Shown one piece after another: positions 1 through 39,481 of a DNA stretch of 39,481 nucleotides. Below the pieces are notes generated by a model. The model did no database searches and was not told the DNA's origin. It saw only the letters and a program-made list of their open reading frames with translations. Numbering within the stretch: position 1 is the first letter of the stretch; each line of letters opens with the position of its first letter. A program made the position numbers and the translations under genes. The stretch is from Myxococcales bacterium (lineage in GTDB: Bacteria > Myxococcota_A > Polyangia > Haliangiales > Haliangiaceae), in contig JAEUJX010000057.1 in assembly GCA_016794545.1 (NCBI GenBank), positions 1 through 39,481 of the forward strand, given 5' to 3'.

Positions 1-312
1 CGAGATCATGTCCTCGGGCTCCGAACCCGCGTTCTGGTTGATGCCGCGCGCGATGACGAGCAGGTGATCGCCGTGCGGCGTCGCGCGCGGGCGAGGATCC
101 GGCTCGAGCAGCGCCTCGCGCATCAGCAGATCGATCCCGGACCCCTCGTCGAGCCACGCCTGCACGTCCGCGCGCGTGTAGTCGAGGTTGAGCCACAGGA
201 CGCCGTCGGCGGGCTGCCACGCGCGCACGCCGTCCCAGTCGAGGCTCCTCGCGCCGCCCTTGCCGTCGAGCAGGAACGCGTGCAGGAGGCCGGTCTCGGC
301 CGGGGTGCCCAT
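1..312 (-). CDS. zntB: ZntB-type zinc/divalent cation transporter, N-terminal part (cut by window edge)
   Basis: The reverse strand reads open from an ATG at 312 to the window edge, giving the first 104 residues. The translation starts MGTPAETGLLHAFLLDGKGG and continues with a DWDGVRAWQPADGVLWLNLDY stretch and a later PRPRATPHGDHLLVIARGIN stretch, the pattern of the cytoplasmic domain of ZntB/CorA-family proteins (family recognition from memory). The two C-terminal membrane helices and the GxN pore motif lie outside the window, so transport direction and ion cannot be judged. The start is only 27 bp from the divergent dipeptidase start at 340, so both promoters must overlap or lie inside the coding regions. 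ZntB is the best fit; a generic CorA-like protein is the alternative. Confidence 0.82.
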   Translation of the reverse strand, partial: MGTPAETGLLHAFLLDGKGGARSLDWDGVRAWQPADGVLWLNLDYTRADVQAWLDEGSGIDLLMREALLEPDPRPRATPHGDHLLVIARGINQNAGSEPEDMIS

Positions 313-339
313 CCACGTCGGTTGTACTACGCTCGAGGC

Positions 340-939
340 ATGCGCGGCGCACTGCTGGTCCTGATCGCGAGCGCCGGCGTCGCGCGCGCCGGTGGCCCGG
401 GCAGGGCGGCCGAGCTCGTCGATGTCGCCGCGGTGATCCCCGACGCCGTGATCGACATCCGCTACGCGACCGCCGGCAACTTCACCGGCGAGGCGCTGTA
501 CCCGAAGGCGGTGTGCAAGCTGCGGCGGGCCGTCGCGGAGAAGCTCGCGATCGCGGCGAAGGCGCTGCGCGCCCAGCAGCGCCGGCTGCTGCTGTGGGAC
601 TGCTACCGGCCGTCGTCGATCCAGCGGGTGCTGTGGGACCGGGTGCCCGACACGAAGTACGTCGCGGATCCGAAGGTCGGCAGCGTCCACAGCCGCGGGG
701 CCGCGGTCGATGTCGGGCTCGTCGATCTCGACGGAGCGCCGGTGACGCTGCCGACCGAGTACGACAGCTTCGGCGAGGCGGCGCACCGCGATCGCGCGCT
801 CGTGGGCGAGCGGGGGACCGAGGCGCGCCGGCTCGCGGCGGCGATGGCGAAGGCCGGGTTCGTCGGCATCCCCACCGAGTGGTGGCACTATGACGCAGAA
901 GGCGGCGCGAGATATCCGCTCTCGGATGAGCCGCTGTAG
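340..939 (+). CDS. Secreted D-alanyl-D-alanine dipeptidase (VanX/DdpX type, peptidase M15D)
   Basis: A 199-residue zinc dipeptidase that would hydrolyse D-Ala-D-Ala released from peptidoglycan. It begins with a signal peptide (MRGALLVLIASAGVARA, likely cut after residue 17), which places it in the periplasm. The zinc site is visible: SVHSRGAAVD supplies His117 and Asp124, and EWWHYD supplies the catalytic Glu180 and His183. The DCYRP motif at 87-91 carries the conserved Arg90. Length matches the family. A reading frame continues upstream to position 64 but would run through the opposing zntB gene and lose the signal peptide, so the ATG at 340 is preferred. With a signal peptide and no vanHA genes nearby, cell-wall turnover or D-Ala scavenging is more likely than vancomycin resistance. 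Confidence 0.88.
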   Translation: MRGALLVLIASAGVARAGGPGRAAELVDVAAVIPDAVIDIRYATAGNFTGEALYPKAVCKLRRAVAEKLAIAAKALRAQQRRLLLWDCYRPSSIQRVLWDRVPDTKYVADPKVGSVHSRGAAVDVGLVDLDGAPVTLPTEYDSFGEAAHRDRALVGERGTEARRLAAAMAKAGFVGIPTEWWHYDAEGGARYPLSDEPL

Positions 940-951
940 CATCGAACCGGC

Positions 952-2343
952 GTGGAGTCGGTCCCGTACTATCCGGTGAACGAGTTCGGTCCCCTGATGA
1001 AGGGGCTCGTGATCGGCGGCGTCGGCATCGTCCACGTGTTCCTCGCGCAGTTCGCGATCGGCGGCGGCATGCTGCTCTACTACTTCGAGCGGCTCGCGCA
1101 GCGGGGCGTGCCGAACGCGCGCGCGTTCGTCGACGGGTACTTCAAGATCCTCGTGCTGGTCAGCTTCGTCGTCGGTGCGCTGACCGGTGTGGCCATGTGG
1201 TTCACGACGATCCAGGTCGGCGCCCGGACCATCGGCCTCATGATCGACGAGTTCCACTGGCTGTGGGCGACCGAGTGGGTGTGGTTCGCGATCGAGATCA
1301 CCGCCGGCTACGCGTTCTATCGGTTCGGCCCGCGGCTCGACGACACCACGCGACGACGGCTGCTGCTGCTCTACGCGGGTGCCTCGTGGATGAGCCTGTT
1401 CTGGATCAACGGCATCCTCGCGTGGCAGCTCACGCCCGGTGCGTGGCTCGACGGCGCCGGCATGTGGGCCGGGTTCTTCAACGCGAGCTTCTGGCCGTCG
1501 CTCCTGTTCCGCACCGCGGTCGCGGCCACGCTCGGCGCGCTGGTCGCGTGCGTCGTGATCAACACGATGGATCTCGATCGCGAGGGCAAGGCCGCCCTGA
1601 TCCGGCGCGCCTCGCGCTTCGCCGCGCCGATGGCGGCGATGCCGCTGCTCGCCGGCTGGTTCATGTACGTCATCCCCGCCGACAGCCGGCAGTGGCTGAT
1701 GGGTGGATCGATGCCGATGACGATGTTCGTCGCCGTCGCGGCCGGCGCGTCGACGCTGATCGGCGCCTACGTCGTGATCGGGCTCATCGTGAAGAAGCTC
1801 TACATCAACGGCGCGACCGCGACGCTGCTCCTCGTGCTCGCGTTCGGGGCCACCGCCGCGGGCGAGTTCGTGCGCGAGGGCGCGCGCAAGCCGTACACCG
1901 TGCGCGGCGTCCTCTACTCGACGTCGATCACGCCCGCCGAGGTGGCCCGGCTGCGCGAGGAGGGCGCCGTGACCAGGGATCCGTATCCGCTGCGGGACGA
2001 GAGTCGCTATCCGACGCCGCAGCTCGTCCGCGGGGCGAAGGTGCACCGCGCGCTGTGCGACGCCTGCCACACGCTGCACGGCGCGAACGCGCTCGTCGAG
2101 CTGACCCGCACGTGGACCGACGAGCAACTCCGGCTCAACGTCGCGAAGCTGCAGCGCACGAAGGCGTTCATGCCGCCGTTCGCCGGCAACGCCGCCGATG
2201 TCGAGGCGCTCGTCCAGTTCCTGCGCTGGGAGGCCGCGGGTGCGCCGGCGTCATGGCCAGCGAGCGACGCGCCGGGCACGCTCGCCCAGATCGAGGACTG
2301 GCTCGACCAGGTCGGCACGTCGCCCGTGGGAGGGCCGCGGTGA
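952..2343 (+). CDS. CydA-like membrane oxidase subunit fused to C-terminal cytochrome c domain
   Basis: A 463-residue protein starting at GTG 952. Residues 15-305 form about eight hydrophobic helices. His28 in GGVGIVHVFLAQF sits where the CydA N-terminal haem-ligand His is found. The segment GEFVREGARKPYTVRGVLYS (304-323) resembles the CydA stretch containing the GRQPW motif, here altered to ARKPY. The C-terminal part carries a single haem c site, CDACH (Cys369, Cys372, His373), with a plausible axial Met408 in FMPPF. Branches of the cytochrome bd superfamily with fused cytochrome c are known; these may take electrons from cytochrome c rather than quinol, which is inference here. The next gene starts inside this stop codon (TGATG), so the two are translationally coupled. 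Confidence 0.75.
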   Translation: MESVPYYPVNEFGPLMKGLVIGGVGIVHVFLAQFAIGGGMLLYYFERLAQRGVPNARAFVDGYFKILVLVSFVVGALTGVAMWFTTIQVGARTIGLMIDEFHWLWATEWVWFAIEITAGYAFYRFGPRLDDTTRRRLLLLYAGASWMSLFWINGILAWQLTPGAWLDGAGMWAGFFNASFWPSLLFRTAVAATLGALVACVVINTMDLDREGKAALIRRASRFAAPMAAMPLLAGWFMYVIPADSRQWLMGGSMPMTMFVAVAAGASTLIGAYVVIGLIVKKLYINGATATLLLVLAFGATAAGEFVREGARKPYTVRGVLYSTSITPAEVARLREEGAVTRDPYPLRDESRYPTPQLVRGAKVHRALCDACHTLHGANALVELTRTWTDEQLRLNVAKLQRTKAFMPPFAGNAADVEALVQFLRWEAAGAPASWPASDAPGTLAQIEDWLDQVGTSPVGGPR

Positions 2344-3290
2344 TGTGGCCGTTCGATGGACAGGCGCCATCGCTGTGGCTCGCGCTGTATCTCCTCACGT
2401 TCGCGCTGCACGCGGTGTTCGTCAGCTACGTCCTCGCTGGCACGGCCTACGCGCTCGTCTGCAACGACGCGATCGCCGAGCGCGTGCGCGACCGGCTGCC
2501 GTTCATGCTCGGCTGCGGCATCACCGCCGGCGTCGCGCCGCTCCTGTTCCTCCAGCTGCTCTACCAGAAGCAGTTCTACACCGCGAACCTCCTCATGGGC
2601 CCGCGGTGGGGCGCGGTCGTCCCCGCGCTGATCGCCGGCTTCTACGCGCTCTACCTCGCGAAGGCGCACGTGAGGGAGCGCGTGCGCCGCCTCGCGCTCG
2701 GCCTCGCTGCGGGCTGCTTCCTGTTCGTGGCGTGGTCGTGGACCGAGCTCGACCAGCTGATGCAGGACGAGCCGGCGTGGCAGGCGATGTACGCATCGGG
2801 CCGCCGCATCTACGGCGCGGCGACGATCTACCCGCGGCTCCTGCTCTGGCTCGGCGCGATGGCGACCCTGTTCGCGATCGTCGCCGCGTGGTGGTCCACC
2901 GGCGGCGAGCGCAAGCGGCTCGCGGTCATCGGGCTCGCTGGCCGCGCGGTCTCGGCGCTCGCGGCGTTGTGGCTGTGGCGCGCCGGCGGCACCGTCGACG
3001 CCGCGGCGCACGGCTGGGGCTACCTGCTGGTCGCCGCGCTCGTCGCGGAGGCGGCGGGCTGGATCTGGCTCCTCCGCTCGCCCGACAGCTTCGCGCTGTC
3101 GCTCGTGACGGGCTCCGGCGCCGCCGCGCTGCTGTGCGCCACCGTCGTGCGCGAGGCGCCGCGCCTCGCGCTCCTCGATCCGCCGCGAGCCTCGGCGATG
3201 GAGGCCTCCGGCTTCGCCCTGTTCGCGATCACGGCCGTCGTCGGCGTCGCCGCCATCGCCTGGATCTGGCGCGCGATCTCGCGCGCGTAA
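2343..3290 (+). CDS. Second subunit of the CydA-like oxidase (CydA'-like membrane protein)
   Basis: A 315-residue polytopic membrane protein with about eight or nine hydrophobic segments. Its ATG overlaps the preceding stop by one base. It lacks an evident CydB signature. By eye its first 105 residues resemble those of the upstream subunit: LTFALHAVFVSYVLAG places His23 where the partner has His28, and ITAGVAPLLFLQLLYQ resembles the partner's second helix. It therefore looks like a diverged, shortened CydA paralogue rather than a true CydB. The reading frame extends far upstream inside the first subunit but that part is a shadow. It probably forms a heterodimer with the fused cytochrome c subunit. 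Function is inferred from context and this weak resemblance. Confidence 0.65.
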   Translation: MWPFDGQAPSLWLALYLLTFALHAVFVSYVLAGTAYALVCNDAIAERVRDRLPFMLGCGITAGVAPLLFLQLLYQKQFYTANLLMGPRWGAVVPALIAGFYALYLAKAHVRERVRRLALGLAAGCFLFVAWSWTELDQLMQDEPAWQAMYASGRRIYGAATIYPRLLLWLGAMATLFAIVAAWWSTGGERKRLAVIGLAGRAVSALAALWLWRAGGTVDAAAHGWGYLLVAALVAEAAGWIWLLRSPDSFALSLVTGSGAAALLCATVVREAPRLALLDPPRASAMEASGFALFAITAVVGVAAIAWIWRAISRA

Positions 3291-3307
3291 TTAGGTCCGA
3301 CCTAATT
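3289..3307. repeat. Perfect palindrome at the 3' end of the oxidase operon
   Basis: AATTAGGT-CCG-ACCTAATT is an 8-bp stem with a 3-nt loop. It overlaps the TAA stop of the second oxidase subunit and is strikingly AT-rich for this genome. There is no T-run, so it is not a classical intrinsic terminator. It may act as an mRNA end stabiliser, a bidirectional termination aid between convergent genes, or a protein-binding site. Confidence 0.55.
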
Positions 3308-3333
3308 GATGCGCAATTCGTGCAACACGATCG

Positions 3334-3349
3334 GTCCGGCAGACCGGAC
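3334..3349. terminator. Possible hairpin between convergent oxidase and pilU genes
   Basis: GTCCGG-CAGA-CCGGAC forms a 6-bp GC-only stem with a tetraloop, 16 bp from the pilU stop codon. There is no following T-tract in either direction, so intrinsic termination is only a suggestion. Its position between two convergent genes is the main support. Confidence 0.35.
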
Positions 3350-3365
3350 ACGCGCGCGCGCGGAG

Positions 3366-4508
3366 CTAGCGACTCGCTGACACGAGCTTCAGCACGGTCC
3401 CGGTGTTGCCGCTCGGCTGGCCCTTCTCCTGGCGCGCCATGCGCTGGAGCCGGAGGCGGAGGTTGTTCGGGCTATCGGCGGCCTGCAGTGCGACCTGCGG
3501 CGAGATGCGGCGCGCGGCGACGAGGTCGCACAGGGCCGAGTCGAACGTCTGGCAGCCCTCGTTCTGGCCCTGCTCCATGGCGTCCTTGATCGCGTCGGTC
3601 TCGCCGCGCTTGACGAGGTCCTTGATGCGGGGCGTGTCGAGCAGGATCTCGAGGGCCGCCGCGCGCCCGCCGCTCGTCGAGGCGACGAGGCGCTGCGAGA
3701 TGATCGCACGGAGGTTGAGCGAGAGCTGCAGCCGGATCTCGTGCGCGCGTCCGGGGGGGAAGAAGTTCATGATGCGCTCGAGCGCCTGGTCGGCGTTGTT
3801 CGCGTGGAGCGTCGAGACGCACAGGTGGCCGGTCTCTGCGAACGCGATCGCGGCCTCCATGGTCTCGGCGTCGCGGATCTCGCCGATCAGGATGACGTCG
3901 GGCGCCTGGCGCAGGGTGTTCTTGAGCGCGTCCTTGTACGACAGCGTGTCGATGCCGACCTCGCGCTGCGTGACGATGCAGTGCTGGTGCTCGTGCACGA
4001 ACTCGACCGGGTCCTCGATCGTGATGATGTGGCCCGTCTCGTGGCGGTTGCGGGCGTCGATCATCGCGGCGAGCGTGGTCGACTTGCCGCTGCCGGTGCC
4101 GCCGACGACGAGCACGAGGCCGCGCTTGCTGCGCATCACCGTCGAGAGCACCGGCGGGAGCTCCAGCTCCTCGAGCGTCTTGATCTTGGTGCGCACGAGG
4201 CGGATCACCATGCCGGGGGCGCCGCGCTGCCGGAACATGTTCACGCGGAACCGGCCGGTCTTCGTCGACAGCGCGACGTTGAGCTCGAGCTTCTGGTCGA
4301 ACTCGTCGCGCTGGGCGGGCGAGATCAGCGACGTCGCCATCTGATCGATCTGCTCCGGGCCGAGCGCGTTCTTCGCGGGGTAGCCCACGCCGTCGATCCG
4401 GAACACGGGCGGGCTGCCCGCGGTGATGTAGAGGTCCGAGGCCTCGACCTTGACCATGTGCTCGAGGAGGGCCCGCATCGTCGGGTCCCAGTAGGCGTCG
4501 TCGCTCAT
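3366..4508 (-). CDS. pilU: Type IV pilus retraction ATPase, PilU-like
   Basis: A 380-residue secretion-type ATPase. The N-terminal region resembles the PilT PAS-like domain. Walker A is GGTGSGKS (136-143), followed by ITIEDPVEFVHEH, the Asp/Walker B segment VILIGEIRDAETM and the His box STLHANN. The C-terminal pattern IKDLVKRGETDAIKDAMEQG then EGCQTFDSALCDL is the PilU rather than the PilT form, so it probably assists PilT in disassembling pilin at the inner-membrane motor. The ATG at 4508 overlaps the pilT stop (ATGA). A longer open frame upstream runs inside pilT and is rejected. The last about 30 residues (QRMARQEKGQPSGNTGTVLK) are polar and probably disordered. Confidence 0.88.
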   Translation of the reverse strand: MSDDAYWDPTMRALLEHMVKVEASDLYITAGSPPVFRIDGVGYPAKNALGPEQIDQMATSLISPAQRDEFDQKLELNVALSTKTGRFRVNMFRQRGAPGMVIRLVRTKIKTLEELELPPVLSTVMRSKRGLVLVVGGTGSGKSTTLAAMIDARNRHETGHIITIEDPVEFVHEHQHCIVTQREVGIDTLSYKDALKNTLRQAPDVILIGEIRDAETMEAAIAFAETGHLCVSTLHANNADQALERIMNFFPPGRAHEIRLQLSLNLRAIISQRLVASTSGGRAAALEILLDTPRIKDLVKRGETDAIKDAMEQGQNEGCQTFDSALCDLVAARRISPQVALQAADSPNNLRLRLQRMARQEKGQPSGNTGTVLKLVSASR

Positions 4509-5584
4509 CGCGCCACCGCCTGCGCGGGCTGGTGGTGGCGGTCGAGCACGTGCGCCAGGTCGGGCACGCGACGCTTCGCCTCCTCGACCGACACGATACC
4601 CTTGCCGACGAGCTCCATCACGGCTGCCTCCATGGTCTGCATGCCCGCCTTCGCGCCGACCTGCATCGCGGACGGGATCTGGTGCGTCTTGCCCTCGCGG
4701 ATCAGGTTCCGCACGGCCGGCGTCCCCACGAGGATCTCGAGCGCGGCCGCGCGGCCGCCGCCGTTCTTCGCCATCAGCATCTGCGTACATACGCCGAGCA
4801 GCGACTCGCTCACCATCGTGCGGACCTGCGCCTGCTGCACCGGCGGGAACACGTCGACCAGGCGGTCGACGGTCTTCGCCGCGCTCGACGTGTGGACCGT
4901 GCCGAACACGAGGTGGCCAGTCTCCGCCGCGGTCAGCGCGAGCGAGATCGTCTCGAGATCGCGCAGCTCGCCGACGAGGATCACGACGGGGTCCTCGCGG
5001 AGCGCGCTGCGCAGGGCGGCGTTGAACGAGTGGGTCTGCGATCCGACCTCGCGCTGGTTGACGAGCGACTTCTTCGACTTGTGGACGAACTCGATCGGAT
5101 CTTCGAGCGTGAGGATGTGACCGGGCATCGTCTCGTTCAGGTAGTCGATCATCGCGGCGAGCGTCGTCGACTTGCCGGAGCCGGTCGGCCCCGTGACGAG
5201 CACGAGGCCCTTCTCCTCGTCGCACAGCTCGCGGAGGATCGGCGGCAGGCCGAGATCCGCGAAGCGCGGGATCACGCTCGGGATCGTGCGGAATACCGCA
5301 CCCTCGCCCCGGTTCTGGGAGAACACGTTGACGCGGAAGCGGCGCGCGCTGTCGAGCGCGAACGCGAAGTCCGCCTCGAGGTTCTGCTGGAACGTGCGGC
5401 GCTGGCCGTCGTTCATCACGTCGAAGATCAGCTTGTGTGTCTCGTCGGCCGACAGCGCCGGCATGTCGACGCGGTGCATCTCGCCGTGGATGCGCATCAG
5501 CGGCGGCTCGCCGGCCGAGATGTGGAGGTCCGACGCCTTCTGGCTGATCGCGAACTCGAGGAGCTCGGTGATGGAGATGCTCAT
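4505..5584 (-). CDS. pilT: Type IV pilus retraction ATPase PilT
   Basis: A 359-residue hexameric motor ATPase that powers pilus retraction (twitching, or S-motility in myxobacteria). It starts SISITELLEFAISQKASDLH, typical of PilT. Walker A is GPTGSGKS (132-139), the Asp box ILTLEDPIEF, Walker B VILVGELRD (201-209) and the His box GTVHTSS (228-234). The C-terminal VRNLIREGKTHQIPSAMQ corresponds to the PilT AIRNLIREGK element needed for retraction. It overlaps the upstream small gene and the downstream pilU by ATGA junctions, so the three are one operon. No pilin or other pil assembly genes lie in the window. Confidence 0.92.
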   Translation of the reverse strand: MSISITELLEFAISQKASDLHISAGEPPLMRIHGEMHRVDMPALSADETHKLIFDVMNDGQRRTFQQNLEADFAFALDSARRFRVNVFSQNRGEGAVFRTIPSVIPRFADLGLPPILRELCDEEKGLVLVTGPTGSGKSTTLAAMIDYLNETMPGHILTLEDPIEFVHKSKKSLVNQREVGSQTHSFNAALRSALREDPVVILVGELRDLETISLALTAAETGHLVFGTVHTSSAAKTVDRLVDVFPPVQQAQVRTMVSESLLGVCTQMLMAKNGGGRAAALEILVGTPAVRNLIREGKTHQIPSAMQVGAKAGMQTMEAAVMELVGKGIVSVEEAKRRVPDLAHVLDRHHQPAQAVAR

Positions 5585-6069
5585 CGGTCGCCTCGCGGGT
5601 TCGGCGGACACGTCTCCTCCACGCGCGCGATGTGACCCTTCGCGATGTGGAACGTCAGGTTCGTCGCGTGCAGCTCGAGGGTCTCGCTGGGGCCGTTGAG
5701 GTGATCCGCCGTGCGCGCCTGGCCGATCGTCGCGGTCCACCGCAGCTCGCCCTCGAGCACGGTGCCGCTGCGGAGGTGGACGGCGACCGCCTGCACCTCG
5801 ACCGGCAGGTCGCCGTCCTGGTGCATCGCGATCACCGACTGCACGCCGAGCGCCGCGATCGCATCGCGCGCGACGAGCTGGACCTTGCCGCCCATGATGG
5901 TCGGCAGGAACCGGTTGCCGCGCGCGTCGAGCATCTGCTCGATGGCATCGGTCGGCGGTACGAACAGCATCGCGTCGGACCGCGTGCCGTCGTGGCCGAT
6001 CAGAACCACCTCGATCTGGTCGACGGGCATCCGGAGGATGGCCTGCGACCGGCGCATCGTTGCCTGCAT
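5581..6069 (-). CDS. Conserved small protein upstream of pilT, function unknown
   Basis: About 162 residues, no signal peptide or membrane segment. The body consists of two beta-rich stretches: IEVVLIGHDGTRSDAMLFVP at the start, and HLRSGTVLEGELRW later. Between them, DARGNRFLPTIMGGKVQLVA recalls small beta-barrel domains of unknown function seen near pilus or gliding genes (an impression only, DUF6812-like). The stop overlaps the pilT start by ATGA, so co-translation with pilT and pilU is likely and a role tied to the retraction motor is a reasonable inference. Start is uncertain: GTG 6072, ATG 6069 and ATG 6057 are all in frame and none has a convincing Shine-Dalgarno. Confidence 0.7.
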   Translation of the reverse strand: MQATMRRSQAILRMPVDQIEVVLIGHDGTRSDAMLFVPPTDAIEQMLDARGNRFLPTIMGGKVQLVARDAIAALGVQSVIAMHQDGDLPVEVQAVAVHLRSGTVLEGELRWTATIGQARTADHLNGPSETLELHATNLTFHIAKGHIARVEETCPPNPRGDR

Positions 6070-6129
6070 CACCAGGACGCATCGGCCGTCCTCGCAGCGC
6101 GGTAAGGGCGACCGATGTGGGTGGCGCGG

Positions 6130-6654
6130 CTACGCCGGCGTCGCGAGCGCCAGTGCGACGCCGTGGACCACGGCGGCGATGCGGACGGCCTCGTGGACCA
6201 TCTCCCGGGTCCCGCCCTTGCCGCGGACCGCTTGCTCGTGGCTCTGGACGCACTGCGCGCACCCGGTGATCGCCGAGGCCGCCAGGCACCACAGCTCGAA
6301 GTCGAGGTGCTCGACGCCGGGCCTGCCGATGATCTGCATGCGCAGCCTGGCCGGCATGGCGCCGTACTCCGCGGCGTCGCCCATCACGTGCACGAACCGG
6401 TAGTAGACGTTGTTCATACCCATGATCGCCGCCGCGCCCTTCGCCGCGGTCTGCGCCTCGGGGGGCAGGTGCGGCGCGGCGTCGGCGAGCACGGCCGCGA
6501 GGACCTCCGGGCTGCGCGCGGTCACCGCCGCGACGACCGCGGTCCCCCACGCCTGCTGCGGCGTGAGCGCGGTCGCTCCCGCGATGATCCCGAGGTTGAT
6601 CCGGAGGTCCTTCGCGTGATCCGGGAGCCGATCCTTCAGCGCGTCGATCGTCAT
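6130..6654 (-). CDS. ahpD: Alkyl hydroperoxide reductase partner AhpD
   Basis: A 174-residue AhpD/carboxymuconolactone-decarboxylase-fold protein that recycles AhpC. The active site CAQC (Cys132, Cys135) is followed by His139, and Glu120 precedes it. This spacing matches the Glu, Cys, Cys, His relay known for mycobacterial AhpD. It starts 10 bp after the ahpC stop and has a good Shine-Dalgarno (AAGGAGA) that overlaps that stop, so the two are co-translated. It is a cytoplasmic trimer in known members. Expression should follow ahpC and be peroxide-induced through OxyR. The next minus-strand gene begins 60 bp downstream, so read-through into the pilT operon cannot be excluded. Confidence 0.93.
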   Translation of the reverse strand: MTIDALKDRLPDHAKDLRINLGIIAGATALTPQQAWGTAVVAAVTARSPEVLAAVLADAAPHLPPEAQTAAKGAAAIMGMNNVYYRFVHVMGDAAEYGAMPARLRMQIIGRPGVEHLDFELWCLAASAITGCAQCVQSHEQAVRGKGGTREMVHEAVRIAAVVHGVALALATPA

Positions 6655-6664
6655 GGCGTCTCCT

Positions 6665-7201
<537 letters not shown>

Positions 7202-7236
7202 GGCGACACCATGCGTCCTGCTTCGTGATAGGGCCA

Positions 7237-7273
7237 ATTGCGGAATGCGATAGCCATGATAGGGTGCATCTAT
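7237..7273. promoter_or_regulatory. OxyR operator between ahpC and oxyR
   Basis: The OxyR tetramer site follows ATAG-n7-CTAT-n7-ATAG-n7-CTAT. Here the four elements read ATTG (7237), CGAT (7248), ATAG (7259), CTAT (7270) with exact 7-nt spacers, 14 of 16 key bases matching. The right half-site is perfect. The site ends one base before the oxyR ATG and lies about 36 bp from the ahpC ATG. That fits activation of ahpCD and repression of oxyR itself. Confidence 0.85.
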
Positions 7274-7274
7274 C

Positions 7275-8195
7275 ATGGACCGGCCGTCGATCCGCCAGCT
7301 CGAGTGCCTCGTGGCCGTCGCGGATCAGGGCAGCTTCCGCCGCGCCGCCGCCACGCTCGGCATCTCGCAGCCCGCGCTGTCCGCGCAGGTCCAGCTCGCC
7401 GAGGAGCTCCTCGGGGTCCAGGTGTTCGAGCGCGACCGCCGGTCCGTCCTGATCACGCCCGCCGGCGAGGAGGTGGTCGCGCGCGCCCGGGACGCGCTGT
7501 CCTCCGTCGACGCCGTCGCCGAGGCCGCGCGCCGCCGCGGCGAGCCGCTCGTCGGGCCGCTGCGCCTCGGCGTCATCCCCACGGTCGCCCCCTACTGGCT
7601 GCCCGCGCTGCTCCCCGCCGTCCGCGCGAAGTACCCGCGGCTCGAGCTCATCCTCCGGGAGGAGCAGACGCACCGCTTGCTATCGCAGCTCGGCGCCGGC
7701 CAGCTCGACGTCGCGCTCCTCGCCATCCCGATCGCCGGCGACTTCACCACGGCCGAGGTCGCCCACGAGTCCTTCGTCGTCGCCGCCCCGCGCAACGCGC
7801 CCATCTTCAAGAAGCGGAGCAAGCTCACCGCCTCCGACCTCGACGACGAGACGGTCCTCCTCCTCGAGGACGGCCACTGCCTCCGCGACCAGGCGCTCGC
7901 CGTCTGCGAGCGCGGCGGCGCCGTCGAGGCGATGGAGCTCCGCGCCACGAGCCTCCCGACGCTCGTCCAGATGGTCGCCGGTGGCATGGGCGTCACGCTC
8001 CTGCCCGAGACCGCCGCCGACGCGCTCGTCCAGCCCAAGGGGCCGATCGAGGTCGCCCACTTCGTCTCGCCGCAGCCGGGCCGCACGCTCGGCCTCGCGT
8101 GGCGGACGTCGTCGGCGCGCCTGCGCGAGTTCCGTTTGCTCGCCGAGACGCTGAAGGGCGCGGCCGACAAGTTCCTCGCGAAGCTCCGCGACTGA
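7275..8195 (+). CDS. oxyR: Peroxide-sensing LysR-family regulator OxyR
   Basis: A 306-residue LysR-type activator. The winged helix-turn-helix spans residues 5-65 (RQLECLVAVADQGSFRRAA, then LGISQPALSAQ). The effector domain carries Cys202 and Cys211 in GHCLRDQALAVC. Their 9-residue spacing is that of the redox pair Cys199/Cys208 of E. coli OxyR, so it should sense H2O2 by disulphide formation. The start ATG lies directly beside the operator, leaving no room for a normal leader or Shine-Dalgarno; the mRNA may be leaderless or very short-leadered. Its stop directly abuts the stop of the convergent exporter gene (TGATCA). Confidence 0.94.
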   Translation: MDRPSIRQLECLVAVADQGSFRRAAATLGISQPALSAQVQLAEELLGVQVFERDRRSVLITPAGEEVVARARDALSSVDAVAEAARRRGEPLVGPLRLGVIPTVAPYWLPALLPAVRAKYPRLELILREEQTHRLLSQLGAGQLDVALLAIPIAGDFTTAEVAHESFVVAAPRNAPIFKKRSKLTASDLDDETVLLLEDGHCLRDQALAVCERGGAVEAMELRATSLPTLVQMVAGGMGVTLLPETAADALVQPKGPIEVAHFVSPQPGRTLGLAWRTSSARLREFRLLAETLKGAADKFLAKLRD

Positions 8196-9221
8196 TCACC
8201 GCGCCAGCTGGACGCTCATCCGCAGGCCGAGCGGGAGCTGCGCGCCGGGCGTGCCGTCGAACGTCGCGATCACCTCGAGCACGCGCGTGTCGACGCGGGC
8301 GCGGGGGTCGTCGTCGCGCACGGTCTTGCGGCCGAGCTCGTTGGTGATGCGGGTGATGCGGACCGGGAAGGTGCGGTCGCCGTAGGCGTCCGCGGTCGCG
8401 GTCGCGGTCTGCCCGACGGCGATCGACGCGACGTCGGCCTCGTCGACCTCGAGGCGGATCTCGAGCTGGCGGAGGTCGGCGATCGACACGACGGGCATCG
8501 GCTGCATCGTCGTGACGAGCGCCCCGACCTCGGCGGTGCGGCGGAGGATCACGCCGTCGGTCGGCGCGCGGAGGACGGTCTGGTCGAGCGCGACCTTCGC
8601 GGCGTCGAGCTCGGCCTGCGCGAGCTGGACGGCGGCGGCGGCCTCGGCGATCTGCTCGGAGCGCGTGCCCTTCGCGAGCGACTGGTAGCGGGCCTTCGCG
8701 GCGTTCGCCTGCGCCGTCGCGACGCGCGCGGCGGCCTCGTCGGCATCGACGACGGAGGTCGAGAGCGCGCCGGTCTTGCCGAGCGTCTCGCTGCGGACCT
8801 GCTCGGCACCGCGGTGGTCGGCGGCGGCCGCGGCGGCGTCGGCCTCGGCGCGCGCGGCGGCGAGGTCCTCGCCCCGCGGACCGCGGCGAGCGAGCGAGAG
8901 GCGGGCCTTCGCGGCGGCGAGCTGGGCCTCGGCGGCGGAGACGCGCGCGGTCGCGAGGCGATCGTCCAGGCGCGCGAGGACCTGGCCGGCCTTGACCGCG
9001 TGGCCCTCGTCGACCTCGATCGCGACGATCCGGCCCGAGGTCTCGAACGCGAGCTTGACGGCGTCGCGCACCGGCTCGACGCGGCCGGGCGCGACGAGGG
9101 TCGCCGGGCGCGTGGTCACGGCGGGGTTCGCGGCGGCGGGCGTCGACGACGACAGGACGTAGTAGATGCCGCCCGCGGCGAGGGGTGCGGCGACGAGGAG
9201 GGACTTGATCAGCTTCTTCAT
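8196..9221 (-). CDS. Membrane fusion protein of a DevBCA-type ABC exporter (DevB/HlyD-like)
   Basis: A 341-residue periplasmic adaptor. An N-terminal signal anchor (LIKSLLVAAPLAAGGIYYVL) is followed by VAPGRVEPVRDAVKLAFETS, a lipoyl-like half (GRIVAIEVDEGHAVKAGQVL), an Ala/Arg/Glu-rich helical hairpin at about 95-225, the second lipoyl half (VLRAPTDGVILRRTAEVGAL) and a beta-barrel domain. It would link the inner-membrane transporter to a TolC-type outer-membrane channel, which is not encoded here. It is the last gene of the operon, 11 bp after the ATPase gene. The open frame reading upstream of 9221 is a shadow of the ATPase gene. Confidence 0.88.
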   Translation of the reverse strand: MKKLIKSLLVAAPLAAGGIYYVLSSSTPAAANPAVTTRPATLVAPGRVEPVRDAVKLAFETSGRIVAIEVDEGHAVKAGQVLARLDDRLATARVSAAEAQLAAAKARLSLARRGPRGEDLAAARAEADAAAAAADHRGAEQVRSETLGKTGALSTSVVDADEAAARVATAQANAAKARYQSLAKGTRSEQIAEAAAAVQLAQAELDAAKVALDQTVLRAPTDGVILRRTAEVGALVTTMQPMPVVSIADLRQLEIRLEVDEADVASIAVGQTATATADAYGDRTFPVRITRITNELGRKTVRDDDPRARVDTRVLEVIATFDGTPGAQLPLGLRMSVQLAR

Positions 9222-9232
9222 GGCGAGCTCCT

Positions 9233-9994
9233 TCAGGCGTGGGCGTGGGCGTGCGGGCTGGGCGAACCGATCGACTGGATGAGGCCGTCCTCGACGCGGA
9301 CGACGCGGTCGGCGAAGCGCTCGAGGCGCGGATCGTGGGTGACGACGACGACCGCGCGGCCGCGGTTCGAGGCGAGCTCGCGGAGGAGCTCCATGACCGA
9401 CAGCGCGGTCTTGGTATCGAGCGCGGCCGTCGGCTCGTCGCCGACGAGGATCGGCGGGTTGCCGCCGAGCGCGCGCGCGATCGCCACGCGCTGCTTCTGG
9501 CCACCGGAGAGGTCGGCCGGCAGGTGGTGCATGCGCGGGCCGAGGCCGACGAGCTCGAGCAGGCGCCGCGCCTCGCCCTTGGCATCCTTGGCGCGGCCGT
9601 TCTTCATCTGGATCGCCATCGCGACGTTCTCGAGCGCCGTGAGCGCGGGGAACAGATTGAAGCCCTGGAACACGAAGCCGAAGTTGCGGGCGCGGAGCCC
9701 GGGCAGCTGCTTCTCGCCGAGACCGGCGACGTTCTGGCCCTCGATCCAGACCTCGCCGGTGGTCGGCGTGAGGAGCAGGCCGAGGATGGAGATGAGCGTG
9801 GTCTTGCCGGAGCCCGACGGGCCCTCGATCAGCGTGACCTCGCCGGCGCGGCTGTCGAGCGTCGCCTCGGCGAGCGCGGTCACGGCGTTCTCGCCGGTGC
9901 CGTAGGTCTTGCCGATCCCGACGAGGCGCGCGAGCGAGTCTCGCGGCGCGGCGATCGAGGGCAGCGATTCGTGGAGGGCGAGGGCAGCGGTCAT
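9233..9994 (-). CDS. ATP-binding protein of a DevBCA/MacB-type exporter
   Basis: A 253-residue ABC ATPase of the LolD/MacB/DevA group. Walker A is GPSGSGKT (58-65), the Q-loop lies in FGFVFQGFNLFP, the signature is LSGGQ (162-166), Walker B is ILVGDEP (182-188) and the switch His is in VVVVTHDPR. The protein ends in a short His/Ala tail (HAHAHA), unusual but probably inconsequential. It lies 12 bp after the permease gene and 11 bp before the adaptor gene, so all three form an operon. The substrate is unknown; cyanobacterial DevBCA exports glycolipids, and relatives export lipids or peptides. Confidence 0.9.
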   Translation of the reverse strand: MTAALALHESLPSIAAPRDSLARLVGIGKTYGTGENAVTALAEATLDSRAGEVTLIEGPSGSGKTTLISILGLLLTPTTGEVWIEGQNVAGLGEKQLPGLRARNFGFVFQGFNLFPALTALENVAMAIQMKNGRAKDAKGEARRLLELVGLGPRMHHLPADLSGGQKQRVAIARALGGNPPILVGDEPTAALDTKTALSVMELLRELASNRGRAVVVVTHDPRLERFADRVVRVEDGLIQSIGSPSPHAHAHA

Positions 9995-10006
9995 GGTCAG
10001 TTCTCC

Positions 10007-11158
10007 TCAGGCCTTGAACACGGAGGCGGGGTCGAGGCGCAGCACCTTGACGATCGAGAGCAGCGCGGCGAACGCGCACATCACGGCGGTGATGACGAGT
10101 GTCGCGAGGTAGAGCTCGGTGGAGAGCGCGACGGTGAGGTTCGCGCTCTTCATCGCGGCGCGCATGCCCATCGCGAGCGGGGCGCCGACGACGAACCCGA
10201 GCGCCGCGGAGATCATCGCCTGCGAGAGGATGACCTTGACGACCGCGCTGTTGCGCGCGCCCATCGCCTTCAGCGTGCCGTACTCGCGGATGTACTGGAG
10301 CGTGCCGCTGTAGAGGATCTGCCCGACGACGACGAACCCGACGATGATGCCGAGCACCGCGGTCGTGAAGAACCCGGCGCCGACACCGGTGCGGGAGGAC
10401 CAGTAGTCCCGCGTGCGCATCGACATCTGCTCGGTCGTGTACGCGGCGAGGTGGGGCAGGGCGTTGATGCGCGCGCGGACCGCCTCGACGTCCTCGCCCG
10501 GCTTGCACTTGACGAGCACGTAGGTCACCGGCTCGGCACCGAGCATCGGCATGAAGCTGCGCGCGGTGCGGATGTCGGCGAACACGATCGGCGACGTGGT
10601 GAACGAGCGGATGCCGCTGGTCATCGCGACGACCTCGGCGCGCACGCCGGAGACCTCGGTGACGTGACCGGCGTGCTCGATGTGGAGCTTCGCGACTTCG
10701 CTCTTGTCGATGACGATCGCGCCCGGCTGCGTGAGGCGCTGGGCGTCGCCCTCGACCACGTTCCACGGTGCGAGCATCGGCGCCTGGCCAGGCACCAGAT
10801 CGACGCCGACGATCTGCGCACCGAGGTCGCCGCCGTCGGGCAGCTTGATCTGCGCGAAGTTGATGATCACGCGCTCGGCGCGCTCGACGCCCGGAACCGA
10901 GGCGACCTTGTAGTAGGTGCGCTCGTCGAACGGCGTCGCGAACTCGAAGCTGTCGTTGCTCCGCTTGCCGACCCAGATGTCGGCCTTGCTCGCATCGATC
11001 AGCGACGACGCGGTGTCCATGAAGCCGAAGTAGAGGCCGACCTGGACCAGGACGAGCATCACGGACACCGAGACCCCGGCGATCGCGACCGTGAACCTGA
11101 GCCGATCGTGCAGCAGGAGCTTGCGAGCCAGCGTCCACATGCCCCGGACGACGAGCAT
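10007..11158 (-). CDS. Permease of a DevBCA/MacB-type exporter (FtsX-like fold, DevC-like)
   Basis: A 383-residue permease with one N-terminal helix (FTVAIAGVSVSVMLVLVQVG), a large periplasmic domain (about residues 55-265) and three C-terminal helices ending LRLDPASVFKA, the usual MacB/DevC end. The N-terminal RFTVAIAGV and VQVGLYFGFMD resemble DevC. The start is ATG 11158 or ATG 11140; neither has a strong ribosome-binding site, and the frame open to 11638 runs into the divergent gene and is rejected. First gene of the exporter operon. Its promoter must lie in the 88-bp gap before the divergent gene at 11247. Confidence 0.88.
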   Translation of the reverse strand: MLVVRGMWTLARKLLLHDRLRFTVAIAGVSVSVMLVLVQVGLYFGFMDTASSLIDASKADIWVGKRSNDSFEFATPFDERTYYKVASVPGVERAERVIINFAQIKLPDGGDLGAQIVGVDLVPGQAPMLAPWNVVEGDAQRLTQPGAIVIDKSEVAKLHIEHAGHVTEVSGVRAEVVAMTSGIRSFTTSPIVFADIRTARSFMPMLGAEPVTYVLVKCKPGEDVEAVRARINALPHLAAYTTEQMSMRTRDYWSSRTGVGAGFFTTAVLGIIVGFVVVGQILYSGTLQYIREYGTLKAMGARNSAVVKVILSQAMISAALGFVVGAPLAMGMRAAMKSANLTVALSTELYLATLVITAVMCAFAALLSIVKVLRLDPASVFKA

Positions 11159-11229
11159 CCGGCGTGCCGCGATTCCCGCCCGTGCTTTCCGATAGTTGTG
11201 CGTGCCGCGATGGCTACGAATTGATCGGA

Positions 11230-11246
11230 GGTAACGTCCCGTTACC
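11230..11246. promoter_or_regulatory. Perfect palindrome directly before a GTG start
   Basis: GGTAACG-TCC-CGTTACC is a 7-bp perfect inverted repeat with a 3-nt centre, ending at the base before the GTG start at 11247. It overlaps the only Shine-Dalgarno-like bases (GGAGG at 11227-11231). As DNA it could be an operator; as RNA the hairpin would mask the ribosome-binding site. Either would control the downstream unknown gene. Confidence 0.5.
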
Positions 11247-12722
11247 GTGACGCGGTACCTGACGTTCCTGTACGAGCCGGCGTCGAACGAGGTCGTGGGC
11301 GGATCGCTGGCGAGGCAGCCTCGCTTCACCCAGCCCGAAGGATCGCAGTGGAAGGTGATCCGGGACGTGGGCCGGGTCTCCGTCATCGCCCGGGTCGATG
11401 GGCGCACCGCCGAGCTCGCGAGCGCGAGGTGGCGCGATGGGATGCTCTCGGACTTCGAACAGGAGGGCGCGCGGCCGACCCCGGTGGAGTGGCGCGCACT
11501 CGAGCTGGTGCTGCAGGCGAACCTCACGCCGACAGCGGCGAAGCCGGCGCCGGAGTCGGTAGAGCCAGCCGAGCCCGCGGTGCCGGTCATGCCCGCCGAG
11601 CCCGCCGAGCCCGCGGTGCCGGCCAGTCCCGACATCAAGCGCTACCTCACGTTCCTGCTCGATCTTCAGTCGACCGCCGACAACAAGGCGATCGCGAAGA
11701 GCGTGCGCTACGCCCCCGACGCGACCGCGGTCCCGCGACCGTTCGTCTGGAAGATCGTCCGCGACGCCGCCGATCGCGTGTTCGTGTACGTGCACGGCAC
11801 CGGCTGGGCGAAGCCGATCGCGACCGCGCGGTGGAACGGATCGGGTGTCCGCGATCAGCGCCAGCGAGACCCTCGCGAACCGAACGGCAACCAGTGGAAG
11901 TGGATCGAGCGTGCGCTCCACCTCGAGGGCGTCACCGAGGCCGCGCGCGCGTCGCGGTGCGACGTCACCGAGGAGGCGCCGAGCTTCACCGCGCGTCCCG
12001 TGGTCCCGGAGTCCGATCAGGCGACGCGCTCGTCACCGCCGAGGCCGGTGTCGAACACGAAGCCGGCGCGCGAGTTCCTGACGTACCTGGCCGTGGTCGG
12101 CCTCGGCGTCGCCGCGATCGTCGGGCTCAAGCGCGCGTGCACGAGCTCGGGCCCGGTGAAGCAGGAGGGGGCCAAGACGGAGGTCCCCGCCGTGACGCGG
12201 AAACAGCCGATCCCGCGCGCGGCCGAGCCGGCTCCCGCGCCGGCCCGGGCTCCCGATCCCGAGCCCAGCCCCGAGGAGCGTGTCGCTGGCGCCGCGACGT
12301 TCGCCGATGCGATCGCGCTCGCGAAGCCGGCGATGGCGGACTCGACCGACGAGCTGCCCGCCGGCGCCGCGCTGCTCGCGCGCTACGGCAAGCTGCGCTG
12401 GTCCGACGTCGAGGCCGACGAGACGACGGTCGCGAAGGTCCAGAAGGACGCCGAGCCCGAGCGCGGCAAGCGGTTGTGCGCCGAGGGCGAGATCGAGCGC
12501 ATCACCCGGCGCGACATCGAGCGGCGCAAGGCATTCGTCGGCCGGCTCGCGCTCGCCGACGGCGATGCGCTGGCGTTCGTGGCGGTCGGGACGACCGGCG
12601 AGCTGGTGAAGCGCATGCGCGCGCGGTTCTGCGGCGTCGTCACCGGCGTGCACGGGAGCGACGTCGCCGTGCTCGGCATGTTCGATCTGCCCGAGAACCG
12701 CACGCCCCAGGTCGAGCAATAG
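11247..12722 (+). CDS. Membrane protein with duplicated N-terminal domain, function unknown
   Basis: I do not recognise this 491-residue protein. Residues 2-90 and 131-225 are two copies of one domain: TRYLTFL/KRYLTFL at the start, WKVIRD/WKIVRD in the middle, ARW/ARW and EWRALELVL/QWKWIERAL near the end. They are joined by a Pro/Glu/Ala linker made of repeated EPAEPAVP units. One membrane helix lies at about 277-294 (FLTYLAVVGLGVAAIVGL), then a second Pro/Ala-rich linker and a C-terminal domain (about 345-491) with two cysteines in KRLCAEGEIERI and MRARFCGVV, possibly OB-like. With no signal peptide, the repeats should be cytoplasmic and the C-terminal domain periplasmic. The GTG start follows a palindrome. 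Its stop lies one base from the stop of the convergent kinase gene. Confidence 0.72.
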   Translation: MTRYLTFLYEPASNEVVGGSLARQPRFTQPEGSQWKVIRDVGRVSVIARVDGRTAELASARWRDGMLSDFEQEGARPTPVEWRALELVLQANLTPTAAKPAPESVEPAEPAVPVMPAEPAEPAVPASPDIKRYLTFLLDLQSTADNKAIAKSVRYAPDATAVPRPFVWKIVRDAADRVFVYVHGTGWAKPIATARWNGSGVRDQRQRDPREPNGNQWKWIERALHLEGVTEAARASRCDVTEEAPSFTARPVVPESDQATRSSPPRPVSNTKPAREFLTYLAVVGLGVAAIVGLKRACTSSGPVKQEGAKTEVPAVTRKQPIPRAAEPAPAPARAPDPEPSPEERVAGAATFADAIALAKPAMADSTDELPAGAALLARYGKLRWSDVEADETTVAKVQKDAEPERGKRLCAEGEIERITRRDIERRKAFVGRLALADGDALAFVAVGTTGELVKRMRARFCGVVTGVHGSDVAVLGMFDLPENRTPQVEQ

Positions 12723-12723
12723 G

Positions 12724-14598
12724 CTACGCGGCGGGTAGCACGACGGTGAACGTCGAGCCCTCGCCGACGGTCGACCGCACGCGGATGTCGCCGCCGTGCG
12801 CGCGCACGACCTTGTGACAGATCGCCAGCCCGAGGCCGGTGCCGTCGGAGCGCGTGGTGAAGAACGGCTCGAAGATCCTCGGCAGGTCGTCCGCGCCGAT
12901 CCCGCGGCCGTGATCTTCGACCTCGATCGCGACCTGGCCGTCGTTCGCGGGCGCCGCGCGCAGCACGACCTTCGCGCCGGGCTGCGACGCGTCGGCCGCG
13001 TTTCCGACGAGGTTCGCGAGCACCTGGCGCAGGCGCTGGGCATCGCCGTGGATCGTGAGGTCGTCGGGTGTCTCGGTCGCGAGCGACACGCCGCGCTCGG
13101 AGAGCACCGGCGACAGGCCCTTCGCGGCGTCCTCGATCAGCTCGCCGACGTCGATCTCCTCGGAGGCGAGCTTCACCGGCTTCGCGAAGTCGAGGATCTC
13201 GGCGACCGACTTGTCGAGGCGCGCGAGCTCCTCGAGCGCGATGTCGAGGTGCTCGCGGTCGTCGTCGGACAGCTGGAGCTTGCGCCGGAGGATCTGCACG
13301 TTGAGCGAGATGCTGGTCAGCGGCGTGCGGATGTCGTGGGCGATCGCCGCGGCGAACTGACCGAGCGCGGCGAGCCGGCGCGCGTCCTCGAGCTCGCTGA
13401 CTGCCTGGTGACGCTCGACGGCGAGCGCGACGCGCTGCGCGAGGTCCCGCGCGACGAGATAGGTGTCGCGGTCGAGCGTGCCGCCGTCGATGTAGAACGC
13501 ACCGACCAGTGCGCCCTCCGCGCCGAACGCGGGCACGGCGAGGCAGCACGGCGCTCCGAGATCTTGATCCTTGCGCACGACGCCCTCGGACGTGAGGAGC
13601 GCCGCCGTCTTCTCCTCGAGCTGGGGGGCCGCGACCCAGCGCACCTTGCTGCCGTCGCCAAAGGAGGCGATGCGCGAGCTCGCCTCGGCGATCGCGGATG
13701 CGGCATCGGCGGGCAGCGGGTCGCCCTGCACGTTCAGGCGCCGTGCCCGCCGCTCGTCGAGGCCGGCGAGCACGCGCCGCTCGACGCGAGGATAGAGCGA
13801 GAACCCGATCGCGGTGAGCGCGAGCGGGACGAGCGTGGCGCCGAACAGCGCGAGGTCCTGGAGCTGGCCCTCGGGCACGAACGCGCGCACCGCCGCGACC
13901 GAGCCGCCCGCGCCGAGCATCACGAGGACGGCCAGCGAGGCGAGCGTGATCACCTCGGCGACCGCGGAGCGCGACGAGAACAGCTCGGTGCGCAGCACGG
14001 CGGTTCCGATCACGACGAACGCGGTGATCGACCCGATCGTGGTCTCGGCCCACACGGCCTCGGAGAAGATGCCGAGCACCGGCGCGACGAAGTAGGCGAA
14101 GAACCCGAACAGCCAGCGGAAGCCGAGCATCGAGAGAACGACGCGCGCGTCGGTCTGCTGCGTCTTCCGGTACGCCCGCGCGATCAGCACGAAGATCACG
14201 ATGGTCGCCGGCGCGAAGAAGCCGAGCTCGATCGCCGTGTTGTGCTTCCACGGCCCGTCGATGTTCACGAGCGCGAGGACGATCGCGAACCCGCCCCACG
14301 CGATCATCGCGATCCGCATCGCCCACGGCATCGGGGGCCGCCGCGGGAACGCGTAGACGAACTCGAACGAGAGCAGCGCGAGCGCGATCGTGCCGATCGA
14401 GCACGGGATCAGCACGCCCGGCGACACGATCGATCCGCCGGTCAGGACGTTGAGACCGCGCCACGCGGTCATCCCGGCATCGACGAGCACCAGGATGCCG
14501 AACACCAGGTTGTCGCGGCGCTGGCGGTTCTTCAGCATCAGCGCCGCGTACGCGAGGCCGATCGCGCTGATCGCGAGCGGGATGAACCCGGCGTTCAC
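12724..14598 (-). CDS. Membrane histidine kinase with GAF-like domain (NtrB/AtoS-like output)
   Basis: A 624-residue sensor kinase. Residues 1-265 contain roughly eight hydrophobic helices. A GAF-like region follows at about 295-395 ([20 protein letters not shown]), then a HisKA domain with phospho-acceptor His421 in [11 protein letters not shown]. The HATPase domain shows the N box (Asn533 in [10 protein letters not shown]), G1 (DHGRGIG, 562-568), FEPFFTTR and G2 (GTGLGL, 586-591). It autophosphorylates and should signal to the NtrC-type regulator encoded just upstream. The GTG start overlaps the regulator stop (GTGA), so the pair is co-translated. The Cys351-Cys352 pair in the GAF-like region could be a redox or metal site; this is speculation. 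Confidence 0.9.
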
Positions 14599-15944
14599 GG
14601 CTCGCCGTCCTTCTTCAGTCCGTACTCCTCGATCTTGCGGTCGAGCGTGGGCCGGCTGATGTCGAGGATCGCGCACGCGCGGCGCTTGTTCCACTCGGTG
14701 TGCAGGAGCACGCGCACGATGTGGCGGCGCTCGATCTCGCGCAGCGTCGGCAGCTCGTCGCCGGTGTCGGTGATCGGCGGCTCGGCGGCGGCCGTGCCGA
14801 GCGTCAGCAGCGTCTCGTCGAGGACGTCGTTCTTGGCGAGCACGAGCGCGCGCGTCAGCGTGTTCTCGAGCTCGCGCACGTTGCCGGGCCACGCGTAGGC
14901 CTGCATCCGCGCGAGCGCGGTGGGCGTGACGAACCGGACGTCCTTGCCGAGGTCGGCGTTGATCTTCGCGAGGAGCCCCTCGACGAGCACCGGGACGTCG
15001 CCCGCGCGCTCGCGCAGCGGCGGCAGCTTGATCTCGACGACGCGGAGCCGGTAGTAGAGGTCCTCGCGGAACGTGCCCTTCGCGACCATCGCCGCGAGGT
15101 CGCGGTGCGTCGCCGCGATGATCCGCGCCTCGAGCTGTAGCTGCTTCGCGTCGCCGACGCGCTCGTACGTCCGCTCCTGGAGCACGCGCAACAGCTTGGC
15201 CTGGAGGTCCAGCGGAATCTCCGCGATCTCGTCGAGGAACAGGGTGCCCTTGCCGGCGAGCTCGAAGCGCCCGGGCCGGTCGGCGACCGCGCCGGTGAAC
15301 GCGCCCTTCACGTGGCCGAACAGCTCGCTCTCGAGCACGCCGGGCGCGAGCGCGGTGCAGTTGACCGCGATGAACGGGCGCTCGGGGTGGCTCGACGACG
15401 TGTGGATCGCGCGCGCGACCAGCTCCTTGCCCGTGCCGCTCTCGCCGGCGATCAGCACCGGCGCCTTGGTCGTCGACACCGCGCCGATCTGCTTCCACAC
15501 GTCGCGGATCGCGGTGCTCTTGCCGAGGATGTCGCCGCGCTGGTGCCCGTGACCGTCGGCGACCAGCTCGGTGGCGTGATCGCGTGAGGCGCGCGACTCG
15601 AGCGCGCGGCCGACGACCTCCTTCAGGCGATCGATGTCGACGGGCTTCACGAGGTACTCGAACGCGCCGAGCTGGATCGCCTTGACCGTCGACTGCATGT
15701 CGTCGCGCGCGGTGACCACGCACACGGTCGGCGGCCGCTCGCGCTCGGCCAGCGCGGAGAGCACGTCGAAGCCCGAGCCGCCGGGCAGCCCGAGGTCGAG
15801 CAGCATCAGCTCCGCGCCATCGGCCGCCGCGATCGCGCCCGGTGCGTCCTGCGCCGTGGTGACCTGGTGCCCCTCGGCCCCGAGGAACTTCTCGAGGGTC
15901 CGCCGGATCGAGCGGTCGTCGTCGACGATCAGGATGCGCGCCAA
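14595..15944 (-). CDS. NtrC-family sigma-54-dependent response regulator
   Basis: A 449-residue regulator with receiver, AAA+ and Fis-type DNA-binding domains. The receiver shows the acidic pocket VDDD, phospho-acceptor Asp50 in [11 protein letters not shown] and Lys100 in LVKPVD. The AAA+ domain has Walker A GESGTGKE (167-174), the sigma-54 contact loop GAFTGA (214-219) and Walker B LFLDEI (235-240). The C-terminal HTH is [20 protein letters not shown]. It should activate sigma-54 promoters when phosphorylated by the adjoining kinase. I chose TTG 15944 because it gives the canonical start (M)ARILIVDDD and has GAGG 8 nt upstream; ATG 15965 adds seven residues and is the alternative. Confidence 0.92.
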
Positions 15945-16069
15945 GGAGTCCACCTCACCACGCATTCCATGGTCCGTGCCAGGGTAAGTCGCCGGAACCA
16001 GGAAGCGCGGCTCCCCCCGAGAGTAACGAAACGTTGCACCGTTGGGGATCGGACTGCTACGACGACGCG

Positions 16070-16849
16070 GTGCGCCTGGTCCTGGTCGCGTTCGCGGCCG
16101 CCTGCTCCCAGTCGTCGGCTCCGGCACAGCCCGGGCCGGCGCCGGCGTCCGCGACGCCGGCGCCCGCGGCTCCGGCACCCGCACCGGCCGCGGCGCCCGC
16201 GCCGGACGCGCCGCCGCTCCCCGACGCGGCACCCACGGCCGCCGCGGTGTCCCGCCCGCCGATCGTCGATGCCCCGATGGTGTGGAGCCCCGAGCGCGCG
16301 GCGTTGACGCTCGAGTACCGCCGCCGGCACTCCGCGGCCGACGCGGCCGATCTCGCGATCGAGCCGACGGCCATCGTGCTGCACTACACGGGCGGTGGCT
16401 CGGCGAAGGCGACGCGCAGGTACTTCGACAACCCGACCATCGAGGCGGAGCGCGCGGCGCTCGCGCGCGCGGGCAAGGTCAACGTGTCGGCGCACTTCGT
16501 CGTCGACCGCGACGGCACGATCTACCAGATCCAGCCGGTGACGCGGTTCGCGCGGCACTGCATCGGCCTCAACCACACGGCCATCGGCGTCGAGAACGCC
16601 GGCGACGAGGCGACGTTCCCGCTGACCGATGCGCAGGTCGAGGCGAACGTGCAGCTGGTGCGCTACCTCGTCGCCACGCAGCCGACGATCACGCGCCTGC
16701 TCGGGCACCACGAGGTGATGGGACTGCGCGGCGATCCGATCTACGTGGAGCTCGATCCCGCGTACAAGAACGACAAGGGCGATCCGGGGCCGCGCTTCAT
16801 GGCGAAGGTCCGCGCGAAGCTGACCGACCTCGGCCTGGCGGGACCTTAG
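16070..16849 (+). CDS. N-acetylmuramoyl-L-alanine amidase lipoprotein (Amidase_2)
   Basis: A 259-residue lipoprotein that would cleave the amide bond between muramic acid and the stem peptide. From GTG 16070 it begins VRLVLVAFAAAC, a lipoprotein signal with the lipid-modified Cys12. A Pro/Ala linker runs to about residue 65. The amidase domain has zinc ligands His105 (IVLHYTGG), a His in LGHHEVMG (213) and Asp238 in KGDPGPRF, plus Glu175 in AIGVENAG, as in AmpD-like enzymes. A TTG at 16034 is in frame, but would bury the lipoprotein signal. Its TAG shares bases with the TAA of the convergent PEGA gene (TTAG, 16846-16849). Confidence 0.88.
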   Translation: MRLVLVAFAAACSQSSAPAQPGPAPASATPAPAAPAPAPAAAPAPDAPPLPDAAPTAAAVSRPPIVDAPMVWSPERAALTLEYRRRHSAADAADLAIEPTAIVLHYTGGGSAKATRRYFDNPTIEAERAALARAGKVNVSAHFVVDRDGTIYQIQPVTRFARHCIGLNHTAIGVENAGDEATFPLTDAQVEANVQLVRYLVATQPTITRLLGHHEVMGLRGDPIYVELDPAYKNDKGDPGPRFMAKVRAKLTDLGLAGP

Positions 16850-19845
16850 CGGCCGCGCCGCGCGGGCGCCTTCTTCAGCGACGACGTGATCGAGAGGTTG
16901 TTCGTCTTCGGCGTCACGCGCTGCGTGTCGGGCTGGTAGCCGTCCTTCTTGATCGTCAACGTGGACGTCTCGAACGCGGGCAACTTCACCGCCGCGGGCG
17001 TGACGCCGAGCGACCTCGCGCCGAGCAGGATCGTCGCGCCGGCCGGCGACGAGCTTACCTTCACCGTGAACGTGACCCTCGCGAGCGCGACCCTGACCGG
17101 CTTGCCTCCCTCCGGCTTCGGCGTCACCGTGCGCGTCGCGCTGACGTAGCGCGTCTTCTTGAACGTCAGCTTGCTCTCGACGCCGCACGGCAGCGCCGCC
17201 GTCATCGGCGTCGTGCCGAGCACGGTCCTGTCGAGGAGGACCTCCGCGCCGGTCGGCGCCGAGGCGATCGCGACGTTGCAGTCGGTCGCGGCGGCGACCT
17301 GGGGCGGCTCGTCGGGCGGCTTCCTCTCGGGCGGCTCCTCGGCCGCGGCATCGACGGGGACGACGGGCGCGACCGCCGCCTGCTGCGCGCTGCCCGCGCT
17401 GCCATCGCCCGAGGGCGGCGCCGGCGGCGCAGTGGGCTTCGGCTCGACGGGCGGCGGCTGCGAGACCTGCTTCCCCGCGCTGCCATCGCCCGCCGGCGCA
17501 GGCTCGGTCGCATCGGCCTGCTTGTCGCCGCCGCCCGACAGCGCGACCACCAGGATGATGCCGAGCAGGATCGCGCCGCCGGCGATGCCGCCGATCAGCA
17601 TCATCCGCCGCTTGCGCTCGTCGGGCGAGCGCGGCACGCGGATCGCCTCGGTCGGCATGTACGCCTGATCGGCGACGGGGTACGCCTGCGGGTACGCGGG
17701 GACCTGGCTCGACGCGTTCGCGAGCTGACCGGGCAGCGGCGCCGGGTAGCCGCCGTGCATCGCCGGGTTCGTCGCCGCCGTCGGCTCTCCCGGCATCGCG
17801 AGCGCGCCGGCGCGCATCACGTCGGTGATCGGGACCGCGCCGGGCTGCATCGGCACCGGCGTCGCGATCACACCGGGCGTCGCGGCGACGAGCCCGTGCG
17901 GCGACGTCTGCACCGGAGGGGCGGTCGTCGGCGGCGGCGGAAGCTGACCCGGCGGCTCGTCGTCGAAGTCATCGATCGGCTGGAGCGGCTGGAGCGGCTC
18001 CATCAGCGTCGGATCGATCTCGATCTTCGCCTCGTCGGCCTTCACGGCCGGAACGCGCGTCTCGGGCTTGGCGTCCGAGTCGAGGTCCTTCACGCTCGCG
18101 ACCGCCGACACCGGCGGGCCGGGCTTGTCCGCAGGCAGCTCGGGCCGCTTCTCGATCTTCGACGGCTCGCTCCAGCCATCGGGACGCGTCGGATCGAGCG
18201 CGATGATGAAGTCGCCGGTCGGCGGTCCCGGAGGGATGGGCTTCGCGGGCTTGTCCCCCGGCGGCCGGGTGCCGGTCGCTTTGCGCGGGACGGGCGTGAT
18301 GGTCGGTCCGTCGGCGCCGACCGTCATGGTCCAGTCGCCGCTCGGCGTGTGCTCCTCGACGGCCGCCGCCCGCAGCACCGCCGATGGCACCTTCTGCGGG
18401 ACCGTGACGGGCCCCGACGGCGGCCCCGCCGCCTCGAGCTCCGAGCGCGGCGGTGGAGCGCTCGTGATCACCGCGGGACCGCTCGTCTCCTCGGCGGCCA
18501 TCAGCCCGGTGTCGCGCGCCTCGGCGTCGCCGGTCGGAGCCCGTGGCGCCGTCGCCGGCAGCACGTGTACGCCAGATGGCACCACCGCGACGCCGATCGA
18601 CGTCCTGCGCTGCTCGCGCACGCTCTTCTCGGGCTTCGCCACCTCGCGCGGACCCGTGATCGGTCCCGACGGCTCGAGCGGCACGGACGTCAGGTCCGTC
18701 GGTTCGTCGTCGGCGAGCTCCTCGACGAGCGGCCGCGCCTCGGCGACCACCGGCGGCTTCGGAACGCCCGCCGGCGGCGTCGGCTGCTTGACGGCGAACG
18801 GGTTCGCCACGGGACCCGACGGCGACTTGGGGAGCTCGGCGCCGACGACGTTCGAGCCCGCGGGCGGCGTGGTCGTGCGCGTGGGCACGACGGCGGATCC
18901 GCTCGCCGGCGTGGGCGGCCTGGGCACGCCGACGGCCGGCGTGGGCGGCCTGGGCACGCCGACGGCCGGCGTGGGCGGCTTCGCCGGCGTCGGAGCCGGC
19001 CCGCGCATCGTCGTCTCGGGGTCGGCCTTCACCTGCTCGCGCGCGCGGCGCTCCTCGCGCTCCTTGACGAGCAGATCGACCGCCGGCGCGGGCCCCTTCA
19101 CGGTCTCGTCGAGGTTCTTGAGGTCCGCCGGCGGCGCCGGCGCCTTCGCGAGCGGCGCCATGCCCATCGTCGTCGCGGTGGCAGACGGTGCGGGTGGGGC
19201 CGGGACCACGGGAGCTCCACCGGTCGGCACCTTCTTGAGGGGCGGCATGCCCATCGTCGTGGCGGTCGCCGACGGCGTGCCGGACGGCGGCGTGCTCGGG
19301 CTCCTCGGGCGCGCGCCCGCGCCCATCGGCGGGATCGACGGCACGACGAACTTCGACGCCACGCTCTTCGGCTCGTCGCCGACGAGCGTCGACACGTCGC
19401 CGATCACGACGCACTGGGCCAGCGCGTTCACCGCGTCGATCCGGCCCGCCGGCGTCGGCGGGGTAGGACGCGGGGCGGCGGGGAGCTCGGCGGGGCGGGG
19501 CGGCACGCTGGGCGGTCCCGGCTTCACCGCGAGGCGCGCCCGCTCGAGCTCGCCGAGGAGCGTCTTGCTCGGCTCGTCGGGCTCGGTGAACTTCAGCGTC
19601 ATCCCGACGCGGCCGTAGAGCACCGACGGCGTCTTCGCCGACGATACGACCTCGGCCTCGCCTTCGATCATCACGCCGCCCCCGGTCAGCGTGATCGCGA
19701 ACCGGCCGCGCTTCCCCGGTGGGAGCGGCTCGGCGATCGGCACGAACAGCACGCCGTTGCGGTCGGCGTACCTGCGGAATGCCGCGACGAACTCTTCGCC
19801 CGACGAGCAAGCCGAGACCAGGTAGATCGGCGCCCCAGTCGTCAC
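16846..19845 (-). CDS. Large PilZ-like / proline-rich / PEGA-domain membrane protein
   Basis: A 999-residue protein starting at GTG 19845. The N-terminal 105 residues look like a PilZ-type beta-barrel (NGVLFVPIAEPLPPGKRGRF, then GRVGMTLKF), lacking an obvious RxxxR c-di-GMP motif. Residues 110-745 are proline-rich and probably disordered. They contain repeated short motifs: SATATTMGM twice, PRPPTPAVGV tandemly, and SGDWTMTVG and TGDFIIALD elements. One membrane helix lies at 749-769, preceded by ERKRR, so the N-terminal part is cytoplasmic. The exported C-terminal part has two PEGA domains (about 857-915 and 926-985; NVAIASAPTGAEVLLD, VKVSSSPAGATILLG), which typically bind the cell envelope. 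It may connect a cytoplasmic signal to the cell wall. Function unknown. Confidence 0.82.
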   Translation of the reverse strand: MTTGAPIYLVSACSSGEEFVAAFRRYADRNGVLFVPIAEPLPPGKRGRFAITLTGGGVMIEGEAEVVSSAKTPSVLYGRVGMTLKFTEPDEPSKTLLGELERARLAVKPGPPSVPPRPAELPAAPRPTPPTPAGRIDAVNALAQCVVIGDVSTLVGDEPKSVASKFVVPSIPPMGAGARPRSPSTPPSGTPSATATTMGMPPLKKVPTGGAPVVPAPPAPSATATTMGMAPLAKAPAPPADLKNLDETVKGPAPAVDLLVKEREERRAREQVKADPETTMRGPAPTPAKPPTPAVGVPRPPTPAVGVPRPPTPASGSAVVPTRTTTPPAGSNVVGAELPKSPSGPVANPFAVKQPTPPAGVPKPPVVAEARPLVEELADDEPTDLTSVPLEPSGPITGPREVAKPEKSVREQRRTSIGVAVVPSGVHVLPATAPRAPTGDAEARDTGLMAAEETSGPAVITSAPPPRSELEAAGPPSGPVTVPQKVPSAVLRAAAVEEHTPSGDWTMTVGADGPTITPVPRKATGTRPPGDKPAKPIPPGPPTGDFIIALDPTRPDGWSEPSKIEKRPELPADKPGPPVSAVASVKDLDSDAKPETRVPAVKADEAKIEIDPTLMEPLQPLQPIDDFDDEPPGQLPPPPTTAPPVQTSPHGLVAATPGVIATPVPMQPGAVPITDVMRAGALAMPGEPTAATNPAMHGGYPAPLPGQLANASSQVPAYPQAYPVADQAYMPTEAIRVPRSPDERKRRMMLIGGIAGGAILLGIILVVALSGGGDKQADATEPAPAGDGSAGKQVSQPPPVEPKPTAPPAPPSGDGSAGSAQQAAVAPVVPVDAAAEEPPERKPPDEPPQVAAATDCNVAIASAPTGAEVLLDRTVLGTTPMTAALPCGVESKLTFKKTRYVSATRTVTPKPEGGKPVRVALARVTFTVKVSSSPAGATILLGARSLGVTPAAVKLPAFETSTLTIKKDGYQPDTQRVTPKTNNLSITSSLKKAPARRGR
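18911..18980. repeat. In-frame 30-bp tandem repeat inside the PEGA protein gene
   Basis: Two perfect 30-bp copies (18911-18940 and 18941-18970, starting GTGGGCGGCC) and a partial third copy. On the coding strand they encode a 10-residue PRPPTPAVGV-type unit in the disordered linker. Base-perfect identity suggests recent slippage or recombination, so copy number may vary between strains. Confidence 0.9.
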
Positions 19846-19882
19846 TCACGACAAGTGTAAGCCGGGAGCGCAGAAAATGCGA

Positions 19883-19917
19883 CGGGCGCCGTCGGGGTGA
19901 CCCCCAAGCGGCGCCCG
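19883..19917 (-). terminator. Likely terminator of the histone-fold gene
   Basis: Reading in the minus direction, CGGGCGCCG pairs with CGGCGCCCG (9-bp stem, 17-nt loop that itself contains GGGG-TCA-CCCC), followed after four bases by TTTT (19877-19874). It lies between the histone-fold gene stop and the start of the next minus-strand gene at 19845. The T-run is short, so efficiency is uncertain. Confidence 0.6.
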
Positions 19918-19937
19918 GTCGACACCCGGTCGCGCAA

Positions 19938-19956
19938 GGTCCGGCTCCGCCGGACC
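19938..19956. repeat. Second hairpin downstream of the histone-fold gene
   Basis: GGTCCGGC-TCC-GCCGGACC is a perfect 8-bp stem with a 3-nt loop. Together with the neighbours at 19883-19917 and 19962-19980 it makes three hairpins in a row in the 3' untranslated region. Such arrays often protect mRNA from 3' decay. Confidence 0.6.
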
Positions 19957-19961
19957 GCGCA

Positions 19962-19980
19962 GCACCGCCGGAGGCGGTGC
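19962..19980. repeat. First hairpin downstream of the histone-fold gene
   Basis: GCACCGCC-GGA-GGCGGTGC is a perfect 8-bp stem with a 3-nt loop, 10 bp after the histone-fold stop codon. Very stable as RNA. No T-run follows it directly, so mRNA stabilisation or assistance to termination is more likely than termination alone. Confidence 0.6.
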
Positions 19981-19990
19981 GAAGGTCTAT

Positions 19991-20221
19991 TTACATGACG
20001 AGGAAGTCGTGCGCGCGAACGGTCTTGCGACCGTTCGCCGCGGCGCGCTTCGCCGCCGCATCGATCAGCCACGCGACGTACGCGTTCAGGCCGTCGAGCG
20101 CGTCACCGGCGGTGTTGCAGCCCGCCGCCTTGATCTGACCGCGGACCTTCGAGCTCACCAGGAACATCTCGGCCGGCTTGCTAGCGCCACCGGCCTTGCC
20201 ACCCTTCTTCGCTTTCGCCAT
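19991..20221 (-). CDS. Bacterial histone-fold DNA-binding protein with lysine-rich tail
   Basis: A 76-residue basic protein. Residues 1-18 (MAKAKKGGKAGGASKPAE) form a Lys/Gly/Ala tail. Residues 20-76 look like one histone fold: short helix 1 (SSKVRGQIKAAG), long helix 2 (about 38-62, DALDGLNAYVAWLIDAAAKR), loop 2 with GRKTV (64-68) and a short helix 3 (RAHDFLV). The GRKT element and the length match archaeal HMf histones and, more closely, the Bdellovibrio histone Bd0055 as I recall it. It probably binds DNA as a dimer and acts in nucleoid organisation. An AAGGAG Shine-Dalgarno 6 nt before the ATG and three 3' hairpins suggest high expression. It is monocistronic. It differs clearly from HU and H-NS. 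No structure prediction was possible here. Confidence 0.8.
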   Translation of the reverse strand: MAKAKKGGKAGGASKPAEMFLVSSKVRGQIKAAGCNTAGDALDGLNAYVAWLIDAAAKRAAANGRKTVRAHDFLVM

Positions 20222-20227
20222 CGGACT

Positions 20228-20233
20228 CTCCTT
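20228..20233 (-). promoter_or_regulatory. Strong Shine-Dalgarno of the histone-fold gene
   Basis: AAGGAG on the minus strand, 6 nt before the ATG at 20221. It is among the best ribosome-binding sites in the window, where most genes have weak or no such site. It fixes the start codon and implies strong translation. Confidence 0.8.
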
Positions 20234-20246
20234 GAGAAAAGATTGA

Positions 20247-20266
20247 GGTGCGCTTCTTTTCGCACC
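20247..20266 (-). promoter_or_regulatory. Inverted repeat in the histone-fold gene leader
   Basis: GGTGCG-(8 nt AT-rich loop)-CGCACC, a 6-bp stem located 25-45 bp before the start codon. It could be a leader hairpin or a dimeric operator. Only the symmetry supports it. Confidence 0.35.
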
Positions 20267-20298
20267 ACTTCCCGTCGGGAGGGAAGCTGGAATGCGTG

Positions 20299-20338
20299 TT
20301 TTCGGCGAATGCGTGCGATCTACAGGGGGCGCCGAAAA
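20299..20338. repeat. 9-bp inverted repeat between propeller lipoprotein and histone-fold genes
   Basis: TTTTCGGCG and CGCCGAAAA flank a 22-nt spacer, starting one base after the stop codon of the minus-strand lipoprotein gene. The A/T tails are on the wrong sides for an intrinsic terminator. It may still fold in the lipoprotein mRNA 3' end or serve as a binding site upstream of the histone-fold gene. Confidence 0.45.
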
Positions 20339-20339
20339 C

Positions 20340-21878
20340 CTACCGGTCGAGCTTGAGCACGAACGTATCCGGCTTGGGGATCCGGTCTCCCTCGGCGCGC
20401 ACGCTCTGGAGCGGAGGCTCGACGGCCGAGAGCGCGAACCGGTAGATGCCCGCGATGTACGCCGCGCCCTTCTCGTCGACGGCGCACACGCGGCCCTGAT
20501 CGTGATCCTTGTCGCCGAACGACTGCGCCCACACCGTGGCGCCCTTCGCGTCGAGCTTCAGCGCGAAGATGTCCTTGTTCCCCTTGCTCGTGATCGGGCC
20601 CTTGCCGAAGTCGACCGACCCCTGGAACCAGCCGCTCACGACGACGTTGCCCGCGGCGTCGGCGCCGACACCCGACGCGATGTCCTCGCGCTCCGCGCCC
20701 ATCGTCTTCGCCCACTGGAGCTTGCCGCTCGGCGTGAACCGCGCGACGAACAGATCGCTCTCGCCGAGCGACGTGTGATCGTCGCCCTCGCCGAACGACG
20801 CGCTCTTGTCGAACGAGCCGACCATCGTGACGTGTCCCGCCGGGTCGACCGTGACGCCGCCGGCGACGTCGTTGAACGCGTTGCCGAACCGCTTCGACCA
20901 CACGTGGTCGCCGTTCAGATCGTACTTCGCGAGCACGACGTCGAGGTCGCTGCCCCCGCCGGCCTTGAGTCGGTCCTTGCCCCCCCAGTCGGACAGGTCC
21001 TTGAACTGGCCCTGGACGTAGATGTTGCCCTGACCGTCGACGGCGACGTGGCTGATCAGATCTTGATACGCGCCGCCGAACTGCTTGACCCACTCGAGGT
21101 CGCCGCTCGGCGCGAGCTTCAGCAGCATGGCGTCGGTGCCGCCGCGGCTCTTCAGCGTGGTCGTGCCGAAGTCCGCGCTGCCGGAGAACGAGCCGCCGAC
21201 GACCCACCCGCCGTCGGGCATGGCCGCGACCGCATTCGCGCCGTCGGAGTCGATGCCGCCGAAGTTCCACAGCCACTGGATCTCGCCCTTCGCATCGAAC
21301 TGCGCGACAAACGCGTCGTCGGAGCCGGCGCTCTTCTTCGTGAACTCGCCGAGCTTCAGGCTGTCGAGGAAGTTGCCGACGACGATCACCTTGTCGCCCT
21401 TCACCGCGACATCGTTCGCGGAGTCGTCACGCGCGGCGCCGAACGTCTGCACCCACGCGACCTTGCCGTCGGCGCCGACCTTCGCGAGGTACGCGTCGCT
21501 CGGCTTCTTCTTCGGATCCGCGCCGGCCACCGGCGCCTTCTTGCCGATCGTGCCGCCGAAATCGATCTCGGCGTCGAAGTAGCCCGCGACGTAGACCTCG
21601 CCGGCCGAGGTCACGCCGATGCCGCGCGGCGAGTCGATGCCGAGCCCGCCGAACCCGGTCGCCCACAGCGCCTTCCCGGTCGCGCCGCCCGGATCCGCCT
21701 GGAGCTCGGGCAGCGGCTTGGTCTCGACGGGCTTCTTGACCTGCGGAGGCGGTGCCTCCGCGACCTTGCCCTGCGTCGTGTCGCTGCCCTTGTCGGGCTG
21801 CTTGCCTCGGCCCTCGTCCTTCTTGCCGCCGCAGCCGAGGACCAGCGAACCCGCGATCACCAGGGTCGTCACGCGCAT
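20340..21878 (-). CDS. Lipoprotein with SBBP-type beta-propeller repeats
   Basis: A 512-residue lipoprotein starting MRVTTLVIAGSLVLGCGG, with Cys16 as the lipid anchor. A Lys/Pro/Gln-rich linker precedes about seven repeats of roughly 50-60 residues built like SGDLEWVKQFGG, then a DGQGNIYVQGQF-type strand pair. These are typical SBBP/YVTN-like propeller blades, so it is probably a periplasmic or surface-exposed propeller. No catalytic residues are evident; ligand binding or protein interaction is likely. It is divergent from the HEAT-cyclophilin lipoprotein across 62 bp. The frame is open for 26 further codons upstream but the lipoprotein signal fixes the start at 21878. Confidence 0.85.
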   Translation of the reverse strand: MRVTTLVIAGSLVLGCGGKKDEGRGKQPDKGSDTTQGKVAEAPPPQVKKPVETKPLPELQADPGGATGKALWATGFGGLGIDSPRGIGVTSAGEVYVAGYFDAEIDFGGTIGKKAPVAGADPKKKPSDAYLAKVGADGKVAWVQTFGAARDDSANDVAVKGDKVIVVGNFLDSLKLGEFTKKSAGSDDAFVAQFDAKGEIQWLWNFGGIDSDGANAVAAMPDGGWVVGGSFSGSADFGTTTLKSRGGTDAMLLKLAPSGDLEWVKQFGGAYQDLISHVAVDGQGNIYVQGQFKDLSDWGGKDRLKAGGGSDLDVVLAKYDLNGDHVWSKRFGNAFNDVAGGVTVDPAGHVTMVGSFDKSASFGEGDDHTSLGESDLFVARFTPSGKLQWAKTMGAEREDIASGVGADAAGNVVVSGWFQGSVDFGKGPITSKGNKDIFALKLDAKGATVWAQSFGDKDHDQGRVCAVDEKGAAYIAGIYRFALSAVEPPLQSVRAEGDRIPKPDTFVLKLDR

Positions 21879-21940
21879 GAGACTCACGATGTCACGCAGC
21901 GACGAGCACAGCAACGGTCGCGGACGAGTACAGTCACGGC

Positions 21941-24067
21941 ATGTCGCGCGTTGCAACCGTCGCCACGGTGCTGTGTCTTCTCGCCGCGTGCCCGTCGCCG
22001 TCGGGGCCGGTGAATCCGACGACGCCGCCGCCGGCCGACGACGTGCAGCTGCGCATCCAGGTCGCGCGGCTCGAGGTCAAGCGCGAGGACGGCATCCGCG
22101 AGCTCGCCGAGCTCGCGACCGGATCCGATCGGCGCGCCCGCGAGCTCGCGATCCGCGGCCTCGGACGGATCGGCGGCAAGGCACGCGCGACGCTGCGCCC
22201 GCTCCTCGCGGATCCCGACGCTCGCATCGTCGCCGTGACGATGGCGGCGCTCGGCATCGCCCGCGAGCTCGACGATCTCACCGTCGCCGAGGGCGAGGCG
22301 CTCGTCGGCGAGCTGCAGCGTGCCTACGGGCGCACCACGGGTGCCGACCGCATCCTCGCGATCGAGGCGCTCGGCCGCGCCGGCGACGAGCGCAGCCAGC
22401 CGTTGCTCGTCGAGGAGCTCGGGAAGGGCGGCGCGGTCGCCGAGGCCGCGGGCATCGCGCTCGCGCGCCACGGCCGGCGCAAGATCTCGCTCGCGCCGCG
22501 CACCGTTCACGCGGTCGCGGTCGCGCTCGGCAGCGCGGATGCACGTACGCGGTGGGGCGCGACGTACGCGCTCGCACGCGCCGTGATGATCGCGAAGCCC
22601 GAGTCGGAGCTGACGAGCGGGCTCGCTGCGCGCGTGGGCGACGAGAGCGCCGAGATCCGCGCGCTCGCGTGTGCGGCGCTCGCGAAGCACGGCGCCGTCG
22701 CGCAGACGACGTTCCAGCTCGAGAAGGCGCTGCTCGATCGCGACTGGCACGTCGCCGTCGAGGCGGTGCGCGCGATGACCGGCGACAGGGTACCGGCGGA
22801 GGCCGCCGATGCGGTCGCGACCGCGCTCGTGCGCCGGCTCGCGGATCTCGACCTCGGCGCCGCGAGCGAGGCGCACGTGATCATGGAGGGCCTGCGCGGC
22901 CTCGCGAGGAGCGCCGGGCGGCCGGTCGTCGCGAAGGCGCTGCAGGCGATCTCGCAGTGGTCGCAGATGACGACGAAGCCGGCCGAGCTGACGCGCAGCT
23001 GGATCGAGTGCCTCGCCGCCGTCGGTGCGGCGCGAGCGGCGAACACGCTCGCGCCCGTCGTCGAGTGCTCGGCGCGGCGGTTGCCAGATCACCTGCGGAT
23101 GCCGTTGCTCGCGCAGCTGGTCACCGCCGGCATCGGCTCGGCGCAGGAGCGGCGAACGACCCTGCTGAACCTCATGTCGCACTCCGACGTGCGCGTGAAG
23201 TCGTCCGCGCTCGGCGCGTTGACCGCGGGGTGGGCCACGCAGAGCGAGGCCGATCGGCGCGCCGCGGTCGGGATCCTCGTCGGTGCGCTCGCGTCGCCCG
23301 ATCCGATCTTCGCCGGCAACGCGGTGGACGCGGTCGGCGGCTTCTACGAGGCGATCGGCAAGGGCGATCACGCGGCGCTCGATGCGGCGCTCGTCGCGCG
23401 CGCGGGCAGCGAGAAGGACGCCGAGCTCTCCGCCGCGCTGTTCGAGGCGATCGGCGCGCACAAGATCGCGGCGGGCGCCGACGCCTGCCGCGCCGGGCTC
23501 GACGGGATCCCGGTCCGCGCGAAGGCCGCGCGCGGATGTCTCGCCGCGCTCGGCGAGGCGGCGCCTCCGGGCGACACCCGCACGCACGCGCCGCCGCCGC
23601 CGGTCGATGTCGCGACGGTGATCGGCAAGCCGATCGAGTGGCGCCTCGCGACGTCGCGCGGCGAGATCGTGATCGAGCTGCGGCCCGACGTCGCGCCGTG
23701 GGCCGTCGCGTCGGTCGTCGCGCTCACGCAGGCGGGCAAGTACGACGGGCTCGCGCTCCATCGCGTGGTGCCCGACTTCGTCGCGCAGGGCGGGGATCCG
23801 ACCGAGTCGGGGTGGGGCGGTCCGGGCTACACGCTCCCGGCCGAGCCCGCGAGCTCGGCCGACGGCCCGGGGTTCGTCGCGGGCGGTGTCGGGATGGCCG
23901 ACGCCGGGAGGGACAGCGCGGGGTCGCAGTGGTTCGTGATGCACGCCCGCGCGGCCCACCTCGACGGCCGGTACACCTGGATCGGCTCGCTCGAGAGCGG
24001 CCAGAAGTCCGCGGATGCCTTACTGATCGGCGACGTCGTGCGGAAGGCGACGATCACCGGGCCGTGA
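21941..24067 (+). CDS. HEAT-repeat lipoprotein with C-terminal cyclophilin (peptidyl-prolyl isomerase)
   Basis: A 708-residue lipoprotein (MSRVATVATVLCLLAAC, anchor Cys17). Residues about 35-550 are alpha-helical HEAT-like repeats (RELAIRGLGRIGGKARATL, EIRALACAALAKHGAVA). Residues 560-708 are a cyclophilin domain: LHRVVPDFVAQGGDP contains the catalytic-type Arg, then GSQWFVMHARAAHLDGRYTWIG, where Trp replaces the usual Phe after GSQ. It should isomerise prolyl bonds and assist envelope protein folding, with HEAT repeats recruiting substrates. Such fusions occur in myxobacteria and Bacteroidetes. The next gene starts 52 bp on in the same direction and might be co-transcribed. Confidence 0.88.
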   Translation: MSRVATVATVLCLLAACPSPSGPVNPTTPPPADDVQLRIQVARLEVKREDGIRELAELATGSDRRARELAIRGLGRIGGKARATLRPLLADPDARIVAVTMAALGIARELDDLTVAEGEALVGELQRAYGRTTGADRILAIEALGRAGDERSQPLLVEELGKGGAVAEAAGIALARHGRRKISLAPRTVHAVAVALGSADARTRWGATYALARAVMIAKPESELTSGLAARVGDESAEIRALACAALAKHGAVAQTTFQLEKALLDRDWHVAVEAVRAMTGDRVPAEAADAVATALVRRLADLDLGAASEAHVIMEGLRGLARSAGRPVVAKALQAISQWSQMTTKPAELTRSWIECLAAVGAARAANTLAPVVECSARRLPDHLRMPLLAQLVTAGIGSAQERRTTLLNLMSHSDVRVKSSALGALTAGWATQSEADRRAAVGILVGALASPDPIFAGNAVDAVGGFYEAIGKGDHAALDAALVARAGSEKDAELSAALFEAIGAHKIAAGADACRAGLDGIPVRAKAARGCLAALGEAAPPGDTRTHAPPPPVDVATVIGKPIEWRLATSRGEIVIELRPDVAPWAVASVVALTQAGKYDGLALHRVVPDFVAQGGDPTESGWGGPGYTLPAEPASSADGPGFVAGGVGMADAGRDSAGSQWFVMHARAAHLDGRYTWIGSLESGQKSADALLIGDVVRKATITGP

Positions 24068-24119
24068 GCTCGGCGAACTTGCCTGGAACCCGAGCGATCA
24101 CGCGGTGTCAGGTGGAGGC

Positions 24120-26021
24120 ATGGCGAATAGATCGCGGCCCCGTGTCGTTCGTTCCACCACACAGATGCGCGTCCGGAACCTCGCCCTCGGTGCCCTCGCT
24201 CTGGCTCTCCCCGCGACCTACGCCCTCGGCAAGGTGGTCGCGTTCGATCGGAGCCCGCCCTCGTTCGAGCTGTCGGGCCGCCCGGTCGGCGGGGCGCAGC
24301 CCGCGCTCCCCAGCGCCGCCCACCTGACCGCGACGCGCATCACGGCGCTGGCGGACGGCGCGCTCGTGATCGACGCCGACAGCGGCGCGCTGATCAAGAC
24401 CGACAGGGCAGGCAAGCCGATCGCGCAGGTCGCGATCGGCCGCGAGGCAGGCCTGCTCACCTACGACCCGGCGACCGGCCTGGCGTACGTCGCCGATCGC
24501 AAGGCGGACCGGATCGCCGTCGTCAAGGTCGGCGGCGCGCTCGAGATCGCACAGTCGTGGAAGACGCCGGCCGAGCCGTACTCGGTCGCGCTCACGCCCG
24601 ACAAGACGACGCTCCTCGTCGTCACCATCGCCGACCGCACGATGGTCGCGCTCGATGCGAAGACCGGCGCCGAGAAGTGGCGCACCGCGCTCGGCCGCGA
24701 GCCGCGCGGGCTCGCGGTGTCGCCCGATGGCACGCGCGCGCTCGTGTCGTACCTGGTGACCGGCACGGTCGATCAGGTCGACCTGCTCGAATCGCACCGC
24801 GCCGAGCACATCGCGATCTCCAGCTCGACCACGCCGCGCCGCGGCCGCCGCGGCGGCGCCGGCGACGGCGAGGCCTTCGCGCGCGGCTCGTTCGCGGTCG
24901 CGTTCATGGGCTCGGAGCAGGCCCTCGTGCCGTTCCAGCGCGAGACGCCGGTCCAGATCACCGGCGGCGGCGAGAACACGGGCGGCTACGGCGGTGGCTT
25001 CGAGTCGCCGGTCAGCCACCAGCTCGCGTTCATCGGGCTCGGCAAGGGCGGCAACACCTCGCAGGTCACGGCGCAGATCGCGCAGCACCAGCCGCGCGCG
25101 CTCGCGTGGGACGGCGTGCGCGACGCGCTGTACGTGGCGGGCATGGGGAACGACACGATCCTCCAGATCAAGAACGCCTCGCAGGTCGGCATCGCCGAGG
25201 GCCTCACGGCCAGCCTGACGACGGGCAAGGACAAGTGCGGCCCCGACGGTGTCGCGGTGACCGCCGATGGCAACCTCGTGGTGTGGTGCGCGTTCAACCG
25301 CACCGTCCAGCGGATCGAGGTCGTCGACGGCAAGGGCGCCCTGGCCGCGGCGGCGAAGGTCCAGGCGGGGCCGCAGCTCGTGGCGTCGGCGATGAGCGAG
25401 AAGCAGCACACCGGCTACATCCTGTTCCACTCGGCGGAGCCGGCGGTGTCGGCGCGCGGTTCGATGGCGTGCTCGACCTGCCACCCCGACAACCGCGCCG
25501 ACGGGCTGTCGTGGCGCATCGAGAAGCACGAGCTCCAGACGCCGATCCTCGCCGGCCGCATGCTCGGCACGCACCCGTTCAAGTGGGATGGCGGCGATCC
25601 GGACCTCAAGACGTCGCTGACCTCGACGATGAAGCGGCTCGGCGGCTTCGGGCTCGACAAGCCGCAGACCGACGCGCTCGCCGCGTACATCGAGGCCCTG
25701 CCGAGCGTGCGCGCGCCGAACCGCGATGCGCAGGCCGTCGCGCGCGGCAAGAAGCTGTTCGATGGCGAGGGCTGCCGGACGTGCCACGACGGTGCGAGCT
25801 ACACCGACAACGACCAGCACAGGTTCACCGGCACGCTCGAGAAGAGCGACACGCCGAGCCTCCGGGGCCTCGCGGCGAGCGCGCCCTACTACCACGACGG
25901 GTCCGCGGCCACGCTCGAGGCGCTGCTCCGCGACCGCGGCGCGGTCCACGGCATGGCGAACACGACGAAGCTGACCGACGCGCAGGTCGCGGACCTGACC
26001 GCGTTCCTCGAGACCCTGTAG
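24120..26021 (+). CDS. YVTN beta-propeller protein with C-terminal di-haem cytochrome c domain
   Basis: A 633-residue exported protein. A signal-type helix at about 17-37 (VRNLALGALALALPATYALG) follows an Arg-rich start. Residues about 60-430 form a YVTN/NHL-like propeller (AEPYSVALTPDKTTLLVVTI, GREPRGLAVSPDGTRALVSY). A loop at 235-300 is very rich in Gly and Arg. The C-terminal part has two haem c sites, CSTCH (451-455) and CRTCH (552-556), with SAPYYHDG as in the MauG/di-haem peroxidase family. It could be a periplasmic peroxidase or electron-transfer protein. ATG 24120 is chosen for its GGTGGAGG upstream; GTG 24105 and ATG 24165 are possible, the latter giving a more standard signal peptide. 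Confidence 0.83.
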   Translation: MANRSRPRVVRSTTQMRVRNLALGALALALPATYALGKVVAFDRSPPSFELSGRPVGGAQPALPSAAHLTATRITALADGALVIDADSGALIKTDRAGKPIAQVAIGREAGLLTYDPATGLAYVADRKADRIAVVKVGGALEIAQSWKTPAEPYSVALTPDKTTLLVVTIADRTMVALDAKTGAEKWRTALGREPRGLAVSPDGTRALVSYLVTGTVDQVDLLESHRAEHIAISSSTTPRRGRRGGAGDGEAFARGSFAVAFMGSEQALVPFQRETPVQITGGGENTGGYGGGFESPVSHQLAFIGLGKGGNTSQVTAQIAQHQPRALAWDGVRDALYVAGMGNDTILQIKNASQVGIAEGLTASLTTGKDKCGPDGVAVTADGNLVVWCAFNRTVQRIEVVDGKGALAAAAKVQAGPQLVASAMSEKQHTGYILFHSAEPAVSARGSMACSTCHPDNRADGLSWRIEKHELQTPILAGRMLGTHPFKWDGGDPDLKTSLTSTMKRLGGFGLDKPQTDALAAYIEALPSVRAPNRDAQAVARGKKLFDGEGCRTCHDGASYTDNDQHRFTGTLEKSDTPSLRGLAASAPYYHDGSAATLEALLRDRGAVHGMANTTKLTDAQVADLTAFLETL

Positions 26022-26092
26022 CCCGGGTTCGTGTTCAAGAGATGACCGAGAGAGTGCTCGCCCGATCGAAGCGCTCGTGAAGCGAACCGGGC
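26021..26092. repeat. Imperfect inverted repeat after the di-haem cytochrome gene
   Basis: GCCCGGGTTCG (26021-26031) can pair with CGAACCGGGC (26083-26092) with one bulged G around a 51-nt loop. It lies in the 143-bp gap before the desaturase gene. It may be part of a terminator, but lacks a T-run. Nothing else was seen in this gap. Confidence 0.25.
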
Positions 26093-26164
26093 GTGCGTCT
26101 CGCTGCGTCATCACCGTGACGGGAACGTGACCCTCGCCGAGGCGGTCATGGGCCAAGGTCGTGA

Positions 26165-27223
26165 ATGCAGCAAAACCTCCTGGGCGGGACACCGCTCGTG
26201 CCGCTCTCGAAGTATGTCGGCACGCTCCGGCCCCACCTGCCCGAGGAGGCGTTCCGGCCGGCGCACTCGCGCATGGCCTGGATTCCCATCCATCTCGCGG
26301 TGATCGTCGTCGCGGCCGTGGCGATCGGGCGAGCCTGGGTCCCGTGGCCGGTCGTGCCGGTGCTCTCGCTCGTCATCGGTGCGAGCTTTGCCTGCCTGAC
26401 GTTCGTCGCCCACGAGGCGATGCACGGCGGCGTGGTCCGCGACAAGCGTGCGCGCAATGCGATCGCGTGGATCGGGTTTCTTCCGTTCACGCTGGCTCCG
26501 CGGCTATGGGCGGCGTGGCACGACCGCGTTCACCACGCGACGGCGAACTTCGCGAAGGATCCAGACATCTACCCGACGCTCGACGAGTACCGAGCGTCCG
26601 GTCGGATCCGGTTCTTCGTCAACGCGTTCTCGCTCGGCGGGCGCCGCTGGCGCGGCGTGCTCTCCCTCGTGCTCGGCTTCACGGTCCAGAGCGCACATCA
26701 GCTGATCGCGGCGACGGAGAGCGGCTTTCTGTCGGCCAAGGAGCGCCGCGTCGCCATCGCCGAGACCCTCATCGGGCTCGCGTTCTGGGGCGTCGTCGCC
26801 GCCGTCGTCGGCTTCGTGCCCTTCCTGTTCATCTACGTGATGCCGCTGGTCGTCGCGAACGTGGTGGTGATGTCGTTCATCCTCACGAACCACAACCTGT
26901 CGCCGCGCGTCACGGTCAACGATCCGCTCGCGAGCGGCCTCAGCGTCACGAGCCCGCGCTGGATCGAGTGGATCACGCTGCGGTTCGGTTATCACGTCGA
27001 GCATCACCTGTTCCCGTCGATGAGCTCCCGCCATGCACCGCTGGTGCGCGCGCTGTTGCGCGAGCGCTGGCCGGAGCGGTACCAGTCGATGTCGATCGTC
27101 GCCGCGCTCGGGCGGCTGCACGCCACGGCGCGCGTCTACAAGGACGATACGACGCTGATCGACCCGCGCACCGGCGCCGAGTTCCCGACGCTGATGCCGC
27201 GCCCTGTCGCCGCCTCGGCCTAG
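26165..27223 (+). CDS. Membrane fatty acid desaturase
   Basis: A 352-residue di-iron desaturase. The three histidine boxes are HEAMH (83-87), HDRVHH (119-124) and HVEHH (277-281), with hydrophobic segments between them. It inserts a double bond into fatty acyl chains of membrane lipids; position and acyl carrier cannot be told from sequence. ATG 26165 is preceded by AAGG at 6-nt spacing. It stands alone between the cytochrome gene and a convergent ABC operon. Its TAG stop shares the four bases CTAG (27220-27223) with the TAG stop of the opposing permease gene. Carotenoid hydroxylases or ketolases share His boxes, but HEAMH/HxxHH/HVEHH fits acyl desaturases better. Confidence 0.86.
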   Translation: MQQNLLGGTPLVPLSKYVGTLRPHLPEEAFRPAHSRMAWIPIHLAVIVVAAVAIGRAWVPWPVVPVLSLVIGASFACLTFVAHEAMHGGVVRDKRARNAIAWIGFLPFTLAPRLWAAWHDRVHHATANFAKDPDIYPTLDEYRASGRIRFFVNAFSLGGRRWRGVLSLVLGFTVQSAHQLIAATESGFLSAKERRVAIAETLIGLAFWGVVAAVVGFVPFLFIYVMPLVVANVVVMSFILTNHNLSPRVTVNDPLASGLSVTSPRWIEWITLRFGYHVEHHLFPSMSSRHAPLVRALLRERWPERYQSMSIVAALGRLHATARVYKDDTTLIDPRTGAEFPTLMPRPVAASA

Positions 27224-28008
27224 GACGACGCCGAGGTGTAGTTCCGGATCGCGAACCGCCAGACCAGGCGGCTCACGAGGAGCAGCCCGAGCGCGCCGCC
27301 GATCGTGCCGAGCGCGGTCTGCGCGTCGAGCCGGCCGAGCAGCGCCATCGCGGGGAACGTGGTCATCACGGCGACCGGGATGACGAACGTGAACACGAAC
27401 CGCCACAGGCCGCGGAACACGTGGACCGGCCAGCGCGCGACATCGAAGATCGCGCCGAGCAGGTACGTCAGGTTGTCGAGCCGCACGACCCAGAACGACG
27501 CGGCCGCGCACAGGATCCACAGCGAGTACATCGCGAGCACCCCGGCGACGAACAGCACGAGGCCGAGGCCGACGTGTTGGATCTCGGGCGCGTGGCCCTT
27601 CTTCACGAACGCGTAGACCACGAGCACGAGCGCGCCGAGCAGATCGAAGATCTTCCACGGCTCGAACCGCGAGGCGCTCACGATCGCCTGGGCGTCGACG
27701 GGCTTCAGGAGGACGTAGTCGAACGCGCCGGAGCGGATCCGCTCCACGAGATCGACGAACGACGGCGACACCACGCCCTCGAGAACGGCGCGCACCGCCA
27801 TGAAGTAGCCGATCACGATCATCGCCGAGGGCGCGTCCCAGCCCGCGACCGACTCGCGGCCCTGGTAGAGGACGAACAGCGGCAACAGCGTCATCGCCAT
27901 CCAGGCGAGCGCCATCAGGCCCTCGAGCAAGAAGTCGCCGCGGTACGCCATGCCGGCCGCGGCGCTGATCCGGAGCTGCACGAGCGCGAGGCGGAGGTAT
28001 CGCATCAT
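27220..28008 (-). CDS. ABC-2 type permease subunit 2
   Basis: A 262-residue membrane protein with about six helices, starting MMRYLRLALVQLRISAAAGM and containing RGDFLLEGLMALAWMAMTLL, the pattern of the ABC2_membrane_6 permease family. It ends the eight-gene array and should pair with the 267-residue permease and the ATPase as an exporter. Its ATG overlaps the upstream permease stop (ATGA). The open frame upstream of 28008 is a shadow. The substrate is unknown. Confidence 0.85.
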   Translation of the reverse strand: MMRYLRLALVQLRISAAAGMAYRGDFLLEGLMALAWMAMTLLPLFVLYQGRESVAGWDAPSAMIVIGYFMAVRAVLEGVVSPSFVDLVERIRSGAFDYVLLKPVDAQAIVSASRFEPWKIFDLLGALVLVVYAFVKKGHAPEIQHVGLGLVLFVAGVLAMYSLWILCAAASFWVVRLDNLTYLLGAIFDVARWPVHVFRGLWRFVFTFVIPVAVMTTFPAMALLGRLDAQTALGTIGGALGLLLVSRLVWRFAIRNYTSASS

Positions 28009-28808
28009 CCGCCGACCGCCTCGAACTTCTTGATGCCGCGGTTCCACACGACCAGCGCGAGCGCGAGCGTCGCGGCCGCCCAACCGATCTGACCGAGCAT
28101 GATCGCCGCGACCTGTGCTCCGTCGAGCGGGCGCGTCATCAGCTCGATCGGCGCGCTCAGCATGAACCGGAAGGGCAGCCACTCGGCGAACCAGCCGATC
28201 GCGCGGGGCAGGAGCGGGATCGGGAGCAGGTAGCCGCTGAGCAGCGAGAACAGCGCGAAGTACAGGTTCATGAGGGCCATCGTCTTCGTGCCGAAGAACG
28301 CGACCGCGCCGATCATGAACAACCGGTTGCACGTGATGATCCACGCGAGCGCGCGCGACGGCACGAGCAGGCCGAGCTGCAGCGGCTCGGTGGTCAGCGC
28401 GCTCGCGCCGGACGAGACGAGCAGGACGATGGCGATCGGCAGCACGACGACGGAGCGGAACGGGATCGCCGCGAGGTGGCTCGCCGCGAACGCGACGTAC
28501 GGGTGCAGCGGCCGCAGCAGGCGCATCGACATCGCGCCGAGCCGGATCTCCTCGCTGATCTGCCAGGCCACCCACGAGCCGGTGAGGTTCCTGACGATCA
28601 GGTTCGACAGGTAGTACGCGACGAACGCCGCCGACGTGTAGCCGCGGAACGGGGCCTCGCTCGCGACGCTGGTCCACAGCCCGAGCATGACGAGCGGCAG
28701 CGTGGTCGTGAGGATCCACACGAGGAACTCGGCGCGGTACGCCACGGTCTCGGCGACCCCGATGCGCAGCAGCGTCGGCAGCGCGCGCAGCGTGCGGGCC
28801 GCGCTCAC
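28005..28808 (-). CDS. ABC-2 type permease subunit 1
   Basis: A 267-residue membrane protein with about six helices. The start is GTG 28808 (VSAARTLRALPTLLRIG), overlapping the ATPase stop by GTGA. The segment YRAEFLVWILTTTLPLVMLG matches the first helix pattern of ABC2_membrane_6 permeases, as in its neighbour, with which it probably forms a heterodimer. The motif SWVAWQISEEIRLGAMSMRL precedes the coupling-helix region. Confidence 0.85.
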   Translation of the reverse strand: MSAARTLRALPTLLRIGVAETVAYRAEFLVWILTTTLPLVMLGLWTSVASEAPFRGYTSAAFVAYYLSNLIVRNLTGSWVAWQISEEIRLGAMSMRLLRPLHPYVAFAASHLAAIPFRSVVVLPIAIVLLVSSGASALTTEPLQLGLLVPSRALAWIITCNRLFMIGAVAFFGTKTMALMNLYFALFSLLSGYLLPIPLLPRAIGWFAEWLPFRFMLSAPIELMTRPLDGAQVAAIMLGQIGWAAATLALALVVWNRGIKKFEAVGG

Positions 28809-29809
28809 GCTCCCGTCCCCGGGCCATTCGCCTTCGCCTTGGACTGGCCGAACATCACGCGCAGCACGTCCTCGAGCGGCGGGTCCTCGATCGCGAGATC
28901 GGCGGCCTTGAGGTTCAGCAGGTGACCGATCACGCCGGGCAGCTGCGCCTCGGTGACCTTGAGCGTGATCCGCTGCGCCTCGCGCGTCACGAGCGTGCCG
29001 AGCTTCCCGAGCTCCTCGTCGGTCGGCGGCGTGCCGGTGGTGATCGTGAACGACACCCGCTTGTCGGGGTCCATCGCCTTGATCAGCTGGCGGAGGTCGC
29101 CGTCGTGGATCAGCACGCCGCGATCGATCACGATGATCCGCGGGCACAGCGCGACGACGTCGTCCATGTAGTGCGACGTGAGCAGCACCGTCGCCTCGTG
29201 GCGCTGGTTGTAGCTGCGCACGAAGTCGCGGATCGCGACCTGCATCGCGACGTCGAGGCCGATGGTCGGCTCGTCGAGGAACAGCGTGGTCGGCCGGTGG
29301 AGCAGGGCGGCCGCGAGCTCGCACTTCATGCGCTCGCCGAGCGAGAGCTGGCGGGTCGGCTTGTCGAGCAGCGGCGCGAGCTCGAGCAGCTCGGTGAGCT
29401 CGGCCAGCGTCTTCTCGAACGCGGCCTTGGGGACGTCGAACACCGCGCGGTTCATCGCGTAGGTCTCCGACGGCGGCAGGTCCCAGATCAGCTGCGACTT
29501 CTGGCCCATCACGAGCGTGATCCGCTCGAGGAGCTCGGTCTCGCGCTTGAACGGGACGTGGCCCTCGACCTCGACCTCGCCGCTCGTCGGGTGCAGCAGG
29601 CCCGACAGGACCTTGAGCGTCGTCGTCTTTCCCGCGCCGTTGGGGCCAAGGAAGCCGACGCGCTCGCCGCGCTCGATCGTGAAGCTCACGCCGTCGACCG
29701 CCTTCACGGTCTCGTACGTGCGGTGGAACAACGACTTCATCGCCGAGACGAAGCCCGGCGGCCGCTTGTGCACCTGGAAGTGCTTCGTCAGCTCGCGCGC
29801 CCGGATCAT
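28805..29809 (-). CDS. ABC transporter ATPase for the ABC-2 permease pair
   Basis: A 334-residue ATPase. Walker A is GPNGAGKT (55-62), the Q-loop region LVMGQKSQLIWDL, the signature LSLGERM (155-161), Walker B LFLDEP (176-181) and the switch His in VLLTSHYMDD. The long insert before Walker A (PGFVSAMKSLFHRTYETVKA) and the extended C-terminal domain (about 235-334) are typical of exporters in this ABC-2 group. It lies 2 bp after the GbsR-like gene. Together with two permeases it forms a complete exporter without an adaptor protein, so transport is probably across the inner membrane only. Confidence 0.9.
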   Translation of the reverse strand: MIRARELTKHFQVHKRPPGFVSAMKSLFHRTYETVKAVDGVSFTIERGERVGFLGPNGAGKTTTLKVLSGLLHPTSGEVEVEGHVPFKRETELLERITLVMGQKSQLIWDLPPSETYAMNRAVFDVPKAAFEKTLAELTELLELAPLLDKPTRQLSLGERMKCELAAALLHRPTTLFLDEPTIGLDVAMQVAIRDFVRSYNQRHEATVLLTSHYMDDVVALCPRIIVIDRGVLIHDGDLRQLIKAMDPDKRVSFTITTGTPPTDEELGKLGTLVTREAQRITLKVTEAQLPGVIGHLLNLKAADLAIEDPPLEDVLRVMFGQSKAKANGPGTGA

Positions 29810-29811
29810 CG

Positions 29812-30345
29812 CTACTCGTCCTTGCGTACGGCCTTCGCGAGCTCTCCCACCGTCTTGATCGGCAGCGCGTCGATCGACTCTCCTTCGAGCAGCGACTCGA
29901 GCACGTGCGCGCCGACCTGCGCGAGCTGCACGAGGCCAGCCACGCGCTGGGCGATCAGCGCCTGCCGCGCGTCGCCGTCCTGCGCGGAGAGCTGCTGGTT
30001 CGCGGCCTCGAATGCGTCGAGCGCGGTCTTGACCCACTGGAGCTCGCGCTCGCGGAACACGCGCTGCACCGGCTTCCAGATGTTGGTCTCGGCCTCGTAG
30101 TGCTCCTTGCGCTCCCCGACGACCCACGTCTTCTTGACGGCGCCCCACTCCTGGAGCTCCTGGAGCGTCATCGACACCGCGCCCGTCGAGAGTCCGAGGC
30201 GCTCGCCGAGCTCGGCGGCGTTGAGCGGGTGGTCCTCGAGATACAGCACGGCCCACATCCGGCCCATGTTGCGCTTGAATCCCCAGGCCTCGATCAGTGC
30301 GCCGACAGCGTCGGCCACCTTGAGCACGGCCGGGTCGATGGTCAT
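29812..30345 (-). CDS. GbsR/MarR-type winged-helix transcriptional regulator
   Basis: A 177-residue regulator. The winged helix spans about residues 25-100 (GRMWAVLYLEDHPLNAAELG, then LGLSTGAVSMTLQELQEWGA), followed by helices likely to dimerise. The family includes GbsR-like repressors of osmolyte genes, but neighbours here give no osmotic link. It is wedged between the Hsp70 gene (ATGA overlap) and the ABC ATPase gene (2-bp gap), so it probably controls its own operon or the exporter. No operator could be identified. Confidence 0.85.
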   Translation of the reverse strand: MTIDPAVLKVADAVGALIEAWGFKRNMGRMWAVLYLEDHPLNAAELGERLGLSTGAVSMTLQELQEWGAVKKTWVVGERKEHYEAETNIWKPVQRVFRERELQWVKTALDAFEAANQQLSAQDGDARQALIAQRVAGLVQLAQVGAHVLESLLEGESIDALPIKTVGELAKAVRKDE

Positions 30346-32009
30346 TTCTTGTCGTCGGTCGGAGGTTTCAGGGAGTGTACCGAGTGCTCGCGGGTTGTCA
30401 CGCGCACGCCACCCGAGAGCGCCTCGGGGGCCGGCTGCGACGAGGCTTCCTGACGGCGCCGGTTGATGATCTCGACGATCTCGCGCTGCGACAGGCCGCC
30501 CGACGGGCGGATCGTCACGCTCGCTTCCTTCCCGCTCTTCGGCTCGCGCGCGGTCACGCTCAGGATCGACTCGACGTCGACCGTGATCACGAGCTCGACG
30601 CGCGTCGATCCCGCGGGGCCGGGCGTCAGGTCGTCGAGCACCACCTGACCGAGCTTGCGGTTCTTCGACACGTCCTGCGAGTCGCCCTGGTACAGCTCGA
30701 TCGAGACGAACTTCTGGTTCTCGTTCGTCGTCGCGAACAGCCGGCGCGCGCGCACGGGCAACATCGAGTTGCGCGGCAGCACGACCGCGAACTGCGAGTC
30801 GCCGACCTTGATGCCGATGTCGTGCGGCGTCACGTCGAGCAGCGCCGCATCGTTGGACTCACCGGCGAGGATGCCCGCGTACTGCGCGGCGCCGAGCGCC
30901 ACCGCCTCGTCGGGGTTGACGCCCTTCGAGGGCTTCTTCCGGAAGAACTTCTCGACGAACTTCTCGACCGCCGGCCACCGCGTCATGCCGCCGACGAGCA
31001 GGATCTCCTCGAGCTCGCCGGGCTCGAGATCGGCGTCATCGAGCGCGCGCTGGCACGGGGCCTCGAGGCGCGTCATCAGGTCCTTGGTCAGACCTTCCAC
31101 CTGATCGCGCGTCAGCGTGCGCTCGAAGTTGATCGGCGCGCCGCTTCCGTCGTTCGCGAGGAACGGCAGCTGGATCACCGCCTCGGGCTCGGTCGACAGC
31201 GCCTTCTTCGCGGTCTCGCAGGCCTCGCGCAGGCGCGACATCGCCATCGGGATGCCGGTGAGATCGACGCGGTACTGGTCGAAGACCTCGTCGACGATCC
31301 GCTCGACGAGACGGCGGTCCCAGTCCTCGCCGCCGAGCGCGCTGTCGCCGCCGGTCGCGAGCACCTCGAAGATGCCGTTGTCGACCGACATGATCGAGAT
31401 GTCGAACGTGCCGCCGCCGAGGTCGAACACGCCGATCAGCCGGCGGCCGCCACCGTGGCGGTGGATCCCGTACGCGAGCGCCGCGGCGGTCGGCTCGTTG
31501 AGGAGGCGGACGACGTCGAGTCCGGCGATCATGCCGGCGTCGCGCGTGGCCTGGCGCTGCTGGTCGTCGAAGTACGCGGGCACCGTGACCACGCAGCGCG
31601 TGACCGGCTCGCCGAGCGACTCATCGGCGACCTGCTTCACGCGGCGCAGGATGTGAGCGGCGACCTCCTGCGGGCTGATCGGCTGCCCGTGCACGCGGAC
31701 CCACGCATCGCCGTTCGGCGCGGCGACGATGCGGAACGGCGCGAGGCGCGCGAACCACGCGACATCCTCGGCGTTGACCTTGCGGCCGATCAGGCGCTTC
31801 ACGCCGTAGACCGTCGCCGACGGGTTGGTCACCGCCTGGCGGCGCGCGCGCGTCCCGACCGTGACCTGGCCGCTCGCGGCCCAGCTGACCCACGACGGCG
31901 TCGTGCGCTCGCCATCGGCTCCGACGAGCGTGTCCGGATGCTGCTTGTCGTCGAGCACGGCGACGCACGAGTTCGTGGTCCCGAGGTCGATGCCGATGAT
32001 GCGGGTCAT
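30342..32009 (-). CDS. Lid-less Hsp70 (DnaK-like chaperone)
   Basis: A 555-residue Hsp70. The ATPase domain is complete: GIDLGTTNSCV (6-16), VFDLGGGTFDIS (194-205), LLVGGMTRWPAVE (337-349). The hydrophobic linker LLDVTP (390-395) and the beta-sandwich substrate domain (about 395-505) follow. Canonical DnaK has about 638 residues; here the helical lid is replaced by a short polar tail (521-555), so substrates would not be locked in. The start ATG lies 2 bp after the J-domain fusion gene, which supplies the natural ATPase-stimulating partner. No grpE is nearby. This is a specialised Hsp70, not the housekeeping DnaK. The stop overlaps the GbsR-like start. Confidence 0.92.
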   Translation of the reverse strand: MTRIIGIDLGTTNSCVAVLDDKQHPDTLVGADGERTTPSWVSWAASGQVTVGTRARRQAVTNPSATVYGVKRLIGRKVNAEDVAWFARLAPFRIVAAPNGDAWVRVHGQPISPQEVAAHILRRVKQVADESLGEPVTRCVVTVPAYFDDQQRQATRDAGMIAGLDVVRLLNEPTAAALAYGIHRHGGGRRLIGVFDLGGGTFDISIMSVDNGIFEVLATGGDSALGGEDWDRRLVERIVDEVFDQYRVDLTGIPMAMSRLREACETAKKALSTEPEAVIQLPFLANDGSGAPINFERTLTRDQVEGLTKDLMTRLEAPCQRALDDADLEPGELEEILLVGGMTRWPAVEKFVEKFFRKKPSKGVNPDEAVALGAAQYAGILAGESNDAALLDVTPHDIGIKVGDSQFAVVLPRNSMLPVRARRLFATTNENQKFVSIELYQGDSQDVSKNRKLGQVVLDDLTPGPAGSTRVELVITVDVESILSVTAREPKSGKEASVTIRPSGGLSQREIVEIINRRRQEASSQPAPEALSGGVRVTTREHSVHSLKPPTDDKK

Positions 32010-32011
32010 CG

Positions 32012-33406
32012 TTACGACTCCTTCTTCCCCATGAGACGTGTCAGGAGCCCCTTGCGCTCGTTCGTGGCCTGCCTCCGCATGTCCGCGAGCTCCCGCGCCG
32101 CGCGCTCGTTCGAGGGATCGATCTCGAGCGCGGCCTCGAACCGCTGCGCGGCCTCCATGCGGTCGCGCTTCGACAGCGCGCGCAGGCCTTCACACAGCTC
32201 GATGCCTGCGCGCGCGCTGCGGTCCTGCGGGTTCTTCTTCGAGGCCAGCCGGTACATGCCGATCGCCTCCTCGTACTTGCCGTTCTCGATCAGGTCCTCG
32301 ATCGGATTGGACTCGGCCTCGACCGGCGCCACCGCGCCCGCGCCGGTCGCCGCGGTCGGCGCCGGCGAGGTGCCCTCGCCCTGCGGCTTCATCCCGCCGC
32401 TGCCCGTCACCTTGCTCTGCGGGAACGTCTGGCCCGGCGGCAGCTGGACGGTCGGCGTCGGTACCGGGCGCTGCGCGGCCGGCGGGGGCGTGATCTCGGC
32501 GCGCGCCGTCTGCGCGTCGTACGAACGGCGCGCGGTGCTCGCGAAGTCGGTCTCCGGCCGCGGTGGCGGCGGCGGGGCCGGCTCGACGGTGATCGCGGGC
32601 TTGCCGTCGGCGCCGGACTGCTTCGGGATGATCTGGCTCGAGCTCGAGCGGTTGCCCGCCGGCGGCGGGCGCACCGGCACCGGCGGCGGCGTGCCGTGGC
32701 GCAGCGGGACCGCGCGCGGGGCCGCGGACCGGCCGAGCGCGGCGAGCGCGGCCTGGCGCCCCTGCTCCGATGCGAGCTTGCGATACGCGTCGCGGATCAC
32801 GATGAAGATCTCGGCCGCCGTCTCGCGCAGCTGCTTGGACTCGTAGCGCGCGAACAGATCCGGGTGATAGCGCTTCGTCAGCTCGCCGAACGCCGCGCGC
32901 ACGTCGGTGTCGCTCGCCTCGTACCCGACGCCGAGCACGAGGAACGGGTTCAGCTTGCGCAGCGACTCGGCCTCCGCGTCGAGCGCGGCCACGAGCTCCT
33001 CCTCGGCGGCGCTGACGTCCTGCCCGGTGTCGACGGCGGCGACCGGGCCCGAGGTCCCGGTGCGCATCGGCGCGACGGGCACACCGCTCGGCGGCGTCTG
33101 CCGGCGCTTCTGCTCGGCGGCCAGCGCGCTCTCGATCATGTAGATGTGCGCGGGCGCGATCGGCGCGAGCTTGACCTCGACCCCGGCGCCGCGCTGCGCG
33201 TCGGTGACGTGCTGATCGACCGTGCCGTGCAGCACGATCACGGATGCGCTCGGCAGCGCGAGATCGATCCGCACCTCGGTGCCGATCGGCGGCGGCGACG
33301 TCGCCTTCAGGAACATCGTGCCGCGACTCAGGTCGCGCTTGTAGATCGTGGCCAGCTGCGCCCACGAGGCACACCGGAGCTTGATACTGAGCGGACCCGT
33401 GGCCAT
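32012..33406 (-). CDS. PilZ - J-domain - TPR fusion protein
   Basis: A 464-residue multidomain protein. Residues 5-95 form a PilZ-type barrel (RDLSRGTMFL keeps the D/NxSxxG element; no RxxxR c-di-GMP motif is evident). Residues 152-215 are a J domain: NPFLVLGVGYEASDTDVRAA with the essential HPD at 181-183 (RYHPDLF). A proline-rich disordered linker runs to about 365. Residues 367-445 hold TPR-like helices (YEEAIGMYRLASKKNPQ, AAQRFEAALEIDPSN). The J domain should stimulate the adjacent Hsp70, while the PilZ and TPR parts supply input and client binding. There is no signal peptide, so it is cytoplasmic. It lies 27 bp after the double-receiver gene and 2 bp before the Hsp70 gene. Confidence 0.88.
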   Translation of the reverse strand: MATGPLSIKLRCASWAQLATIYKRDLSRGTMFLKATSPPPIGTEVRIDLALPSASVIVLHGTVDQHVTDAQRGAGVEVKLAPIAPAHIYMIESALAAEQKRRQTPPSGVPVAPMRTGTSGPVAAVDTGQDVSAAEEELVAALDAEAESLRKLNPFLVLGVGYEASDTDVRAAFGELTKRYHPDLFARYESKQLRETAAEIFIVIRDAYRKLASEQGRQAALAALGRSAAPRAVPLRHGTPPPVPVRPPPAGNRSSSSQIIPKQSGADGKPAITVEPAPPPPPRPETDFASTARRSYDAQTARAEITPPPAAQRPVPTPTVQLPPGQTFPQSKVTGSGGMKPQGEGTSPAPTAATGAGAVAPVEAESNPIEDLIENGKYEEAIGMYRLASKKNPQDRSARAGIELCEGLRALSKRDRMEAAQRFEAALEIDPSNERAARELADMRRQATNERKGLLTRLMGKKES

Positions 33407-33433
33407 CGAGATCTTCTCGAAATCATAGGCCGA

Positions 33434-34480
33434 TCAGGGCTCTCGAGGCAATGAGCGGTACCGCTCGAGAACACGCTCGTGGCGCTCCTTGATGCGCTGC
33501 ACGTATTGCTGCTCGCGGGCGCGCTCCAGCGACTCCCTGGCCAGCTGCGCCAGCCGCGCCACCACCTCGTCGAGGTCGGCCAGCGGCTTGGTAACGAAGC
33601 CCACCACTCCGAGGTCCGCCGCCGCCGCCGCGATCTCGGCGTCCAGGACCGAGGTCATGAGGAAGGCCGGCAGGTGGGCGATCCGCTCGCGGAGGCGCCG
33701 GATGGTCTCCAGGCCGTCGATCCCCGGCAGCTGGGCCGCCACGAGGACGAGGTCGAGGCCGGTCGCGCTCTTCGCGAGCGTCTTGGCCTCTCGCACCGCC
33801 TCCTCGCCGGTGACGTACGCGAACGTCGCGACACCCGCGGCCTCGAGCTTGTCCGCGAGGTCGTCGGCGACCGCGCGGTCGTGCTCGACGAGCAGGACGC
33901 TCGGCCCGCGCTGCTCGGTCACCGGGTGTGCACCGCTGATCCGCGCGTAGCCCTTGAGCTGCTCCTCGACATCGATCGAGCGGCGCTCGGTCTTGATCAG
34001 GTCCTTCAGGAGGTCCTCGATCATCACGCGCTGCTTCTCGATCACATCGTGCCGGGTCGCGTGGTCGCGCTGCAGCGCGCACACGCGCTCGACCACCGCC
34101 TTCGCGTTCGCCGTGCCCTCGAGCTTGAGATCGATGACATCCCCCGCACCGCCGCGGATGCAGGCGAGCAGGATCGCGGGCGTCGACATCGCGAGCACGG
34201 GCACCGGGTGCGCGTTGGGGAGCTGCGCCTTGATTCGCTTGAGAGACTCGGTCGCGAGCCGGCTGTCCTCCAGCTCCTCGCTGCCGACGTCGCGCAGATC
34301 GACGAGCAGCGCGGGCGGGTCCGCGAGGTCCTGGTAGAGGTCCACCGCCGCCGCCAGCTCGTCGACGATCGTGACCTGGATGCCGACGTTCATCAGCCGT
34401 TCGACGAGGCCGCGCAGCTGCCCGCCCGTTCCCTGCGGTGCGATCAGGATCGCCCCGGTCTTGTAGGTCTGCGTCGTCAT
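33434..34480 (-). CDS. Double receiver-like protein with a pseudo-receiver
   Basis: A 348-residue cytoplasmic protein with two receiver-like domains joined by a helical linker (about 137-180, possibly coiled coil). Domain 1 (10-135) retains Asp61 in ALLVDLRDVG but is diverged. Domain 2 (194-312) starts SVLLVEHD and has LPGIDG and TKPL, but the phospho-acceptor position is Ala248 (DLVLVAAQLPG), so it cannot be phosphorylated normally. The C-terminal helix (313-348) is highly charged. It has no output domain and probably works by protein interaction, perhaps with the PilZ-J-TPR protein encoded next. It lies one base after the acylase stop codon, implying translational coupling. Confidence 0.82.
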   Translation of the reverse strand: MTTQTYKTGAILIAPQGTGGQLRGLVERLMNVGIQVTIVDELAAAVDLYQDLADPPALLVDLRDVGSEELEDSRLATESLKRIKAQLPNAHPVPVLAMSTPAILLACIRGGAGDVIDLKLEGTANAKAVVERVCALQRDHATRHDVIEKQRVMIEDLLKDLIKTERRSIDVEEQLKGYARISGAHPVTEQRGPSVLLVEHDRAVADDLADKLEAAGVATFAYVTGEEAVREAKTLAKSATGLDLVLVAAQLPGIDGLETIRRLRERIAHLPAFLMTSVLDAEIAAAAADLGVVGFVTKPLADLDEVVARLAQLARESLERAREQQYVQRIKERHERVLERYRSLPREP

Positions 34481-34481
34481 G

Positions 34482-37364
34482 TCACTTGGCGTGAAACACC
34501 CACCGGCTCTCGCCCGACGCGGTGATCTGCTCGACCGAGAAGGGCGCGTCGAAGTGGCGCTCTTTCAGAGAGTACTCGTCGAGCAGGTCGCGGTAGTGGC
34601 GGCTGCTCGGATCGTAGATCACGCCCCCGGGGAGCGCCCACTTCACCTCGATCGGCGTGCTCTCCCCCAGCGAGTTCTTGCGCGCGATCGCGAGGAAGCG
34701 CTGGGCCGGGCCGTCCTGGGACTGCGAGAAGTCGAGACCGCTCCAGCTCGTGTCGGAGCGATTCACGGCGAACATGTCGCCGGGCTTCGGGAAGCCGGGC
34801 TCGTCGCCGGGCGGCAGCGACAGCGCGGTGTTCGGGAACAGCGGGTCGATCTTGAGCCGGTGCAGCTTGCCCCAGTCCCACTGGGACGGAGCCACGCCCG
34901 GGAACTGCGTCTCGAGGTGCGCCATCGCCTGCACGAGCGAGCGCAGGATCACGACGGTGCAGCTGTCGTCGGTGCCCGACGTCGCCATGTCGTCGCACAC
35001 GATCGGCTGGCCGCTCTGCGCGCTCTGCACGAACGACCCGGGGTTCACGAGCAGCTCGTACAGGATGCGGAACAGGAAGTTGTCATCGTAGCCGAACAGG
35101 TCGAGGCCGACCGACGACAGCTCGTCGCCGAGGGAGTTGCCGAGGAAGAAGTGGACCCAGACGTTGAAGATCGACGTCGCGGCGGAGCCCGCGCGGCCAC
35201 CGGTCGACGTCGCGAACGTCCAGGCCGCGAGCAGCGTCCGGGCGGTCTCGAGACGCGCGCGATCCGTCGCGCCGAGCGAGGCCAGGTACGGTGCGACGTC
35301 GGGCGGCGCGCCGGCGGTGGAATGGAGCCGCGACAGGGCCGCGAGCACCGCGGGGACGAGCTTCGCGCCGACGTTCGACGTGGTGTCGTGCTGGATCCGC
35401 GCCATGTCCTCGACGGTGATGCCGACGCCGCGCTGCTCGATCAGCTGCGAGATCCGCTCCTGGCGCACGCCGGCGGCGTAGGTCACGCCGACGTAGAGCG
35501 GCCGGCCGTCGACCATGGGCTGGTTCAGCGGATCGTTGTCGAAGGTCGCGCCCACCGGGTCCGCGTTCGCGGTCGCGATGTAGTCGCGCGGCGGCTGCGG
35601 GTTGATCGCGTGCGGGATGTAGCGCGTCGACATCGTGCCCTGCCACTCGGCGCTGCCGTCGCCGGGCAGCACGAGGAACGGAGCGAGCCCGCTCGGGTTC
35701 GCGTCGAGGTTCCAGCTGTGCGCGGCCGCTGCGCGGACCGGGACGGCCGCCTGCGTCGTCCAGCCGATGTTCAGCTGGTCGTCGATCATCGTCCAGTTCT
35801 GGCTGCCGTACGAGAAGTCGGCGAGCGCGCGGAACCCGTCCTCGACGGTCTTCGCGTGGGCGAGCTTCCAGATCGCGCGGATCTCGTAGGTCTCGCCGTA
35901 GCCGGTGTACTTGATCGACATCGCGCTACCCGCGGTGCGCGGGACGAGCGTGTGATTCACCTTGTCGATGATCGGCACGATCGGCCCGTGGTGCGGCACC
36001 ACCTCGTACGTCACCGTGCGGCGGTCGAGGATGGTGCCGAGCGTCCCGATCTCGATCGTCTCGGTGAACGTCTGGATCGGCACCTGCGCGCCGTTGAACG
36101 TCACGCACGACCCGCCACCGCACGGCGTGATCTGCTCGAGGTAAACGTCGTTGACGTCGTGGTAGCTGACGGTCCCCGACCACGCGAGGTGCCCGTTCGT
36201 TCCGAGGATGACGCCAGGGATCCCGGGGAACGTCACGCCGAGCACGTCGGTCTCGACGTCGGCGCTGTCGCTCGTGATCGTGAGGTGCGTCGGATAGAAG
36301 ATCGACGGGTTCGGGAGCTGCAGGTGCTGGTCGGTCGCGAGCAGCGCGACGTCGGCGCCGGTGCGCGACGGGCCGACGGCCCAGTTGTTCGAGCCCGCGT
36401 AGGGCTGCATGAACGCGCGTGGCCCGAGCGATCCGAACGGCCCGTTGCGGATGTCCCGCGAGAACGCGGCGCGCGCCTGGTCGAACAGCGCGTCGGGCAC
36501 GCTCGGCCGCCGCGGCGCGGCGCCGGCGGTGACCGACGATGTCGTGCGCGCGGTGGTTGAGCTTCCGTCGGAGCGCGTACCGCTGTCGGAGGCGACGTTG
36601 GGGAAGCCGTCGATCGTCGGCACCTTGCCGACGGGCGCGAGCCGCAGGATGTCTCGGGTGATGCCCGTGCGGGCGACCACGGCCGCGCCGTCGCCGGCCG
36701 CCGGAGCGGCGAACTTCGCGTCGAGCTTCTGCATCAGCTCGGTGATGTCGATCTCGAACGGCGCGGTGTACGAGAGCGCGAACGCCTGGAACCGGCCGAG
36801 CACGAGCGAGTCGATCGGCGACCACGGCGCGAACCGCGTCGGATCGAAGCTGGTGAGGATGTCGTCGTGGAGCTTCCACGTACCGGTCGGGTTCTGGTCG
36901 GTGCGGATCGCCGCGGCGTACGCGTTGACGCCGTCGGCGAACCGCGAGAGCAGGGTCACGATCTGCTGGTCTGCGGGATCGCTCGAGGCCTGCAGCTTCG
37001 CCCACGTCGCGGTGGCGATCGGCTTCATGCGGTGCTGCCGCATCTCGAGATCCGTGTCGATCACCGACGGATCGAGCGAGCCGAACAGCTCGCTCAGCGT
37101 GCCGGCGCCGAACCGGCGCAGGATGTCCATCTGCGGCAGGCGATCGTGGGCCATCACGTAGCCCTGCACGAACGCGGCGTCGCCGACCGTGCGCGCGCTG
37201 ATGTGCGCGACGCCGTAGCGATCGCGCGCGACGTGAACGGGCTCCACGAGCCCCGACTCGGGCAGCACGAAGTCGCCGTCGAGCGGCAGGTTGTCGAACG
37301 GGCCCACGAGGGTGTCCTCACCGCAACCGGCGGCGATCACCAACGCGAGGAGCGCGCGTCGCAT
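34482..37364 (-). CDS. Penicillin acylase-family lipoprotein hydrolase (peptidase S45)
   Basis: A 960-residue Ntn-hydrolase precursor. It begins [14 protein letters not shown], so Cys14 is a lipid anchor. The small-chain part includes [15 protein letters not shown] and [16 protein letters not shown]. Self-cleavage would expose Ser325 in [10 protein letters not shown], the usual nucleophile motif; [13 protein letters not shown] supplies the oxyanion-type Asn. A low-complexity stretch (255-290) lies in the spacer before cleavage. Members hydrolyse amides such as N-acyl homoserine lactones, beta-lactams or lipopeptides; which one cannot be told. It is the first gene of the eight-gene minus-strand array, and 48 bp separate it from divergent hemE. 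The much longer frame upstream overlaps hemE and is rejected. Confidence 0.9.
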
Positions 37365-37412
37365 GGCCGGCACGATACCGGAAAACACGCGAGCGCAGTA
37401 CGATGCGGCCCG

Positions 37413-38459
37413 ATGTCCGAGCACCTGTTTCTTCGAGCGTGCCGGCGGCAGCCGGTCGAGCGAACGCCGATCTGGATGATGCGCCAGGCGGGTCGTTACT
37501 TGCCCTCGTACCGGGCGGTGCGCGCCAAGGCGTCGTTCCTCGAGATGTGCCGGACTCCCGAGCTCGCCTGCGAGGTCACGCTGCAGCCGATCGACCAGCT
37601 CGGCTTCGACGCTGCGATCCTGTTCAGCGACATCCTGATCACGCTCCCGGCGATGGGACTCGACGTCGCGTTTCCCGATGCGGGCCCAAAGATCGCGACG
37701 CCCGTGCGCACCCGCGAGGCCATCGACAAGCTCGTGGTGCCGGATCCGACGAGCGCCCTCGCCCCGACGCTCGAGGCGGTGCGGCAGATCAAGCGCGGCC
37801 TCGCGGGCCGCGTGCCGCTGATCGGCTTCGCTGGCGCGCCGCTGACCATGCTGACCTACGCCGTCGAGGGCGGCGGCAGCAAGGACTACGCGCACACCAA
37901 GAAGCTGCTCTACGGGGATGCGCCGAGCGCGCACGCGCTGCTCGACAAGCTCGCGCAGACCTGCGCGGCGTTCCTCGCCGCCCAGGTCGAGGCCGGCTGC
38001 GACGCGGTCCAGATCTTCGACAGCTGGGGCGGCATCGTCTCGCCGGGGGACTTTCGCGAGTACCCGCTCCGGTATGCCAAGCGCGTGATCGAAGCGCTGC
38101 GGGCGCACCCCGCCGTGAAGGCCAGGAACGTGCCGATCATCTACTTCGTCAACGGCTGCGCGCCCTACCTCGACGACTACGCGTCGAGTGGCGCCGACGT
38201 GCTCGGCGTCGACTGGCGGGTCGGCATCGACGAGGTCCGCCGCCGCGTCGGCGATGGCGTCGCCCTCCAGGGCAACCTCGATCCCGGGGCGCTGTTCGCG
38301 AGCCCGGCGGAGATCCGCACGCGCGTCGCCGACATCCTCGCGCGCGCCGGGCAGACCGGCCACATCTTCAACCTCGGCCACGGCGTCCTTCCGGAGACGG
38401 ACCCCGAGCACGTGCGCGCGATGGTCACGGCGGTCAAAGAGCTGTCGGCGCGGGCGTGA
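37413..38459 (+). CDS. hemE: Uroporphyrinogen decarboxylase
   Basis: A 348-residue enzyme that converts uroporphyrinogen III to coproporphyrinogen III in haem synthesis. The signature [16 protein letters not shown] is present near residue 19, followed by [20 protein letters not shown] with FSDIL, and the C-terminal GNLDP and [14 protein letters not shown]. Length is standard. It starts at ATG 37413; the longer frame to 36867 overlaps the divergent acylase gene. Its TGA overlaps the ATG of the next gene (TGATG), so it is co-translated with the oxidase gene that acts two steps later. Confidence 0.96.
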
Positions 38460-39481
38460 TGGAGAAGCGGATCGCGATCATCGGCGGTGGTCTCGGTGGG
38501 CTCGCGGCGGCTCGCGCGCTCGTCCGCGCGGGCTACGACGCCCACGTGCTCGAGGCGGGGCCGCGGGCGGGCGGCGTGATCGGCACGTCGACCGTCGACG
38601 GCTACCTGCGCGAGCACGCGGCGAGCTCGTTCCTCGGTAGCGCCCCGCGCGGCGCGCGCGCGCTGTGCGAGGAGCTCGGCATCGCGGTCGACAAGGCATC
38701 GCCCCGCGCGAAGCGCCGGTGGATCTTTCTCGACGGGAAGCTCCGCGCGCTCCCGCGAAGCCCGATCGACCTCGTGCGCTCGGACCTGCTCACCTGGCGC
38801 GGCAAGCTCGATCTGCTGCGCGAGCCGCTGCGCGCGCCGCGCGCCCACGGCGACGAGTCGATCTACGCGTTCGCGGCGCGCCGGTTCGGCGCGGAGACCG
38901 CGCGCGCGATCGTCGCGCCGTTCGTCACGGGCATCTTCGCCGCGGACGCGCACGAGGTCAGCCTCGAGGCGGGGTTCCCGAAGCTGGCCGAGCTCGACGC
39001 GCAGGGCGGCATCGTGCGAGGCACGGCCACCGCGACGGCGAAGCAGCTGTTCCGCCGGTTCGCCGGCGGCAAGGTGCGCAAGGTCCCGCGCGGTCTCTAC
39101 GCGCCGCGTGGCGGGCTCGGCGGCCTCGTCGACGCGCTCGCCGCGGGCCTCGGGCCGCGGGTGCACGCGAACCGGCGCGCGAGCGCGCTCGCGCCGGACC
39201 CGACGGGGCGGGGGGTGATCGTCGATGGCGAGCTGTGGGACGGCGCCGTGCTCGCGATCCCCGCGCAGGACGCGGTGGGGCTCGTCGCGGCGATCCCCGA
39301 GCTCGCGAGCCGGCTCGGCGGGTTCCGCCGCGCCCCGACCCAGCTCGTCTACCTCGGCTATCCCGAGGCGGCGATCACGGAGGCGATCGCAGGCGGTGCG
39401 GAGATGATCGACGGGTTCGGGTTTCTCGTCGCGCAGGGCGAGGCGCTCCGCGTGCTCGGCGTGGTGTTCGAGTCGGTGGTG
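38459..39481 (+). CDS. hemY: Protoporphyrinogen oxidase, HemY type (3' end beyond window)
   Basis: The frame opens at ATG 38459 and remains open for 341 codons to the window edge. It starts [20 protein letters not shown], an FAD-binding Rossmann motif (GxGxxG), followed by LEAGPRAGGVIGT and later FVTGIFAADAHEVSLEAGFP, typical of flavin-dependent protoporphyrinogen oxidase (also annotated hemG). It oxidises protoporphyrinogen IX to protoporphyrin IX at the membrane. The C-terminal about 120 residues are missing from the window. Coupling to hemE by TGATG supports the pathway assignment. Confidence 0.93.
   Translation, partial: MEKRIAIIGGGLGGLAAARALVRAGYDAHVLEAGPRAGGVIGTSTVDGYLREHAASSFLGSAPRGARALCEELGIAVDKASPRAKRRWIFLDGKLRALPRSPIDLVRSDLLTWRGKLDLLREPLRAPRAHGDESIYAFAARRFGAETARAIVAPFVTGIFAADAHEVSLEAGFPKLAELDAQGGIVRGTATATAKQLFRRFAGGKVRKVPRGLYAPRGGLGGLVDALAAGLGPRVHANRRASALAPDPTGRGVIVDGELWDGAVLAIPAQDAVGLVAAIPELASRLGGFRRAPTQLVYLGYPEAAITEAIAGGAEMIDGFGFLVAQGEALRVLGVVFESVV

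Follow-up and report, generated by a model that had tools for sequence, protein, structure and literature searches.

The 39,481-nucleotide stretch of DNA analyzed here (the window) encodes a bacterial histone that consists of one histone domain preceded by a lysine-rich tail. We consider it probable that this protein is the sole histone of its bacterium, that it is a short-helix-3 (alpha-3) histone, most probably of the face-to-face (FtF) subgroup, and that it acts beside HU proteins as a tetramer that would wrap DNA, with the tail adding contacts. The window is contig 2 of a draft genome of 8.5 Mb and 71% GC, the assembly of which is 96.6% complete. The gene comprises the following parts.

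19991..20221, minus strand: histone gene, 76 aa (MAKAKKGGKAGGASKPAEMFLVSSKVRGQIKAAGCNTAGDALDGLNAYVAWLIDAAAKRAAANGRKTVRAHDFLVM); from the ORF call, phmmer, homologous loci, the AlphaFold model, and the fold search
19994..20170, minus strand: histone-fold codons, residues 18-76, with helices 23-32, 41-62, and 70-72; from alignments and the model
20171..20221, minus strand: tail codons, residues 1-17, with five Lys and no acidic residue, predicted disordered; from comparison of loci, the model, and pN/pS
20228..20233, minus strand: Shine-Dalgarno AAGGAG, 6 bases 5' of the histone ATG; from the sequence

Gene, Fold, and Nearest Relatives

The histone open reading frame runs from 20221 down to 19991 on the minus strand, with 76 codons and an ATG start. 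The initial annotation had placed a 76-residue product here, as we find, but named no strand; the plus-strand reading of 19991-20221 translates to an unrelated peptide and was rejected. The GC content by codon position (0.64/0.51/0.88) resembles that of the adjoining genes, and the Shine-Dalgarno, which had been called strong, is in our judgment a good one. The gene is real and conserved: the phmmer match at 1e-10 to a solved histone, 80 homologous loci in other genomes (81 counting the window), and the pN/pS values given below make the reading frame more than a product of chance.

When PDB sequences were searched with phmmer, the window histone matched HLp (9QT0) with an E value of 1e-10, HBb/Bd0055 (8CMP) with 3e-5, and HTkC (9F2C) with 1e-3. 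A profile of the family matched HLp with 69.8 bits (1.6e-18), HBb with 49.5 bits (3.4e-12), and HTkC with 39.3 bits (5e-9), and reached HMfA at E = 0.1. The AlphaFold2 monomer, computed from a 37-row alignment, has a mean pLDDT of 83, with more than 90 for 50 residues and low confidence across residues 1-20. The model contains a helix at residues 23-32, a 22-residue helix at 41-62, and a one-turn helix of 3 residues at 70-72, bearing out the short-long-short layout proposed in the initial annotation, with a disordered tail. In a Foldseek search with this monomer, HLp (9qt0) came first (TM(target) 0.95, 0.8 Å, 50% identity); HBb gave 0.86-0.90, HTkC 0.86-0.87, and HMfA/B 0.55-0.58, the range over HMf chains being 0.50-0.58. 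The best fold matches are histones, and the R.T motif of the L2 loop and the RD clamp are present as R65, T67, and D72. The PDB phmmer search, the fold match, and the model agree with the earlier description of the product as a bacterial histone of a single domain whose N-terminal tail is rich in lysine.

The Pfam and NCBIfam models gave no match to the window histone even at E = 10, and when 37 relatives were scanned against Pfam, the best E values were 0.063 for CBFD_NFYB_HMF and 0.029 for DUF1931, with none past the cut-off. The search with the Pfam histone family therefore had the outcome that the initial annotation had taken as speaking against a histone, yet the PDB searches gave positive results by sequence and by fold, and for this reason we judge the miss to be a false negative that reflects a limit of the models. 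We note that no model in Pfam-A 2025 or NCBIfam 20.0 recognizes the alpha-3 bacterial histones of this 81-locus family.

The GRKTV loop, which had been ascribed to HMf-type histones, is present at residues 64-68, but the ascription itself does not hold. As modeled, the protein is a short-helix-3 (alpha-3) histone and strictly not HMf-type: it is without the long helix 2 and helix 3 that allow four-helix-bundle stacking, and because both helices are short, its TM scores to HMfA/B fall far below those to HLp, HBb, and HTkC. HMfA/HMfB and the eukaryotic core histones share the general histone fold and the R.T....D motif with the window histone, but their helices 2 and 3 are longer and make four-helix-bundle contacts.

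The nearest solved relative is HLp, the FtF histone of Leptospira perolatii (PDB 9QT0-9QT2; PMC12701072), with which the window histone shares the shortened helix 2, the one-turn helix 3, the tetramer residues, the RD clamp, and most DNA contacts, at the 50% identity and 0.8 Å given above. The two differ at the start, which in HLp is short and disordered (six to seven residues) and in the window histone is a 17-residue lysine tail; in loop 2, which reads RTT in HLp and RKT here; and after the last Phe, where the window histone has three residues. The likeness to Bd0055 that had been noted is upheld by significant sequence and fold matches, but among solved relatives HBb comes second, after HLp, which is nearer in both. 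HBb, from Bdellovibrio bacteriovorus (PDB 8CMP, 8FVX; PMC10627809, PMC11317129), shares the fold, the helix-1 SK motif, GRKTV, and the RD clamp at 37-38% identity, but it is a dimer and has neither a lysine tail nor the tetramer residues R and N. HTkC, an FtF histone (PDB 9F2C), shares the fold and the tetramer-type residue R at 38% identity, but it is archaeal, lacks a tail, and has Glu at the N63 position.

FtF Signature and Oligomeric State

FtF histones are defined by a torus-shaped homotetramer, with the profile residues R48, N52, R54, T56, and D61 (PMC11390915). In the crystal structure of HLp, the tetramer is held by R49, N53, and R55, and the RD clamp is R55-D62 (PMC12701072). The window histone has the full signature as R59, N63, R65, T67, and D72, which align with HLp R49, N53, R55, T57, and D62, and the pattern R...N.R.T....D recurs in 80 of the 81 loci, the one exception being cut by a contig end. 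The HLp DNA contacts S14, K15, K21, T27, G29, and T57 (PMC12701072) are identical here (S24, K25, K31, T37, G39, and T67), and K17 is aligned with R27. Judged by their published description, the bacterial FtF histones of Myxococcota, Bdellovibrionota, Planctomycetota, and Spirochaetota (PMC11390915) have the phylum, the signature, and a positively charged N-terminal tail in common with the window histone and show no evident difference from it. On its sequence, the window histone most probably belongs to the FtF subgroup.

Alternatively, the protein could be a dimer histone of the HBb/Bd0055 kind, which would stay a dimer and bend DNA or coat it edge-on instead of wrapping it. In favor of this reading, the sequence is significantly similar to that of HBb, the folds match, and the two proteins have the RKT motif and a few residues after helix 3 in common. 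RKT (K66, within RKTVRAHD at residues 65-72) is found in the window histone and in all 81 loci; it is without strong conservation in FtF histones and is present in bacterial dimers (PMC11390915). However, the difference between RKT and the FtF-typical RxT, with its weak K/R at loop-2 position 55, is a statistical tendency and not an exclusion. Beyond F73, the window histone continues for three residues (L74-M76), whereas HLp ends at the corresponding Phe; R49 of HLp contacts F63 of the opposing dimer, and with these extra residues that contact may differ here. What speaks against a dimer is that bacterial dimer histones such as HBb are without R48 and N52 (PMC11390915), whereas the equivalent R59 and N63 do not vary across the family alignment or the loci, HBb having Ser and Asp there, and that HLp outscores HBb in sequence as well as fold. 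We regard the dimer as unlikely.

In the FtF tetramer that we favor, two chains would pair in the histone handshake, and two such dimers would probably join face to face via R59/N63/R65 to form a ring, as these residues suggest. By analogy with HLp, about 60 bp of DNA would wrap the basic rim of the tetramer independently of sequence.

The Lysine-Rich Tail

The initial annotation had singled out an 18-residue Lys/Gly/Ala tail as being of particular interest. A tail of this composition is present, with 17 residues, but it is not unusual, as tails are common across the family and in the published FtF histones. Among eleven close relatives, pN/pS is 0.32 in the core, 0.34 in the tail, and 0.04 in the first seven codons, so that the tail is as constrained as the core despite changes in length. 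With near-silent change in the first seven codons and a tail value close to that of the core, the substitution pattern shows the tail to be translated and kept. The loci with tails of at least 10 residues number about 25 of 32 in Myxococcota/deltaproteobacteria, 9 of 11 in Bdellovibrionota, all four in Acidobacteriota, all three in Krumholzibacteriota, few in planctomycetes, and none of nine in Elusimicrobia; for these counts starts were called by rule, and L003, L065, L067, and L080 are visibly miscalled. At +5, the window tail carries a modest charge, against up to +19 in other tails, and the tails of relatives are often longer.

Tailed bacterial histones are already in the literature, and the window histone joins a group described in 2024-2025. 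Bacterial FtF histones commonly carry tails, most of which are positively charged (PMC11390915), while most bacterial singlets are without long tails in a study whose analysis of helix-2 length kept only singlets of up to 65 residues (PMC10627809). A search of the literature on myxobacteria for H1-like proteins rich in lysine returned nothing relevant to the window histone gene. Lysine tails also occur in eukaryotic and some Asgard archaeal histones; the eukaryotic tails share the composition of the window tail but not its sequence.

The flexible tail most likely adds electrostatic, sequence-independent contacts to the DNA backbone. In close relatives, the K:R ratio is 55:2 in the tails and 46:43 in the cores, figures from related rows that serve as a description and not a test; proteins of the 71% GC window contain 3.5% K and 7.6% R. 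Since charge alone would not call for the near-exclusive use of Lys over Arg in a genome of 71% GC, the tail could be a regulated element, in which reversible lysine acetylation or tail-mediated bridging of histone-DNA particles could tune bacterial chromatin. We offer this as a speculative reading of low probability. The deacetylase family is common in bacteria, and a gene of that family was found in the genome, without a link to the histone.

Selection for a start of translation that is A-rich and unstructured might instead have produced the run of lysines as a side effect, as the first codons (GCN AAR GCN AAR) are A-rich despite the 71% GC genome; this is very improbable, as the lysines run on through 17-39 residues in many relatives, well beyond the initiation region, and change within the first seven codons is almost all silent (pS 0.82, pN 0.03).

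Gene Neighborhood, Distribution, and Role

The surroundings of the gene contain the following features.

20340..21956, minus strand: upstream gene, SBBP beta-propeller protein; next to the histone gene in almost every examined member of the genus
20256..20266, minus strand: promoter (-10)-like GGTGCGAAAAG, in register with GGTGTAAAAG conserved in relatives; from the upstream alignment of relatives, putative function
19962..19980, minus strand: hairpin GCACCGCCTCCGGCGGTGC, dispersed repeat; absent at this place in L002, the closest relative
19938..19956, minus strand: another local hairpin GGTCCGGCGGAGCCGGACC; likewise missing from this place in L002
19873..19918, minus strand: terminator-like stem-loop GGGCGCC...GGCGCCC followed by ATTTTC; position kept 3' of the gene in relatives
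16846..19845, minus strand: downstream gene, PEGA-domain protein; conserved beside the histone gene

A GGTGTAAAAG-type motif lies 40-50 bases 5' of the histone ATG and is kept in eleven relatives. The region upstream of the window histone gene has no match to the sigma-70 consensus, and the motif appears promoter-like for this group. We also considered a conserved leader hairpin, since GGTGCGAAAAG in the window also pairs with the following CGCACC, and rejected it; the GGTGTAAAAG half is kept and its pairing partner mostly is not, so a promoter element fits better. Together with the conserved terminator-like stem-loop, the promoter-like motif suggests that the histone gene is on a separate transcript. 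An Rfam scan of the window gave no match.

The initial annotation had read an array of 3' hairpins as implying abundance. We find one conserved terminator, and the other two hairpins are absent in L002; the first of these is a dispersed repeat with 16 copies in the genome at no more than one mismatch, against none for the pattern read backwards. Relatives keep only the single terminator-like stem-loop with its short T run, and the array was rejected as a sign of high expression, leaving abundance of the protein a presumption.

The order SBBP - histone - PEGA (16846-21956, minus strand) is kept in the genus and in some other genomes, without an obvious functional link. This conservation could mean that the protein acts as a local regulator, or as a component of a protein complex linked to the two neighbors, and not as a general chromatin protein. 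We think this highly unlikely: the histone gene is furnished with a promoter-like motif and a terminator of its own, homologues from other phyla and from the rest of Myxococcota occur without these neighbors, which only about half of the loci have, and the DNA-contact residues and basic tail are retained.

The closest named homologues are from metagenome-assembled Deltaproteobacteria, Kofleriaceae, and Myxococcales, and judged by these relatives the bacterium would be a myxobacterial one, in Myxococcota and Haliangiales/Kofleriaceae-like. The histone gene is present in 13 of the 16 genomes of the genus; the three without it are fragmented drafts, each in more than 1000 contigs, with completeness of 73% and 86% for two of them. 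The genome of the window has a single histone copy of this type, and a search of this 96.6% complete assembly for a second or ZZ-type histone found none at E ≤ 1, save one weak 21-residue match. It also has two HU-family genes, so the histone is not the sole nucleoid protein and would work as one alongside the two HU-family proteins.

Two doublets were also observed. In a bacterium of the same order, L114 (G033:C194:26300-27100; 216-602, plus strand) encodes a 128-residue doublet of FtF-type folds, the halves of which (RKTVRGYD and RSTVRHHD) each carry R...N.R.T....D; a single chain of this kind amounts to half an FtF ring or to a built-in dimer. L048 (5821-6192, plus strand), on a contig labeled Euryarchaeota (SP339), encodes a similar doublet of 123 residues (RKTVRAHD and RKTIRGHD); the nearest solved relative of this doublet is the bacterial HLp, and transfer between archaea and bacteria is possible.

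The window histone most likely serves in the nucleoid, where, by analogy with HLp, it would probably wrap about 60 bp around a tetramer. Annotation pipelines and surveys based on cut-offs probably undercount the group, since current Pfam and NCBIfam models give the window protein no name. Among bacterial histones, detailed structural work covers only HBb and HLp, neither of which carries a long lysine tail. The family described here offers tailed histones in several phyla, which makes the function of such tails in bacteria directly testable.
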